62,950 bases of DNA from Candidatus Scalindua sp. SCAELEC01. GTDB taxonomy: Bacteria; Planctomycetota; Brocadiia; Brocadiales; Scalinduaceae. Numbering within the stretch: the stretch's first letter is position 1; each line of letters begins with the position of its first letter. Shown in pieces: positions 1 through 62,950 of this stretch. The DNA lies in the NCBI GenBank assembly GCA_004282745.1, contig SHMT01000029.1:1-62950 (forward strand). The letters are read 5' to 3'. The notes under the pieces were generated by a model, which did not search any database, was not told the DNA's origin, and worked only from the letters and a program-made list of their open reading frames with translations. The position numbers and the translations under genes were made by a program.

Positions 1-311
1 TGCTAAAAAGCTATGCTTCTTGCTTTGGGGATATGTTAGACTTGAAAAGTTAGAAAATTAGAATTTCAAGCAGTAAACCGTGTTGCTCGACGTATTTTTA
101 CACACGGATTTAATCAACAAAATCATAAATGTAATATCATAAAAAATATGGTAGGGTATAAACCACACGGAGACGAAGAGCTCAAGGGCGTAAAAGACAT
201 GTAAACACAGCAGATTCAGATGGAAAATTGTTTGAGCATTGAGCTACTTCCCTTCTTAAATTGCAGGGAAGTTCTCATTGAAACATCAAACATTAACGTT
301 GTAAGAAATTA
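1..311. other. Left-edge intergenic region with a possible gene remnant
   Basis: No convincing gene. One plus-strand frame is open without a start codon from about 47 to 204 (about 52 codons, fairly basic, ending in a TAA at 202-204). It could be the eroded 3' end of a gene, but I recognise no family in it. The rest, up to the convergent end of the redox gene at 312, shows no clear terminator or repeat. Confidence 0.3.
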
Positions 312-1112
312 TTAAATACTCTCTTTTCTTAAAATCTCCCCAATCTTCCTCTGAATGGCCTGTGCGGTATTTGAGGTTAACTGATGGTTTATGGTGATTG
401 CCGGAAACATCCCAATACCGCGCTCTCTTGCATGTTGCTGGTCTTTAGCAACCTGAGCCTTCACATCGACTAGGTTGATGGATGCCTTCGTCTGTTCCTG
501 CGTTTGACCGTTTTTGGCTGCGAGCCGGATAAGTGTGTCCCAATCCCAGGGGCCCTGGTGGTTGATCAACGCTTCTTGTATGGCGCTGCATTTTCCATCC
601 AATCGAGAACACTCAACAAGTTTAAGTGCACGGAGCGCTTCCCGTGTCAAACATGGTGCCCTGAGAACGACCCGAAACTGATGAAGATCTTTGGAGATCT
701 GTTTGACCATTTTCCATACTTGTGCTAGATGAGGATCGGTATAATCGGCAAAGACATCTATGATGATTGGGCTATTCAGGTCCATAATAATCTCTTGTGG
801 TTTTTTTCCGGCTTCAAGACTTTCTAGTACATAGGAGATCTCATTTTTTCCTGCACTGCATCCAAAACAGGCCGGTGGGTTGGGACTTCCCGGTAAGGAT
901 CTCCCGCACAGACATGGACAAGATCGATCAGCCAAAATCTCATTGGCGGTTTCCATAATCCTTTGAAGACCGTCTTCGACTGTCTCTGCTTGACAGTTGC
1001 GAAAAATAGCAGGTGATCCGAAGACTCCCATAATAAGTACGACCAGGTATAGGTACGATAAATACCTGCTGACATTTTCTCTCTCTCTCGTGCTTTTTTC
1101 TCTATTCAACAT
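312..1112 (-). CDS. Secreted redox-type protein: CcmH-like Cys-rich segment plus DsbA-like domain lacking CXXC
   Basis: A 266-residue exported protein. A hydrophobic stretch at about residues 17-35 is a signal peptide or anchor. A Cys-rich stretch follows (C65, C67, C69 in CPCLCG, then C82 and C85 in ACFGC), then a helix ending LEAGKKPQEI. This pattern resembles the haem-handling CcmH/NrfF module of cytochrome c maturation. Residues from about 113 (PIIIDVFADYTDPHL) follow the thioredoxin-like DsbA pattern, but DPHL stands where CPYC is expected, so the usual redox pair is absent. The ending IGMFPAITIN is the DsbA/thioredoxin cis-Pro region. I chose the ATG at 1112; a TTG at 1127 would add five residues. 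The role is inferred as periplasmic thiol or haem chemistry and is unproven. It stands alone, with a 341-bp gap behind it. Confidence 0.6.
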   Translation of the reverse strand: MLNREKSTRERENVSRYLSYLYLVVLIMGVFGSPAIFRNCQAETVEDGLQRIMETANEILADRSCPCLCGRSLPGSPNPPACFGCSAGKNEISYVLESLEAGKKPQEIIMDLNSPIIIDVFADYTDPHLAQVWKMVKQISKDLHQFRVVLRAPCLTREALRALKLVECSRLDGKCSAIQEALINHQGPWDWDTLIRLAAKNGQTQEQTKASINLVDVKAQVAKDQQHARERGIGMFPAITINHQLTSNTAQAIQRKIGEILRKESI

Positions 1113-1453
1113 CTTTTTGACACCCAAAAATTATGACAATATTGTAATATAAAGTTATCTTCTTTCTGAATCCAGACCTGCTTAAACCAGAACTAACAGG
1201 CGTTTGGCAAACGACAAAACTCAAATTTACAATCTACAAACAAATAACAAATTTCAATGTCTACCTGTTTGTCGACAGGCAGGAGCGACCAAATTCAGTA
1301 TGTTTGGAACTTTAGATTTCTCCATTGGGATTAAGGCAATTCGGAGAAATGCGCATTATTTGGTACTTATTTACTCGGTGTAAAAAAACTATTAACAAAT
1401 ATTTTGAAAAAAAATGGTAAAAAACTTTCAATAAGGGACTGAGCGTTTGTAAA
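1113..1453. other. Intergenic region, no gene seen
   Basis: No open frame of note. It holds a short palindromic stretch near 1264-1284 (CCTGT...ACAGG around GTCGAC) and otherwise AT-rich sequence. It probably carries the promoter of the redox gene and the 3' end of the OPT transporter transcript, but neither is clear enough to place. Confidence 0.3.
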
Positions 1454-3412
1454 TTATCTCTTACGCCTATCTCTACCGCTAATACTTGACCACAACATTA
1501 CTGCAAGGGCCGTAAAAATGAGTAGAGATCCCATCATATCAAATGATCCCATCCATTCAAAACCTATTTTGAGGGTATTAACCAACGATTGATTGTAAGA
1601 TGCCATCAACGCTAACCCTACACCGATAAGTGCACTGCCGGCTATCAAACCGGAACTGAAGAGTACTCCCTTTTCTCGGCTTCTCTTTAGTCGCTCCTCT
1701 TTAGATTTTCTCTCCGTTAGGTATCGGATGAACCCTCCGGCCATTATGGGTGTTGTGAGGTAGAGGGGGAGATAGAGGCCGACTGCAAACGGGAGTGAAC
1801 GGACCCCGACAAGCTCTACAATTGCAGCCAGGAAGATACCCATAATAACAAAGTTCCACGGAAGTTCTCCCGTAATTACCCCTTTTACTACCAGCGACAT
1901 AAGTGTCGCTTGGGGAGCAGGTAACGCTTCTGAACCAATCTCCATTCCTTTGTGAAGTCTTAAAATTATCCATCCCACAAAGATTGCCGATGTCAGCACC
2001 CCGATAAATTCGCCCATCTGCTGTTTCCAGGGGGTTGCACCGATAAGAAATCCGGTCTTTAAGTCCTGAGAGGTATCTCCCGCTATTGCAATTGATATGC
2101 ATACGACTGCACCTACGCTTAGTGCTATTACGAGGTGTTGGTCGGTAGTCCATCCCATAATAAGAAAGACCAAGCTTGTTAACAGGAGTGTCGTGATCGT
2201 CATCCCTGATACGGGATTTGAGGATGACCCGATAAGGCCAACGATCCTTGATGAGACAGTTACGAAGAAGAATGAAAATATGATCATCAGAAAGGCTACA
2301 ACGAGGTTAAGGGCTGTTGGTATTGCTGAATCGGTCCAAAAAACAAGAACTAACCAGAGGCAGATGGCCAGTATGGCTACTCCAAAGACAACAATCAACA
2401 GGGACAAGTCTCTGTCTGTTCGTATCTTCAACTCTTTGTCCTTCCCTCTGATTCGGATACTTTTTATACCGGTTCGAAACGTTTGAAAGATGGTGGGTAG
2501 AGTCCTGATCAGCGTTATCAAGCCACCAAATGCCACAGCGCCTGCACCGATATACCTGATATAGGAATGCCATATCTCCTTTATGCTCATTTGTGAGATT
2601 AAGATCTCTGAAGGAAATAGAGGTTTGGTGGCACTCTCTCCAATTGCCGTAATCAAGGGGATAATCACGAGCCACGCCAGTGCACCGCCGCTTAACATAA
2701 TAGCGGAAATTCTGGGACCAATGATGTAGCCTACCCCTAAAAGTGCAGGTGTTATTTCGCCCGGTACTTTCGCTCCTTTGTAAAAAGGTATTTCCCAGGA
2801 TGGTCTGGAATTCCAGAGCTTGAGGCCGTTCATCAAAAACTCATAGAGACTGCCAATGGCTAATCCGAGAAAGACCGTTTTGGCCTCCGTACCTCCCTTG
2901 TCACCCGCAACTAAGACCTCTGCGCACGCGGTACCCTCCGGATAGGGAAGACGACCGTGTTGATTGGAAATGAGGAGTTTTCTGAGTGGGATCATGAAGA
3001 GAACCCCCAGCCATCCGCCAAGGAGAGAGAAAACGAATATCTTTGTAAGTTCTGGTTTCATACCCCAAATGATGAGGGCCGGAAACGTAAAAATAACACC
3101 GGCGGCCAGTGATTCACCGGCAGAACCTACGGTTTGAACCATATTGTTTTCAAGGATACTTCCTTTTCCGATGATGCGAAAGATTGCGACAGCCATAACG
3201 GCTACGGGTATTGATGCGCTTACGGTTAAGCCCACCTTGAGGCCGATATACGCATTGGCGGCTGCAAACAGTATCCCCAGAGTCGTCCCGGTAAAAAGTG
3301 CCCTGAAGGTGAACTCCGGCAGGAGTTCCCGTTTTCCTACATACGGCTGATAGTCTTTACCGGGGACTTCCCTATAGGCATCTGTAGAAAGCTTTCTCGT
3401 CTCTTTGCTCAT
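1454..3412 (-). CDS. OPT family oligopeptide/metal-chelate transporter
   Basis: A 652-residue polytopic inner-membrane protein with about 14-16 hydrophobic segments. The N-terminal part has the bacterial OPT signature: RALFTGTTLGILFAAANAY, then GLKVGLTVSASIPVAVMA, then NNMVQTVGSAGESLAAGVIF. LPYPEGTACAEVL and the Gly-rich PVSGMTITTLL are also typical of the family. OPT proteins import peptides or metal chelates driven by protons; the substrate cannot be read from sequence. Length matches bacterial members (about 600-680). The ATG at 3412 has no strong Shine-Dalgarno. It lies 39 bp downstream of the aldolase gene on the same strand, so the two are probably co-transcribed. Confidence 0.9.
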   Translation of the reverse strand: MSKETRKLSTDAYREVPGKDYQPYVGKRELLPEFTFRALFTGTTLGILFAAANAYIGLKVGLTVSASIPVAVMAVAIFRIIGKGSILENNMVQTVGSAGESLAAGVIFTFPALIIWGMKPELTKIFVFSLLGGWLGVLFMIPLRKLLISNQHGRLPYPEGTACAEVLVAGDKGGTEAKTVFLGLAIGSLYEFLMNGLKLWNSRPSWEIPFYKGAKVPGEITPALLGVGYIIGPRISAIMLSGGALAWLVIIPLITAIGESATKPLFPSEILISQMSIKEIWHSYIRYIGAGAVAFGGLITLIRTLPTIFQTFRTGIKSIRIRGKDKELKIRTDRDLSLLIVVFGVAILAICLWLVLVFWTDSAIPTALNLVVAFLMIIFSFFFVTVSSRIVGLIGSSSNPVSGMTITTLLLTSLVFLIMGWTTDQHLVIALSVGAVVCISIAIAGDTSQDLKTGFLIGATPWKQQMGEFIGVLTSAIFVGWIILRLHKGMEIGSEALPAPQATLMSLVVKGVITGELPWNFVIMGIFLAAIVELVGVRSLPFAVGLYLPLYLTTPIMAGGFIRYLTERKSKEERLKRSREKGVLFSSGLIAGSALIGVGLALMASYNQSLVNTLKIGFEWMGSFDMMGSLLIFTALAVMLWSSISGRDRRKR

Positions 3413-3451
3413 GAGATGAGTATCACTGATCAGGAGAGTCTCGTGACTCCA

Positions 3452-4405
3452 TCAATCAGCAGTCGAGTCAATTAAGAAATCGTAACAGTTGTCTCTGATT
3501 TCAGCATTAGCGCGTTGTTTCATGGCCCCTCGAGGGTGTTGGTTGAGGTGGCCACTGATTCCGTATATATCATTAAAGCCCCACTCAATCTGCTTACGAA
3601 GCCCCACCATCTGCTCCTGAATTACCTTGTAGAGGGGTCTGACATCAAACTTCGGATTCTTTAAGAAATTAAGGAGCAGTTCCAAATTGCAGTTACCGGC
3701 GCCTCGACCTATACCGTTAATGGTAGCATCAAGAAGATTTACCCCATCGATAATTGCCTGTTGAGTATTTGAAAAGGCCAGTTGCTGGTTGTTGTGGGCA
3801 TGGAAACCCAGCTCCTTATTTGGGGCGTGATCTTTATACAGCTTGAGATAGCTTGTTACCTGCTCTGAATAAAAGGCACCATAACTGTCAACCAGGTAGA
3901 GATAATCCACCTCTTCTGCTTCATTAGCCTGTTCCAATGCTTCGATCAGTTCGGTCTCTATTACGGCAGAAGAGGCCATAATGTTGATGGTGGTTTCATA
4001 ACCAAGGTCCTTGGTTCGTTTTGCTAAATAGAGCCCTTTATCGATATCGGGTACATAACAGGCTGTACGTATCATCCCAACAACGCTCTGCTCAGCGGGA
4101 AGAAGTGACTCGATATCGACTCTCCCAACATCGAACATTACGGTCAAGACCGGGGGATTTTCACACTCATAAGACTCAACCACTTGCCTGAGGTCCTCCT
4201 CATCGCAAAAGTTCCATCTACCATAATCCTCTCGTGTATATTCCTCGCTCTCACAGAGTTTCTTCCCAATCTCCATGTAATCTACACCGGCATCACAGGT
4301 AGCGCGATATATAGCTTTAACAAAATCCATGGTAAAGTGGTAATTATTGATCAGACCACCATCTCTAATACTGCAATCTAAAACCTTAATTTGCTTTCTA
4401 TACAT
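3452..4405 (-). CDS. DRE-TIM metallolyase (HMG-CoA lyase/oxovalerate aldolase-like)
   Basis: A 317-residue TIM-barrel aldolase of the HMGL-like family. Residues 9-17 read LDCSIRDGG, the metal and substrate Arg-Asp motif (usually D-x-T-L-R-D-G). Metal-binding histidines are in GFHAHNNQQLAF near residue 198, and GIGRGAGNCNLELLL near 232 is the active-site loop. Such enzymes cleave or form C-C bonds next to a carbonyl (4-hydroxy-2-oxovalerate aldolase, homocitrate or isopropylmalate synthase, lyases). Ser for Thr in the DxTLRDG motif and the short length point to the stand-alone aldolase branch rather than LeuA. AGGAG lies 8 bp before the ATG. The gene leads the minus-strand pair with the OPT transporter and is divergent from hisS. 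Substrate unknown. Confidence 0.75.
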   Translation of the reverse strand: MYRKQIKVLDCSIRDGGLINNYHFTMDFVKAIYRATCDAGVDYMEIGKKLCESEEYTREDYGRWNFCDEEDLRQVVESYECENPPVLTVMFDVGRVDIESLLPAEQSVVGMIRTACYVPDIDKGLYLAKRTKDLGYETTINIMASSAVIETELIEALEQANEAEEVDYLYLVDSYGAFYSEQVTSYLKLYKDHAPNKELGFHAHNNQQLAFSNTQQAIIDGVNLLDATINGIGRGAGNCNLELLLNFLKNPKFDVRPLYKVIQEQMVGLRKQIEWGFNDIYGISGHLNQHPRGAMKQRANAEIRDNCYDFLIDSTAD

Positions 4406-4543
4406 CTCGATAACTCCTGCCCTGAATGTTAAAAACCATTTTGCAATGGATATATTATGGAAACGTTAAAGAGGCATTTTAGCGTATGGAGGTATAAAAA
4501 AACAAGTATTTTCCTCCTGCTTTTGGTATAACCGATTATATAA

Positions 4544-4571
4544 TTGAATATTCACCCTAAACTGATATAAT
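4544..4571 (+). promoter_or_regulatory. Candidate sigma-70 promoter for hisS
   Basis: TTGAAT (4544-4549), a 16-bp spacer and TATAAT (4566-4571), about 128 bp before the hisS start, in the divergent gap between the aldolase gene and hisS. Seen by eye; no start-site data. Confidence 0.45.
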
Positions 4572-4698
4572 TCCAAAAATTGTATTTCAACGGGAGTAAT
4601 TTACCCCTTTTTGAGAGTTCTCCATGCATTAGTGTTCATGTTGGCTGTTTTTCGGTGGAAGGTAAACGCAGGAGTAATGGATAGGAACTTATTTTTAG

Positions 4699-5985
4699 AT
4701 GGATACAGGGAAAAATCGATATATAAAGGCACCGCTTGGTATGAAGGACCTCTTTCCAGAGGAGAGAGTACTATGGGAAGAGATAGAGAGTGTAGCCAGG
4801 GAAGAGTTCGAATTGAGTGGGTATTATGAGATAAGGACCCCGGTGTTTGAAGATACACGTCTTTTTGTCAGAAGTATAGGAGAGACATCGGATATTGTGG
4901 AAAAAGAGATGTACACGTTTGGAGATACCACTGATTCCATGATTACGCTCCGCCCTGAGAATACCGCGCCCGTTATGCGTGCATATCTTGAGTATGAACT
5001 TCATAAATCAAAAAAATTCCAGAAGTTTTACTATATAGGACCAATGTTCAGAAAAGAGCGGCCTCAGGCTGGAAGATTGAGACAATTTCATCAGATGGGG
5101 GTTGAGGCGGTAGGCTCGTATGATCCACTACTCGATGTTGAGACAATAAAGGTTGCAACGAGGGTTTATGACCGGCTTGGGTTGTCCGGATACAAGGTCA
5201 AGGTTAATTCTATCGGATGTGAAAAGTGCAGACCCGGTTTCCGAGACCTGTTGAAAGAAGAGCTACGAAGATACAAAGAGGAGCTGTGTGAACTTTGCCA
5301 GGCACGTCTTGACAGGAACGTCTTCAGGGTACTTGACTGCAAAAAGAAAAAGTGCAGAGAGATCTGTAATAGTGTGTCAAGCATAGAAAACCATATCTGC
5401 AGCGGTTGCCAGGACCATTTTACTACGGTAAAAAAGACCCTTGAAGATATTCATCTTGAATACGTGGTGGATCAGAATCTTGTTCGAGGATTAGACTATT
5501 ATACAAAGACCGTTTATGAAATTACCCATCCTGCTATGGGTGCCAGGGACACTATTTGTGCTGGTGGACGCTATGATAACTTGATATCTGATATTGGTGG
5601 TCCTCCGATTGGAGCTGTTGGTTTTGCGGCAGGGATAGAGGCCTCTTTGATTGCTCTTCTGAAGACGAGGAACAAGGAAAATCAATCTGGAAATCCACCA
5701 GTTGTCCTGGATGTTTACCTTGTCTCTATTGGTAGTGAGACCAGAAGTTACTGTTTCCGGTTACTGAACAATCTCAGACATGCTGGCGTGTCGGTTGACA
5801 TGGACTATGAGAGCAGAAGTCCAAAGGCCCAGATGAGGATGGCCAATAAGATCGGAGCAAAGTTTGCGATCGTTATTGGATCGGAAGAGGTGGAAAAAGG
5901 CGTAATCAAGCTAAAGCATATGCAGACAGGTGAGGAAAAATTGACTCATGATCCAGAAGAAGCAATCCGAATTATTCGTGAATGA
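4699..5985 (+). CDS. hisS: Histidine-tRNA ligase
   Basis: A 428-residue class II aminoacyl-tRNA synthetase that charges tRNA-His in the cytoplasm. The N-terminus APLGMKDLFPEE is the family opening. Motif 2 is FRKERPQAGRLRQFHQMGVE, the histidine-binding motif is LVRGLDYYTKTVYE, followed by AGGRYDNL and motif 3 around GAVGFAAGIEAS. The insertion domain carries Cys pairs (CEKC, CELC, CKKKKC, CSGC), as in many bacterial and archaeal HisRS. The C-terminal 100 residues are the anticodon-binding domain. The ATG at 4699 gives the standard start; an upstream ATG at 4677 is out of frame. First of hisS-aspS-recG on the plus strand. The matching tRNA-His lies about 8 kb downstream. Confidence 0.97.
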   Translation: MDTGKNRYIKAPLGMKDLFPEERVLWEEIESVAREEFELSGYYEIRTPVFEDTRLFVRSIGETSDIVEKEMYTFGDTTDSMITLRPENTAPVMRAYLEYELHKSKKFQKFYYIGPMFRKERPQAGRLRQFHQMGVEAVGSYDPLLDVETIKVATRVYDRLGLSGYKVKVNSIGCEKCRPGFRDLLKEELRRYKEELCELCQARLDRNVFRVLDCKKKKCREICNSVSSIENHICSGCQDHFTTVKKTLEDIHLEYVVDQNLVRGLDYYTKTVYEITHPAMGARDTICAGGRYDNLISDIGGPPIGAVGFAAGIEASLIALLKTRNKENQSGNPPVVLDVYLVSIGSETRSYCFRLLNNLRHAGVSVDMDYESRSPKAQMRMANKIGAKFAIVIGSEEVEKGVIKLKHMQTGEEKLTHDPEEAIRIIRE

Positions 5986-6075
5986 ACACTGTCCAGGACA
6001 CGTCATCCTGAGAGAAAATATTTAGCATGATTATCCAGGTTTTCGAAGTCTTTATAAGAGAGAAGGAATAGTTGA

Positions 6076-7848
6076 ATGACTGATTTAAAAAGAACCCATA
6101 CGTGTGGACAATTAAGGAAGAGTGATGCAGGTAGTGAGGTAGTGCTTTCAGGTTGGGTTGATACGAGAAGGGACCACGGGGGAGTAATTTTTATCGATTT
6201 ACGCGATAGGTACGGTAAGTCACAGATTGTATTTAATCCGGAACGAAATCATGAAGCCCATGAAAGGGCCTCTAACCTCAGATCCGAATACGTTATCGCC
6301 GTAAAGGGAAAGGTTTCTGAAAGACCTGATGGTATGACAAATCCTGATATGAGTACCGGTGAGATTGAGGTATATGTTGAAACGTTAGAACTATTAAATA
6401 CGAGTGAGACAACGCCGTTTGAAATTACGGCCGATACCGAGGTCTCGACGGAGTTGAGGCTTAAGTATCGTTATCTGGATCTGAGACGACCGGTTATGCA
6501 AAAGAACATGATGTTTCGTCACAAAGTGTGTCAAGTAGCCAGGCGCTACTTTGATCGGAATGAGTTTGTTGATATAGAGACACCGATTTTGACTAAAAGC
6601 ACACCGGAAGGAGCAAGGGATTACCTTGTCCCGAGCAGAATAAACAGGGGGCAATTTTATGCACTGCCGCAATCTCCTCAACTCTTTAAACAACTACTAA
6701 TGGTGTCAGGGATGGATCGGTACTATCAGATAGTAAAGTGTTTTCGAGACGAAGATCTGCGTGCGCAACGTCAACCTGAATTTACACAGCTCGACCTGGA
6801 GATGTCATTCGTTAATGAAGAGGATATCATGACCATCATCGAGGGATTGGTGGTAGCGATTTTCAAGGAAACAGTGGGAAGGGAGCTTCATACTCCCTTT
6901 GAACGGACCTCTTATCGCGATGCGATGGATCGTTACGGTTGTGATGCCCCTGATCTGAGGTTTGATATGACCATACATGAGATAACGGATATTGGAGAAA
7001 AATCTGATTTTAAGGTGTTTCAGTCTGTAGCCAAATCTGGCGGACAGATAAGGGGGATTAATGCATCCGGATGTGCAACATTTTCAAGAAAAGAGATAGA
7101 CGAATTTACCTCTTTTGTCAACCAATTTGGGGCAAAAGGGCTCGCGTGGTTTAAGGTTGATGACAATGGATTGACCTCCCAAATTGCAAAGTTCTTTTCT
7201 GCGGAACTTCAGGCTGAAATAATAGAGCGTTTTAATGCGCGACCGGGGGATCTGCTTCTCTTTGTGGCTGATAAGGAGAGTGTTGTCTCGCAATCACTCT
7301 CTCAGCTCAGACTCAACATAGCAAAACAGAGAGGATTGATGAAGGACGATGAGTTTCATTTCTCCTGGGTTGTTGATTTTCCACTCCTTGAATACAATGA
7401 AGAGGCCGGCAGGTACGACTCTCTTCATCATCCATTTACCTCTCCACATCATGAAGATTTTGCGATCCTGGAAGAGAAACCGTTGGATGTGAGGGCGAGG
7501 GCATATGATCTTGTCCTCAACGGTATTGAACTGGGAGGGGGGAGTATTAGAATACATAGAGCTGATATCCAAAAGAGGATCTTCAGCCTGCTCAATATTG
7601 ATGAAGCTACGGCACAAAAAAGATTTGGATTTTTGCTTGAGGCGTTAAAATATGGAGCGCCACCCCATGGTGGTATCGCCTTGGGTTTGGACCGAATGGT
7701 TACGCTGCTTTTAAAGCTTGATGATATCAGGGAGGTGATAGCATTCCCTAAAACACAGAAAGCAACGTGCCTCATGGCTGATGCGCCGTCAGAAGTAGAT
7801 GGAAATCAACTCAAAGAGCTTGGGCTCACACTTCTAAAACCAGAGTAG
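6076..7848 (+). CDS. aspS: Aspartate-tRNA ligase (bacterial type)
   Basis: A 590-residue class II synthetase with the bacterial domain order: N-terminal OB-fold anticodon domain (about 1-110, with VVLSGWVDTRRDHGGVIFID), a catalytic core starting near RYLDLRRP, a GAD insert in the middle, and a C-terminal core. Motif 2 is FRDEDLRAQRQPEFTQLDLE and motif 3 is GIALGLDRMVTLLL near residue 535. Length equals E. coli AspRS (590). Whether it is tRNA-Asp specific or also charges tRNA-Asn cannot be told by eye. It follows hisS by 90 bp and precedes recG by 7 bp, a likely operon. Confidence 0.97.
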   Translation: MTDLKRTHTCGQLRKSDAGSEVVLSGWVDTRRDHGGVIFIDLRDRYGKSQIVFNPERNHEAHERASNLRSEYVIAVKGKVSERPDGMTNPDMSTGEIEVYVETLELLNTSETTPFEITADTEVSTELRLKYRYLDLRRPVMQKNMMFRHKVCQVARRYFDRNEFVDIETPILTKSTPEGARDYLVPSRINRGQFYALPQSPQLFKQLLMVSGMDRYYQIVKCFRDEDLRAQRQPEFTQLDLEMSFVNEEDIMTIIEGLVVAIFKETVGRELHTPFERTSYRDAMDRYGCDAPDLRFDMTIHEITDIGEKSDFKVFQSVAKSGGQIRGINASGCATFSRKEIDEFTSFVNQFGAKGLAWFKVDDNGLTSQIAKFFSAELQAEIIERFNARPGDLLLFVADKESVVSQSLSQLRLNIAKQRGLMKDDEFHFSWVVDFPLLEYNEEAGRYDSLHHPFTSPHHEDFAILEEKPLDVRARAYDLVLNGIELGGGSIRIHRADIQKRIFSLLNIDEATAQKRFGFLLEALKYGAPPHGGIALGLDRMVTLLLKLDDIREVIAFPKTQKATCLMADAPSEVDGNQLKELGLTLLKPE

Positions 7849-7855
7849 TACAACG

Positions 7856-9934
7856 GTGACTACGTTAGATTTAGACAAATCAATCCAATATATCAAAGGT
7901 GTTGGACCAAAACGGTACAAGACATTAACAAGATTGGGTATTTACACACCGAGAGACCTCCTCTACTATTTTCCCCGCGCATACCAGGATCGTTCTCAAG
8001 TTGTCAATATTTCTGAATTGGTAGAGGGAGACACGACAATGGTACAGGGGAAGGTGACCCGAGTGAAATCTTCAACCACCAGAGGTTGGAAAAGTATCTT
8101 TGAAATTTCGGTTACTGATGATACAGGCACCCTTATGGTGAAATGGTTTAATCAACCCTACCTGAAGGAGAAGTTTCAAGTGGATGATTTGGTACTGCTC
8201 TATGGTAGGGTCTCAATCTACAAAGAGAAACGTCAGATGACAAACCCCGACCATGAGTTTATTACAGAAGATGGCGGTCCTGGTGAAAGTATGGGAATAG
8301 TACCCGTTTATGCGCTGACCGAGTATATGAACCAGTCCACCTTTCGTAAATTAATGACAACGGTTGTCTATGAATCATTAAGCTTGATAGAGGAGTACTT
8401 TCCAGAAAGCATCATACAAAAACAGAACCTTATCCCTGCCGTAGACGCATTAAGAATCATCCACTTTCCCGATTCCTTAGATGGTTTGGATGAGGCAAAG
8501 AGGAGGTTGAAATATGAAGAATTCTTTCTGTTTGAATCTGCTATGGCACTTCAAAAACGAGAGATAAAGGAGGTTACTGGGTATCAGTTCTTCATAGACC
8601 AAAAAGTAGAAAGTCACATATTTAACCTCTTCCCCTTTACCCTTACCAAGAGCCAAGAGTTGGTAATCAGGGAAGTTCACAGAGATATGTGTAGCCAGAA
8701 ACCTATGAATCGGTTGCTTCAGGGAGATGTCGGTTCGGGAAAGACAGTTGTCGCGGTATACGCATTACTTGCGGCAATTGCCAATGGGGTTCAGTCTGCA
8801 TTTATGGCGCCAACAGAGCTCCTTGCGGAGCAGCACTATCGTACCCTGAACCGTTATCTTGCAAATGCGGACATACGAGTCCTCCTATTGAAAGGTGGAT
8901 TAAAGGCCAGGGAGAGGAGAGAGAGTCTTGAACAGATAAAGAGTGGTGAAGTGGATCTCGTTATTGGTACGCATGCGCTGATCCAGAAAGATGTGCATTT
9001 TAACAGATTGGGGTTGATAGTTATTGATGAACAGCACAAGTTTGGAGTGATGCAGCGCACGAGGCTACGGCACAAGGGACATCATCCGCACCCTGACGTT
9101 CTCGTAATGACGGCGACACCGATACCCCGCTCGCTTTCCCTGACCGTTTTTGGAGATCTCGATGTCTCCACTATTGATGAATTGCCTCCCGGTCGGATAC
9201 CGGTAAAGACGTATGGAGTAACAGCCGGTAAGCAGGCCGATGCCTATGGGTTTATTCGTAAAGAGGTAGAGAAGGGCCGGCAGGCATATGTCGTATATCC
9301 TTTGGTCGAAGAGTCAGAAAAACTTGACCTCAAGGCTGCAACGGAAGAGGCCAAATTACTTCAGGAGAGAGTGTTTCCCGGATTACGGGTGGGGCTCCTG
9401 CATGGGCAGTTGAAATCAGATATGAAGGACTTCATTATGTCCGACTTCATACATCACCGATTTGATATTCTTGTATCAACTATTGTTATTGAAGTTGGAA
9501 TAGATGTTCCGAATGCGACCATAATGGCGATCGAACATGCTGAGCGCTTTGGGTTGGCCCAGCTCCACCAATTGAGGGGGAGGGTAGGTCGTGGTTCTCA
9601 CCAATCGTACTGTTTACTGTTTGGGAAGCCGAAGAGTGAAGGGGCCCGTCGGAGACTGAAGACAATGATAGCGACAAACGATGGTTTCAGGATAGCGGAG
9701 GAAGACTTAAGGATCAGGGGACCAGGTGAGTTTTTTGGCACGAGACAGCACGGTATCCCAGAATTTAAGATCGGCGATATCATTCAGGATCATGTCATCT
9801 TAAAGTTAGCACGAGAAGATGCATTTGCGTTTGTGAATGAGAGGGTGAAGTCTGAAACCTCTGAAAACCGTTTATTGATGAAAAAGATTATGGAAAACTT
9901 CAAAGATAAATTTGATCTCATCCATACGGGTTAA
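7856..9934 (+). CDS. recG: ATP-dependent DNA helicase RecG
   Basis: A 692-residue superfamily 2 helicase that remodels stalled replication forks and Holliday junctions. The N-terminal wedge/OB domain (about 50-150) includes GKVTRVKSSTTRGW. Walker A is GDVGSGKT near residues 290-297. The DExH box is IDEQHKFG, motif III is MTATPIPRSL, and motif VI is LHQLRGRVGRG. The start is GTG at 7856, seven bases after the aspS stop, which gives the usual RecG N-terminus (IQYIKGVGPKR). Length equals E. coli RecG (693). Its stop is only 5 bp from the end of the convergent broken dsbA gene, leaving no room for a separate terminator. Confidence 0.97.
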   Translation: MTTLDLDKSIQYIKGVGPKRYKTLTRLGIYTPRDLLYYFPRAYQDRSQVVNISELVEGDTTMVQGKVTRVKSSTTRGWKSIFEISVTDDTGTLMVKWFNQPYLKEKFQVDDLVLLYGRVSIYKEKRQMTNPDHEFITEDGGPGESMGIVPVYALTEYMNQSTFRKLMTTVVYESLSLIEEYFPESIIQKQNLIPAVDALRIIHFPDSLDGLDEAKRRLKYEEFFLFESAMALQKREIKEVTGYQFFIDQKVESHIFNLFPFTLTKSQELVIREVHRDMCSQKPMNRLLQGDVGSGKTVVAVYALLAAIANGVQSAFMAPTELLAEQHYRTLNRYLANADIRVLLLKGGLKARERRESLEQIKSGEVDLVIGTHALIQKDVHFNRLGLIVIDEQHKFGVMQRTRLRHKGHHPHPDVLVMTATPIPRSLSLTVFGDLDVSTIDELPPGRIPVKTYGVTAGKQADAYGFIRKEVEKGRQAYVVYPLVEESEKLDLKAATEEAKLLQERVFPGLRVGLLHGQLKSDMKDFIMSDFIHHRFDILVSTIVIEVGIDVPNATIMAIEHAERFGLAQLHQLRGRVGRGSHQSYCLLFGKPKSEGARRRLKTMIATNDGFRIAEEDLRIRGPGEFFGTRQHGIPEFKIGDIIQDHVILKLAREDAFAFVNERVKSETSENRLLMKKIMENFKDKFDLIHTG

Positions 9935-9939
9935 GCAAT

Positions 9940-10287
9940 CTACTTTTGTGGGAGAACAGATTTTGCAAATCTACCACAATAGGTACACTCATAATCTGAA
10001 AATTCTACTAGGGTAATGGGAGCGTTAGCGTTTCCCATAAATGGGTCATTATCAATGCTAACGGTAGCAATCTTCGGTGTCATACGGTTCGTTATAGCCG
10101 TAAGCATCTTCTTGATTTCGAGTACATCTTTCTTTATATCTGAGAGTTCATTATTGATTTGGGATATCTCTTCTTGCAAAATGGTAACGAGGTCCTCTTC
10201 AACATCAGCGACCGCAATTGTTGAGAGGATCATTTGCAAAAGAGTGAGTGCGAGAATCGGGAGTGGTAAGAGTTTTATAACTTGCAT
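9940..10287 (-). pseudogene. Truncated DsbA/thioredoxin-fold thiol oxidoreductase
   Basis: A 115-residue 5' portion of a DsbA-type periplasmic thiol-disulfide protein. It has a signal peptide (about 1-27), a coiled coil (EEISQINNELSDIKKDVLE) and the start of the thioredoxin fold: APITLVEFSDYE then CTYC at C101-C104. It stops at SVLPQK, where family members run on for another 100 or more residues (helical insert, cis-Pro loop). The reading frame ends 5 bp from the end of convergent recG, which is full length, so a deletion next to recG is the simplest explanation. A functional mini-protein is unlikely, since the fold would lack its second half. It is the only DsbA-like frame here that keeps a CXXC; the one at 312-1112 does not. 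Confidence 0.75.
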
Positions 10288-10589
10288 AAACAGGTATTAT
10301 TGGTAACGGAAAAGGAAGAGACTGTTAACTCTACTAGGAACATTAAAGCAAAACCATACAATATTTCAACTTTTATTTCAATAGTAATTGAGTAATTTTC
10401 CCTAATATGAGAGCCTCTTTTTATGTTATCATAGTTAACGACAATTGGTTTTTTATAACGTAATTTTATATACTTTACTATAGGAAGGTTTTATCCTTTG
10501 TCAATGAGTAGATACAACGTTATTTCTCTAACGGGACCAATTAGTTTGATTATGACTCAAACATATATGAAAATAGGAGAAAAATATTT
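10288..10589. other. Divergent intergenic region, no gene seen
   Basis: AT-rich gap between the broken dsbA and the metallo-hydrolase gene. It presumably holds promoters for both, but no element with a good -35/-10 pair stood out. A small palindrome (GTTATCATAGTTAAC) occurs near 10423-10440. Confidence 0.3.
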
Positions 10590-11288
10590 ATGAGAATGAA
10601 AATGGAAGCTGTTTGTCTTGTATTGGCAATTTTATGTATATCGTTTCCAGTGACAGCATCAGCTTCAAATAAAAATAGAGTTAGCGTAATCACCGAAGGG
10701 TATGTGAAAGCCGTAGAAGGCCGTCAACTGATTCCTGGCATATCAGATAACGGGGCACGGCATATGGCTGGGACGGTGGCTTTGGTTGAAGGCGACGGTG
10801 TCGTAATTGTGACTGATCCGGGCATGGTGGCCAATCGAAAGATGATTACTGATGGATTAAAGAAAAATGGGGTAACGCCGGAAGAGGTAACCCATGTCTT
10901 CATTAGTCATCACCATCCTGACCATACGGTGAATATTGCACTGTTCCCGAATGCGGAACTCATAGACTTTTGGGGCATTTATCAGGGGGACTTCTGGCAG
11001 GACCATCCAGATGAGTATGAAATTGCCCCTGGGATTAAGGTATTCCAAACTCCCGGACATACGAAAGAAGACGCCTCTCTGGTAGTCGAGACAGATAAGG
11101 GAACCATTGTCTTAACGCATCTCTGGTGGACCCAGGATAAGACCCCTGACAAAGACCCAATTGCTTGGGACCAAAAGATCCTTGAAGAGCAGCGGAGAAA
11201 GATTGATAAAATTGCCGATTGGATTATCCCGGGACACGGGAAAAGGTTTTCAAACCGACATGATGATGGTATCCCGATCACAAAATGA
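10590..11288 (+). CDS. Secreted MBL-fold metallo-hydrolase
   Basis: A 232-residue metallo-beta-lactamase-fold protein with a signal peptide (about 1-26, cleavage near ASA). The metal motif HHHPDH is at residues 107-112 (HxHxDH), the next ligand His is in TPGHT (H157), and the last is in IIPGHG (H216). The bridging Asp usually found in a G-D motif appears replaced: GTIVLTHLWW at about 171-180 has Thr-His there. The layout resembles the MBLAC1-like subgroup. Substrate unknown. The altered ligand could change metal use or activity. AGGAG-like sequence (AATAGGAG) precedes the ATG. Transcribed alone; a family 1 miniature element lies about 100 bp downstream. Confidence 0.75.
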   Translation: MRMKMEAVCLVLAILCISFPVTASASNKNRVSVITEGYVKAVEGRQLIPGISDNGARHMAGTVALVEGDGVVIVTDPGMVANRKMITDGLKKNGVTPEEVTHVFISHHHPDHTVNIALFPNAELIDFWGIYQGDFWQDHPDEYEIAPGIKVFQTPGHTKEDASLVVETDKGTIVLTHLWWTQDKTPDKDPIAWDQKILEEQRRKIDKIADWIIPGHGKRFSNRHDDGIPITK

Positions 11289-11889
11289 ATTTTCTGATTT
11301 TATAACCCGATTTCATCTTCGGGTTCCCAAAAACAACTTCTTATTTTCTCTCAGCCCTTGGTCCTTGGGGCCTTTGGAGTCGGGCCATGCTAACTAGTGT
11401 TTGAACGAAAACTACCCATCTACTACGTTGCTGCAACAATTTCGAAATCCTCAAGTACAATTGTACGTTCTGGTTACGAAATTGTTACGCGCCTTGTACC
11501 TGGGCACTTTTCATTCAATCACAGGGTTTTCGTTCAGACACTAACTATCTAAATAGATTTGCTTTAGGCCTCAAGTATGGGCATTTTTAGCCCAATAGCG
11601 ACTTTTCCTGGGGAAAAAACAGCAATAGAGACGGACCAAACATATAAGAGTAAGGGGAAAACCATTTGTTATGCAAAGGTGCTGGTTACCTCATTTATTA
11701 TCTATTACCGTGTCAGTATGTGTCATCTTGACATTGGTGAGATATTGACTTACAATCAATAGAGACTTCAGTTATTTTAGTGAGTGTGTTTTGCAAAAGA
11801 TATGTTGTTTTTCGTTGTTCGAGAATCGTTTCAAATTCACTGAACTGTTCGAGGGGTTTATGTCTATTAAAACAGGAGAAGGGGGTAAA
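11289..11889. other. Intergenic region containing a miniature element
   Basis: A 600-bp gap. The family 1 element fills 11395-11543. The remainder (11544-11889) is AT-rich and presumably carries the promoter of the fibre-like gene. Short open frames in it have no recognisable content and no ribosome-binding site. Confidence 0.4.
11395..11543 (+). mobile_element. Family 1 miniature inverted-repeat element, copy A
   Basis: A 145-bp element (11397-11541) flanked on both sides by TA (11395-11396 and 11542-11543). The left end reads GTGTTTGAACGAAAAC and the right end is its inverted repeat GTTTTCGTTCAGACAC. The centre is the palindrome GTACAATTGTAC within a longer imperfect palindrome, so the RNA could fold into one long hairpin. 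There is no coding capacity. TA flanks suggest mobilisation by a Tc1/mariner/IS630-type transposase, which is not present in this window. Three further near-complete copies occur at 33879, 37871 and 41672. Confidence 0.9.
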
Positions 11890-12780
11890 ATGGTACATTT
11901 AAAACAGATGATTGCTATAGCGCTGATATTATTTGTAGGTGTTTTGGGCTTTTTAGGGAGTAGAGACGGATACACTGATAATGAAGGAGCAACTACCGGA
12001 GGCGGTGTAGTTAGTGATGATATTAATGAGGGGATATGTGACTTTATCGGTATCTGTACAACTACGCCAGAGGCGAACTTACATATTTACACTCACAATG
12101 AAAAGTCTTCATCAATTCGACTTGAAGGGAATAGCAAACTTGATGGTTCTTATCGGGAATACACTACGATAGAGAGGACGGGAAGTGCCTTGAGGTTTAT
12201 CGATGACGATAAGGGTGAAATTGTTACTATGAAGGAAAATGGAAAAGTTGGAATAGGCACGAAAAACCCTCAATACGAACTTGATGTTAATGGTACTACG
12301 CGTACGAAGGTTATCAGAATAACCGGGGGTTCTGATCTCTCAGAACAATTTGCTATTGAGAAGCCACACAATCTGAAGGATTATATCAAAAAGGGAGAGT
12401 TTACGATAGAGCCAGGCATGGTTGCCTCAATCGATACCCAGAATCCGGGTAAGCTCTTGATCAGCAATAAGGCTTACGACCGGACAGTAGCCGGCATTAT
12501 TAGTGGAGCAGGGGGGGTACGTCCCGGAATGCTTATGGGGCAAACGGGCTCTATCACCGACGGTGAATTCCCGGTTGCCTTAACCGGCCGCGTGTACTGT
12601 AAGGCCGATGCCACAGGCCAGCCTATTAAGCCGGGTGACCTGCTTACAACTTCCGATACTCCGGGACATGTCATGAAGGTAAGTGACTATGATAGAGCTC
12701 ATGGGGCAACTATTGGGAAGGCAATGTCTTCATTAGATAATGGTAAGGGGCTTGTATTGGTATTGGTAAGTTTGCAATAA
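11890..12780 (+). CDS. Secreted fibre-like protein with tail-fibre repeat motif
   Basis: A 296-residue exported protein. I start it at the ATG at 11890, behind the purine-rich AGGAGAAGGGGG, which puts a signal peptide at residues 1-24 (MVHLKQMIAIALILFVGVLG). An upstream in-frame ATG at 11791 would bury that signal. The middle has the VGIGTKNPQYELDVNG motif, the VGIGT-x-P-x-x-L-x-V-x-G repeat of phage tail fibres and related surface proteins. The C-terminal half (GMVASI..., PVALTGRVYCKADATG, IKPGDLLTTSDTPGHVMKV) resembles a conserved C-terminal domain found after such repeats, akin to G2-type fibre maturation domains. Function unknown; surface display or trimer assembly is an inference. Confidence 0.6.
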   Translation: MVHLKQMIAIALILFVGVLGFLGSRDGYTDNEGATTGGGVVSDDINEGICDFIGICTTTPEANLHIYTHNEKSSSIRLEGNSKLDGSYREYTTIERTGSALRFIDDDKGEIVTMKENGKVGIGTKNPQYELDVNGTTRTKVIRITGGSDLSEQFAIEKPHNLKDYIKKGEFTIEPGMVASIDTQNPGKLLISNKAYDRTVAGIISGAGGVRPGMLMGQTGSITDGEFPVALTGRVYCKADATGQPIKPGDLLTTSDTPGHVMKVSDYDRAHGATIGKAMSSLDNGKGLVLVLVSLQ

Positions 12781-12969
12781 AAAAAGGTGTGTTGAGGGGG
12801 TGAAGCCTTCACACTGAGCGCCTTCTCAGCTAACATTGCCAAGAGGAAGAGCGGCTTTGCTCACAAGTAAACCCATTCGTCTTATGAATATCTACAGTAA
12901 GAAAAATACTACTCAACAAGTTGCGTATTTTTTATATTTTGCAGGATTGGACACCATATCACAGCTCCT

Positions 12970-13584
12970 TCAGTTGTCTGAGAACACGGGTCGAACGTAG
13001 CTGCCGTCGCTGACGTTACACGTTAGCACGCCACCACCACTAAAGTCTGCACTCCACGAATTTCTTGAATCGTAGCTATCCCCCGTCCATATCCACTCTT
13101 GTTTCTTATCAAACACAGCATTAATATACAAGCTCTGATCCTGTTTGCTTGATTCTAAAAGAGATGCCGCTTCATCAACGGTAGGCAATCTCCACTTACT
13201 AAATCCAGCGTATGTTCGATGGTTTAAATCCAACAACCACTCCTTTGCATGACTCCATGTAAGAGTCTCTGCTGAACCAGACTGGAGCCATATAAGACCT
13301 GTAACGCGATCTATGATAACTTTGTCTCCATTAACAGTCTTTGTCTCATAGTTGTGGGCAAGTGAGCTGTGTCCCCAAAAACCCCACTCCATCTTTTTAC
13401 GTATTATTATATGCGGCGTTGATTGGATCTGCTTTACTGACAGATCCCTATACAACGACCGAAGTTTAACCTGTTGTTTTGAAGGGTCATTGCTCGTCTC
13501 GCGTTCAACAGAATTATCACAGCCAAGACCCCATAGAGCAATAGTTGTGAATGACAGGAAACAGAGTATTAAACTTCTATTCAT
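12970..13584 (-). CDS. Lipoprotein with DUF1566 (Lcl C-terminal-like) domain
   Basis: A 204-residue predicted lipoprotein with the lipobox LWGLGC (C22). Residues from about 93 carry the DUF1566 signature: VIDRVTGLIWLQSG, LTWSHAKEWLLDLN, YAGFSKWRLPTVDEAASLL, then EWIWTGDSYDS and SYVRPV at the C-terminus. This C-type-lectin-like fold is common in secreted proteins of environmental bacteria and in the Legionella Lcl adhesin; ligand unknown. The gene runs toward the fibre-like gene (convergent) and is divergent from nothing obvious, with tRNA-His behind it on the same strand. Confidence 0.75.
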   Translation of the reverse strand: MNRSLILCFLSFTTIALWGLGCDNSVERETSNDPSKQQVKLRSLYRDLSVKQIQSTPHIIIRKKMEWGFWGHSSLAHNYETKTVNGDKVIIDRVTGLIWLQSGSAETLTWSHAKEWLLDLNHRTYAGFSKWRLPTVDEAASLLESSKQDQSLYINAVFDKKQEWIWTGDSYDSRNSWSADFSGGGVLTCNVSDGSYVRPVFSDN

Positions 13585-13698
13585 TGTTCATACCACTCCC
13601 CCAAGAGGAGACAAAGTGAACGCGGACCAAACGGGAAGGCTCGTGTTTGTTTCGAAGATAGCCAAAGTACGGTTTGAATCTGCCAATTTTGTGGTAAA

Positions 13699-13716
13699 GA
13701 GAGAGAGAGAGAGAGA
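13699..13716. repeat. Short GA dinucleotide tract
   Basis: About eight tandem GA units in the gap between the DUF1566 gene and tRNA-His. A plain microsatellite with no assigned role. Confidence 0.7.
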
Positions 13717-13814
13717 CGGGCTTGCTTAAAGACCTGGGCTCTAAGTTAGAATTTCTTCAAGTTAAGTAATATTAAGATGTTATGGAAGTTTTATGCGCTA
13801 AAAGTGAAATAGAG

Positions 13815-13889
13815 GGTGAGCGAGGGGATTCGAACCCCCGACCCCCAGGACCACAACCTGGTGCTCTAACCAACTGAGCTACGCCCACC
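13815..13889 (-). tRNA. tRNA-His (GTG)
   Basis: Full cloverleaf on the minus strand. The anticodon stem CCAGG/CCTGG encloses TTGTGGT, giving anticodon GTG. The acceptor stem is GTGGGCG with CGCTCAC. An extra 5' G (position -1) faces discriminator C73, the hallmark of tRNA-His. The T-arm carries GTTCGAATC. CCA is not encoded (CCTC follows). Confidence 0.97.
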
Positions 13890-13910
13890 ATTTAATACCC
13901 GAAACACATG

Positions 13911-13984
13911 TACGCCAGGAAGGATTTGAACCTTCGACCCTCGGATTAGAAATCCGATGCTCTATCCAGCTGAGCTACTGGCGC
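13911..13984 (-). tRNA. tRNA-Arg (TCT)
   Basis: Cloverleaf on the minus strand, just upstream of tRNA-His in transcription order (21 bp apart), so the two are probably one transcript. The anticodon stem TCGGA/TCCGA encloses TTTCTAA, giving anticodon TCT. The acceptor stem is GCGCCAG with a terminal G-U pair; the discriminator is A. CCA is not encoded. Confidence 0.97.
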
Positions 13985-14270
13985 TTTTAAGAAGTTGATC
14001 AGGATGAGAAGGTCTGAATCCTTCAGCCTTCTCTGCACCAAAAGCCGGCCCAAACCAATTTCGTTATTTTATAACTTCCCAGTATAGTGATTGTTATAAC
14101 TGTTACCACTTATAGCATACTAGTTTAAGACTTTCAAGTATTTTTTGGTGTTTCATGTTGATTCTGCTGGAGTTGGAGACCATATATGATAGTGTAGTAG
14201 GGTTTATCCAAGCGTCATTATAGTTTTGGACATAAAGGAGAAAGATCGTTTATTAACGGTTATTTTGAGT

Positions 14271-14447
14271 TTATTGTTTTTTGATATAGAGTTCTGCCAA
14301 AATTCTGGCCTCATCGCTGAGTAAATCATAGTTGTCCTTAACTTTCCACAGCTCTATCGTTTTTTTTATTGCCGCATATGCTGACCCAAAGTTCTTGTTA
14401 CGAATGTCTCTATTAATTGAATAAGCAACACTGGTTATTTTTTTCAT
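14271..14447 (-). CDS. Small basic protein of unknown function
   Basis: A 58-residue open frame, ATG at 14447, stop TAA at 14271. The protein begins MKKITSVAYSIN and ends LAELYIKKQ. It is charged and probably helical, with no Cys, no signal peptide and no recognised family. Composition and length fit a real small cytoplasmic protein, but the ribosome-binding site is weak (no clear AGGAG). It sits alone between tRNA-Arg and the secreted-protein gene at 14871. An alternative is chance openness in AT-rich DNA. Confidence 0.4.
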   Translation of the reverse strand: MKKITSVAYSINRDIRNKNFGSAYAAIKKTIELWKVKDNYDLLSDEARILAELYIKKQ

Positions 14448-14870
14448 AGTTCAGTTTTTTGTTGGTAGTTTTAATTGAGAAAAATAGGTATCTACTTTTA
14501 AAGATAGGTACACAAAAACAAGAAGATAAAATTGAAACATCACGTTACGCAAAATAATCTCCAAAGCGAAGATGTTGTAAATAATTGGCATAAGTTGTTG
14601 TAGATTGGGTGATCGTTAGTTCGTTGACAGCAGAGACATGAATAAAGCAGAGTATGTGGTGATTGCTGTTTGTAGTGAATTGGTACTCATTTTCTCATAA
14701 TGAGGCGTTAATAATTGTGGTATACTTTGTTGCGTCTGATATGGGAAGGAAGTGGGGAGTGAGTTTTAAAAGCAATTAATCTTTATTGTCCTAAAAGCTG
14801 ATATATATCTAATCAATCAATATATTTTTTAGCGTAATCTAGTGAACTCTCGTAAGAAAGGAGAATATCA
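14448..14870. other. Intergenic region upstream of secreted-protein gene
   Basis: AT-rich, with no gene seen. A small inverted repeat (CTCATT...AATGAG) lies at about 14688-14704. A possible extended -10 (TGTGGTATACT) near 14718-14728 may serve the gene at 14871, without a good -35. Confidence 0.3.
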
Positions 14871-15695
14871 ATTAAAAAATTAACAATCATATCTCTCTTG
14901 GTGTTTGCAGCAGCTTTCGGTCTTGGCGTAACAGTGAAGGCGGTAGAAGTAAGCGACCCATGCGGCGATGCTGGAGGAAGAGGCAACGACATCAAGAAAA
15001 TTACGGCTACGTCGGACGGGACTGATATTCTGATTACCGTTGAACTCTGTGCCAATGCCATGGATTATACGAAATATTTTATCCGAATAGACTATAAGGA
15101 CCCGAATGACCTGGATAATGATTTTGAAAAGAATGAGCCTGACACGCTCATTGATAATAATCAACGTTGTCTGACTACCTCCGATGCTACCAAGATGCAT
15201 GGAATGCACAGACAGATTGACAAAGATAGTGGGCCAGGCACCATCGACTTAGTTGGTAATGTCCTCACCTATGCCGTGTCTTACGCTGAGTTAGGTTTAA
15301 CATCGGGTGACGATGTCTTGTTCTGGGTAGAAACTCGTTATATCGGTATCCATGAACGTGCACCGAACACGGACAGCACCGACGGGTGTTCTAAGCCTGA
15401 ATTCTCGGATGAGGTAATTTTATTAACACTCAATGCAAAGGAGAGTGACTGTTATAAAGACCAAGATGCCAATATGCAGTTGGAAGCATTGATAAGGGAA
15501 CACCCAGACGACATGCAGATTCATGCTCTCCATGCCTTAAGGCTAGGCTTGTGCCTTAAGGTTGATAGAGGCGATTTAACCATAGACCAGGCAAATGAGA
15601 TATTTGAGAATATGCGAAGTGCGTTGATTGGTGCGATACAGAGGGATATGGAGAAGGAACTGGAAGAGGATAAGAAGCAAGAGAAGGGATCATAG
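14871..15695 (+). CDS. Secreted protein of unknown function, probable AUU start
   Basis: About 274 residues. No ATG or GTG gives a proper signal peptide. AAAGGAG at 14858-14864 stands 6 bp ahead of an in-frame ATT at 14871, and translation from there gives IKKLTIISLLVFAAAFGLGV, a textbook signal peptide. A TTG at 14898 is the alternative, but it loses the two lysines and half the hydrophobic core and has no ribosome-binding site. The mature part opens DPCGDAGGRGNDIKKITATS, a beta-rich, Asp-rich pattern seen in secreted Ca-binding-like domains, and ends in a charged helix (EKELEEDKKQEKG). Four or more Cys could form disulfides. I do not recognise the family. Confidence 0.6.
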   Translation: MKKLTIISLLVFAAAFGLGVTVKAVEVSDPCGDAGGRGNDIKKITATSDGTDILITVELCANAMDYTKYFIRIDYKDPNDLDNDFEKNEPDTLIDNNQRCLTTSDATKMHGMHRQIDKDSGPGTIDLVGNVLTYAVSYAELGLTSGDDVLFWVETRYIGIHERAPNTDSTDGCSKPEFSDEVILLTLNAKESDCYKDQDANMQLEALIREHPDDMQIHALHALRLGLCLKVDRGDLTIDQANEIFENMRSALIGAIQRDMEKELEEDKKQEKGS

Positions 15696-15770
15696 CAAGG
15701 TTATATGTCAGCAGGTGAGATACCCCGGTGATCGGAGGTAGAGACAGCGAATTTTACGGTATTCTTTGAC

Positions 15771-16042
15771 TTAGGGTTCAGGAAAAAATGACTTGTTGCT
15801 TTCTAGCGCTCGGTTTTAGATCAGATTTGGTCGATCTGATCGAGCAGGATCGCAGGCGTAGCCTGAGCTACAGCGAGAATACTGCGAGTGAAGAGCGGTA
15901 GAAGGTGGCCTGAAAATGAGATGCCCGCCCGGCCTACCAGCCATTCGCCAGCCCCCGTCCGAATGGCTGGTAGGCCGGGCGGGCGACACTCTTTCTGGCG
16001 GGGACAGGCAAGAACGACAAGTTATTTTTTTCTGAACCCTTA
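15771..16042 (+). mobile_element. Family 3 miniature element inside the recombinase remnant
   Basis: A 266-bp element (15774-16039) with terminal inverted repeats of about 28 bp starting GGGTTCAG and continuing A/G-rich to ACTTGT. It is flanked by the direct repeat TTA (15771-15773 and 16040-16042). Removing element plus one TTA restores FFDLRHDF in the recombinase, which confirms both ends. It encodes no protein. Its right half holds a perfect 25-bp inverted repeat. Confidence 0.88.
15923..15984. repeat. Perfect 25-bp GC-rich inverted repeat
   Basis: Arms 15923-15947 and 15960-15984 are exactly complementary, with a 12-base loop (15948-15959). The arm is far more GC-rich than its surroundings. 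The outer CCGGGCGGGC block also occurs in the family 2 element at about 45017, so this hairpin may be a separate repeat unit nested in the family 3 element. Confidence 0.95.
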
Positions 16043-16258
16043 AGGCATGATTTCTGTTCCAAGCTTGTCCAAAAAGGGGCGGATCTTTATTCAGCGGCAG
16101 GATTGGCCGGACAAGAAAATATGAAAACCGCCCGAAGGTATGCTCATCTGAGCCCGGAAAGACTGCGTTCTACGATCCAGAAATTAAATTCTGGCGACAA
16201 TATGTCGACAATGGATGAAAATGGGATTCGTCAAGATGTCGTAAGTTCTTGATATAAA

Positions 16259-16337
<79 letters not shown>

Positions 16338-17058
16338 AATATGGTTCTCAAATTATAACGTATTATAAAAAAAATAGTTAATTTAAAAGTGATATTTTTT
16401 AAAGATCAAGAAGATTATAGTAAAACGATATTACTGCTCGCGGAAGGAGTTCCAATAGAGACTGTGCCGAATTCGAAGGGTTCTGGAAATGTAATATACG
16501 GGCAAATACAGACGCAAACGCTACGTTATTTCGTGGACAGCTCTTTAAGCCTTCTCCCTCAAAATATCAGTCTTCCTGCAAACTATTTCTATCTCAAATT
16601 ATGTCTCTTTTTTAGTTTTTAATATCAGCTTTTCAAAATCTCTCTTTAATTAGGTCAAGCTTTTGTACCGTTTTCTTTTCTTCGTACTATTTCTATCTAT
16701 ATGTACCTTAAAATCAGAGAGTATAACACACCTCACCTCACTTTTAGCGTTCAGAGAATGAGCTTTACGTAAAAGGAGAAGGTTAAGGTAAAAAAACTTA
16801 TAGATAAAAGGTTTACAACCCGTTAGATGTACTATTGAAGCTTATGGATTATACCTTTCGATGAAACAAAGTCAAGGTGATTGTTGCTTTTTTTATGAAA
16901 ATAATAGATGATTAATAGTCTTAGAAAATATTGTCAAGCATGATGTGTTTTTTAGATAGGGTATCTGTAACGTGCGTTGGTTTAAGGGGATTCCCTGTCG
17001 CAATATAAAGTAACAAATTTTTTGATATTCTTCGTTAAAAGGAATTGGATTAATGTTA
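16338..17058. other. Long intergenic region, no confident gene
   Basis: About 720 bp of AT-rich DNA. A GTG-initiated 77-codon frame (16389-16622) has no ribosome-binding site and no recognised family. An AAAGGAGAAGG sequence at about 16777-16787 precedes only 12 codons beginning GTA before a stop, perhaps the scar of a deleted gene. No repeat of the three element families was found. Confidence 0.35.
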
Positions 17059-17361
17059 TTATTTGTCAGTAGATTCGGTATTGTTCACCTTCTCTTTCAT
17101 GAGCTTCCCAACCTTAAAGACCACAACTTTTTTAGCAGGTACAAAGGCCTCTTCACCTGTCCGGGGGTTTCTCGCCTTTCTGGCAGCTCTCTGTTTAACT
17201 TCAAAAACACCGAAATCTCTCAGCTCTATTCTGTTACCTTGGGCCAATTCTTGTACAATCTTGTCCAAAAACATTTGAATTGTCTCTTTGACTAATAGCT
17301 GTGAATTGTCCGTTTTTCTTACAATTTTTTCACATAAATCTCTTTTCGTCGTAGTCTGCAT
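17059..17361 (-). CDS. HU/IHF-family DNA-binding protein
   Basis: A 100-residue histone-like protein. It has the HU/IHF core: two N-terminal helices (KRDLCEKIVRKTDNSQLLVKE), the beta segment IELRDFGVFEVKQR, and the arm signature RAARKARNPRTGEE followed by VPAKKVVVFKVGKLMKEKV. The Pro in the NP motif intercalates DNA. It bends DNA and compacts the nucleoid as a dimer. A strong AAGGAGGAGG lies 6 bp before the ATG, pointing to high expression. HU and IHF subunits cannot be separated by eye. Transcribed alone. Confidence 0.93.
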   Translation of the reverse strand: MQTTTKRDLCEKIVRKTDNSQLLVKETIQMFLDKIVQELAQGNRIELRDFGVFEVKQRAARKARNPRTGEEAFVPAKKVVVFKVGKLMKEKVNNTESTDK

Positions 17362-17577
17362 TAATTACCTCCTCCTTCTTGAATTAAAATAGATTTAGCA
17401 ACTATCATACATCTGTGGCAACATGCTATCAGGTATAAGTCCTTATGTCAATGGAATTTCTGGTATTTTAAAGACTTTTTTATAGGCATAATGGAAAAAA
17501 AGTTGCAAGGATTGTCACCAAGGAGAAGATCTCCTATACACAATGGGCTTACTACTCCTCTTTTGTCATTTCAATGT

Positions 17578-18969
17578 CTACCGAATTACATCTCCTTCCA
17601 TATACCATGGAATTTGTATTTGCATTAAATCCAATACCGTAGGGGTGATATCCATAATGTGTAAATTGCTCCTTTTTTCAGAGCGATGCTTATTGCCGTT
17701 AGACATAACAAAAATTCCGTGTTGGTCATGGTTTGCAGAGTCGGGGCCTGTGTCATTTTTGTCTGTCCAGATGGTAGCGTGACCGACACTACCTACAGAC
17801 CTCCAAGAGAGGTTTCCATAATAGACTAGCAGATCAGGTGGGATATTTCTGCACTCTGAGTAGATTTCATTTGGTTTAAATACCTTTGTATTTATTTTTG
17901 TCCCATGCTTATCCCTCAAACCTTCAAGTGCAAACTTTAATTCATTTCTTACGATCTCATATTGTTGAGGCGGTATGGTACCCCTTGGTTCACGACCTTT
18001 AATGTTGAAGAATAATCGTCCGTAATAACCCCCTTCACCCCAAACCATTGTTTTCTCCCAGTCGATTAAATCTTTACTTATTTGCGTAATCTTATCAGGA
18101 TAATGGGTAAGCTTTAGGTACCCGTTGTTAATGAGCCATTCGTTGATACAGATTCCACCCTCCATCATTTTTGCACCGTGGTCTGAGACCAGTAAGACGG
18201 TAGTATTGTCGTCTAATTGCATAAGAATTCTGCCTATTTCATCGTCTACATATCGGTAATAATCGAATATTGCATGTTCGTATTTATTACCGGCTATATA
18301 GGATGGGTGTCTAGGATCAAAAAATTCCCAAAAGGCATGTTGTATCCTGTCTGTTCCCATTTCTACCATCATAAAGAAATCCCAATCCTCATTTCGGAGA
18401 AAATGTCTGGCAAGCTTAAATCTTTTTTTAGTCATTTCAAAAGTCGTGTGGAGGATTTGGTCTTTTTCATCGCTCCTAAAATTACTCACATCCATGATGT
18501 ATCCACCCGTTACCCGTTCCACTTCATGCTTGAGATTGTCGGGATAGGTATACTGACAATTTTTATTGGGAGTTAAGAAACAGGTGACTAAATATCCATT
18601 GTTGAAAGGTTTCGGTGGGTATGTCAGGGGTACGCCGATAACGATACATTTTTTTCCATGTCTTGAAAGTAAACACCATATGGTTTCTTCGTTCATGGTG
18701 TTTGAATCAACAAATTCCAAACTATCGTAATTGTAATGGCTCCTATTCCTAAAGCCGTAAATACCCAGCTTCCCGGGATTAGTACTGGTTACCATTGATG
18801 CCCAGGCGGGACACGTAATTGCCGGAATTGTACTCTCCAGGGTTCCATATATTCCACTTGATATGAGACGCTTTATGTTTGGGAGAGAGTCAATCCACCT
18901 ATCAAAAACTAACTCGGGTGGTGCCGAATCTAGACCAATAATGGCAACTTTATGTTTTAATGAATGCAT
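17578..18969 (-). CDS. Alkaline-phosphatase-superfamily phosphodiesterase/pyrophosphatase
   Basis: A 463-residue type I phosphodiesterase/nucleotide pyrophosphatase-like protein. VAIIGLDSAPP near the N-terminus gives the first metal Asp; PAITCPAWASMVTSTNPGK carries the Thr nucleophile. MVEMGTDRIQHAFWEFFDP and LLVSDHGAKMMEGGICINEW provide the remaining Asp/His metal ligands. I start at the ATG at 18969 because AAGGTAG lies just before it; an ATG at 19002 would add 11 residues and has no ribosome-binding site. No signal peptide, so probably cytoplasmic. In this superfamily such proteins hydrolyse nucleotide or lipid-linked phosphodiesters; the substrate is unknown. Upstream of it on the same strand is the DUF362 gene (about 90 bp). 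Confidence 0.8.
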   Translation of the reverse strand: MHSLKHKVAIIGLDSAPPELVFDRWIDSLPNIKRLISSGIYGTLESTIPAITCPAWASMVTSTNPGKLGIYGFRNRSHYNYDSLEFVDSNTMNEETIWCLLSRHGKKCIVIGVPLTYPPKPFNNGYLVTCFLTPNKNCQYTYPDNLKHEVERVTGGYIMDVSNFRSDEKDQILHTTFEMTKKRFKLARHFLRNEDWDFFMMVEMGTDRIQHAFWEFFDPRHPSYIAGNKYEHAIFDYYRYVDDEIGRILMQLDDNTTVLLVSDHGAKMMEGGICINEWLINNGYLKLTHYPDKITQISKDLIDWEKTMVWGEGGYYGRLFFNIKGREPRGTIPPQQYEIVRNELKFALEGLRDKHGTKINTKVFKPNEIYSECRNIPPDLLVYYGNLSWRSVGSVGHATIWTDKNDTGPDSANHDQHGIFVMSNGNKHRSEKRSNLHIMDITPTVLDLMQIQIPWYMEGDVIR

Positions 18970-19061
18970 ATCTACCTTGTTAGTGGCATCTTTCCCAAGC
19001 ATAGTGTATTATACTAGTAGGCTTTATTAAGTGATTTTTATTAAACAGGTTACGTCCACAA

Positions 19062-20135
19062 CTAGTGTAATTTTAGCAAATCATATTTCAGATTTCCGAG
19101 ACCTATCTCATGTGCATGTTCCAGTTGGACGGTGTAATCAATCTTTGGCCAGATAGATCGGAAATAATCTGTTCCCGTGTGATTATTTATCATATCAATG
19201 GTTGCCCTTTCCAGAGCGACAGGATCTTTCGATACCATGATACCAATATCGGGAATATCTGGCTTGTAAGGTTTGTTCATACAATCACAGTGCACAGTTA
19301 TATGGGTCAGAAAATTGAAGAATGCGGCTTTGTCTCGTTTTTCTTCTAAGATGGCAAGGGTGTATTCAGCAATTTTTTTCTGCAAATTTATCGTATCTTC
19401 ATCCCACGAAATCTTGACTGCATCAAATTGGCAGACTGCGAGGCATTCACCACACCCAATACATTTTTCTGGATCAATAATGGCCGTCTCCTCTTCCATT
19501 GCGATGGCATCAACGGGGCACCAAACCTGACAAATCTTGCATACGTTACACTGCTTTTTGATTATTTGTGGCAGTACACCAGAATGTTGGGCCAACTTAC
19601 CCCCTCGGGAAGAGAGTCCCATACCAATGTTTTTAAAGGTTGCTCCCATACCTGTGGCAAGGTGTCCAGTAACATGGGCAACTGATATAAGAGAATTTGA
19701 GGCCTTTGCTACACCTGCAATATGGGCATTCTTACAAAACTTTTGATCGAGCTTCACCGTGTAATCATGCTCCCCGAACAGTCCATCACCGATAATGACG
19801 GGAGCCCCGGTGTTTTCAATGGTGAAACCGTGTTCATGGGCAAGCATTAAATGGTCAATTGCATTTGAGCGTTTTCCGACATAAAGGGTATTAGTCTCAA
19901 AGAGAAAAGGTTTGCCACCGCTTACCTTCACCTTATCGACAACGGCCTTTATTAATGGTGGTCTAAGGTAACCGATGTTCCCTTTCTCCCCAAAACTTGT
20001 CTTAATTCCAACCATATCACCTCTCGTGACGACGCTCTTCAGATCCGCTTCATCAAAAATAAGCTTTATCTTTTTGGCTATTGAGGGAAGAGGCTCTCCC
20101 TCTTCTGTTTTAATAAAAAAAACGGTACTTTTCAT
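19062..20135 (-). CDS. DUF362 protein with two 4Fe-4S clusters
   Basis: A 357-residue DUF362 protein. The N-terminal region has VGIKTSFGEKGNIGYLRPPL and a conserved HVTGHLATGMGATFKNIGMG core. Near residues 195-235 there are two ferredoxin-type clusters: CNVCKICQVWCP and CIGCGECLAVC. Such proteins are common in anaerobes and are thought to be iron-sulphur redox proteins, but no reaction is established. No signal peptide. The clear ferredoxin motifs suggest electron transfer in the cytoplasm. It probably forms a two-gene unit with the downstream phosphodiesterase. Confidence 0.85.
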   Translation of the reverse strand: MKSTVFFIKTEEGEPLPSIAKKIKLIFDEADLKSVVTRGDMVGIKTSFGEKGNIGYLRPPLIKAVVDKVKVSGGKPFLFETNTLYVGKRSNAIDHLMLAHEHGFTIENTGAPVIIGDGLFGEHDYTVKLDQKFCKNAHIAGVAKASNSLISVAHVTGHLATGMGATFKNIGMGLSSRGGKLAQHSGVLPQIIKKQCNVCKICQVWCPVDAIAMEEETAIIDPEKCIGCGECLAVCQFDAVKISWDEDTINLQKKIAEYTLAILEEKRDKAAFFNFLTHITVHCDCMNKPYKPDIPDIGIMVSKDPVALERATIDMINNHTGTDYFRSIWPKIDYTVQLEHAHEIGLGNLKYDLLKLH

Positions 20136-20466
20136 TTTAAGTATAACATTTAGTCACAGAGAGACATGGTATTTGACTGATTTAAAAAATTATACCATTG
20201 AACTATAAGTAAGTTAAGTAGTTTCTCGCGGGAATGATTAAGGGCGTTTCCGTGATTCTCCTTTAGTGATCTTTGCATTACCACTGGTTACGTTTTTGAT
20301 GTGCTTCTGGACGGAAATCCTGTGGTTGGACAAGTGTTCCTGAACCCTTAGATAACGCTTGCCCATGTATTCAGGGGAAAGTATAATTATGATCGTTTGC
20401 AACCAAATCGTTATGTAAGATATTGTGTAACATACAGCCAGCAATAGTACAGCAACTATTTTTCTT
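20136..20466. other. Divergent intergenic region before mfd
   Basis: 331 bp. A minus-strand TTG-started 68-codon frame (20238-20444) lacks a ribosome-binding site and any recognised family. Promoters for the DUF362 gene and mfd should lie here, but I could not place them. Confidence 0.3.
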
Positions 20467-23400
20467 ATGAAGAGGTTATTTCGGGCACTTGAAAAAAATC
20501 TGACATATCAGAGCATAGTCAATGACTTGCGAGCTGGAAAAGAGTGTCATATACAAGGTCTATGGGGTGCATCTGCTGCTTTCTTAATTTCCAGCCTGAC
20601 ACATAACACAAAAACGATCAAGAGGAGAACCGTACTCCTTGTAACGCCAAAAATAGAAGATGCAGAAGAACTCTTTGAGGATTGTAGCACTTTTTTCCCT
20701 GGTGGAGTCCTCTACTTTCCCGTTTCAGACGAGATCCTTCTCGATGAGTCTCCGGCTGATATCGAGACATCGGTACGTCAGGCGAATATCTTGCATAAGA
20801 TCTTACGACACAATGGTACAAAGGAATCTCTAAACCAAATTATCGTAACACCAGTTCAAGCCCTTTTTCAGCAAATCCCATCACCGACCATACTAGAGGA
20901 AAATATCCTTATCATCAAGACGGGGCAGGAGCATAAGCAGGAGCTTCTTGCTCTCTGGCTCGTAAAGGGTGGTTTTGAGCGGACACGAATGGTTGAACTG
21001 CCCGGTGAATTTAGTCTGAGGGGTGGTATTCTGGATGTTTTTCCCCATTTTTCAGAAATGCCCTATCGCATTGAATTCTTTGGAGATGAAGTCGACTCAA
21101 TTCGCACGTTTCATACGGATACCCAGCTAACTGAGAAGACGGTAGAAGAGTGTGAACTTCTTGGAGTGCAAACAGATACAATGAATGACATCTCTTCTGA
21201 AATTACAGACTTGTCAAGAGGGAAGGACTTGGCCAAGGCGGGTGATGATGGAACCGTGTGGGGGGGAGGCATACAGAGCGGAGAGCGTGTGTCTCTTTGT
21301 GCATATTTGCCTGAAGGTTCCTGGATTGTTCTCAAAGAACCTCGTGATATTGAAGACAAGATTAAGAGTATCCATTCAAATTTGAGATCTCAAGCGAAAC
21401 CAGCTTCTCTAGAAACCGTAATGGAGCTCTATAGTGGTATAACAAAAGTGTATGTTTCTCGATTACCGTTTAAACAGGAAGATATACACTCTTTCAATAT
21501 AAAGGTTCCAGACCATTTTGGCAAAGAAGTTGAAGGTTCCTTAAAACAGGTTAATGAAATAGCACTTGCTCACGATCATACCACAATTTTTTGTAGTAAT
21601 GATGCTGAAGAGCAGCGTTTGTGCGACCTTTTATCTGCTTCGGATTCATTTCAAGAAACATCATGTAAAGGAAAAAATATAAGCCAGGATCGTCTCTCTT
21701 TTGATCGTATTACGTTTCATATTGGTACCTTAAATCACGGTTTCATTTTTGAAGATATTTCTCTCGCATTTCTTAGCCACCATGAGATATTCAGTCGTTA
21801 TGAGCAGAGAAGAGATCCCAAGAAAATAGTTCAAACAAGGGCCATTGATTCATTCCTCGATCTGGAGGAGGGTGACTATGTTGTACACGCCGGTTACGGA
21901 ATTGCCCGGTTCCTGGGGATGCAGATGCTTCAAGATGACGCAGAGCCTGATAGTGCCGGTGAGTTCCTCGTGCTTGAATTTGATGAAAGGGCGAAGGTGT
22001 ATGTCCCGGTAACAAAGATTGAATTAGTACAGAAATACATCAGTGGTTTTGACCATATTCCCAAACTCAGTAAATTAGGGAAACAGACATGGAGTAGGAA
22101 GAAGCAGATGGCTGAGTTCGCTGTCCAGGATATGGCAAGCGAGCTTCTCTCGCTACAAGCCGTAAGAGATGCAAAACAGGGTATCACCTATCCGGAAGAT
22201 GATGAGTGGCAAAGAAAGTTTGAATCGGAGTTTATTTTTACAGAGACAGAAGACCAACTACAGGTATTAGATGAGATAAAGCGAGACATGAGGTCAGCAA
22301 GGCCAATGGATAGGCTTATTTGTGGTGATGTCGGGTATGGAAAGACTGAAATTGCAATCAGGGCTGCGTTCAAGGTGGTTATGTATGGAAAGCAAGTTGC
22401 CGTTTTGGTGCCGACAACCCTTTTGGCGCAACAACACTACAGAACATTTTCTGAAAGAATGGCAGATTATCCGATTCGGATTGACATGTTGTGTAGATTT
22501 AAAACCCGCAAAGAGCAAAAAAACATCTTGGGAGAGCTGGAAAATGGAAGGTTAGATATTGTTATCGGAACACACCGATTAGTGCAAAAAGATGTTATTT
22601 TCAGAGATATCGGTCTTGTAGTTATTGATGAAGAGCAGAGGTTTGGTGTGCAACATAAAGAGAGATTAAAGCGATTTCGAGAAACGGTTGACGTTCTCAC
22701 ACTAACGGCAACACCAATTCCCCGTACCTTGCATATGTCCCTAATAGGCGCCAGAGATATCTCATCGCTAAACACACCACCGCAGACACGACAATCTATT
22801 AAAACACATCTGATTCGATTCGATGAAACCGTAATCAGGAAAGTAATAGTTCGTGAGTTGAATCGTGATGGACAAATTTATTTTGTCCACAATCGGGTGA
22901 AAAATATCCATGCTGTTGCCACGCTGATAAAAAAAATAGTCCCTGAAGCGAGAATTTCAGTAGGCCATGGCCAAATGCCGGAAAGAGAACTGGAAAAGAT
23001 AATGGTCGAGTTTATAAATGGAAAATCTGATATCCTCGTTTCAACCACAATAATAGAATCTGGCCTTGACATTCCGAATGTGAATACAATATTTATTAAT
23101 CGCGCTGACGCTTTTGGGTTGGCAGATCTGCATCAATTACGTGGGAGAGTGGGGAGGTATAAACATCGTGCTTATACGTATCTTATATTGCCTCAAAATA
23201 GGCCAATTACTCCTGAGGCAGAAAAGAGGCTGAAGGCTATCGTTGACTTTTCTGAGCTGGGGGCCGGTTTTAAAATTGCGATGCGAGATCTTGAGATTCG
23301 TGGTGCTGGGAACATCATCGGTGTACAACAACATGGGCATATAGAAGCGGTTGGTTATGAAATGTTTTGTCATCTTTTGGAGATAGCTATACGTAAGGCG

Positions 23401-23844
23401 AAGAACGAATCTGTTTCTGTATATTCGGACGTGCACATCCATTTACATTTGGAAGCATATATCCCCGTCTCCTACATTTCAGATCTCAAGTTGAAGATAG
23501 AAATCTATAGAAAGATAAATCGTTTATCTTCTCGTAAAGAGGTGGTTGCATTAGAAAGAGAGTTGAATGATAGGTTTGGCCGTATTCCGAAGCTCGTGAA
23601 GAATCTTTTAACTGAAAGCGTGATCAGGATAGGAGCGCAAAAATATCACATCCGTTCTCTGAAGAAATTCAATGGTGCTCTCATCTTCTTCGTCGAAAAC
23701 ATGAAGAAGGCAGAATCTCTATTCAGCCATTCTCAAAGAGAGGTGAAAATACTGGACAAAAATGAATTATATCTTAGCTTACCCCGAAAGGGCATGTCTC
23801 CTGAAGAGATAGCCGAATTCGTAAAAGAGATACTCAATCCATAG
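20467..23844 (+). CDS. mfd: Transcription-repair coupling factor
   Basis: A 1125-residue Mfd. N-terminal UvrB-like domains come first, with GEFSLRGGILDVFP near residue 180. The RNA-polymerase-interacting CarD-like domain follows (LEEGDYVVHAGYGIARFLGM, about 465-485). The RecG-like helicase core has Walker A GDVGYGKTE, VIDEEQRFG, LTATPIPRTL and LHQLRGRVGR. The C-terminal TRCF domain includes AHL-type helices (LKLKIEIYRKINRL). It removes RNA polymerase stalled at lesions and recruits UvrA. Length is near E. coli Mfd (1148). The ATG at 20467 has a weak ribosome-binding site. Confidence 0.97.
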   Translation: MKRLFRALEKNLTYQSIVNDLRAGKECHIQGLWGASAAFLISSLTHNTKTIKRRTVLLVTPKIEDAEELFEDCSTFFPGGVLYFPVSDEILLDESPADIETSVRQANILHKILRHNGTKESLNQIIVTPVQALFQQIPSPTILEENILIIKTGQEHKQELLALWLVKGGFERTRMVELPGEFSLRGGILDVFPHFSEMPYRIEFFGDEVDSIRTFHTDTQLTEKTVEECELLGVQTDTMNDISSEITDLSRGKDLAKAGDDGTVWGGGIQSGERVSLCAYLPEGSWIVLKEPRDIEDKIKSIHSNLRSQAKPASLETVMELYSGITKVYVSRLPFKQEDIHSFNIKVPDHFGKEVEGSLKQVNEIALAHDHTTIFCSNDAEEQRLCDLLSASDSFQETSCKGKNISQDRLSFDRITFHIGTLNHGFIFEDISLAFLSHHEIFSRYEQRRDPKKIVQTRAIDSFLDLEEGDYVVHAGYGIARFLGMQMLQDDAEPDSAGEFLVLEFDERAKVYVPVTKIELVQKYISGFDHIPKLSKLGKQTWSRKKQMAEFAVQDMASELLSLQAVRDAKQGITYPEDDEWQRKFESEFIFTETEDQLQVLDEIKRDMRSARPMDRLICGDVGYGKTEIAIRAAFKVVMYGKQVAVLVPTTLLAQQHYRTFSERMADYPIRIDMLCRFKTRKEQKNILGELENGRLDIVIGTHRLVQKDVIFRDIGLVVIDEEQRFGVQHKERLKRFRETVDVLTLTATPIPRTLHMSLIGARDISSLNTPPQTRQSIKTHLIRFDETVIRKVIVRELNRDGQIYFVHNRVKNIHAVATLIKKIVPEARISVGHGQMPERELEKIMVEFINGKSDILVSTTIIESGLDIPNVNTIFINRADAFGLADLHQLRGRVGRYKHRAYTYLILPQNRPITPEAEKRLKAIVDFSELGAGFKIAMRDLEIRGAGNIIGVQQHGHIEAVGYEMFCHLLEIAIRKAKNESVSVYSDVHIHLHLEAYIPVSYISDLKLKIEIYRKINRLSSRKEVVALERELNDRFGRIPKLVKNLLTESVIRIGAQKYHIRSLKKFNGALIFFVENMKKAESLFSHSQREVKILDKNELYLSLPRKGMSPEEIAEFVKEILNP

Positions 23845-23952
23845 CCATTTCATACTCTTGACAATATTCTAGATAGTTTATACGTATACTTTAATTACGA
23901 ATTACGATCCTGTTGATACTTTTCCTGTAGCAGTAAAATATAGATAAAATCC

Positions 23953-24054
23953 AGAAGTCAGGATTCAGTACTCAGGATATAATTCATTCGTTGAAGAGAA
24001 AAAGTGTTTCAAACGCTTTGTTCAGAATCCTCCTTCTTCTGGGTTCTGACTTCT
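23953..24054. repeat. Imperfect inverted-repeat unit of about 100 bp
   Basis: Outer arms begin AGAAGTCAGGATTCAG (23953 onward) and, read from the other end on the minus strand, AGAAGTCAGAACCCAG. The inner part is an unpaired loop. It looks like a miniature element of another type or a divergent repeat. No second copy was noticed in the window, so it is not assigned to a family. Confidence 0.5.
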
Positions 24055-24134
24055 CTCTTTCAATTCGTACAGCGTAAATCTTTTTTCGACTTTTTCGGGT
24101 TGGGAAAGGCATTGGAAAAGTGTCTCGAACAAAT

Positions 24135-24162
24135 TTGCATTTCAACCTACAAATGTTATAAT
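24135..24162 (+). promoter_or_regulatory. Candidate sigma-70 promoter for the SurA-like gene
   Basis: TTGCAT (24135-24140), 16-bp spacer, TATAAT (24157-24162), about 106 bp ahead of the start codon at 24269. Confidence 0.5.
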
Positions 24163-24268
24163 AAAGTTCAATAAGTCATTTCGCGGCTATTGAGTTGCTC
24201 TTTTCTGGACTCTTAGCGGTTTGTTTTTGTTTGTCTGTTAAAGCAAGATTGTCATTGGAGGAAACTGC

Positions 24269-25240
24269 ATGAAATGTTTCGGACTATTCCTATTTGTACT
24301 TCTACAATTACTTTGTTTATACCATGTGGATGCGGATAACTTAAAGGCCGTGAGAGTAGTTGTCAATGGTGAGATAATTACCGAATTTGAAGTAAGAAGC
24401 CGGGTAGCTGAGGCCTTCTATCGTGCTGAAGAGAACTATTCCGGGGAAGAACTGTTACAAAAGAAGCAAGAGTTAATTTATAATGCCGTTGAAGAGTTAA
24501 TTGATAGAAGGATCCTTGTTCAGGAAGCGGAGAAGCTGTTTCTTGATGACCCGGCAAAGTCTGAATCGGTTGAAAAACAGTTAGAGTCTTTTGTTAAAGG
24601 AGCGGTAGATGAAGTGGGTTCTCTTTTTAAGTTTTATGAGTTAGCCCATAAACAGGGCATAAATCCCATGAAAAAGAGAGCTGAGTTAAAGAAGGACATT
24701 ATGGTCGATGAAATTTTACGCGAGAATGTGTACCGGAAGATAATTGTTACTCCCAAAAAAATGAAACAATATTATCAAGAGCATATAGACGATTTTTCAG
24801 AAGAGGGGAGTTTAAGTTTTCGTCAGATATTAATAAGATTTTCGAGTTATGATTCAAATGAAGAGGCAAAAACATTTGCTGAAGAGCTGTTGAAAAAAGT
24901 GAAGAGCGGTAAAAATTTTGCTGATATTGCCAAGGAATTCTCTGAAGGTCCACACTCTTATAAGGGTGGTTTGTGGGGATATGATGAAGTCATGGATTTT
25001 AGGAAAGACCTTGTAGCAGACATTGCGAAACTCAAGAAAGGTGAAATGAGCCAGATAGTGGAGACCTCTATTGGTTACCATATCTTTACCGTCGAGGATG
25101 TTGTCCTTGCGAAAACTCTCTCTTTTGAAGAGGCGCAAGATCAAATTTACCAGATACTTTTTCGTGAAGTATTTCTTGAAAAGAAAAGGGAGTATTTACA
25201 AAAACTTAAGAAAAATGTAGTGATTAAGAGGTATTATTAA
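24269..25240 (+). CDS. SurA-like periplasmic peptidyl-prolyl isomerase
   Basis: A 323-residue exported chaperone/isomerase. A signal peptide (about 1-22) is followed by the SurA N-terminal pattern AVRVVVNGEIITEFEVRSR and helices. One parvulin domain spans about 180-275: LSFRQILIRF, FADIAKEFSEGPHSYKGGLWGY, IVETSIGYHIFTVED. E. coli SurA has two parvulin domains; this has one, like many PpiC/SurA-type proteins. It should aid outer-membrane protein folding. GGAGG lies 6-7 bp before the ATG. Its last 17 bases overlap the end of the convergent tyrS. Confidence 0.88.
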   Translation: MKCFGLFLFVLLQLLCLYHVDADNLKAVRVVVNGEIITEFEVRSRVAEAFYRAEENYSGEELLQKKQELIYNAVEELIDRRILVQEAEKLFLDDPAKSESVEKQLESFVKGAVDEVGSLFKFYELAHKQGINPMKKRAELKKDIMVDEILRENVYRKIIVTPKKMKQYYQEHIDDFSEEGSLSFRQILIRFSSYDSNEEAKTFAEELLKKVKSGKNFADIAKEFSEGPHSYKGGLWGYDEVMDFRKDLVADIAKLKKGEMSQIVETSIGYHIFTVEDVVLAKTLSFEEAQDQIYQILFREVFLEKKREYLQKLKKNVVIKRYY

Positions 25241-26441
25241 TGGTTATCCTTGCGAAACGGCGTTTTCCTACCTTGAGAAGCATTCCTGCTTTTACTTCAA
25301 CTTCAAGTGATGGGTCTGTTAAAGTGTTATCATCAATACTTACACCTCCCTGAGTTATTAACCGTCTTGCTTCACCATTTGTCTTTGCGAAACCACTTAA
25401 CACTAACAGCTTCACTAACCACAGTTTTTGTTCCCGACCTGCTTCTAGTGAAAGAGTAACTTGTGGTACTTCATCTGGGAGTTTTCGTTCTTTAAAAATT
25501 CGATCAAATTCTTTTGCTACCCTTTCGGTTGTCTCTTCATTGTGATAACGACGGATAATGGCTTTTCCTAAATTTACTTTTGCTTCTCGCGGATGGGCAC
25601 TTAAGTAGAGGTCTATTTCGTCTAATGTCGCATCGGTAGCCAATTCAAAATATTTACGCATGAGATTATCCGGAATAGACATTGCTTTACCGAAAATCTC
25701 CTTCGGTTCATCACATATACCGATATAGTTACCGAGACTCTTGCTCATTTTTTTGTTACCATCGATTCCTTCAAGCAGGGGAGTCGTAAGAGCAACTTGA
25801 GGTTCCATGTGTTTATCTCTCTGAAGGTCACGGCCCACGAGTAAACTAAATGTCTGATCAGTGCCTCCTATCTCTACGTCGCTTCGAATCATTATTGAAT
25901 CATATCCTTGCATTAACGGGTAAATGAATTCGTGAAGGCTTATGGGAACACCGGAGTTGTATCTTTTTGTGAAGTCATCCCGTTCTAGCATTCTAGCCAC
26001 AGTCATCTTTGCAGCCAACGAAATTACATCCATAAATTTCATTTCACTAAACCACTTACTGTTGTAATAGATTTCTGTTTTTTCTAAATTGAGTATCTTC
26101 CCTAATTGATTTAAATAGGTTTTTGTGTTCTCTTTTATCTCTTTGTGAGTTAGTTGTGGTCTTGTCTTGTTTACGCCGGTAGGGTCACCTACTAAAGCCG
26201 TGTAGTCCCCAATGATGAGTATTGCCGTATGCCCCAGTTCTTGAAAATGGCGTAACTTGTGGATTGGTACTGCATTTCCAATATGTATGTCTGGTGCGGT
26301 GGGGTCAAGACCTAGCTTTATCCGAAGAGGTTTGTGTGTTGTTATTGATCTTCGGAGTTTCTCAACAAGCTCTTCTTCCCGAACTAGATCGACGATACCT
26401 CGTTTAATGACCTCCAACTGCTTTTCAATACTTTTAAACAT
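25224..26441 (-). CDS. tyrS: Tyrosine-tRNA ligase
   Basis: A 405-residue class I synthetase. The HIGH motif is HIGN in LGLDPTAPDIHIGN, and KMSKS is present exactly in NKKMSKSLGN. The C-terminal S4 RNA-binding domain includes LLVLSGFAKTNGEARRLITQ. It fits the TyrZ-type branch (HIGN, spacing, length about 400). The start overlaps the last 8 bases of the CPBP protease gene, and GAAGGG inside that gene serves as its ribosome-binding site, so they are co-translated. Its 3' end overlaps the convergent SurA-like gene by 17 bp. Confidence 0.96.
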   Translation of the reverse strand: MFKSIEKQLEVIKRGIVDLVREEELVEKLRRSITTHKPLRIKLGLDPTAPDIHIGNAVPIHKLRHFQELGHTAILIIGDYTALVGDPTGVNKTRPQLTHKEIKENTKTYLNQLGKILNLEKTEIYYNSKWFSEMKFMDVISLAAKMTVARMLERDDFTKRYNSGVPISLHEFIYPLMQGYDSIMIRSDVEIGGTDQTFSLLVGRDLQRDKHMEPQVALTTPLLEGIDGNKKMSKSLGNYIGICDEPKEIFGKAMSIPDNLMRKYFELATDATLDEIDLYLSAHPREAKVNLGKAIIRRYHNEETTERVAKEFDRIFKERKLPDEVPQVTLSLEAGREQKLWLVKLLVLSGFAKTNGEARRLITQGGVSIDDNTLTDPSLEVEVKAGMLLKVGKRRFARITINNTS

Positions 26442-27174
26442 GACCCTTCAAAAACTGCTTATAGGATAAGAGGAAAACAAACGTAATAGAATTATGTAAC
26501 AGATGAACGGTCATTGGTGCTATTAATGACTTTGTTAGCTCAAACAGATATGCCAGTAACAGTCCCAAAATAAAAATTTGAAAAAAAACATGGGCATTCA
26601 AATGTACCAGCGCAAAGAGACCACCGCTAATAATAATTGTCTTTGTTTTGCCAACGGTAGGTCTAATTACTGGTTGGAGGAACCCTCGAAAAAGGATTTC
26701 TTCAACAATGGGGGCTGCCAGTGTTCCAAAAAAGACCATAAAAACGAGTACGGGTACTGACTCCTCCTGCAATAGTTTTGTAATAATTTCTTGGTTATCA
26801 GGAGAAATACCAAATAATTCAGAGATAAAATTTACCGCATAGCTTACGAAAATGATGACAGGGAGAATCACGATGTAATGTTTAAGTCCTAACCACACAT
26901 CTGTTTTCCAGTTATCAATTGTCAAACCGACCGAACGCAACGGCAGATTGTAACCTGCACGGATGATATAAAAAACATAGAGGCAAGTGAGTGTATTTAC
27001 AACTAAGGATAAACTGATGATAGCAACATTTTGCCCAACAAGTTTAGCGAAATCGAGTCCAAAAAGCGTTTCAATAAGATTGAAAAGAACCGGTATTCCC
27101 ACCATCATCATAAGAAAATAGAAAAGAAACACCTTACATAGATCTCTTAATCTCCAACAGTCATCAGTGCACAT
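26434..27174 (-). CDS. CPBP family intramembrane metalloprotease
   Basis: A 246-residue polytopic membrane protein of the CAAX-protease/bacteriocin-processing family. The catalytic EExxxR motif is E158-E159-x-x-x-R163 in VEEILFRG, with His ligands in ALVHLNAH (H191) and near HLLHNS. About seven to eight hydrophobic segments. Substrates of bacterial CPBP proteins are mostly unknown. It is the first gene of a pair with tyrS. Upstream lies a decayed family 2 repeat. Confidence 0.88.
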   Translation of the reverse strand: MCTDDCWRLRDLCKVFLFYFLMMMVGIPVLFNLIETLFGLDFAKLVGQNVAIISLSLVVNTLTCLYVFYIIRAGYNLPLRSVGLTIDNWKTDVWLGLKHYIVILPVIIFVSYAVNFISELFGISPDNQEIITKLLQEESVPVLVFMVFFGTLAAPIVEEILFRGFLQPVIRPTVGKTKTIIISGGLFALVHLNAHVFFQIFILGLLLAYLFELTKSLIAPMTVHLLHNSITFVFLLSYKQFLKGHV

Positions 27175-27237
27175 CTTTTGTAAAATGAACGTAAGTTACA
27201 AATCAACTATCTGTGTTCATGGGTACTCACGAGATAC

Positions 27238-27396
27238 TCAATATATAAAATCTTGTATTCGAAAACCGGTTTGGTTTTCGGTTTTTTATGAAAACTAAAT
27301 CTTGGTTGCCTTCCCGACATGTCCTTCAGGCGGGCCGTCATCCCCAGACAGAGGGAGCCGAGGTCTTTACTCGCTCAATTTTATCTCGGATTTTAA
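27238..27396 (-). mobile_element. Family 2 miniature element, decayed copy
   Basis: Shares with the copy at 44964 the block ACCGGTTTGGTTTTCGG near its left end and ACTCGCTCAATT...ATCTCGGATTTTA near its right end. The right terminal repeat is missing: the sequence breaks off about 10 bp before the yjbQ stop codon. The left boundary is uncertain. Confidence 0.7.
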
Positions 27397-27403
27397 TTGA
27401 ACC

Positions 27404-27805
27404 CTACGGACTCCCCCATAACTGAACTTGAACCTCTCTCGTGCGAGGCCCATCAAATTCACAGAGAAAAATACCCTGCCATGTCCCGAGAGAGAGAGCT
27501 CCGCCATTGATTGGAATTATTTCTGATGACCCAATCAAAGAGGTCTTAATGTGTGCCGCTGAGTTGCCTTCGGCATGCGCATAATGACCGTGCATAGGTA
27601 TTAGTTTGTTCAATCCCTGTACAATATCTGCTTTTACCGAGGGGTCAGCATTTTCGTTAATAGTAATTCCAGACGTTGTGTGAGGAGAAAAGAGGGCACA
27701 TATACCCTCTTCCAATCGCGATTCTTTTACAATACATTCAACTTCACCTGTTATATCTAAAAGCTCTGTTTGCGAATGGGTTTTTATTTTAAATGAATGT
27801 TTCAT
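27404..27805 (-). CDS. yjbQ: YjbQ/UPF0047 family protein
   Basis: A 133-residue protein with the UPF0047 signature: ALFSPHTTSGITINENAD, HAEGNSAAHIKTSLIGSSE and LGTWQGIFLCEFDGPR. The conserved His, Asn and Glu cluster in the known structures. YjbQ proteins have a reported weak thiamin-phosphate-synthase-like activity, and the physiological role is unsettled. I use the ATG whose A is the last base of the upstream gene's TGA (TGATG), so it is translationally coupled to the GcvH-like gene; a GTG one codon earlier also overlaps. Last gene of the gltX-thpR-gcvH-like-yjbQ run. Confidence 0.9.
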   Translation of the reverse strand: MKHSFKIKTHSQTELLDITGEVECIVKESRLEEGICALFSPHTTSGITINENADPSVKADIVQGLNKLIPMHGHYAHAEGNSAAHIKTSLIGSSEIIPINGGALSLGTWQGIFLCEFDGPRTREVQVQLWGSP

Positions 27806-28203
27806 CACTTTTTTCGCTTTTTCTTAAGGCTTTTTGTATAAGCGATATACTCAGTCTCATCCATAAGCCGGTCAAGTTTTTCTGGTTCTAGTATTCTGAC
27901 CTTTGCAAACCACCCCTCCTCATAAGGATCATTTTGCAATTTTCTCAGACTGGTGTATAGATCCATGTTAGTCTTAATTACTTCCCCATCTATAGGTACT
28001 ACTAAATCCCGTAGCTCGTTCATGGATTCTATTTCTCCGTAAGCAATGCCAGAAACAATCTCATCACCAACCTTTGGCAAGCTAATGGATATAAGATTCC
28101 CCATTTCGTTCAACAGGAATTCGGTTACCCCGAGGGTGACAAACTTCCTTTTTAAATTGATCCAATTGTGAGATTCCGTAAATTTAATGGTTCCTGTACT
28201 CAT
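27805..28203 (-). CDS. GcvH-like protein without the lipoyl lysine
   Basis: A 132-residue protein aligning by eye along the whole H protein of the glycine cleavage system: KFTESHNWI, LGVTEFLLNEMGNLISISLP, VGDEIVSG, PIDGEVIKTN, DPYEEGWFAKVR. In GcvH the lipoyl-bearing Lys is in ESVKAASD; here the matching stretch is ESMNELRD with Asn62, so lipoylation at the usual site is impossible. No Lys is adjacent. It also has a basic tail (KSLKKKRKK). It overlaps thpR by 20 bp upstream and yjbQ by 1 bp downstream, and no gcvT or gcvP is in the window. It is probably not a glycine-cleavage carrier; a non-lipoylated scaffold role is inference. Confidence 0.8.
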   Translation of the reverse strand: MSTGTIKFTESHNWINLKRKFVTLGVTEFLLNEMGNLISISLPKVGDEIVSGIAYGEIESMNELRDLVVPIDGEVIKTNMDLYTSLRKLQNDPYEEGWFAKVRILEPEKLDRLMDETEYIAYTKSLKKKRKK

Positions 28204-28777
28204 TTTTGTATAGGGTAAATCTATTTAATGTTGAGTAAATTGGGCCTTTCGGTGTTAATTCACTCTGTTTTAAAGTAATATGATTGACGGTTTCCTGTCC
28301 AAAAAAACGGTCTGAATAAGAAGGTAAAAGCTCCAGAATTTTGTGAATGTTTTTCTGCGATTTTATTCTGCCAATAGTAATGTGACCAACATATTTTCTC
28401 AATTCTCGTTTTATACCAAACTCTTCTATTTCTGTTTCGACCTCTTCAAAAATATTTACCAGATTGTTCTCTTTATCGCCCAAACCAACGAATAGTATAC
28501 GAGGTCGTTTTGCCGTTGGAAAAACAGCGACATTTCCTATTTGAATCCTAAAAGGTCTGCAACGCGACGCAACACTTTCAAGAGATTTGACCAATGAAGG
28601 AAGAATAATCGGATCAACATCTCCAATAAATTTGACAGTCACGTGCAGGTTTTCATACGCCATCCATCGAATACGGACATCTGTCTCTTTTAGTTGGTTG
28701 AGAAACTCAAGTATCCGTTCTTTTATTCTTTTTTCAATTTCAATTGCTATGAATAATCTCAGAGAGTCATTCCGCAT
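28184..28777 (-). CDS. thpR: RNA 2',3'-cyclic phosphodiesterase (2H family)
   Basis: A 197-residue 2H phosphoesterase (LigT/ThpR). The two HxTx motifs are HVTV in ENLHVTVKFIG and HITI in YVGHITIGRI. The opening SLRLFIAIEI is typical. It hydrolyses 2',3'-cyclic phosphate ends of RNA. I start at the ATG at 28777; a TTG at 28786 would add three residues. It follows gltX by about 10 bp and overlaps the GcvH-like gene by 20 bp, so the genes are co-transcribed. Confidence 0.92.
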   Translation of the reverse strand: MRNDSLRLFIAIEIEKRIKERILEFLNQLKETDVRIRWMAYENLHVTVKFIGDVDPIILPSLVKSLESVASRCRPFRIQIGNVAVFPTAKRPRILFVGLGDKENNLVNIFEEVETEIEEFGIKRELRKYVGHITIGRIKSQKNIHKILELLPSYSDRFFGQETVNHITLKQSELTPKGPIYSTLNRFTLYKNEYRNH

Positions 28778-28787
28778 TGACCACAAT

Positions 28788-30101
28788 TTACAAAAAAGCT
28801 TTCATCGCGTATTCGAGACGATTGAGAGATTTTTCTTTGCCTAAGAGTTCTAATGTCTCAAAGATTCCAGCACTTGCACTTTTTCCCACGATCGCCACCC
28901 TTAACGGTTGGGCCAATTTGCCAAAACCGATCCCCTGATGCGTCGTTACTTTCCGTAGGCAATCCTCAATTTCCTTAATTGAGAATGTCTTAAGTTCTTT
29001 CAATTCTGCATGGGTATTGCTTATCAGGGAAGATACACCATCTTTTTTGAGAAATTTCTCAACCGCTTTATTATCATATTCAATCTCATTTGAGAAAAAA
29101 GGGTACGTTTGTATCATGAATTCAGATAACGTCTTAAATCTCTCTTTATACAATTCTGCAAGTTTCTGTAACCATGCATCTGATAGGTGATTGGTATCAA
29201 AACCTGCTTTTTCGATAAAGTAATGGAGGCTTGATGCGAGCTTCTCTGCAGGTAATTCACGGATATACTTACTGTTCATCCAGTCAAGTTTAACGGTGTC
29301 AAACCGGGCACTAGATTTGTTAACCCGTTTCAAAGAGAACTTTTCAATCATCTCCTGCTTGGTCATAAATTCTTGATCATTTCCCGGAGACCAACCAAGG
29401 AGGGCAATAAAATTGATTATGGCTTCAGGTAGATAGCCCTTTTCACGATATTCAACTGCTGAAGTAGCGCCATGACGCTTACTCAAGCGGGTACCATCTT
29501 CCCCCAGGATCATTGGGATGTGGGCAAATTTGGGTAAATCAAATCCCAAGGCATGGTATAAAGCTATTTGCCTTGGTGTATTGGATATATGGTCGTCGCC
29601 TCGAATTATGTGGGAGATCTCCATGAGGCCATCATCAACAACACAGGCGAAATTATAGGTTGGAAATCCATCTCCCTTTTGTATGATAAAATCTTCGATT
29701 AGAGCGGTGTCAAATTTGATTTTTCCATGTATTAAGTCCTCTATATCTGTTACCACATCCTTAACCTTAAAGCGAACGGCTCTGCCCTTTTCAGGATCAT
29801 CAATGTAGGTCGCATCTCCTTGTTTCAAGAGCTTTTCAACAGATTCCTGGTAGATAGCGAGTCTCTGACTCTGATAATATGGGCCCTCATCCCAATCTAA
29901 CCCCAACCATTGTAAACTCTCTAATATCGACTGTGTTGCCTCATTTGTGGAACGCACTTGGTCGGTATCCTCAATCCTCAAGACCAGCTTCCCATTGTGA
30001 TGTCTTGCAAAAAGCCAATTGTAAAGGGCTGTCCTTGCGCCACCAATATGTAAGAAACCGGTTGGGCTAGGAGGGAACCTTACTTTCACATTTTTTGTCA
30101 T
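28788..30101 (-). CDS. gltX: Glutamate-tRNA ligase
   Basis: A 437-residue class I synthetase. The HIGH-type motif is FPPSPTGFLHIGGARTALYN at residues 9-28; the KMSKS equivalent is RLSKRHGA. Zinc-type Cys insertion is absent, as in many bacteria. The C-terminal anticodon-binding domain ends after GIFETLELLGKEKSL. The protein is somewhat shorter than the usual 470-490, with the shortening in the C-terminal third. Whether it also charges tRNA-Gln cannot be seen. It heads the gltX-thpR-gcvH-like-yjbQ run; argC lies 44 bp upstream on the same strand. Confidence 0.95.
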   Translation of the reverse strand: MTKNVKVRFPPSPTGFLHIGGARTALYNWLFARHHNGKLVLRIEDTDQVRSTNEATQSILESLQWLGLDWDEGPYYQSQRLAIYQESVEKLLKQGDATYIDDPEKGRAVRFKVKDVVTDIEDLIHGKIKFDTALIEDFIIQKGDGFPTYNFACVVDDGLMEISHIIRGDDHISNTPRQIALYHALGFDLPKFAHIPMILGEDGTRLSKRHGATSAVEYREKGYLPEAIINFIALLGWSPGNDQEFMTKQEMIEKFSLKRVNKSSARFDTVKLDWMNSKYIRELPAEKLASSLHYFIEKAGFDTNHLSDAWLQKLAELYKERFKTLSEFMIQTYPFFSNEIEYDNKAVEKFLKKDGVSSLISNTHAELKELKTFSIKEIEDCLRKVTTHQGIGFGKLAQPLRVAIVGKSASAGIFETLELLGKEKSLNRLEYAMKAFL

Positions 30102-30145
30102 TCATGAACCTTTATGAAAACGCAACTACTTGTACTCTTTCAAAT

Positions 30146-31162
30146 TTAAATGAGTCCCATTGTCTCGTTATGACCACACATGATATTCATATTTTGTACT
30201 GCTTGTCCTGATGCACCCTTCATCAAATTATCTATACTGGAGAAAATGAGAACACGTTTACCAACAACTTTAACAGCAATTTCACACATATTTGTATTTG
30301 TAACGTCCTTTGTCTTTGGAAATGTGCCATCTCTGCTCAGGCGAACAAAGGGCTCACCTCCATACAGATTGTTGAACAAGTCTCTGATCTCCTCATTACT
30401 AATCTCTTTCTTTAACTGAACGTATATCGAACACAAAAGGCCTCGTATCATGGGGATCAAGTGTGGGGTAAAATATACGAATGGATCAGAATTCCCCATT
30501 AAGGAAACAATACTTTCAATTTCTGGTGTATGTCTATGCACTCCAACATTATACGCTTCTAAATTCTCATTCCTTTCACAATAATGTGTTGCCTCTGTTG
30601 GTGTGCGGCCGCTTCCCGAAATTCCCGATTTAGCATCTATGATGATATCGTCTGTATCAATTAGGTCTCTCTTGATCAAAGGGGCCAAGCCGAGAATCGC
30701 GGCTGTAGGATAACAGCCGGGATTTGCTACGAGAGAAGCTGTCTCAATCTTATCTCTAAATAACTCAGGAAGTCCATACACAGCAGCCTTTAAATGAGAT
30801 GGATCGGTATGCTTCACCTTATACCATCTTTCGTAGACTGATTTTTCTGCAAACCGGTAATCAGCACTGAGGTCGACTACCTTAATTCCTGCGTCGAGAA
30901 ATTGGGGAACAAATTGCATCGACACCGTTGGAGGAAGAGCCATAAAAACCAGATCAACATCACCTGGTACCTTTCCTTCCCCCAATGGTGAACAGGGCAT
31001 TTCAAATATTTTTGTTAAAACAGGAAAAATTTCTGAAATCTTGGTACCAGCCATTCTTCGCGTACCGAGATACGAAATTTCTGATTCAGGATGCCTTAAT
31101 AGGATTTTAATCAATTCCAGACTTGTGTATGCGGTTGCCCCAACAATTCCTACTTTTGTCAA
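30146..31162 (-). CDS. argC: N-acetyl-gamma-glutamyl-phosphate reductase
   Basis: A 338-residue enzyme of arginine synthesis that reduces N-acetylglutamyl phosphate with NADPH. GIVGATAYTSLELIKIL is the nucleotide-binding opening. The catalytic Cys is C150 in VANPGCYPTAAIL; the conserved HRHTPEIESI follows at about 209. Length is that of the type 1 enzyme (about 340). The start is a TTG at 31162 with AAGGA 9-10 bp upstream. No other arg genes are in the window. Confidence 0.95.
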   Translation of the reverse strand: MTKVGIVGATAYTSLELIKILLRHPESEISYLGTRRMAGTKISEIFPVLTKIFEMPCSPLGEGKVPGDVDLVFMALPPTVSMQFVPQFLDAGIKVVDLSADYRFAEKSVYERWYKVKHTDPSHLKAAVYGLPELFRDKIETASLVANPGCYPTAAILGLAPLIKRDLIDTDDIIIDAKSGISGSGRTPTEATHYCERNENLEAYNVGVHRHTPEIESIVSLMGNSDPFVYFTPHLIPMIRGLLCSIYVQLKKEISNEEIRDLFNNLYGGEPFVRLSRDGTFPKTKDVTNTNMCEIAVKVVGKRVLIFSSIDNLMKGASGQAVQNMNIMCGHNETMGLI

Positions 31163-31562
31163 TAATATTTTTCCTTATTTCTAATTTAAAACATCCATAA
31201 CTGCTTCAATTATAGCTACTTTTGAATGATAACAACCATTCACTGAAACGTCAATTGAAAATTTGTTAATGATGAAATCACAATTTATCACAGTATTTAT
31301 ATACAAATAACTACCGAGACTGATAAAGAGGTAGGTTTCTTATCTGTTCAAACCCTCCCCGGTTGAGGTATCCTCATCTCATAATGGTTTTCGGATAAAC
31401 TCAAGGTAAAATAAGCTGGCTTTAAATGTACCGCTTCCTATGAAGTGGGATTAAGCTTGAAAATATGGTATAAATTCTTTATAACTTTACCTTTCTTATC
31501 CTTTTGCGATCGAGGGAAAGGAGAAAGAGTGTCAGCCGAATTTGTTAACAGGAGACAAGATA
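31163..31562. other. Divergent intergenic region with a family 2 fragment
   Basis: A 400-bp gap between argC and the FG-GAP gene. A fragment of family 2 (TATCCTCATCTCATAATGG and on, about 31369-31399) lies here. No gene seen; promoters not placed. Confidence 0.4.
31369..31399 (+). repeat. Family 2 terminal fragment
   Basis: About 31 bp matching the CTCATCTCATAGTGGTTTTCGGATAAA end of the element at 56637. The rest of the element is missing. Confidence 0.7.
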
Positions 31563-33773
31563 ATGAGAGGTGTGTTAAATGTAGTAGTCAGAAGGAGGGG
31601 GTATTTCTCCCTGTTTCTTTGCTTTCAAATTGTGGTCTTTATCGTCTCACCTATGCTTTGGTCGAAGACTACTCATGGGGAAGCTGTTTATGTTGATATG
31701 AGAAATGGTAATGATAGAAATAGTGGGTTGTCTCCATCAACGGCGCTGAAAACGCTACAAAAAGCTGAAATCTTAACCGGTTATGATAATACAAACGTTA
31801 TCTTAATGAATGATGAGATTCCGGAAGAAGATTTTGCAAACTCCTCTTCCCTTATCTTAGAAGGGTCTACTCATAACGACGAAAATAGTAATGAATTAGA
31901 TCGGATTGTTCTTGGTGCGGAGTCAATTACAGGTTGGAAGCAATTCTTACCGGGTGTGTGGCAAGCTACACAGGGGATCTTGCCCCTTCGCATTGAGGTT
32001 AATGGTGAATTGATTGAGAAAGGAAGTGCCACTGATTTAAAAAATAATCAATGGTACTGGAAATCCGGTATCTTGTTTCTCAAGGATCTTGAGGGCAATC
32101 CGGATGAAACGGGCAAGAGCGTACTTGCTATTGTTAAAAATTGTGGTTGGAGTGTGACATCTGGTGATTTTAATGGAGATAGTCTACGTGACATTGTAAC
32201 CGCGGACGTATTTTATGATGGGGCTGCTTTAAATACGGGTGAAATATACATAAATTACGGAAGTGACAAATTTTCCGGCTTTCCTGACCAAATTATTTCC
32301 GACCCTGATGGGAACAGGAACGACCAATTTGGTTTTTATGTTGCATCTGCTGGAGATGTCAATAACGATGGGTTTGATGAGCTTATTGTTGCAATGGGTT
32401 GGGGAGTTAATAAGGTTTATCTGTTTATGGGATCTCAACAAGGATTAAGGGATAAACCTGACACTATTCTTGTACCTCCCAATGGTTTCCCTGCATATGG
32501 TTTTGGGCACAGAATATCATTTAGGCATGGAGATGCGAACGGGGACGGTTTTGCAGATATTCTCATCGGTGGTGGCATCGATACTCTATACTTTTGTCTC
32601 TATTATGGGTCCCCTTCTGGGGTAAACGTTAACCCAGATGTTGTTGCATATCCTACTATTTTGCAACAAATTTATGTTGACACATCATTCATTGGAGATA
32701 TTAATGGCGATGGTTTCGATGACTTGGCGGTGAATCCTAGTTCACAGTTCTCTTCAAGCAATACGGATATTTACGTCTATTTCGGTTCTTCGGAAGGGAT
32801 CAGGGAAGAGCATCCTCAAATTATTACCATGGACATTGGATGGAACCATCCAGGTGGTTTCTCTACTAGGCTTTCCGCAGCTGGCGATGTTAATGGTGAC
32901 GGTTTTGATGATTGCTTGGTAGGGAACGAGTGGGTGTTTGGCAGTTTCCAACTGGAGGGAAAGGCGAATGTTTTTTTTGGTGCATCCTCAGATATCTCGC
33001 TGAACTCTTTATCCGAAAGGTGGGGGGGGCTGGGTCCTGTAAGAGCAGGAGAAACGCTTTCTGTTTTCCCGAACATCGAGATTGATAATCCTAAACCAGG
33101 TTTCAATGCTAGGTTTGGTGCCTCAGTTGATGGTATCGGAGATTTTAATCATGACGGTTTTGAGGATATCATTATTGGTAACTCTTCCAACTTAAATCCT
33201 TTTATTTATTTTGGTGCGCCCGAAGGTGTTGCAAAGACACCTTCCTTAACGTTAAATGATGTCTCTAATGCTTGGTCTGTATCTCATGCTGGTGATGTTA
33301 AAGGAAATGGACAAATCTTTACAATCGTGGGTGAAGAGTTTGGCAGTGCATATTTATATGCATTAAAACGGCCCAATCGAAGTATTGTTAACGACTACGT
33401 TACATTTGTTTCAATAGTTGGTACCCAGAAGATTACGACTGACACGGATGGATGTCCCGAAGGATTTGTGGGTACATTTTCTTTTGAAGTAAGGCTTGAA
33501 AACGTGAGTACCAGAAATCTTGAACTCCTTGCAGTTGAGATTGTCTCCTTAACAAACGGAAATGTACTTAAGGATACTGGTAGTGGTTCAGAGGGAACGC
33601 TGCTGACGGTTCCCCAAATAGGTGACTATGCAGATGGCGAACTGGAATCGGGAGAATGTGTCGAATTTTCTCTTGAAATTTGTTTAAAAACGTCCGAACC
33701 TTTCGGCTTTTTTGTAGATGTATTGGGTACATCAAGCACACAAGATGAGGACTCACGTATTAAGGGTTTTTGA
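31563..33773 (+). CDS. Secreted FG-GAP/VCBS repeat protein
   Basis: A 736-residue exported protein. I start at the ATG at 31563 with GGAGA 7 bp upstream, giving a basic N-terminus and a signal segment (YFSLFLCFQIVVFIVSPML). Residues 40-170 include YVDMRNGNDRNSGLSPSTALKTLQKA, the opening of right-handed beta-helix/DUF1565-type domains. From about 195 to 600 there are at least six FG-GAP-type units built on D-x-N-x-D-G-x-x-D loops (GDVNNDGFDELIV, GDANGDGFADILIG, GDINGDGFDDLAV, GDVNGDGFDDCLVG, GDFNHDGFEDIIIG), probably a calcium-binding beta-propeller. The C-terminal 120 residues are beta-rich. Probable surface protein; ligand unknown. Confidence 0.8.
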   Translation: MRGVLNVVVRRRGYFSLFLCFQIVVFIVSPMLWSKTTHGEAVYVDMRNGNDRNSGLSPSTALKTLQKAEILTGYDNTNVILMNDEIPEEDFANSSSLILEGSTHNDENSNELDRIVLGAESITGWKQFLPGVWQATQGILPLRIEVNGELIEKGSATDLKNNQWYWKSGILFLKDLEGNPDETGKSVLAIVKNCGWSVTSGDFNGDSLRDIVTADVFYDGAALNTGEIYINYGSDKFSGFPDQIISDPDGNRNDQFGFYVASAGDVNNDGFDELIVAMGWGVNKVYLFMGSQQGLRDKPDTILVPPNGFPAYGFGHRISFRHGDANGDGFADILIGGGIDTLYFCLYYGSPSGVNVNPDVVAYPTILQQIYVDTSFIGDINGDGFDDLAVNPSSQFSSSNTDIYVYFGSSEGIREEHPQIITMDIGWNHPGGFSTRLSAAGDVNGDGFDDCLVGNEWVFGSFQLEGKANVFFGASSDISLNSLSERWGGLGPVRAGETLSVFPNIEIDNPKPGFNARFGASVDGIGDFNHDGFEDIIIGNSSNLNPFIYFGAPEGVAKTPSLTLNDVSNAWSVSHAGDVKGNGQIFTIVGEEFGSAYLYALKRPNRSIVNDYVTFVSIVGTQKITTDTDGCPEGFVGTFSFEVRLENVSTRNLELLAVEIVSLTNGNVLKDTGSGSEGTLLTVPQIGDYADGELESGECVEFSLEICLKTSEPFGFFVDVLGTSSTQDEDSRIKGF

Positions 33774-33878
33774 GGTCAGTTGCTATGCAACATGGCAATG
33801 ATCCCTCAATGTAGGTTTCCTATTCTGACATATAGTATGGAGTGATAACAATAAAGGGGAGAGTTTGAGATTTGTAAT

Positions 33879-34027
33879 TAGTGTCTGAACGAAAACCCTG
33901 TGTTTGAATGAAAAGTGCCTAGGTACAAGGCGCGGAACAATATCGTAACCGAAATGTACAATTGTACTTGAGGATTTCGAAATTGTTGCAGCAACGTAGT
34001 AGATGGGTAGTTTTCGTTCAAACACTA
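33879..34027 (-). mobile_element. Family 1 miniature element, copy B
   Basis: A 145-bp element (33881-34025), inverted relative to copy A, with TA on both sides (33879-33880 and 34026-34027). Ends are GTGTCTGAACGAAAAC and its inverted GTTTTCGTTCAAACAC. The right flank is one base from the pabB stop codon (34029-34031), so the element forms the immediate 3' tail of the pabB transcript. Confidence 0.9.
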
Positions 34028-34028
34028 A

Positions 34029-35483
34029 TTACTTTAGCGTATCAATTAGTGCCCTCGCTTTATGCAGCGTCTCTTCATACTCCTTCTCAGGATGAGAATC
34101 CGCGACAATTCCTCCTCCGACCTGGAAAAAGATATGATTGTCCTTAACCAAGAATGTTCTAATTGCTATATTTAAATCAATGTTTCCATTGAAACTAAGG
34201 TACCCTATTGATCCGGTGTAAACATTTCTCCTGGTTGGTTCCAGTTCATCGATAATTTGCATAGCCCTAACCTTTGGTACTCCCGTGATCGAGCCACCGG
34301 GAAAGGTGGCCTTTATTAAGTCTATGACGTCATTCTGTGGATGAAGGATTCCTTCAACTGTGCCAACGAGATGGTATACGGTGGGATGTTCTTCAAGCTC
34401 CTTTATTGCGGTGACTTTGACTGTATTATAGCTGCAAACCTTACCCAGATCATTTCGTTCCATATCCACTATCATGGTTAATTCTGAATCGTCTTTCTTG
34501 CTTGAAAGTAAATTTGACTTCATTTTCTCATTCATAGCGCTGTTGTCAAATCTTGGTCGTGTCCCTTTGATTGGTTTTGTTTGAACTTTTCGTTCAACCC
34601 TCTGCCCGTTCTCGTCAAAACGGGTTGACTCACTCCTTACCGACAAAAATCTTTCGGGAGATGAGCTTATCACACATTTATTGTCAAATTTAAGGTAACA
34701 GGAAAATGGTGCAGGATTGATATTTCTCAATCTTCTGAATATCTCGTGTGAGGGGACATCAATCTGAGTCTGAAACCTTTGTGAGAGGTTTACCTGATAA
34801 ATATCACCCTGACATATGTACTGTTTTATACTGTCGATAGTTTTCAAATACTCCTCTTTTGAAAAGTTGCTAATTATCTTGTGCCTTTTCGTTTTTTCAA
34901 TGATTTTTGGTTCTTCTTGTATACGAGATGCCTGAGTTAGTAGTGTCGTAAGGTGATTTACCCTTTTCTCTGTACTTTTGACGGTATCAGGACTAAAATC
35001 AACTGAAATTATGTAACATCTTTTCTCAAGGTGATCTAGAGTGACTATAATGTCATAGAAACTAAAGTACATTTCGGGAAATTTGATGTCATCAATTGTG
35101 TTGGTAGGAAGGTGTTCTATAAAGTGGCAGAGATCGTAACCAAAATATCCAACTGCCCCACCCGTGAATGGTAGCGTATCGTGGTTCTCTTCTACATGGA
35201 ATTTATCTAAAAGAGTGCGTAATTCATCAAAGGGATTCCCCCTCCTTTTTACCGTTCCTTGGCGGTCTTGAAGGACAATTTCGCGGCCTTTTGATAAAAG
35301 GGTGAGGAATGGATCATAACCGATGAATGAGTACCTTCCTACAGACGAATTTGTAAGGGAGCTATCGAGAAAGAAATTTTTTGGGTGTGCTTGAGTAAAT
35401 GAGAAAAACTGAAGCAGGTTTACCTCTTTTTCAATTTCTCGTATTGTTACAATATTTTTTTTACTAGTTTGCTGATCAGTCAT
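34029..35483 (-). CDS. pabB: Aminodeoxychorismate synthase component I
   Basis: A 484-residue chorismate-binding enzyme. The PabB-type motif PIKGTRPR (catalytic Lys; anthranilate synthase has Ala there) argues for PabB over TrpE. Other family blocks are GDIYQVNLSQRF, SSSPERFL, MIVDMERNDLGKVC, FPGGSITGVPKVRAMQI, and YTGSIGYLSFNGNIDLNIAIRTF. The N-terminal domain has FTGGAVGYFGYDL. It aminates chorismate with PabA for folate synthesis; pabA and pabC are not in the window. Its stop is 1 bp from a family 1 element. Confidence 0.88.
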   Translation of the reverse strand: MTDQQTSKKNIVTIREIEKEVNLLQFFSFTQAHPKNFFLDSSLTNSSVGRYSFIGYDPFLTLLSKGREIVLQDRQGTVKRRGNPFDELRTLLDKFHVEENHDTLPFTGGAVGYFGYDLCHFIEHLPTNTIDDIKFPEMYFSFYDIIVTLDHLEKRCYIISVDFSPDTVKSTEKRVNHLTTLLTQASRIQEEPKIIEKTKRHKIISNFSKEEYLKTIDSIKQYICQGDIYQVNLSQRFQTQIDVPSHEIFRRLRNINPAPFSCYLKFDNKCVISSSPERFLSVRSESTRFDENGQRVERKVQTKPIKGTRPRFDNSAMNEKMKSNLLSSKKDDSELTMIVDMERNDLGKVCSYNTVKVTAIKELEEHPTVYHLVGTVEGILHPQNDVIDLIKATFPGGSITGVPKVRAMQIIDELEPTRRNVYTGSIGYLSFNGNIDLNIAIRTFLVKDNHIFFQVGGGIVADSHPEKEYEETLHKARALIDTLK

Positions 35484-35548
35484 CTAAGGTATCTGTCAAA
35501 AAATTCTAATAATTTTTAGATTTCGAATTCTATAGGAGTATGTACCGT

Positions 35549-35977
35549 ATGCTTATTCGTCTAATTATACTGTTTACTGTAGTTCCATTGGGAGAGTTGT
35601 ATCTCTTATTGTATGTGGGAAAATATCTGGGGCTCTTTTTTACCATAATGATTGTCTTGATAACAGGGATTTTTGGAGGTTTTCTTGCCAGGAGTCAAGG
35701 TCTCAGTATTTATCAAAATATAAGAGAGGATTTGGAGAGAGGAATCATACCTACGGATGCTCTTTTAGACGGACTATTTGTTTTAGTTGCTGGTGTATTA
35801 TTGGTAACACCTGGACTGATAACGGACATCGTTGGTTTTCTCTTTATGATTCCGGTTTTGAGAAATCTGTTACAAAAGGGTTTGAAAAAAAGGTTTAAAA
35901 GAAGTCTTGGAGCCAGACACGTTAACAACTATTCCCGTTCGCATCCCTCTGCTAGGAGAGAAGGTGATAATTTTTAA
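35549..35977 (+). CDS. fxsA: FxsA family membrane protein
   Basis: A 142-residue inner-membrane protein of the FxsA/YtzA family. Hydrophobic segments at about 1-20, 24-43 and 70-100; the conserved IPTDALLDGLFVLVAGVLLVTPG core is present, followed by a basic C-terminal tail. I use the ATG at 35549, 10 bp after AGGAG; the ATG at 35540 is only 1 bp from it. FxsA was found in E. coli as a suppressor of F exclusion of phage T7; the cellular role is unclear. Divergent from pabB, convergent with the RCK-DHH gene. Confidence 0.9.
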   Translation: MLIRLIILFTVVPLGELYLLLYVGKYLGLFFTIMIVLITGIFGGFLARSQGLSIYQNIREDLERGIIPTDALLDGLFVLVAGVLLVTPGLITDIVGFLFMIPVLRNLLQKGLKKRFKRSLGARHVNNYSRSHPSARREGDNF

Positions 35978-36007
35978 ACAGAAATATAGCTCTTTGGATA
36001 TCTCTTG

Positions 36008-37477
36008 TTACATCCGAGCTATGCGAGCCTTAGGTTCTTCAATTATTGACAGTTTCTCTTTCTCGGATTCTGCTCCGACTGCAGAAAAAAACTTCTTCCT
36101 GACAGCATCAGATGTTACTTTTAAAAGAGAAGTTCGGTCATTTGCGTCACCAAGGATGCCGAGATTGATTACACCCGCAGCCATGGTAGCATGACCGCCT
36201 GAATTTAATTTACCAAAGGCACTTTGCAAAAGAGTTCCTAAATTTACCCTTGTATCTCGGCTCCTGGCCGACAATTGGACTTTATCTTCGTTAATGCCAA
36301 AGATGAGCACGGTGTTAATTCCTTCTAGTTGCAACATCATTTCTGCAGCTTGGGGTAGGGCGTCTCTTTCACTGATAAAGTCTACAAATGATGCGAGATA
36401 AGACCCTCTAATTTCTCTGTTTCGGATTGCTCTTCCAATGATATCAAGAGTTTCTGAACTCATGGGCGGTGATTCTAACTGGTTCAGCACATTGCCATCT
36501 GCCAAGGGAGAAAGGTACGAAACCGCTATCAAATCATCTGACGAGGTATTTCTGGTAAATTCTCTGGTGTCCGTTCTGATTCCATACAGCAAAGCTGTCG
36601 CGAGCTGATGATTTGGTTTGATGTTTAGCTGGCGAATGTATTTGGTCATTATTGTTGACGTAGCCCCCAATTTTGGCTGAATATCGATAAAGTCACCCTT
36701 TACCGAATTTAAATCAACGGGGTGATGGTCAAAAATAAAATTGGGTATTACATCTGCAGGTAAAATATTATTCTTGGAGGGGATAGAGGCTTCTACTAAC
36801 GCAATTTTTCCAGAGTTTCTTACAATTTCCATTGCCTCTTCTGATGTTTTTGCTTCTATCAAATCCATATGTAACAAATTAATCAGTGCCTTATTCTTCT
36901 GGTGACTAATACTACCTCCATAATAAATGTTACTTTCCACATCAAAAAATTTACAGATATGCTGTAGTGTGAGTCCTGAGGCAATCGCGTCAGGATCTGG
37001 ATTGTCTTGCAAAAAAATTGCTAAACCTTTACTATTAGCCTCTTTTATGGTGTTAGCTAGTGTAAAGGCAGACTGTTTCATCTCGACACCTTCAAGTTCT
37101 GGGAATATGGTTTGTGCCAATATTTTACCGGTATGTAATACCATATCAGCACCATTGGCTTTTAAAGTATCTGCCTCTTCTTGATCAGAAGCCTTAACAA
37201 GCATAAACTTGCTGGCGAACTTGTTCTTTAATTTTTTTAGTAGTATTAAATTGCTTTTTGAATCCCCCGTGAGGAGCATCATTATATTCGCTTGAACACA
37301 TAACGGATTATTTATGTCAAAAGAGCTGATTTCTGAGGCGATTACGTTGACGTGAAGATCCTGCCATTTTGACAAAACGGACTCATCCCGATCTACTACT
37401 GTTACCTCTTTTTCCATTTCAATCAAGATGTCAATAACAGCATTTCCGGTCGAACCACATCCGAAGATAATGTACAT
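36008..37477 (-). CDS. RCK_N-DHH-DHHA1 phosphoesterase
   Basis: A 489-residue fusion. Residues 1-120 form a TrkA-N/RCK Rossmann domain (MYIIFGCGSTGNAVIDIL, then VTVVDRDE). A DHH phosphoesterase domain follows, with DNPDPDAIASGL and IFDHHPVDLN. The DHHA1 end has LNSGGHATMAAGVI. Metal ligands Asp-x-Asp and DHH are intact, so it should be active. DHH/DHHA1 proteins degrade short RNA or c-di-AMP; RCK domains bind NAD(H) or nucleotides in K+ channels. The combination suggests nucleotide signalling tied to ion balance, which is inference. No signal peptide; probably soluble. Confidence 0.88.
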   Translation of the reverse strand: MYIIFGCGSTGNAVIDILIEMEKEVTVVDRDESVLSKWQDLHVNVIASEISSFDINNPLCVQANIMMLLTGDSKSNLILLKKLKNKFASKFMLVKASDQEEADTLKANGADMVLHTGKILAQTIFPELEGVEMKQSAFTLANTIKEANSKGLAIFLQDNPDPDAIASGLTLQHICKFFDVESNIYYGGSISHQKNKALINLLHMDLIEAKTSEEAMEIVRNSGKIALVEASIPSKNNILPADVIPNFIFDHHPVDLNSVKGDFIDIQPKLGATSTIMTKYIRQLNIKPNHQLATALLYGIRTDTREFTRNTSSDDLIAVSYLSPLADGNVLNQLESPPMSSETLDIIGRAIRNREIRGSYLASFVDFISERDALPQAAEMMLQLEGINTVLIFGINEDKVQLSARSRDTRVNLGTLLQSAFGKLNSGGHATMAAGVINLGILGDANDRTSLLKVTSDAVRKKFFSAVGAESEKEKLSIIEEPKARIARM

Positions 37478-38016
37478 AAGTGTGTTGCTCCGTTAATGTT
37501 ATCAAAAAATAATTCTTTTGAAATAAGAATAAATGTTATAGGATGGTTGTTCTTCTCTACTATCTACTCTATACGTGTATGATAAAAGTAAACCGGCTAT
37601 TTATAAAGAATCCGGTAGTACTTAATAGGTGATTGGGAAAATGACTTGCCACTAATACATGCGTAATTCATAAGGCATAGGTCTAACTCCAAGAAAACAA
37701 AAGCTATGCGTAGGACTATCAATACGGCCAAGTATACCTTTGCTTGATCGAGTTGTCAATAGTAAAAAAGAGGAACGCTCAGGAGGGATAAAATTGAATG
37801 TATATCAATTGTCCTGTTTGTAATAGGCAATTTTGGTTACTCTATCGGGGGCGGTATTAGGTCTGCTACATAGTGTTTGAACGAAAACTACCCATCTACT
37901 GCGTTGCTGCAACAATTTCGAAATCCTCAAGTACAATTGTACGTTCCGGTTACGAAATTATTACGCGCCTTGTACCTGGGCACTTTTCATTCAAACACAG
38001 GGTTTTCGTTCAGGCA
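37478..38016. other. Intergenic region, short ORF scar and family 1 element
   Basis: Between the RCK-DHH gene and icd. The family 1 copy C begins at 37871. At 37798-37860 a 20-codon frame with an AGGAGG ribosome-binding site starts MYINCPVCNRQF, resembling the opening of a zinc-ribbon protein, then stops. It may be the 5' stub of a lost gene. Nothing else recognisable. Confidence 0.35.
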
Positions 38017-38019
38017 CTA
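37871..38019 (+). mobile_element. Family 1 miniature element, copy C
   Basis: A 145-bp element (37873-38017) with TA at 37871-37872 and 38018-38019. The right TA plus the element's first base form the TAG stop of icd, which is read on the minus strand. Ends are GTGTTTGAACGAAAAC and GTTTTCGTTCAGGCAC. Confidence 0.9.
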
Positions 38020-39282
38020 CATATGCTGAATGATTGCCTCACCAAATTCTGAACAACTCAGCAAAGTTGCTTTGTCGATTAAGCGTTCCAAGTCGTAGGT
38101 TACCGTTTTAGCTTCAATGGCAGCTGATAAACCTCTTATCACCAGATCGGCAGCCTCTGGCCAGCCGATATGACGTAATAACATTTCGGCTGATAGAATG
38201 AGTGATCCAGGATTTACTCGGTTTTTGCCTGCGTATTTTGGTGCAGTTCCGTGGGTAGCCTCGAATAACCCGATCTTGTCAGATAAGTTTGCACCTGGAG
38301 CAATACCAATGCCACCTACTTGCGCAGCCAAGGCGTCAGATATATAATCTCCATTGAGATTCAAGGTGGCAATTACATCGTATTCAGCAGGGCGCAATAG
38401 GATTTGTTGCAGAAATGCATCAGCAATGACATCTTTAATAATAATTTCCCTGCCGGTTGAAGGATTTTTCATGGAACACCATGGTCCACCATCTATCTCC
38501 ACTGCATTAAATTCCTCTCTAGCAAGATCATATCCCCACTGCTTAAATGCCCCTTCGGTAAATTTCATAATATTACCCTTGTGAACTAATGTTACCGATG
38601 CGCGATCATTATCAATGGCATATTGAATAGCCTTGCGGACAAGGCGTTTTGTGCCTTGCTCAGAGACCGGTTTTACCCCGATCCCACAACCTTCTGGGAA
38701 GCGGATCTTTGTTACTCCCATCTCTTTTTGTAAAAAATCGATTACGCGTTTTGCCTCATTACTGTTTGCCTCCCACTCAATACCAGCGTAAATATCTTCT
38801 GAATTTTCACGAAAAATTACCATATTGGTGAGTTCTGGTGATATAAGCGGACTTGGTGTTCCCGAGAAATAACGGACTGGACGTTGACAAACATAGAGGT
38901 CGAGTAGCTGACGCAGCGCTACGTTGAGGGAGCGAATTCCACCACCCACAGGCGTCGTCAATGGCCCTTTAATGGCGACACTGCAGTCTCTTAATGCCTG
39001 CAAGGTCTCGTCGGGTAACCACTCGTTTTCCCCATAAATTTGTGTCGATTTTTCCCCCGCATATAGTTCCATCCATGCGATTTTACGCTCACCGCCGAAC
39101 GCTTTATCAACCGAAGCATCTACAACGGAACGCATTACGGGCGTAATATCGACACCTATGCCGTCGCCTTCTATGAAGCCGATAATGGGATTGATTGGAA
39201 CATCCAGTGAAAAATCTTCATGAACCACAATCCTTTTTCCACGGTCCGGAATCTTAATTTTTATATAGCTCATACTAAGCAT
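38017..39282 (-). CDS. icd: Isocitrate dehydrogenase [NADP+]
   Basis: A 421-residue TCA-cycle enzyme, isocitrate to 2-oxoglutarate. Substrate-site [13 protein letters not shown] includes the Ser that is phosphorylated in E. coli. Metal Asp residues are in [36 protein letters not shown] holds the Lys-Tyr pair that marks NADP preference. Length and layout match E. coli Icd (416). The start is ATG at 39282 or the ATG three codons on; neither has a clear ribosome-binding site. The TAG stop straddles the junction with a family 1 element. The molybdopterin gene lies 22 bp upstream. Confidence 0.95.
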
Positions 39283-39304
39283 TAAAGCAGAATACTACAA
39301 ATTT

Positions 39305-41407
39305 TCAACGGTTTTTTTTGGGGGAAGAGAACTCTGTCAAAATAGTATGATCATTCACCTTTTCAATCTGGACTAAGTTGGTGTTATAGGTTGAACCACC
39401 ACCCAGGTCAGCTATTCGATCAGGCGTTGTCTGATTACTGTTGCACCTGCCAGGACTTAAGGAGTTCCACCAGATTCCGGTATTGACGGCAACACCCTCT
39501 CTTACATTCTCCCCGACAGCGGCCCATAAATAACATTCTCCACGATCATTAAAGACTTTGAGAAGGTCTCCCTGTTCTATTTTACGCTTTTTTGCATCCT
39601 CGGAATGTATCTCTAAAGTCGGTCGCCTCTCCGTACTCTTTGATGGAGTAATATTTGCAAAATTTGAATTCAAGAATGCTTGAGCGGACGGTGTAAGGAG
39701 ATAGATCGGATATTTTTTGTAGAGCTCTGGAGAGCGTAAGGGTCCCTCCATAATAGGGTCATGTGAGGGGAGGGGGTCAAGCTCCTCCGATTTCATCCTT
39801 TCCGAATAAAATTCTATCTTTCCTGATGGTGTAGGGAAAACAAGGTCTGGGTAGGGTATGTGAAAATCATCTGGTAGCGTTAGGCGTACAACACCTCCCT
39901 CTCTTAACCTATTAAGCGATATTCCTTTGAGATATGGGCTGTCGATTTCCAAAGCACGCTTAATGATATCAAACTCCGTTTCCTGAAAGCACGTCTCCTC
40001 AAAGCCCATTCCTTGTGCTAAAGCCTTGAAGGTATCAATGTTCGATCTGCTTTCACCGCAAGGCTTGATTACGGGTTTGTTCAATTGAAGAGATAGGTGA
40101 AAATAGGAGTAGTGGAGGTCTGTTTGTTCAAATTGGGTTGTGGCCGGTAGTACAATGTCGGCATAGCGGACCGTATCCGTAAAGAGTTGTTCATGTACAA
40201 CGGTAAAGAGATCATCACGGCTGAGACCATCAATTACCTTTCGTTGATTAAAGAGCACGGCAGCAGGATTTGAATTGTATACGTAGAGACCATGGATTTT
40301 TGGACTTGCGTGGAGTAGCACTTCTCCCAATTGGTTCATATTAACAGATCTCGGAGTGTTTGGGCTGAGATCGCCTCTTTCAATTTTTTCCCAGTTAATG
40401 GGGAATGATTCACTGGTTGGGTAGAACATGCCTCCCCCCGGATATTTCCATGCACCGACGAGACCGGGGAGACAAGAGATTGTTCGTATCATCATCCCTC
40501 CGTTTGAATGGTGTTGCATCCCTGATCCCGCATAGATAAACGAGGGAATTATTTGAGCATAAAGTTTCGCAAATTCTTGGATCATCTCTTTTTTTATACC
40601 CGTAACCTCTACCACCTTTTCCAGAGGATATTCCTGTACCCTTTTAGTGAGTGCTTCAAATCCCTCGGTATACTTTTTAACAAAATCCTGATCATATAAA
40701 GAGTTGTTGATGATTATATTCATGACACCTAATGCAAGTGCGGCATCGCTCCCAGGCTTCGGTTGAAGAAAGAGGTCTGCCATTCCAACTGACTTTATCT
40801 TGTACGGGTTTATGACGACATACGTGGCTCCGTCTCTTTTTGCTTCCTGTATGAGCGGTATCTGGTGGATGTTTGTAGAGTAGGGATTGGTACCCCATGA
40901 AATAATGAGTTTCGATCGTGGAATAGCTAGTGGGTCTGCTCCCAGGGAGGCCCCAAGCGTATACTTATATCCAATTCTTCCTCCCTTTGAGCATATTGTG
41001 CGGTCGAGTCTTGATGCACCGAGACGATTGAAGAACCTTTTGCCGGCGACACTTCCGTTTACCAATCCAAGTGTTCCCGAACCGGAAAAAGGTAATATCG
41101 ATTCGGGTCCATTATTCGATATTATTTCATGGAATTTTTTGGTTATTATTTCTGTTGCCTCATTCCACGTTATCCTCTCAAATGAGCCAGAACCCTTCTC
41201 TCCGCTTCTTTTGAGTGGGTACAATAGTCTATCTGGGCCATAGACCCTTTCTGGATAATGTCTCACTTTTTTACAGAGAAAGCCCCTGGTACCAAAGTGG
41301 TCGGGGTCTCCCTGCACTTTGACAAGCTTTCCTTCAGAAATAGAGGAAATTATCCCACACGTATCGGGACAATCGAGTGGGCAGACACTTTTTGCTTTTT
41401 TTATCAT
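39305..41407 (-). CDS. Molybdopterin oxidoreductase (4Fe-4S)
   Basis: A 700-residue member of the DMSO-reductase superfamily. The N-terminal 4Fe-4S motif is CPLDCPDTCGI then CKK. Pterin-binding blocks include SKLIISWGTNPYSTNIHQI, YAGSGMQHHSNGGMM and GGGMFYP; the C-terminal molydopterin-dinucleotide domain runs from about 570 (TPSAQAFLNSNFANI). The residue after IC in RTICSKGG may be the Mo ligand. No twin-arginine signal, so cytoplasmic. Substrate not assignable; the branch includes poorly studied enzymes, and the absence of neighbouring Fe-S or membrane subunits argues for a soluble single-subunit enzyme. It is 22 bp upstream of icd. Confidence 0.85.
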   Translation of the reverse strand: MIKKAKSVCPLDCPDTCGIISSISEGKLVKVQGDPDHFGTRGFLCKKVRHYPERVYGPDRLLYPLKRSGEKGSGSFERITWNEATEIITKKFHEIISNNGPESILPFSGSGTLGLVNGSVAGKRFFNRLGASRLDRTICSKGGRIGYKYTLGASLGADPLAIPRSKLIISWGTNPYSTNIHQIPLIQEAKRDGATYVVINPYKIKSVGMADLFLQPKPGSDAALALGVMNIIINNSLYDQDFVKKYTEGFEALTKRVQEYPLEKVVEVTGIKKEMIQEFAKLYAQIIPSFIYAGSGMQHHSNGGMMIRTISCLPGLVGAWKYPGGGMFYPTSESFPINWEKIERGDLSPNTPRSVNMNQLGEVLLHASPKIHGLYVYNSNPAAVLFNQRKVIDGLSRDDLFTVVHEQLFTDTVRYADIVLPATTQFEQTDLHYSYFHLSLQLNKPVIKPCGESRSNIDTFKALAQGMGFEETCFQETEFDIIKRALEIDSPYLKGISLNRLREGGVVRLTLPDDFHIPYPDLVFPTPSGKIEFYSERMKSEELDPLPSHDPIMEGPLRSPELYKKYPIYLLTPSAQAFLNSNFANITPSKSTERRPTLEIHSEDAKKRKIEQGDLLKVFNDRGECYLWAAVGENVREGVAVNTGIWWNSLSPGRCNSNQTTPDRIADLGGGSTYNTNLVQIEKVNDHTILTEFSSPKKNR

Positions 41408-41499
41408 GTGATGGTACGGTGTCGGGGAAAAATAAAGTGTATAAAATAATTGTAGCAGTATCTATTGTCAAGAAATGATTTCACCTGTCTCAATAGTAA

Positions 41500-41528
41500 T
41501 TGACAAAACTATACATGTGTAATACTAT
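41500..41528 (+). promoter_or_regulatory. Strong candidate sigma-70 promoter for the AbrB-like stub
   Basis: TTGACA (41500-41505), a 17-bp spacer and TACTAT (41523-41528), one base from optimal spacing and sequence. It lies 24 bp ahead of the stub frame. Confidence 0.5.
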
Positions 41529-41552
41529 CTGAAGTAATACTTTTCATAGGAG

Positions 41553-41666
41553 GTGAAACCAGCGCGAGTTACAATTGAGGGTCAGGTGACAATCACGTGC
41601 CACATTCGTGAAAAATTGGGAATCAAGCTAAATACAGCCATACTCGTACAATGTATATCAATCTAA
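41553..41666 (+). pseudogene. Truncated AbrB/MazE-type antitoxin-like gene
   Basis: About 37 codons from a GTG at 41553: KPARVTIEGQVTITCHIREK then LGIKLNTAI. This is the swapped-hairpin AbrB opening (usually K-G-Q-V-T-I-P-K-x-I-R-E-K-L-G-I). It ends at a TAA at 41664-41666, shorter than the 45-90 residues usual for the family, and Thr-Cys replaces Pro-Lys. The ribosome-binding AGGAGG overlaps the GTG, so the true start is unclear. No toxin partner adjoins it; a family 1 element sits 5 bp beyond the stop. It is probably the remnant of an antitoxin gene. Confidence 0.6.
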
Positions 41667-41671
41667 TTATT

Positions 41672-41818
41672 TAGTGTCTGAACGAAAACCCTGTGTTTGA
41701 ATGAAAAGTGCCTAGGTACAAGGCGCGCAATAATTTCGTAACCGGAACGTACAATTGTACTTGAGGATTACGAAATTATTGCAGCAACGCAGTAGATGGG
41801 TAGTTGGTTCAAACACTA
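41672..41818 (-). mobile_element. Family 1 miniature element, copy D
   Basis: A 143-bp element (41674-41816) with TA at 41672-41673 and 41817-41818, inverted relative to copy A. It lost a few bases near the right end (GTAGTTGGTTCAAACAC). It lies between the AbrB-like stub and the M48 gene. Confidence 0.88.
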
Positions 41819-41973
41819 TTTATTCAGAGGTTTCTATTGGCTTTAGACGTATCGAAGAACTGGAAGATGCTTTCTCTGGGTATGGTTCCTCCTGTTACAA
41901 ATCCCAAAAGAGGCCATTTTCCTTTTTTATTGTATTTCGGTCTGCTCAATGCAAATGAGAAAGTTTGGTAAAA

Positions 41974-42951
41974 ATGTTTAAGAAAAATGCTGAAACCAAG
42001 ATCTTTGCCTTATCTTTATTCATTTCTGTATTCCTGTTTGCTACTGGATGTGCCAATACCGGGCCGCCAATTTCGAAGAACGAGCTTGAAAAACTTGAGA
42101 ATGAGATTGAGAAAGAGGCCACCCAAATCTATGTAAACGATTGGGGGCGGGTTTGGGAGGTGGGAGTTGCTATCTTGAATACCCTGCCGGATGGAATAAT
42201 ACAACCACATGCCACTATCGGCGCCCTCATTGGTGATAATTCAGAAGAGATTGCCAAACTGTTCACCCTCGCATCAGATACGGGCTGCGTAATATTAAGG
42301 GTAGCGCCTGATAGTATTGCGAAAGAGGCGGGTCTTAAAGCGGGTGATTTAATCAAGACAATGGATGGTAAAGTGTTTGATGATTGTCGGGACATTGTTT
42401 TTGCTGCTGATAAAACCCACATCCTTTCAGTTGATAGGGGGGGGATGACATTCGCATGCAAGGTAAAACCAAAGGAGTCCCCTTCTGTAGAAATAGCCCT
42501 TAAACAGACGGGTACGATCAATGCATATGCTGGATTTTCGGAGATTGTATTTACCCTAGGGTTGGTACATTTTGTAAAGGATGATGATGAATTGGCCGTT
42601 ATTATGGGGCATGAGTTAGCACATCTGACCTCAAAACACGTCCCTAAGAGTGTGGGTGTGGCGACACTGTGTGGGATATTCAGCGGTATTACGGGACCAT
42701 TCGCTCCTCTTACCTATAAGTCTCTCTACGCGCCTTATAGTAGAGAGAATGAGAGAGAGGCTGATTATCTGGGTCTTCTCTACGCTCACCGTGCAGGCTA
42801 CGACATCGAGAAGGGTATAGGGCTCTGGAAGAGGTTTGCATTAGAGATGCCAAGGAGTCGATCGAAGAGTTTTTTTCGGAATCACCCCGCGAGCACTGAA
42901 CGCTTGTTGAGAGTTAAAAAAATAGTGGAGCTTGTAAAATCCGGCAACTAG
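41974..42951 (+). CDS. M48 family metallopeptidase lipoprotein with PDZ-like domain
   Basis: A 325-residue predicted lipoprotein; lipobox FATGC gives C26. Residues about 100-170 look like a PDZ domain (GCVILRVAPDSIAKEAGLKAGDLIKTMDG) placed before the protease core. The zinc motif HEXXH is H213-E214-x-x-H217 in IMGHELAHLTSKH, with a third ligand in READYLGL. The family is BepA/Oma1-like, periplasmic quality control of outer-membrane proteins. I start at the ATG at 41974; a TTG at 41965 would add three residues. The TAG stop is formed with a family 1 half copy. Confidence 0.88.
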   Translation: MFKKNAETKIFALSLFISVFLFATGCANTGPPISKNELEKLENEIEKEATQIYVNDWGRVWEVGVAILNTLPDGIIQPHATIGALIGDNSEEIAKLFTLASDTGCVILRVAPDSIAKEAGLKAGDLIKTMDGKVFDDCRDIVFAADKTHILSVDRGGMTFACKVKPKESPSVEIALKQTGTINAYAGFSEIVFTLGLVHFVKDDDELAVIMGHELAHLTSKHVPKSVGVATLCGIFSGITGPFAPLTYKSLYAPYSRENEREADYLGLLYAHRAGYDIEKGIGLWKRFALEMPRSRSKSFFRNHPASTERLLRVKKIVELVKSGN

Positions 42952-43006
42952 TGGTTGAACCAACTACCCATCTACGGCGTTGCTGTGAAAATTTCGTAAT
43001 CCTCAC
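42949..43006 (+). repeat. Family 1 half copy fused to the M48 stop codon
   Basis: TAGTGGTTGAACCAACTACC and on, about 58 bp matching the left half of copy A, then broken by another short palindrome. Its TA (42949-42950) plus first base G make the TAG stop of the M48 gene. Confidence 0.8.
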
Positions 43007-43786
43007 TAACATCAAAGTCCCCCTTTGAAGGGGGTTTAGGGGGATGTTATTACCCATTGTCTATATTCTGCGAATCGTTTTAGAATACAATTAGGTAACC
43101 ATATCTATTGTTTTTTTAACATGGTAATGCATGCATTTTATTGTGTAATTGTATTACGTACATTTTATATAATAACCCTGATTGTTACTGTTTGATAAGA
43201 GCGTGTTGGTCCAGTAGTTAATGTCTAAACATGTTTAAGCCTTGGATTGTTACGTTTAAATGGCCGGAATCGTTCTCAACAATTTTGCCATTCAAGATAT
43301 GTTTACGATCTATTTGATTTCGTCAATTTCGCGCTGTATGATCGCCATTTCCTCAGCCAACCTCTCTTTAATATCCATTCTCCATGAAAAACCGTAGTCA
43401 CAAATGAGCATCATAGCGGCAATATTAGCATGTATGGTCTCATAGATGACAGAGGTTTACGCAGCGCCAAAACCTAAGGCACCCGGAGAAAAGCGGATCA
43501 TTTATTATATATCCTTTTGTGATACAATCTTTTATCAAATACTTTGACATGGTTCTGGTAATTTTCCTCCTTGGCAAGGAGAGGAAGAGTATTGCGAGGA
43601 GGTGGTCATTGTATCATTGCTAGATGGGAAATATTTACAAGTAACAAGTAAAGAAAGTTTCTTATAGAATTTTGGTGGATGTTTTGTTTACAATGAACCG
43701 TGAGTTCTCTCAGTAACTTGTATGCGTAAGGGGGCTATTAATAACAGCCCACATAAACGCTCTCTTAAGGGATAGGAGTCAGAAAC
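42952..43786. other. Long intergenic region with repeat scars
   Basis: About 835 bp. The first 100 bp are repeats. A minus-strand stretch at about 43314-43460 stays open for about 48 codons and ends ERLAEEMAIIQREIDEIK; no start with a ribosome-binding site precedes it, and I do not know the family. The rest is AT-rich without a gene. AGGAG at 43768-43772 serves the M20 gene. Confidence 0.4.
43007..43049. repeat. Compact palindromic unit inserted in the half copy
   Basis: TAACATC (43007-43013) and its inverted GATGTTA (43043-43049) bracket CCCCC/GGGGG-rich arms. It is a small GC hairpin seen as a typical short dispersed unit, and it ends the family 1 half copy. Confidence 0.7.
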
Positions 43787-44971
43787 ATGGAGATGGTATC
43801 AAAGAAACTCTTCGACCATATGGTGTGCTTGCGTCGAAAGATACATAGGTATCCGGAACTTGGTTATGAAGAAGTGAAAACGGCCTCCATAATTATTGAA
43901 GAGTTGAACAGACTCGGCATTGCGCTCATTTCCGGCATTGGAGGGACCGGTATCATCGGAAAGATCAGTGCTTCAGACAGTAGTGGTCCAATTGTAGCCT
44001 TAAGGGCTGACATGGACGCTATTGCCATTCATGAGGAGACCGGGCTTGAATTTGCATCCGAAGTAGAGGGTGTTATGCATGCTTGCGGACACGATGGACA
44101 TATAGCGATGCTTTTGGGGGCGGCAACATTACTCAAAGAGTCCCTTAAAACCGGTAGCGTGCTCCTTGTCTTTCAGCCAGCCGAAGAGGGTGGAGCGGGA
44201 GCAAGAAAGATTATGGATTCTCATCTACTGAATAAGGTAGAGGCAATTTTTGCCTGTCATCTCGACAGGCACTATAAGGTTGGAAAGGTAGTAGTTCAGG
44301 AAGGTCCTATATCTGCGTTTACTGATCGATTTGATATCACTATCAGAGGGAAAGGGGGGCACGCAGCACAACCACATGATACAGTTGATGCCATTGTTGT
44401 CGCGAGCCTTATTGTCATGTCTCTTCAGACTATAGTATCTAGGGAGATAAACCCTGCCTATCCATCCATTGTATCTGTTGGTCAGATTAAGGGGGGTACT
44501 GTTCCCAACGCAGTTGCTGCAAGTGCAAAGCTTTCCGGCACGATACGTACGACGGAGATTCACATTCGGGAACGGATAATAGCGGGGGTTCGACGTATTG
44601 GAAAGGCAGCAGGGGTATTACACAATGCAGATGTGAGAGTAGAAATTTTTGAAGGGTATCCGTCTGTTGTAAATACGGTTGAGGAGTCAAGGGTTGCAGG
44701 AGAGGCGGTTGTGAACATTATTGGTGATCAGGCGCTCATAGATACAAAATATGTAAATATGGGAGGTGAAGACTTTTCCTACTATCTTGAGAAAATTCCC
44801 GGTTGTTTCGTCAGGATTGGTGCTCAGAAGCGAGGGTTGGAACATATTCCCGCCCATAGCTCTGAATTTGACTTTGATGAAGAGGCGCTGGGAGTTGGTG
44901 CACAATTCCTGGCAGAAGTGGCAAGATTGGCTATCGATCGTCTCTTAACAAAAGAAGAGCGTGTATACTAA
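43787..44971 (+). CDS. M20D family amidohydrolase
   Basis: A 394-residue metal-dependent amidohydrolase of the M20D (hippurate/N-acyl-amino-acid) group. HRYPELGYEE opens the family; ALRADMDAIAI and MHACGHDGHIAMLLGAA (C100, H102, D103, H105) provide metal ligands, with FQPAEEGGAGARKI adding the catalytic Glu pair. GKGGHAAQPHDTVDAI is the dimerisation domain and NMGGEDFSYYL the C-terminal signature. AGGAG lies 10 bp before the ATG. It cleaves N-acyl groups from amino acids or similar. The final TAC-TAA codons overlap the end of a family 2 element. Confidence 0.92.
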   Translation: MEMVSKKLFDHMVCLRRKIHRYPELGYEEVKTASIIIEELNRLGIALISGIGGTGIIGKISASDSSGPIVALRADMDAIAIHEETGLEFASEVEGVMHACGHDGHIAMLLGAATLLKESLKTGSVLLVFQPAEEGGAGARKIMDSHLLNKVEAIFACHLDRHYKVGKVVVQEGPISAFTDRFDITIRGKGGHAAQPHDTVDAIVVASLIVMSLQTIVSREINPAYPSIVSVGQIKGGTVPNAVAASAKLSGTIRTTEIHIRERIIAGVRRIGKAAGVLHNADVRVEIFEGYPSVVNTVEESRVAGEAVVNIIGDQALIDTKYVNMGGEDFSYYLEKIPGCFVRIGAQKRGLEHIPAHSSEFDFDEEALGVGAQFLAEVARLAIDRLLTKEERVY

Positions 44972-45133
44972 AACCGATTTGGTTTTCGGTTTTACCCGTT
45001 CGAACGGCTGACAGGCCGGGCGGGCCGAAAACCAAATCTTGGTGAAGGTATCCCCGGACAAAAAGCCGAGGACTTTACTCGCTCAATTGATCTCGGATTT
45101 TATCCGAAAACCATTATGAGATCAGTATATCAT
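44962..45133 (+). mobile_element. Family 2 miniature element, fuller copy
   Basis: About 170 bp. The left end TACTAAAACCGATTTGG overlaps the last codons of the M20 gene; the right end reads CATTATGAGATCAGTA, and TA flanks both sides. It shares the block ACTCGCTCAATT and TCTCGGATTTTA with the copies at 27238 and 56635. It contains CCGGGCGGGCC, also seen in the hairpin at 15923. No coding capacity. Confidence 0.78.
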
Positions 45134-45218
45134 GAAATGTATGGCTCGTCTCCCAAATGAGCCATATAATAAAGACTGTCTGGGAAACAGCCCCTACAAT
45201 TTATGATCTAGAGGCGTT

Positions 45219-45257
45219 CTTCTAACCCAATCTGTCCCGGCCAGATTGGGTTAGAAG
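45219..45257. terminator. Perfect 16-bp hairpin at the end of the gene at 45251
   Basis: Arms 45219-45234 and 45242-45257 are exactly complementary with a 7-base loop. The TAA stop of the minus-strand gene (45251-45253) lies within the right arm. No T-run of note follows on either strand, so a transcript-stabilising or attenuating role is as likely as intrinsic termination. Confidence 0.65.
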
Positions 45258-45727
45258 AGTCGATGGTTCTTTCTTTTTGCTATTGGCGGGCCGAGTATCT
45301 CAGCGATTACTATCGCTCCCTGAAGGTCTTCCTTTGAATTTATTTCCCATAGACGTTTTTTGTTAAGATGGTCTTCCTTTTTGGGGTGAAGGTGCCTCTG
45401 TTCCTCTTCTGCTCGTTTAGCCAAAGGGGAGGTAGTTTCACCAACCTTTTTTTTCACTTTTGGTTTTGGGTGAACGTTCTTTTGCTTAGTCCTTGGTTTT
45501 TTCTCTAAAACCTTGGTCTGTTGTCTTCTCTCCGGCTCTTCTCGAATAAAAATTTCTTCAAAGAATTTGCTAAGCCTATCACCTCCTTCCGTTGTCCCCA
45601 TTTTTTGCCCACGAGTTTTCTCTCTCGCAGGACCGGATTTCATCCTCGCCCGGTTTTTGAGGACAGTGGTGACAAGAAAGATCACAAATATGATGACCCA
45701 TATTAACTGGCCAAATCCGCCATCCAT
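45251..45727 (-). CDS. Membrane-anchored basic protein of unknown function
   Basis: A 158-residue protein: one N-terminal transmembrane segment (LIWVIIFVIFLVTTVL at 8-23), then a long Lys/Arg/Glu-rich, probably disordered linker, and a short C-terminal motif (LQGAIVIAEILGPPIAKRK). I know no characterised family. AGGAG stands 8-9 bp before the ATG. The position beside floA and two nfeD genes, same strand, suggests it belongs to the membrane block. The 3' end lies in the hairpin at 45219. Confidence 0.6.
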   Translation of the reverse strand: MDGGFGQLIWVIIFVIFLVTTVLKNRARMKSGPAREKTRGQKMGTTEGGDRLSKFFEEIFIREEPERRQQTKVLEKKPRTKQKNVHPKPKVKKKVGETTSPLAKRAEEEQRHLHPKKEDHLNKKRLWEINSKEDLQGAIVIAEILGPPIAKRKNHRLF

Positions 45728-45765
45728 ACATTAACTCCTCTCTTGACCAAAGTTTTCATAAATAA

Positions 45766-45893
45766 TGGGTGATTGAACCCATACTACCCATCTGTTGCGT
45801 CGCCGTAATAATGATGTAATCATCAAGTGCACGTACATTCCCGTTATGAAATAAGCTCGGCTTGTATCAGATTGGTTTTGGTTTAACCACACG
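45766..45893 (+). repeat. Eroded family 1 copy upstream of floA's end
   Basis: Sequence alignable by eye to family 1 (GATTGAACCCATACTACCCATCT... and ...GGTTTTGGTTTAACCACA) at much lower identity than copies A-D. An old insertion in the gap between the basic protein gene and floA. Confidence 0.6.
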
Positions 45894-45900
45894 GTACCCT

Positions 45901-46929
45901 TTATGATTTTGTACTATCATCGCCTGTCTTCGAAATTGTCGTCCTCATTTCGGTATCAGACTGAATATTCTTAAGGTGGTAATAGTCCATTATTCCCAGA
46001 TTTCCCTCCCTGAATGCTTGAGATATCGCCTTGGGTATCTCGGCTTCTGCCAGGACAACCTTTGACCTGTTTTCAACCACCATGGCCTTCATCTCCTGCT
46101 CTCTTGCGACAGCCATAGCCCTACGTTTTTCGGCCTCCGCCTGCGCAACAATTTTGTCAGCTTCCGCCTGATCCGATTGAAGTTTTGCCCCGATATTATC
46201 ACCAACATCAATGTCAGCGATATCAATAGACAAAATCTCAAATGCGGTTCCTGAATCCAACCCTTTCTCTAAAACCCGCTTTGAAATAGAGTCCGGGTTT
46301 TCTAATACCTTTTTATGCGTTTCAGCCGATCCAATCGTGGTTACGATACCTTCACCGACTCGTGCAATGATTGTCTCCTCTGTAGCACCGCCCACTAAAC
46401 GCTCTATATTTGCCCTTACCGTGACTCTTGCCTTTGCCTTAAGCTGTATTCCATCCATAGCGACAGCATCAATTGTCTGCCTACCCTTGGACGGGTCAGG
46501 GCAATCGATTACCTTTGGATTCACGCTTGTTTTGACTGCATCGAGGACATCTCTCCCCGCTAAATCGATAGCGCAGGCCCTATCGAAACCGAGATCAATC
46601 TTTGCTTTGTCTGCAGCGATTAAGGCCCTGACAACATTTTGTACATTTCCTCTTGCCAGATAGTGTGCTTCAAGTTGGGGTGTCTCGTAATCCAGACCCG
46701 CCTTTTTTGCCATGATGCGAGATTCTACAATAACCCGGGCATTAACTCGTCTGAAGGTCATCCCAATTAATTGTGACAGTGCGACGTTAGCACCAGATGC
46801 TAACGCCTGTATATATAACCAACCATATTTGAATATTAAGAGAAGAATAATAACGAGAAAGATTAAGCCTACAACAATTCCAACAGTAAGTATCTCCTTT
46901 GAAACAGCCAACAAGGGTAGATTGAACAT
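45901..46929 (-). CDS. floA: Flotillin-like protein FloA
   Basis: A 342-residue membrane-anchored flotillin: one N-terminal transmembrane segment ([21 protein letters not shown]), the SPFH-like core ([56 protein letters not shown]) and a coiled C-terminal stretch rich in Ala/Glu ([20 protein letters not shown]). FloA organises functional membrane microdomains in Bacillus, often paired with NfeD proteins. GAGGAG is 6 bp before the ATG. It follows the nfeD gene by 19 bp. Confidence 0.94.
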
Positions 46930-46948
46930 CGTTTTCTCCTCAATTTTG

Positions 46949-47410
46949 TTATAATTTTACCGGTTTAACAACTATCCTATTTCCTTTTACCTCTATTACC
47001 TTTACCCTGGTGTTTTTTGCAATCATCTCTCCCTCTGAAATAACGTCCACACGGTTGCCACTGATGTTTGCGGTGCCCGATGGTCGTAAAGTCGTAACCG
47101 CAACACCTTCAGAAGATAAGAGCTCTTCCGTTCTATCTTCTGCTGAAGTAAATCCCTCTTCCGAAGCCTTTATCGAAAAAGTTTTTGAAAGGATCTTATA
47201 CCATGAGACAAAAAATATCGGTATAAAACAGATACCAAGACCGAGTAAGGTGTGGCCTACCAGGTTTGAAATGTGGATATAGGCAAGAGTGATGCTTGCA
47301 ATAACACAGGCTGCACCACAAAGGCCAACTATTGCACCGGGGATGAAAAGCTCAATAGTAATTGCCACGAGACCAATAACATATAAAGTGATAATAGATG
47401 GAATACTCAT
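46949..47410 (-). CDS. NfeD family protein, short form
   Basis: A 153-residue protein: two to three hydrophobic segments (about 5-70), then the NfeD OB-fold domain with [22 protein letters not shown] at the end. It pairs with flotillins. Between the long NfeD gene and floA on the minus strand, likely one operon. Confidence 0.88.
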
Positions 47411-47446
47411 TCTCGGTACCTATTTTTTTATGTAGTAGCTATTTTC

Positions 47447-47473
47447 TAACCACAGGGTTTCCGTTTAAGTACT
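47447..47473 (+). repeat. Eroded family 1 end
   Basis: CACAGGGTTTCCGTTTAAGTACTA resembles the right end of family 1 (CACAGGGTTTTCGTTCAGACACTA). A fragment only. Confidence 0.5.
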
Positions 47474-47494
47474 ATACACCATGAAATAATATAT

Positions 47495-49000
47495 TTAAAT
47501 AGGTTTTACTACTATTCTGTTTCCCTGAATCTCTATAATCTCCACGGTGTGTCCCCTGTCAACATACTCTCCGCGTGTCACAACATCGAATGTCTGATCG
47601 TCTACTTCGATTTTGCCTGAAGGATACAATGGTGTTACGGTGAATCCTCTTTTTCCCGTTAAATCACTTTTCGCTTTTGGTTGGGGGGAGATGACAAAAC
47701 TATCTTTAGTTGTCACTTCAGCGGTTAAAATCAAATGGCTGAAAATGGGGATACCAGGCATGTATTTTACAAGCATAATGATGGTGATCCCACTTCCCAA
47801 GAGGCTGCACAAAATGGTGAAGATATTTTTAGTAAATAGTTCTGTATCGTATGGTGTCTCTGGGAGGGTAAAATCTTGAAATGATAAGGTGACACCTATT
47901 AATACCAGAACAATTCCTGCAATTCCCGCAATACCAAATCCGGGTATTATCAGTATTTCGACTGCAAGGAGGGCAATGCCGAGAAAAAAGAGAATAATTT
48001 CCGGTGCTTCTGCCAGTCCCACAAGGTACTTACTGAGAAAAACGGTGGCCAGGCAGAGAGCGCCAAGTATTCCGGGAAGTCCGAAACCGGGTGCTTTAAA
48101 TTCTATCCAGAGGGCAACGAATCCAATTCCAAGCAAAACGGGAGCTATCCGCTCGAGAAATCGAACCATCTCTTCTGACCAGTTCGTTTTCAATACAGTT
48201 GTTTTTCCCTGGTCAACACGAAGCAAACCAAGTAACTCTTCCCTGTCTTTCACTATCTGCTTTGCGAATTGATATTTAAAAGCTTCATTAGCATGCATGG
48301 TTAAGAGCTTTCCCTCTTCGATTATGAGCTCTTTAGAAGTGATTTTTCTTAACTCTTCTTCGCTTAGCTCTTTTAGGGTTCTACCTGAAACATAGTATCC
48401 TTCAGGGACATCTTCCGTTATTACAAAGTAGACTTCTATCTCCTTTGTTACCATAGCTTCAGCAAGCAAAACAGGATAGCCGTTCTTTTCAGCAAACTTT
48501 CTGAATTTTGTCCTTAAGACAGTTTGAATTTTTTCTCCTACGGTCTTGTAACCACCCTCAGAGGAGGGAACAATTGGCTCACAATCACCTAACTCTGATT
48601 GTGGGGCCATGTAAATTTCATTACATGCAATTGCTATAAGTGCTCCAGCAGAAATTGCTTTTGTGGGAATGAATGCTACAGTCTTGGCAAAATTAATATT
48701 GTTGATGTATTCAGATATCTCGAAAGCGGGTTTTAAACTCCCTCCAAACGAATCAATTTCTAGTACGATGAGGTCTGTGCCGCTCTCTTTGGCTATAGCA
48801 ACTCTTCTTTCCAGAGAGCTTCTCAGTCCTCCGTCAATCATCTCGCTTAGCGGAATAATAAACGCTTTTTGGTAAGGAACGTCGTCTTTTGTTTGTAACG
48901 ATACCTTTTTCTCGCCCGAGCTATCTATTGCTGATTGGGCAAAAATGGTAGGGCTTAGGAAGAGTAAAAATGAGAATATAATGAGTATAAGTTTGTTCAT
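47495..49000 (-). CDS. NfeD family membrane serine protease, long form (ClpP-like)
   Basis: A 501-residue protein: signal segment (about 1-21), ClpP-class protease domain with IVLEIDSFGG and AISAGALIAIACNEIYMA (Ser nucleophile in SAG), then ELGDCEPI, four to five transmembrane segments (about 270-420) and a C-terminal NfeD OB domain (GHTVEIIEIQGNRIVV). It is of the NfeD1b/STOPP type that cleaves stomatin-like partners. It leads the nfeD-nfeD-floA block. Confidence 0.92.
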   Translation of the reverse strand: MNKLILIIFSFLLFLSPTIFAQSAIDSSGEKKVSLQTKDDVPYQKAFIIPLSEMIDGGLRSSLERRVAIAKESGTDLIVLEIDSFGGSLKPAFEISEYINNINFAKTVAFIPTKAISAGALIAIACNEIYMAPQSELGDCEPIVPSSEGGYKTVGEKIQTVLRTKFRKFAEKNGYPVLLAEAMVTKEIEVYFVITEDVPEGYYVSGRTLKELSEEELRKITSKELIIEEGKLLTMHANEAFKYQFAKQIVKDREELLGLLRVDQGKTTVLKTNWSEEMVRFLERIAPVLLGIGFVALWIEFKAPGFGLPGILGALCLATVFLSKYLVGLAEAPEIILFFLGIALLAVEILIIPGFGIAGIAGIVLVLIGVTLSFQDFTLPETPYDTELFTKNIFTILCSLLGSGITIIMLVKYMPGIPIFSHLILTAEVTTKDSFVISPQPKAKSDLTGKRGFTVTPLYPSGKIEVDDQTFDVVTRGEYVDRGHTVEIIEIQGNRIVVKPI

Positions 49001-49100
49001 ATTAAGGACTTAGTGGGCATCGCAATCACTTTGCCATGTCCCGAATTTAACAAAAAATAAAATTCTTGTCAACTTTAAAAGCTTAATCTGAAAGTATTAA

Positions 49101-49129
49101 TTGACATTAAGATCTTAGAAAGTTATATA
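49101..49129 (+). promoter_or_regulatory. Candidate sigma-70 promoter for the histidine kinase gene
   Basis: TTGACA (49101-49106), 17-bp spacer, TATATA (49124-49129), 61 bp upstream of the ATG at 49191. Confidence 0.55.
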
Positions 49130-49190
49130 TATACTGTTTCATATCAAAAAACAACCTTTCTCCATTTGAATCGCCATGTCACATTAACTA

Positions 49191-50336
49191 ATGTCAGACT
49201 TAAGAGATAACGGTAATAACGAGGATTTTGATAAACAGGTAATTACTAACAACCACCTGAGCTATTTGGTGGAAAATGCAGGTGAGGGCATTATCGGGAT
49301 AGCAAAAGATGGTACTATCTTATCTTGGAACCTGTTTGCAGAAAAAATTTTTGGCTATAGTAAGGCAGAGGCTATCGGAAAGAATATTGACATTATCGTG
49401 CCACCGGACAAGATGGATGAAAAGCAGCGATTGCTTGATAAGGTGATAGCTGACAACGAAATTGTAAAACGGTTTGAAACGGAGAGGATTAAGAAGGATG
49501 GCGAGAAAGTTATTATCAATGCAACAATTTCTCCAATTAAAAATAGAGCAGGTCAGATAGTGGGTACTTCTGAGATATACAGGGCCTTGACGGAAGAAGA
49601 GTTTATGAGAAAGAGAATTACCCAATTTGAGAAACTTATCTCTATGGGGAAATTGGCGGCGGAGATTGCTCATCAGGTTAATAGCCCCTTGGGTGCCGTT
49701 ATGGGAAGGATTCAGTTACTATTAAAGAATATCGACAAATTTGACAAAAAGGTATTTACTAAGAATTTGGAGCAGATGTTGGGGAGCTGTGATCATATTC
49801 GGACCACTATAGGAAGCCTTTTGGATTATACAAGAAGAATCGTGACCAAAGAACCCTTATACATAAATGAGGTAATAGATGATTCTCTAAAGATGATGTC
49901 CCATAGATTAATGATTAAGAGGGTGACGCTCCATAAGACATTTTCAGAAACGCTCCCCCCTATCCTGGGAATAAGTGGGGAGTTAATCCATGTATTTGTA
50001 AACATTATCTCTAATGCGATTGATGCAATGGAAAATGGGGGAGAATTAAAGGTTGTGACCGATCTGATAAAAGCGTCACCTTCGATAAATCAAGATCTGG
50101 CACGTGTTTCAATAAGCGATAATGGGCATGGAATTTGCGCAGCTAATGTGTCGAAAGTCTTTACCCCTTTTTTTACGACAAAGGATGTTGGTAAGGGTAC
50201 GGGGTTGGGTCTTTCTGTTGTTAAAAGGATTGTAAAAATGCACAAAGGTGATGTTGAGGTTATTAGCAAAGATAAAGAGGGGACCAAATTTATATTTACA
50301 TTTCCGGTTTTGAAAGATAATGAAAAAACAGACTAA
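49191..50336 (+). CDS. PAS-domain sensor histidine kinase
   Basis: A 381-residue soluble kinase with no transmembrane segment. A PAS domain (about 22-130: LVENAGEGIIGIAKDGTILS, IFGYSKAEAIGKN) precedes the HisKA domain with the phosphorylated His161 in EIAHQVNSPLGAVMGR. The catalytic domain has the N box (NIISNAIDAMENGG), G1 (ISDNGHGI) and F/G2 (FFTTKDVGKGTGLGLSVVKR). It overlaps the response regulator gene by 17 bp, so the two are a pair. Likely controls polysaccharide genes just downstream. No clear ribosome-binding site at the ATG. Confidence 0.93.
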   Translation: MSDLRDNGNNEDFDKQVITNNHLSYLVENAGEGIIGIAKDGTILSWNLFAEKIFGYSKAEAIGKNIDIIVPPDKMDEKQRLLDKVIADNEIVKRFETERIKKDGEKVIINATISPIKNRAGQIVGTSEIYRALTEEEFMRKRITQFEKLISMGKLAAEIAHQVNSPLGAVMGRIQLLLKNIDKFDKKVFTKNLEQMLGSCDHIRTTIGSLLDYTRRIVTKEPLYINEVIDDSLKMMSHRLMIKRVTLHKTFSETLPPILGISGELIHVFVNIISNAIDAMENGGELKVVTDLIKASPSINQDLARVSISDNGHGICAANVSKVFTPFFTTKDVGKGTGLGLSVVKRIVKMHKGDVEVISKDKEGTKFIFTFPVLKDNEKTD

Positions 50337-51690
50337 TTTACTCGTAGTAGAAGATGATTTAAGTATGAGGGAATTTCTCAGCGACCTCCTGAGTAGTGAT
50401 TACAATGTGGATTGTTCTGTCCATGGTGGTGATGCGAAGAAAAAACTACTCGATAAAGCCTATGAGTTAGTAATAACTGATGTTATTATGCCGGAAGTTA
50501 GTGGTATTGAGGTGCTAAAGCACGTTAAGGAACAGTGTCCAGGAACAGCCGTAATTGTAATCACGGGTCATTCGACGATCCAGCAAGCGGTTGAACTTGT
50601 TAAGCTCGGGGCTGACGATTATTTTAGTAAACCATTTAATATTGATGACCTGTTACTCGTCATTGAGAAAACACTGAAGCACAAGAAATTCCTCAATGAA
50701 AGAAAGAAATCGAAAGAGACAGATGGGAAACCGAGTCTTTTTCCAGAAATTATTGGAAAAGCAAAGGTCTTGAAACCAATATTTGAGATGATGAGAAAAG
50801 TTGCGGAGACAGACGCTACCGTTTTAATTCAAGGTGAGAGTGGAACGGGGAAGGAGCTTGTTGCCAGGGCTATTCATGAGAAGAGTCCAAGGAATGGGCG
50901 CTCTTTTATTCCGATAAATTGTGGTGCTATTCCTGAAACATTACTTGAAAGTGAACTGTTTGGACATGAAAAAGGAGCCTTTACCGGCGCTTTAGTGAGA
51001 AAATTTGGCCTGTTTGAGATTGCAAATGAGGGTACTATTTTCCTAGACGAGATAGGAGAAATGTCTCTCACATTACAAATAAAACTGTTAAGAGTATTAG
51101 AAACGGGAACTTTTAGACATATCGGTGATACGAACGACATCACGGTTAATGTAAGAATCGTTGCGGCTACGAACAAGAATCTAAAGGACGCAGTAGCAAA
51201 TAATGAATTTCGCGAAGATCTTTATTATAGACTGAACGTGTTTCCCCTTGTACTTCCTCCACTTAGGGAGCGTAAAGAAGATCTGGACTTGCTTGTTCAC
51301 TATTTTCTCAAGAAGAATAAATTAGAGGAAAAAAACGTTGGTTTTTCAGACGATGCATTTAAGGTGTTAGAAAAGCATAATTGGCCTGGAAATGTAAGAG
51401 AGCTTGAAAATGTTATTAAGCGTGCTGGTATCCTTTGTGCGGGGAAAGAAATTGCCGTCGAACACTTGCCCAGAGAGATTCGGTTTGCTGGAAATACGGC
51501 TCTCTCTGGCACCGAAATTTATGAAAAAACCTTTAAGGCAGCAAAAGCAGAATTTGAAAAGAACTATCTCGAGCGTCTCTTAGAGAGAACCTCATATGAT
51601 ATAACCAGAGCATCTAAATTTGCTCAAGTGACCAGGGCATATGTGTATGAAATGTTAAAAAAATATAATATTGATTATAAAAGAAAATGA
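50320..51690 (+). CDS. Sigma-54-dependent response regulator (NtrC family)
   Basis: A 456-residue activator. The receiver domain has Asp54 in ITDVIMPEVSG; the AAA+ domain has Walker A GESGTGKE (172-179), the sigma-54 contact loop GAFTGA (219-224) intact, and NWPGNVRELENVIKR. The C-terminal Fis-like helix-turn-helix ends YDITRASKFAQVTRAYVYEML. Start overlaps the kinase gene by 17 bp. All hallmarks of an active bEBP are present. A -24/-12 promoter exists about 1 kb downstream at 52755. Confidence 0.95.
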   Translation: MKKQTNLLVVEDDLSMREFLSDLLSSDYNVDCSVHGGDAKKKLLDKAYELVITDVIMPEVSGIEVLKHVKEQCPGTAVIVITGHSTIQQAVELVKLGADDYFSKPFNIDDLLLVIEKTLKHKKFLNERKKSKETDGKPSLFPEIIGKAKVLKPIFEMMRKVAETDATVLIQGESGTGKELVARAIHEKSPRNGRSFIPINCGAIPETLLESELFGHEKGAFTGALVRKFGLFEIANEGTIFLDEIGEMSLTLQIKLLRVLETGTFRHIGDTNDITVNVRIVAATNKNLKDAVANNEFREDLYYRLNVFPLVLPPLRERKEDLDLLVHYFLKKNKLEEKNVGFSDDAFKVLEKHNWPGNVRELENVIKRAGILCAGKEIAVEHLPREIRFAGNTALSGTEIYEKTFKAAKAEFEKNYLERLLERTSYDITRASKFAQVTRAYVYEMLKKYNIDYKRK

Positions 51691-51750
51691 AAACTATTTC
51701 TCAATTTTTATAAATTTCTTACCTTTCACTCTCTTTTAAAAGGATCTATT

Positions 51751-52533
51751 ATGCAAAGAAAAAACCTCTTGCTGATACTCATGTGTTTGTTGCTGTTTGC
51801 TGGCTGTACAACTTTTGATGAGATCCAAACTGGTTCGACTTTGAGCGTGGAGAATAGGTTGGAGCTTCTCAACGGGGTATACAGGCTTGCAACTCCGGAC
51901 GTACTCGAAATTAATGTTCAAGATAATCCGGAAATTGGGACAAGAGCAACTATTGCACCTGATGGCAATATTTTCATGCCTCTTTTGGGAAATGTCTATG
52001 TTGAGGGCTTAACACTTTTGGAGGTGAGGAAAAGGATACACAGTGAATTAGGAAGATTTCTAAAAGATATTCCTGAGGAATCTGTCTCCGTGCAGGTGTT
52101 AGGATTCAATAGCAAGAAAGTCTATGTGTATAGTTATGGGGGGGGTAGTGTACAGGCTGTACCCTTTACGGGTGATCTTACGGTGTTAGACGTTATTGCT
52201 CAGTCGGGTGCTTTGACACGGAAAGATAACTTTAAAAAAATAAAGGTGGTGAGGGGGACGAAGGATCCCACCAAAAATCCTCAAAGACTTGTTTTGAACC
52301 TGAATGATATCATTAAAAACGGGAGGACAGAAAAGAACATAGTTCTCAGACCAAACGATGTCGTTTATTTACCTCCCACAATTTTTGGCATGATTGGTTA
52401 TAAGTTAAAAGATTTCCTGTTCCCGGTACAACCGGTTCAACAGATTGGCAGTACTGTTGGCGGTGCACAATATAATGGATTAGGATTCAGTGGGCCACAA
52501 GGGAGTGGTGGCTCTATGGGCAGTAACTATTGA
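51751..52533 (+). CDS. Polysaccharide export lipoprotein (Wza-like)
   Basis: A 260-residue lipoprotein, lipobox LLFAGC giving C19. The poly_export domain opens YRLATPDVLEINVQDNPEIG and continues with IAPDGNIFMPLLGNVYVEGLTL; a SLBB domain holds VLDVIAQSGALTRKDNF and NIVLRPNDVVYLPP. It forms the outer-membrane exit pore for exopolysaccharide. A Gly-rich tail is extra. AAAAGGATC precedes the ATG. First structural gene of the locus, 60 bp after the response regulator. Confidence 0.93.
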   Translation: MQRKNLLLILMCLLLFAGCTTFDEIQTGSTLSVENRLELLNGVYRLATPDVLEINVQDNPEIGTRATIAPDGNIFMPLLGNVYVEGLTLLEVRKRIHSELGRFLKDIPEESVSVQVLGFNSKKVYVYSYGGGSVQAVPFTGDLTVLDVIAQSGALTRKDNFKKIKVVRGTKDPTKNPQRLVLNLNDIIKNGRTEKNIVLRPNDVVYLPPTIFGMIGYKLKDFLFPVQPVQQIGSTVGGAQYNGLGFSGPQGSGGSMGSNY

Positions 52534-52849
52534 TAAATTATACAGTAAAGTAGAAAAAAACAACAATTCAACTTTTCGCTTGATTACCGCTATGAGAAAA
52601 AATCAGAGAATACACAAAAACATTCAACATTAATATTCCCCTTTCAAATGACCATATCTCTTTCTCTCTATAACAAAGAAAAGAGCCACCACTAAGTTCA
52701 TCTCTTTGACTTTAACGTGTAAGCCTAAATAATATAGTTTGATTTGAAACACCTAGGCATCTTAATTGCTCTATGCATGGGTAAAGAGACTCTCTCCGTT
52801 TACTTAATTACAGGCATGAGACTTTTGTTTTTATAAAAAGGTGAATTTC
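52534..52849. other. Intergenic region with -24/-12 promoter
   Basis: A 316-bp gap within an otherwise tight polysaccharide locus. It holds the sigma-54 promoter candidate at 52755-52770. No gene or repeat otherwise seen. Confidence 0.5.
52755..52770 (+). promoter_or_regulatory. Candidate sigma-54 promoter
   Basis: AGGCATCTTAATTGCT: GG and GC separated by 10 bases as in the consensus TGGCAC-N5-TTGCW, with TTGCT exact. It lies 80 bp before the small HTH gene, in the right direction for the polymer assembly genes, and next door to a gene for a sigma-54 activator. Confidence 0.6.
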
Positions 52850-53038
52850 ATGAGTAAGAGACTAACTATTACACAGGTAGCTGAAAAGGTTGGAGTCACA
52901 ACCCGTACCATTAAAAGATGGGAAGATTCGGGTAAGATCAAGAAGGCGAAGAGGGATTGGAAAGGTTGGAGAGTTTATGAGCCAAAGGATGTGAGGGAGA
53001 TAATAAAATTTCACGATAAGTTAACAATTTCAGATTAA
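52850..53038 (+). CDS. Small MerR-type helix-turn-helix protein
   Basis: A 62-residue protein that is almost entirely one winged HTH: LTITQVAEKVGVTTRTIKRW then EDSGKIKKAKRDWKGWRVYEPKDVREI. This is the MerR/excisionase DNA-binding fold without an effector domain. I use the ATG at 52850 with AAAGGTG 6 bp upstream; a GTG at 52841 overlaps that site. It follows the sigma-54 promoter and precedes the chain-length gene by 65 bp, so a local regulator is likely (inference). Confidence 0.8.
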   Translation: MSKRLTITQVAEKVGVTTRTIKRWEDSGKIKKAKRDWKGWRVYEPKDVREIIKFHDKLTISD

Positions 53039-53103
53039 AATCCGATAATAGCAGTTGATAGAGAGAAGATTTTTTCTGACTCTTTAACGTTACATTGTAA
53101 TTC

Positions 53104-54567
53104 ATGGAACAAAAAACAACTACATTTGATTTGCATAAATTTATGAGACTACTTTTGAGGAAAAAGTGGTTTCTCATTATTCCAACACTAGCGTTTTGTG
53201 CTGGATCAGTCTTCTTTGCATACAATAAACCGGATGTTTATGAGTCAAAGTGTGTGCTTATCGTAGAAAAATCTAAGGTACTGAGTAATGTATTGTCTGA
53301 ACGAAATGTGCAATTGGATGCCAGACAGTTACTGCAGGCAGTCAGGGAGAGAATGCTTGGCTGGTTATCAGTAACGAAAGTTATTAAGGACGTGGGTCTT
53401 GATGAGGGACTAAACACCAATGATCTGGGTGCATTAGAAAATGTATACCGCAAAATTCTCAAGAAAATAAAACTGCATACGAAAAGCCATGACTTCATAG
53501 AGATTTCGTATAGTGGGACAAATCCTGAAATAAATTTTGGAGTAGTAAATGGTTTGGTTTCAAACTTTATGGAACAGAGTCTGAAATCTTCAAGAAGTGA
53601 AGCTCGGGAAACGTTAGAGTTTATTGGGGGTGATTTAGAACGACTGAAAGGGGTTCTCGATGACTCTGAACGAGAGTTTCGGAAGTTTGAAGAGGAGCAC
53701 ATGAATGATTTGCCTGGCAATGAAAATAGCGTATTACCAAAATTCTATACAGCAAAGAGTGAGCTTGCTGAGGTCAGTAGTGAAATAGTTTCCCTTGAAG
53801 AGAAGTTGAAGTTTTTAGAGGACCGCAAAGCGACTGAAAAGGAGACAATTACCGGTGAGGTAATTAAGGTCCCTAATCCCAAGGCGGAAGAACTGAAAGA
53901 GCAGATAACAGACTTAGAAATAGAAATAACTATGCTCAGCTCAAAGTATTATGATGAACATCCACGTATTGTACAGAAGAAAAATGAGCTCACCTACTTA
54001 GAAAAACTCATGCAAGAGGAAGCGGAAGAGGTTGTTACTGAAGAAAAGATTGTCAACAATCCACGGTATGAAAGCATGGTAGAGAAAGATTTCAATTTAA
54101 GACTTGAGTTGAGTTCTTTGAAGAGCCGCAAGAAAGAAATGGAACGTACGATTGAAGATTTTAGACCATCTGTTGAGAATATACCGGAGCTTAAACAGAA
54201 ACTTTTTGAATTACAGATGGATTATGAGATTAACAAAAAACTGTATGAACAACGACTTATGCAAAAATCTAAGGCTGAACTGGTACAAGAGATGTCACTT
54301 GATGCAAAGAGTAATCCCTTTAATATCGTAGAGCCCCCCAGGATTTCTTATGAACCTTTAAAAGGTGATAAGATAAAGATAATAATAATGGGGACTATTT
54401 TGGGACTTGGCATTGGTATTGGTATGATTTTTGGTTTAGAACAAATTGATACGACATTTAAGAGCATAGAAGAGATGCAAGAATATTTAAATATTCCCGC
54501 TGTCGGGATGATACCATCTATCGTTATCTCAACTGAAATGAATCAAAAGGTCAAGAGTTCGTCTTGA
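53104..54567 (+). CDS. Polysaccharide chain-length determinant (Wzz/GumC-like)
   Basis: A 487-residue inner-membrane protein with two transmembrane segments, about 20-40 (KKWFLIIPTLAFCAGSVFF) and about 425-447. Between lie a Wzz domain (YESKCVLIVEKSKVL) and long coiled coils (SEIVSLEEKLKFLEDRKA). It lacks a kinase domain; the separate autokinase at 55576 supplies this. It sets polymer length and links to export. Confidence 0.92.
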   Translation: MEQKTTTFDLHKFMRLLLRKKWFLIIPTLAFCAGSVFFAYNKPDVYESKCVLIVEKSKVLSNVLSERNVQLDARQLLQAVRERMLGWLSVTKVIKDVGLDEGLNTNDLGALENVYRKILKKIKLHTKSHDFIEISYSGTNPEINFGVVNGLVSNFMEQSLKSSRSEARETLEFIGGDLERLKGVLDDSEREFRKFEEEHMNDLPGNENSVLPKFYTAKSELAEVSSEIVSLEEKLKFLEDRKATEKETITGEVIKVPNPKAEELKEQITDLEIEITMLSSKYYDEHPRIVQKKNELTYLEKLMQEEAEEVVTEEKIVNNPRYESMVEKDFNLRLELSSLKSRKKEMERTIEDFRPSVENIPELKQKLFELQMDYEINKKLYEQRLMQKSKAELVQEMSLDAKSNPFNIVEPPRISYEPLKGDKIKIIIMGTILGLGIGIGMIFGLEQIDTTFKSIEEMQEYLNIPAVGMIPSIVISTEMNQKVKSSS

Positions 54568-54680
54568 TGATCTATCCGCATACTGATTATGGATACATTT
54601 TCTTTCACCATACTATGTGGAGTTAATTTACCTGTTTTCTGACGGGTAGAAATATCAGGTAAGGAGCTTAGGAAAGCTTT

Positions 54681-55499
54681 ATGTATAAAGAATTTTATAA
54701 CTTGCGAGAAAATCCATTTAACCTTACACCAGATCCAGACTTCCTCTTTTTTAGTAAGTCACACCAAAAGGCTATGGCGTATTTAACGTATGGCCTGGAT
54801 ACGCGAAAGGGAATTATACAACTTACCGGAGAAATAGGAAGTGGCAAAACAACGATCTTAAGGTCTATCTTGGCTAACAAGAAGAATAAATTGAAATCTG
54901 CATTTATCGTAAACCCCCACGCGACATTCGAACAACTCCTGAGAATGATGCTTAATGAATTGTCAGTAATTGATGCTGAGGTGAAGGACCAGAAAGATGT
55001 TTTATTGCATAAATTCCATAATTATCTCAAGGAGCAGTTGAAACAGAATTTGCCTGTTGTTCTGGTTATCGATGAAGCTCAAAATATTGAAGTTTCTGTA
55101 CTAGAAGAATTGAGAATGCTGTCTAATATAGAAACGGAAAAACAGAAACTTGTTCAAATTGTTTTCGTGGGACAACCAGAATTAAGAGAGATATTTTCAT
55201 TACCAAGTTTGAGACAACTAAAACAAAGGATAGCCGTGGCTTGCCATTTGACTGCCTTAAACAGAGAGGATACTGAGGGGTATATAAATCATAGATTAAA
55301 GGTTGCAGGGGGAAATGGGGCGCCAAACTTTACTCAACAAGCGTGTGACGAAATATATGCATACTCAAATGGAATACCACGCCTTATAAACACCGTCTGT
55401 GATGCTACCTTATTAGCTGGTTATGTTGAAGAAAAAAAGATAATGGATGAATGCATTGTGAAGGAAGTGATAAGTGGATTGGAGGAAGACCTCATATAG
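54681..55499 (+). CDS. ExeA-like AAA ATPase of exosortase-type polysaccharide loci
   Basis: A 272-residue soluble ATPase. MYKEFYNLRENPFNLTPDP is the opening of the general-secretion ExeA-like/XrtA-associated ATPase group. Walker A is GEIGSGKTT (50-58); Walker B is LVIDEAQNI (about 127-135); IPRLINTVCDATLLAGY is the C-terminal sensor block. This family member is found beside the tyrosine autokinase in XrtA (PEP-CTERM) loci. It may power assembly; detailed role unknown. Confidence 0.88.
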   Translation: MYKEFYNLRENPFNLTPDPDFLFFSKSHQKAMAYLTYGLDTRKGIIQLTGEIGSGKTTILRSILANKKNKLKSAFIVNPHATFEQLLRMMLNELSVIDAEVKDQKDVLLHKFHNYLKEQLKQNLPVVLVIDEAQNIEVSVLEELRMLSNIETEKQKLVQIVFVGQPELREIFSLPSLRQLKQRIAVACHLTALNREDTEGYINHRLKVAGGNGAPNFTQQACDEIYAYSNGIPRLINTVCDATLLAGYVEEKKIMDECIVKEVISGLEEDLI

Positions 55500-55575
55500 A
55501 GAGGTTCGGTAAACAAAGTTATTCCTTGTGTAATTCCCATTTTGTGTTGATAATACTATCTAGTGGAGCATTGAG

Positions 55576-56634
55576 ATGTCTAAAATTGAAGGTGCGTTAA
55601 GGAAGTCTAAAACAGAATTAAAGAAAAGGAAGGACCGTGAATCCGCTTCATTTACAGAAAAGGAAAAAAAGGGTGAAAATAATTCTGAAATTGAAAGGTT
55701 CACAAAAAAAGGCCAGAACTTGAAACGTGACAGTAAGATGGCCGGGAGTAAAAGCTATATTAAGTCAGCCATTGAAAAGAAAGGAGAGGAGGTTCCATCA
55801 AGGTATGACCCTCTACCCGACGACAGCCGGCAATATGCCCTTTCTCAAGATGCAGTGAGCATTATTCAGCAAACAGAAGCAAGTGAGCTAATGATGGGGA
55901 CTCGTTCGTTCAGTCCGAAATTTAAGATTGATAGTAACCATGTCGATGAGCGTATAGTATCATATTATGACTTTCTTGGAAAACAGACCTGGGAAGGTCC
56001 TGTGATGGTTCATTTTAGAAGATTGCAAATATCGCTTAATAAAATGCTGAGAAATGTAGGAAGAAGCAAGGTGCTGATTGTGGCAAGTGCAACTCAAAAG
56101 GAGGGGAAGAGTACCATAGCTCTGAATACGGCAATTACCTTATGTAATAACAACAATAAAGTAGTCATCATCGATTGTGATCTTCGTAAACCTTCGATTA
56201 ACAGATTGCTTGGATTTATCCCTGACAAAGGTGTTTCTGATTATCTTTCTGAAGACCTTGATTTGGAAGAGTGTTCTGCTACTGGGTTGATGCCCGGTTT
56301 AACCGTAATCCCGGCTGGTAACAGACAGGCGAATGTCTGTGAACTTTTGGCGTCGGACAAGATGGGGAGTTTTGCCTCGCGCATGAGAGAGCTATTTGAT
56401 TATGTGATTATTGATACTCCACCAGTTCTTGCTTTTCCTGATACTGCGATTTTGGCGCCACTGTCAGATGGAATTGTTTTTGTTATTAATAATAAAACAA
56501 CGAAAAAAAGTCTTGCAAAGCGTGCAATTGAATCTCTTCATGAATGCAGGGTAATTGGCTGTGTAATGAATAAATGTGAGGTATCGGTTTCTGAATATTA
56601 TGGGTATGGGTATGAATATGGAAATGATTCGTGA
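55576..56634 (+). CDS. Tyrosine-protein autokinase (CpsD/CapB, XrtA-associated)
   Basis: A 352-residue BY-kinase. The first 130 residues are a charged, disordered region; the kinase core has SATQKEGKST (171-180) as Walker A, IIDCDLRKPS as Walker A' and DYVIIDTPP as Walker B. The Tyr-rich C-terminal cluster SEYYGYGYEYGN is the autophosphorylation tail. The Gly usually in PGEGKS is Lys here, a small oddity. It works with the Wzz-like protein. A family 2 element starts two bases after its TGA. Confidence 0.9.
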   Translation: MSKIEGALRKSKTELKKRKDRESASFTEKEKKGENNSEIERFTKKGQNLKRDSKMAGSKSYIKSAIEKKGEEVPSRYDPLPDDSRQYALSQDAVSIIQQTEASELMMGTRSFSPKFKIDSNHVDERIVSYYDFLGKQTWEGPVMVHFRRLQISLNKMLRNVGRSKVLIVASATQKEGKSTIALNTAITLCNNNNKVVIIDCDLRKPSINRLLGFIPDKGVSDYLSEDLDLEECSATGLMPGLTVIPAGNRQANVCELLASDKMGSFASRMRELFDYVIIDTPPVLAFPDTAILAPLSDGIVFVINNKTTKKSLAKRAIESLHECRVIGCVMNKCEVSVSEYYGYGYEYGNDS

Positions 56635-56808
56635 TATACTCATCTCATAGTGGTTTTCGGATAAAATCCGAAATAAAATTGAGCGAGTAAAGTCCTCGGC
56701 GCCTTTTGTCCGGGGATACCTTCACCAAGATTTGGTTTCCGGGCAACGCTCTTTCTGGTGGGGACGGGTAAAACTGAAAACCAAATGGGTCTCAGTGTAT
56801 ATGATTTT
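56635..56808 (-). mobile_element. Family 2 miniature element, second fuller copy
   Basis: About 170 bp, inverted relative to the 44962 copy. Left end TACTCATCTCATAGTGGTTT follows TA directly after the autokinase stop; right end is AAATGGGTCTCAGTGTA with TA next. Shared internal block AATTGAGCGAGTAAAG. No coding capacity. Confidence 0.8.
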
Positions 56809-56847
56809 TGAATTAGAATTTATTAAAAATAAAAGGGGAATTTGTTA

Positions 56848-58224
56848 ATGAGTAATGAAAAAACAATTTTGTGCATAGGCGCAGGTTATGTTGGTGGACC
56901 GACAATGGCGATGATTGCCTTAAAAAATCCTGACTATAAAGTGATAGTTGTTGATATTAATAGTGAACGAATTAAGGCCTGGAATTCTGAGAATCTTCCT
57001 ATATACGAACCTGGGTTGTTGGAAGTAGTGCACAAGGTGCGTGATAAGAATCTGTTCTTTAGTACTGATGTAGACAATAGTATTAGAGAAGCCCATATAA
57101 TCTTTGTGAGCGTTAACACACCAACAAAAACGTTTGGTTATGGGGCCGGATATGCCTCTGATTTACAATATTGGGAGAAGACAGCCCGGCAAATCCTGAA
57201 GTTGTCTGATACAAGTAAGATTATTGTGGAAAAAAGCACCCTGCCTGTTAAAACGGCAGAAGCCATGGAAAGAATACTTAATTCGAATAATAATGGTATT
57301 ATCTTTGATGTATTATCTAATCCGGAGTTTCTTGCTGAAGGTACCGCGATTCAAGACCTTGAAAATCCTGACAGGGTGTTAGTCGGATCGCGGTCGACTG
57401 AATCAGGATTAAGAGCACGTGATAAAATTGCACAACTATATTCTTCATGGATTGATAAGGAAAAGATACTAACGTCTAATGTGTGGAGTACTGAATTGTC
57501 AAAGTTAGCAGCGAATGCATTCTTAGCACAGCGCATTTCATCAATAAACAGTATTGCTTCACTGTGTGAAGAAACGGGAGCCAATGTTCACGAAGTAGCA
57601 CATGCAGTTGGAACTGACAGCAGAATAGGTCGGAAATTTTTACATGCAAGCATTGGATTTGGAGGGTCTTGTTTTAAGAAAGATATATATAATCTTGTAT
57701 ATCTTTGCAGGCACTACGGACTGGATGAAGTGGCAGATTATTGGGAAAGTGTCGTCAAAATTAATAAATATCAGACGGAGCGTTTTGTTTTGAAGATGTT
57801 AAAGTCGATGTTTAATACCATTGCCGGAAAAAGGATTGCGCTTTTTGGTTTCGCTTTTAAAGCAAATACCGGAGACACAAGGGAATCTCCCGCAATTTAC
57901 GTAACAAAGAAGCTTTTAAAAGAGATGGCGAATGTTGCTATTTCAGATCCAAAAGCACTTGAAAACGCAAAAATTGAACTGAGAGATATTAAAGAAAATG
58001 TTGAATATTATTCAGACCCCTATGAGGCCGTGAAGAATGCTCACGCGATTGCAGTATTAACTGAGTGGGAGTGTTATAAGACTTTAGATTATAAGAAAAT
58101 TTTCGATTCAATGGAGAAACCAGCTTTCATTTTTGACGGTAGAAATACTTTGCCTCACAAAGAGCTTTTTGAAATGGGTTTTAATGTTTTTCCACTTGGT
58201 ATGCCTGAATTGAGCCATTTTTAA
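56848..58224 (+). CDS. UDP-glucose 6-dehydrogenase, animal-like type
   Basis: A 458-residue enzyme that oxidises UDP-glucose to UDP-glucuronate with NAD. CIGAGYVGGPTMAMIAL opens the Rossmann domain; VEKSTLPVKTAEAM, VLSNPEFLAEGTAI and LAANAFLAQRISSINS follow. The catalytic Cys is C275 in GFGGSCFKKD; its position, the insertion pattern and 458-residue length are like animal UGDH (about 494, Cys276) rather than the 390-450-residue Ugd of E. coli. I use the ATG at 56848 with AAAGGGG upstream; a TTG at 56842 is less likely. It supplies sugar acids for the polysaccharide. Confidence 0.93.
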   Translation: MSNEKTILCIGAGYVGGPTMAMIALKNPDYKVIVVDINSERIKAWNSENLPIYEPGLLEVVHKVRDKNLFFSTDVDNSIREAHIIFVSVNTPTKTFGYGAGYASDLQYWEKTARQILKLSDTSKIIVEKSTLPVKTAEAMERILNSNNNGIIFDVLSNPEFLAEGTAIQDLENPDRVLVGSRSTESGLRARDKIAQLYSSWIDKEKILTSNVWSTELSKLAANAFLAQRISSINSIASLCEETGANVHEVAHAVGTDSRIGRKFLHASIGFGGSCFKKDIYNLVYLCRHYGLDEVADYWESVVKINKYQTERFVLKMLKSMFNTIAGKRIALFGFAFKANTGDTRESPAIYVTKKLLKEMANVAISDPKALENAKIELRDIKENVEYYSDPYEAVKNAHAIAVLTEWECYKTLDYKKIFDSMEKPAFIFDGRNTLPHKELFEMGFNVFPLGMPELSHF

Positions 58225-58291
58225 TTATCTCTTTTACCGTGGTGAAAAAATCTTTATTACCTGTTTATCGCAACCGTACAAAAGAAATTCT

Positions 58292-61200
58292 TTACAATGT
58301 TTTGGTGTCTTGCTTTTTGTTTGACTGACTCAGCTTTATCTCTTCTATTATCAACTGGGCTTTCTTTGATTCGGGAAATGTTTTACCGATTTTGATTACC
58401 CGCTCCATTTCAGTTAAGGCCATCTGATGTAGTCCTTTTTTATAAAAAATCGTTCCCAGGTGGAAACGTATTATGGGATTCCAGGGTGCAACTTTTACAG
58501 CAAGTTTCAATTCTGTTATAGCTTTATCATATTCACTATTTAAATAATATAGCCACCCGAGAGTATCAATGATTTCTGCATTTTGAGGTGCAATAGTCTT
58601 TGCTTTCTTACCCAATATTAAGGCATCATCTAATTTGTTTTGCATTTTTGTAGCGTATAACCAAGCAAGATTATTGTATGCAACCGGAGAGGAAGGATTT
58701 AATTCAATTACTTTTCTATATGCATTAGCCGATTCTGTCAGCGAGTTTCTTAACTCCTGTAATACCCCCAAATTCAGGTAGGAACTTACATGAAGTGGGT
58801 TGATTTCCACCACTTTCTTATACTGATTTACCGCCTCCTCTGTTTGTCCATTACGATAATAAATGTCTGCCAGTTTGTTGTGGGTAAAGGAGGATTGAGG
58901 ATTCAGTTCCAAGATTTTATTGTACATTTTTATTGCTTGAACATCTTTTTTCATTCCGGATAATATATCTGCCTGTGCATGGTATGCAATCGTATTTGTG
59001 GGTGTGATCCTTGCTAATTTCTCGTATTCTAAAAGTGCAGGACTAAACCACAGAATGTTGGTAAAAGCTAAAGCCCGGCTCAAATGATATACAATGGATT
59101 TCTCTGATTCGCTAGTATTCTTGCAAAACTTTATTAAATCAAGGAAGCCATTTTTTTGTGAGTTGTGTAGTTTTTGTATTGATTGTATCGAAAAGATTGC
59201 ATTCTCATGTTCGCTCTGCGATAAAAAAATATTTACCATACACAAGTTTGGTATTATACTGTTTGGTTCAATTGTTAATGCCTGAGAACAAGCGTTTTGA
59301 GCATTTTCATTCTCGCCATGCAAGAGATGAGCAATTGCCAGATTACACCAAAGCTGAGCATTATCGGGGAATATTTTTACTGCTTGTTTGTATAGGGCAA
59401 TAGATTTTTTGTAGTTCCCATTATAGATGTACAGTGTTCCAAGATTGTAAGCTTCTATGAAAGTTTCATTATTTTGTAATACACTTTTCAACTGGTTGAT
59501 TGCCTCTGGTACCTTACCATTATGTAAGTAGATTCGTGAAAGTAAAGAGAGCGCAAGTTGATTGTTTGGTTCGAGATGTAACACTTTCCTAATCATAGCG
59601 TTAGCCAATTCAAACTTTCTTATAGCCAAATAACTTTTTGTTAACGCAATGTATATCTGTATATTATTAGGATTATTATCGAGGATGTTTTTGAATTCTT
59701 CTATTGCAGATTGGTGATTACCCATCAGGTAATACGAATTTCCTAGACCTATACGTGCCTCAAGGGTTTTGGGGGCAATATTCAACACGGTCTGGTAAAG
59801 GATATTTGCAACATTGGGTTGGTTTCGTTTAAGGGTCACATTGGCGAGGCCAAGGTAAGCAGGTATAAAAGTAGGATTTATATCTATTATTTTGTTAAAT
59901 TCTGTTTCTGCCTTCCTGAACAATCCTTTCTTCAAGTAAGCAGTTCCCAACATGTTGTGAAGTTGGCTGTCTGGGGGGCTCTTTTCTATTCCAATTTTGC
60001 AATATTCAATACATTTATCGTAATTTCCTCTCTCGAATTGCACCCGTGCGTTATTCAGCATCTCTTCAAATGAACCTCCATAACTTGGAGAAGTTTTTAA
60101 GAACTCGTCTTCATTAACTTCAAACTTCACATCTGCAAGATTAATGGTTTCTAACATACTGTGTGCAATACGGTTTTCAGGATCGATTTCCATGACTTTT
60201 TCAATCATATTTGTAGCTTCTTCTGAAAAACCTCGTTTGAGTAAAAGGCTTGCAAGATTTAAACGGGCATGAACCGAGTTGTCATCCATACTGATCACAT
60301 CGTTGAAGATTGAGATTGCTTCATTATGTTTGTTAGTCAAAGCGTACGCTTCTCCCAAAGCGTTATAAGACGAAAGGAATTCGGGTCTCTGGTCTACGAT
60401 ATCAGCATGCACCTCTATAGCTTTTTCCTTTTGGTTTGTGGATACATAGATACTGGCGAGGAGTAATTGTGGTATTAAGTTATCTGGAAGTAAGGTTATG
60501 GCCTTTCTACACTCTACAATAGAATGATGAATGAACCCCTGTTGCTTTGAAATGATCGCTTTATTGAGCGCCAACGATACCCGTTTGCCTTTATCAATAT
60601 CCTTTTGGCACATATCTATAAAATCAACATACTCTTTTTTTATATCAGAGGTAAGTGACGGAGAAGATTCTATGAGGTTTTTTGCTTTAAGTACCTTACC
60701 GCTCGATGCGTACAGATTTGTCATAATAATTTTCAAAACAGGTATATTGTCATTTAGCGCAAGAGATTTTTGACCATATAATATGGCTGCAGTTCCTCTG
60801 TTTTCCTGTTGATATGCAACGGCAAGACCAGCATGAAATGCGGCGTTGTTCGGGTCAATCTCAAGCGCCTTATTGAATAAATGAATAGATTCATTTGTCT
60901 CTCCTTCTAATAAATATAAGTTTGCCAATTTGTAAGCTGGGAGGTAATTTGTATCTAATTCGATAGTATCTTTGAGGATTTTTATTGTTTCCTTAATATT
61001 ATCTCCCTCGGCATAGAGGTTTGACAGGAGCATCCTTGCTTCTACATTTTTCTGATTGATAGAAAGGAGCGTTTCTAATGTTTTTATAGCATCTTGCTTC
61101 TTTGCATTAAGTAAGTAGGCTTTTGCCAAATTTATATAGGTATTTGATGAATCTTTATCGAGTTCTATTACCTTCTTGAATTGTACAATACCTTTCTCTA

Positions 61201-62662
61201 TTTCACCTTTTCTCATGTGTGCAATACCGAGAATATTATGTGCTTTCTTCGTATTTGGGTTTTTTTTTAGAATCGTTTCACATTGATTGATACATTTGTT
61301 AAGTTCGCCAGTTGAAAGAGCTAAATAGGCTAAATTAATATCTCCAAAAGTGGGGTTAAGTCCAGCAATTTTCCTGAAGAATTTTTCAGCAGATTTATAA
61401 TCATGCATTTTGATATAGGTAGAACCAATAATTTGCATTGCATCTACGTTATCAGGATACATCTCTAAAACATGTTTACCAATTTTGAGTGTTTCATTAT
61501 TGAGACCCTCACTTGCAAAGAGTCTTGCAAGTCCCATTTGAGCCGGATAGTACTTGGGAGATATGTTAATGGATGATTTAAATTCAGTTTTTGCTTCTTC
61601 TTTTCTCCCGTTTTCTGTGAGAGCGAGAGCGAGATAATAGTGTGTTTCTGGTAGGGTTGGGAGCTTTAATGCAGATTCCTTTAATAGTGTGATGGCTCCT
61701 TGATAATCTCTGTTTTTTAGCAATACGCACCCTTTAACAAAAGTTAAGATAGGGGGCACGTTTGCAGAAGGACTTAATTTGATTGAGTACTCCGCCTCAC
61801 TCAGTGCACTATCATATTTTCCCGTTTTTAAATATAAGACAGAAAGCTGAGTGTGCGCATCTAAATAGTCTGGTTTTTTCTCCAATATACGTTTTATACA
61901 AGTAATGGCCTCTTCAAGTTTGCCCTGATATTCATAAATTTTTGATAGAATAAGTTGGATTCTGATATTATCAATATCTGTGTTAGATAAGATACGCTTA
62001 CACAAATTTTCTGCGGAATCAATATTACCATTTTGCATGTATAATTTTGCAAGAGCTATATGTGTGTCGATGTTTGAATTGTCTATCTTAAGAGCTTCTT
62101 GAAAATCTTTAATTGCACTTTCACGTAAACCAAGCTCCATGTGTATAGTAGCCAATAACAGATAAGGTTTGGGAAGAGTTGGGTTTGTTCTTATCAACGT
62201 CTTACAGGTATCCTCAGCCATTGTCAACTTATTGATAACTAATGATTCATCTCTTCCCAGTTTTCTTAGTTCGACTCCAGAAGTCAAGTGTATGACTGCA
62301 AGCTGAATTGTTGCATCGACAAAATCTGGCTTTATCTTGAGGGTATATTTTATTTCGGACTCAGCTTTATCATATTTTTTCAGTTTAAAGTATGAAATTC
62401 CCATGTAATAATGAATAGTGGCATCGTTAGGGGATTTGGTCAATTCCTTCTTGAATTCTTCTAAAGCCTCGGTATGTCTCTGTAATTTTGCATAAATGAG
62501 ACCTTTTTCTAGACCCTGCTGAGCAGAAATACGGTCCTTTACAAAAAAAATAAATAGTGCTACAGACGAACAAGAGATAATAAGAATTGGCGTGAAAACA
62601 ACGAGTGTCCAGAATTTCCAACGTTTTGTAGTATTTTTAGCCCCTTTTTGTGTGAAAGCCAT
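58292..62662 (-). CDS. Giant TPR-repeat membrane protein
   Basis: A 1456-residue protein: short basic N-terminus, one transmembrane segment at about 18-42 (TLVVFTPILIISCSSVALFI), then thirty or more tetratricopeptide repeats of about 34 residues (typical units AIHYYMGISYFKLKKYDKAE, AYNNLAWLYATK). Repeat-free breaks occur near 690, 850 and 1150. AAAGGAG lies 11 bp before the ATG. It resembles PrsT-like TPR proteins of exosortase-type loci, and its position next to the polysaccharide genes (convergent) agrees. Role: scaffold for envelope assembly or secretion, inferred. Confidence 0.88.
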   Translation of the reverse strand: MAFTQKGAKNTTKRWKFWTLVVFTPILIISCSSVALFIFFVKDRISAQQGLEKGLIYAKLQRHTEALEEFKKELTKSPNDATIHYYMGISYFKLKKYDKAESEIKYTLKIKPDFVDATIQLAVIHLTSGVELRKLGRDESLVINKLTMAEDTCKTLIRTNPTLPKPYLLLATIHMELGLRESAIKDFQEALKIDNSNIDTHIALAKLYMQNGNIDSAENLCKRILSNTDIDNIRIQLILSKIYEYQGKLEEAITCIKRILEKKPDYLDAHTQLSVLYLKTGKYDSALSEAEYSIKLSPSANVPPILTFVKGCVLLKNRDYQGAITLLKESALKLPTLPETHYYLALALTENGRKEEAKTEFKSSINISPKYYPAQMGLARLFASEGLNNETLKIGKHVLEMYPDNVDAMQIIGSTYIKMHDYKSAEKFFRKIAGLNPTFGDINLAYLALSTGELNKCINQCETILKKNPNTKKAHNILGIAHMRKGEIEKGIVQFKKVIELDKDSSNTYINLAKAYLLNAKKQDAIKTLETLLSINQKNVEARMLLSNLYAEGDNIKETIKILKDTIELDTNYLPAYKLANLYLLEGETNESIHLFNKALEIDPNNAAFHAGLAVAYQQENRGTAAILYGQKSLALNDNIPVLKIIMTNLYASSGKVLKAKNLIESSPSLTSDIKKEYVDFIDMCQKDIDKGKRVSLALNKAIISKQQGFIHHSIVECRKAITLLPDNLIPQLLLASIYVSTNQKEKAIEVHADIVDQRPEFLSSYNALGEAYALTNKHNEAISIFNDVISMDDNSVHARLNLASLLLKRGFSEEATNMIEKVMEIDPENRIAHSMLETINLADVKFEVNEDEFLKTSPSYGGSFEEMLNNARVQFERGNYDKCIEYCKIGIEKSPPDSQLHNMLGTAYLKKGLFRKAETEFNKIIDINPTFIPAYLGLANVTLKRNQPNVANILYQTVLNIAPKTLEARIGLGNSYYLMGNHQSAIEEFKNILDNNPNNIQIYIALTKSYLAIRKFELANAMIRKVLHLEPNNQLALSLLSRIYLHNGKVPEAINQLKSVLQNNETFIEAYNLGTLYIYNGNYKKSIALYKQAVKIFPDNAQLWCNLAIAHLLHGENENAQNACSQALTIEPNSIIPNLCMVNIFLSQSEHENAIFSIQSIQKLHNSQKNGFLDLIKFCKNTSESEKSIVYHLSRALAFTNILWFSPALLEYEKLARITPTNTIAYHAQADILSGMKKDVQAIKMYNKILELNPQSSFTHNKLADIYYRNGQTEEAVNQYKKVVEINPLHVSSYLNLGVLQELRNSLTESANAYRKVIELNPSSPVAYNNLAWLYATKMQNKLDDALILGKKAKTIAPQNAEIIDTLGWLYYLNSEYDKAITELKLAVKVAPWNPIIRFHLGTIFYKKGLHQMALTEMERVIKIGKTFPESKKAQLIIEEIKLSQSNKKQDTKTL

Positions 62663-62950
62663 AACAACTAAAACTCCTTTCCAGTATTAAGTAGGAATGC
62701 AAATGATTTTGTTTACTAATTACTAACAGAGAGAGAAATTACGAATATGAAAAATAATCTCGAACATCGTCATGCTACTCGAAAAAAATACGGAACTAGT
62801 ACAACAGTTTATGAATGAAATAATATGCCTCCTCAGTAAAATCTGTGGGTTATTGGAGGCTCTGGTAATTTTCCAAGTGTATGATATAAAGCAATTTCTA
62901 TTGATTTTAAAGTACGAAAACCAAACGATCTTCTCATAGTCAGTTTAGCT
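62663..62950. other. Right-edge intergenic region
   Basis: Upstream of the TPR gene; no gene or repeat recognised. No -24/-12 promoter was found on the minus strand by eye. Confidence 0.3.

Follow-up and report, generated by a model that had tools for sequence, protein, structure and literature searches.

A GcvH paralogue without the lipoyl-lysine in anammox bacteria, and its relation to known H-fold proteins

H-fold proteins and the window gene

The lipoate needed for glycine cleavage and lipoyl relay is carried on a Lys residue of the H-protein (GcvH). GcvH-L of Streptococcus pyogenes (5a35), an H-fold paralogue outside glycine cleavage, keeps this Lys and sits in a lipoylation/macrodomain operon, and TIGR03077 ('not_gcvH') is a curated family of GcvH-like proteins that its very name separates from GcvH, the members of which we take to be chlamydial H-like proteins. 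LbpA of sHdr sulfur oxidation is a GcvH paralogue that also acts outside glycine cleavage, and the Lys is strictly conserved in 95 LbpA proteins (PMC6067878). Simiate/FAM206A (Abitram), which reportedly occurs only in eukaryotes and is about 20% identical to GcvH, has been proposed to descend from the H-protein (PMC3859600); its non-metabolic role would be a precedent, by analogy, for reuse of the H-protein fold. No paper on a Lys-less GcvH family or on an anammox gcvH paralogue was found in the open-licence literature.

The window, namely the whole stretch of 62,950 nucleotides analysed here, contains a Lys-less GcvH paralogue, which is labelled H' below (ordinary Lys-bearing GcvH is called K-type).

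27805..28203, minus strand: Lys-less GcvH paralogue (H'), 132 aa, ATG start, H-protein fold
28018..28020, minus strand: codon of Asn62, the hairpin residue (ESMNELRD) that aligns with the lipoyl-lysine (from alignments; position computed from the ORF start at 28203)

H' resembles ordinary GcvH over the whole fold (125 residues, Z about 22), with 27–33% identity and shared scaffold residues. However, it has no lipoyl-Lys, is relaxed at E13, A30, D36, S60 and V61, falls under the NCBIfam GcvH cut-offs (84.1 versus 115.85 bits and 104.9 versus 117 bits for the window copy), does not lie beside gcv genes, and occurs without GcvP. It differs from LbpA in the missing Lys and in neighbours that are not of the hdr, dsrE or tusA type, and from GcvH-L, to which it is structurally similar (Z 16.1), in having neither the Lys nor the lipoylation/macrodomain operon. 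The TIGR03077 model gives H' 54 bits, far under its cut-off of 144.05 bits. Judged by sequence, H' is thus set apart from GcvH, LbpA and TIGR03077: it has the structure of an H-protein and fails in the defining Lys feature.

A third GcvH-like form, in which the Lys is kept (SLEAGKYIGPL), was seen in families f2 and f3 and in some members of f1, the family of the source genome (loci L056:2212-5396, L060:105-5396, L057, L058, L059 and L073). At L056 and L060 it is accompanied by TusA-, ThiF/MoeB- and DsrE-like genes, and at L060 also by HdrB/C-like genes; from its gene content, this looks like a sulfur-transfer cluster that is related to, but distinct from, LbpA/sHdr.

The lipoyl hairpin, the fold and the C-terminal tail

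An earlier note on this DNA had recognised an H-protein fold from end to end, with Asn62 instead of the lipoyl-Lys, and both observations are borne out. The window protein contains a single Pfam domain, GCV_H (PF01597, residues 7–124, E-value = 3.2e-26; score 92 bits, cut-off 22.2), and in a phmmer search against solved structures it aligns almost over its full length with the mouse, Thermotoga and pea H-proteins. Its lipoyl hairpin reads YGEIESMNELRDLVVP, and the same hairpin of solved H-proteins reads GALESVKAASELYSP, with their Lys aligned to Asn62. Structure prediction, which the note had proposed as a check, agrees: an AlphaFold model with 32 Lys-less sequences (pLDDT 93.9, pTM 0.85) has the hairpin intact and superimposes on the bovine H-protein 3klr with Z 22.1 and an rmsd of 1.0 A over 125 residues. 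The top matches among solved structures are all H-proteins (Z 18–22), whereas biotinyl/lipoyl domains reach a Z of only about 7 or below.

The residues kept and lost were compared with 57 ordinary planctomycete GcvH sequences. The scaffold is retained in H' (H12, W14, G25, L42, E59, N79, P93, G97, W98 and Y119), and E59 is invariant. By contrast, E13, A30, D36, S60, V61 and K62, which are 94–100% conserved in K-type sequences, are relaxed or lost in H', with some of the losses in the hairpin and cavity being graded (position 13 is still Glu in 59% and position 60 still Ser in 62%). In the pea H-protein, the cavity that shelters aminomethyl-lipoate is lined by the Glu that follows the first His, which is E13 here. 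We also considered a lipoylation Lys shifted within the hairpin and rejected it: no substitute Lys is conserved, about nine of the 51 hairpins listed having a non-conserved Lys at least one position off (51 of 61 sequences were checked by script and the remainder by eye). Nor is there a constant Lys, Cys or Ser elsewhere in the hairpin among the sequences compared.

The window protein ends in a short basic C-terminus, KKKRKK, of which KRKK forms the tail. Most members of families f1, f4 and f5 have a Lys/Arg-rich C-terminal tail of up to 81 residues with a net charge of +5 to +36, whereas most K-type GcvH proteins have neutral or acidic ends. The basic tail is not conserved across the whole H' clade, being absent from f2, f3, f6, f8 and f9. 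Given its shortness in the window protein and its absence from other families, the tail is not the common function of H'; in f1, f4 and f5 it may provide an added contact with nucleic acid, the ribosome or a membrane.

Distribution, ancestry and gene neighbourhood

All 58 searched relatives of the order gave GcvH-type matches, nearly always one H'-like and one ordinary, and a search with a profile of the Lys-less form recovered an H' orthologue in 69 of the 75 genomes of the class. The six genomes with no match at orthologue level are G057, G060, G061, G064, G069 and G074; G060, G069 and G074 are only 58–70% complete, while G064, a member of family f7, carries a protein with ESVK instead of H'. 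The source genome and the majority of the f1, f2, f4 and f5 genomes encode an HZS_alpha domain within a single ORF of about 810–845 aa; we accordingly take the order to be Brocadiales, the anammox order, and the class to be Brocadiia. Among 61 distinct H' sequences, covering the order as well as families f6, f8 and f9, the lipoyl site is occupied by Glu (21), Asp (18), Asn (17), Ser (2), Gln, Arg or Ala (one each), and never by Lys, a pattern that chance is far from explaining; the ordinary GcvH of the H'-bearing genomes reads ESVK. What is conserved is therefore the absence of Lys and not Asn itself, the conservation of which the earlier note had put up for checking. A tree built from 97 sequences places the class's Lys-less forms on one side of a branch (support 94/91), and the same clade was obtained when a second tree was made with a larger number of ordinary sequences (99/98). 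The dN/dS ratio of H' between close relatives is mostly 0.03–0.3, pointing to purifying selection.

These data bear on the reading that H' is a decaying relic or its Asn a sequencing error. In its favour, the copy in a sister species of the same genus (G001:C12:238440-238820; L014/L035) is broken by frameshifts; the lipA gene of that genome is also fragmented, however, so that an assembly error is the likely cause. The 61 distinct sequences are intact and Lys-less and fall in one old clade, which excludes a one-off mutation and with it the refuting condition named in the earlier note, namely Lys being kept by homologues in close relatives, and the dN/dS values rule out a pseudogene; we rejected this reading, the probability of which is close to nil.

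Elsewhere in the phylum, 39 of the 40 GcvH genes sampled have ESVK. Starting from the exception, in G170, a second clade without the Lys was identified, with Asp or Asn at the site, in families f21, f58 and f69 of another planctomycete class (loci L194 to L197, L199 and L201; genomes G170, G241, G349, G086, G135 and G284), some genomes of which also have K-type copies. In the tree this clade is nested within the K-type GcvH of the class it comes from (96/92), which suggests an independent second loss, although a tree constrained to join both Lys-less clades was not rejected (p-AU 0.27), so that a common origin is compatible with the data. At L202 and L203, in another planctomycete class, longer frames (about 432 aa) end in a C-terminal GcvH-like domain, and these are possible fusions.

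A whole-genome GCV_H search located the normal gcvH that the earlier note had suggested looking for: an ordinary gene (ESVKSVSD) on contig C84 of the source genome, in the run gcvH - gcvPA - gcvPB - lipA - lipoate ligase/transferase-like gene - lpd (names read from the sequences; GDC-P and lipA confirmed by profile), with gcvT on contig C88. This makes the window gene an additional paralogue and not the glycine-cleavage H-protein. As the note had stated, neither gcvT nor gcvP is in view: there is none in the 22–34 kb interval of the window, and both lie elsewhere in the genome. Furthermore, G062, G063, G065, G070 and G071 (85–94% complete) have H' with neither GDC-P nor a match to K-type GcvH, and in G023 (94% complete, 10 contigs) and G029, which also have no GDC-P, the only GcvH forms are H' and the third, sulfur-linked one. 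In G018 (77% complete), which has H', searches detected neither GDC-P nor lipA; across the class, lipA was matched in 74 of the 75 genomes, with scores above the cut-off in 65. Since H' is kept in at least seven relatives without glycine decarboxylase and ordinary GcvH, a role confined to glycine cleavage was rejected: its role is independent of that pathway, and its retention where glycine breakdown has been lost points to some other job.

Around H' the window contains the following genes, all on one strand.

30146..31162, minus strand: argC, start of the family-specific gene run (named by sequence recognition)
28788..30101, minus strand: gltX, upstream of thpR and near H' across family f1 (named by sequence recognition)
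28184..28786, minus strand: thpR, RNA 2',3'-cyclic phosphodiesterase (TIGR02258, 152.5 bits), overlapping the start of H' by 20 nt
27404..27808, minus strand: yjbQ (UPF0047; TIGR00149, 157.6 bits), overlapping the stop of H'
26434..27174, minus strand: CPBP-family intramembrane protease-like gene, downstream and conserved in f1 (best NCBIfam match 72 bits, below cut-off)
25224..26441, minus strand: tyrS, downstream neighbour in f1 (named by sequence recognition)

The coupling of H' to thpR and yjbQ in the window, which the earlier note had pointed out, is thus confirmed by overlaps at both ends, but the order thpR-gcvH-yjbQ is conserved only locally. The order typical of f1 is argC-gltX-thpR-H'-CPBP-tyrS; thpR adjoins H' in 15 of 17 f1 genomes (it is lost in G013 and G015), and by tblastn against all loci yjbQ is beside H' only in its own genus (G000 and G001), so that a conserved thpR-gcvH-yjbQ cluster was rejected beyond the family for thpR and beyond the genus for yjbQ. 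In f5 and f3, each of the 28 genomes seen has dgcN-like and dgcA-like genes after H', and a divergent mutS is often alongside; in f2 the order is miaA-H'-yhaM; in f4, H' is flanked by cca on one side and, on the other, by a ThiF/MoeB-like gene accompanied by an Nfu-like gene; and in f8 and f9 asd follows H' in 8 of 8 cases, usually overlapping it. The dgcN-dgcA-like pair (L042 to L054, L122 and L124) belongs to the D-glutamate N-acetylation and racemisation family, with scores of 278 of 480 and 243 of 400 bits, under the NCBIfam cut-offs. Also in the window, at 31542-33773 on the plus strand, is a 743-aa FG-GAP/integrin-like repeat protein that is likely exported (translation read by eye).

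The context is therefore stable within each family, but among the loci compared no neighbour is common to all families, and consequently the operon reveals no pathway. In none of the loci seen does H' lie beside gcv or lip genes. The proposal of the earlier note, a repurposed carrier fold in a conserved RNA/cofactor-linked cluster, fits in its first part, because relatives share the loss of Lys, the genome has a normal gcvH at another site and H' keeps the fold; the conserved cluster is not supported, other families having other partners.

Possible roles of H' and their consequences

We regard it as probable that H' is an ancient, non-lipoylated pseudo-carrier paralogue of the H-protein that persists as a module for binding or regulation. 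It has kept the complete H-protein scaffold while the attachment Lys and the surrounding K-type-invariant residues were lost or relaxed, and since that Lys is missing, established biochemistry predicts that H' would be unable to carry lipoyl or aminomethyl groups or to act in a GcvH-type lipoyl relay. H' would then be a scaffold or a regulator, its fold preserved because it binds a partner, which could be a protein, a metabolite, or a polyanion such as RNA; in several anammox families the strongly basic tail may serve to attach it to nucleic acid, the ribosome or a membrane. Because operon partners differ between families, a single pathway-specific role is disfavoured. A further proposal, that the H-protein fold was turned into a lipoate-free core component, essential in anammox bacteria (e.g., a basic-tailed adaptor of the ribosome, RNA or membrane), early in the class and perhaps twice, is tentative, and we consider it doubtful.

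Another candidate role is that of a regulator or decoy of the lipoylation or glycine cleavage complex, in which H' would dock on LipA, LplA/LipM, GcvP or GcvT in the stead of the H-protein and thereby tune their activity. H' has indeed kept the fold and the general surface of an H-protein, and the distribution of lipA implies a lipoylation target nearly everywhere; however, the genomes with H' but without GDC-P and ordinary GcvH exclude a version restricted to glycine cleavage, the gene never lies with gcv or lip genes in the loci seen, and G018 keeps H' without a detected lipA, so that we judge this role rather unlikely. An association with nucleic acid or the ribosome, with the H fold as core and the Lys/Arg-rich tail binding RNA or DNA, would suit the histone H1-type, low-complexity-like tails of several f1 members and G042 (up to 81 residues, net charge up to +36), the presence of thpR, gltX, miaA, yhaM, cca and mutS among the neighbours, and the study of Simiate/FAM206A, the proposed H-protein descendant, in connection with gene expression (PMC3859600). 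The families without tails and the mere KRKK of the window protein speak against it, as do the acidic core of H' (pI about 4–5.9) and the metabolic neighbours asd, dgcN and dgcA, and nucleic-acid genes are frequent as neighbours by chance; we therefore hold it to be improbable. That H' carries some other prosthetic or covalent group on another residue would be consistent with the intact carrier fold and hairpin and with the invariance of E59, but the residue at the tip varies (Asn, Asp, Glu, Ser, Gln, Arg or Ala) and the hairpin offers no constant Lys, Cys or Ser, which leaves very little room for this explanation.

General models call H' a glycine-cleavage H-protein, and its gene is present in nearly every anammox genome examined. 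Because several genomes have only H' and no glycine decarboxylase, neither glycine cleavage nor the reductive glycine pathway can safely be deduced from a gcvH match alone. As far as sequences can tell, H' would represent a clean case of a carrier protein that has become a non-carrier over a long time.
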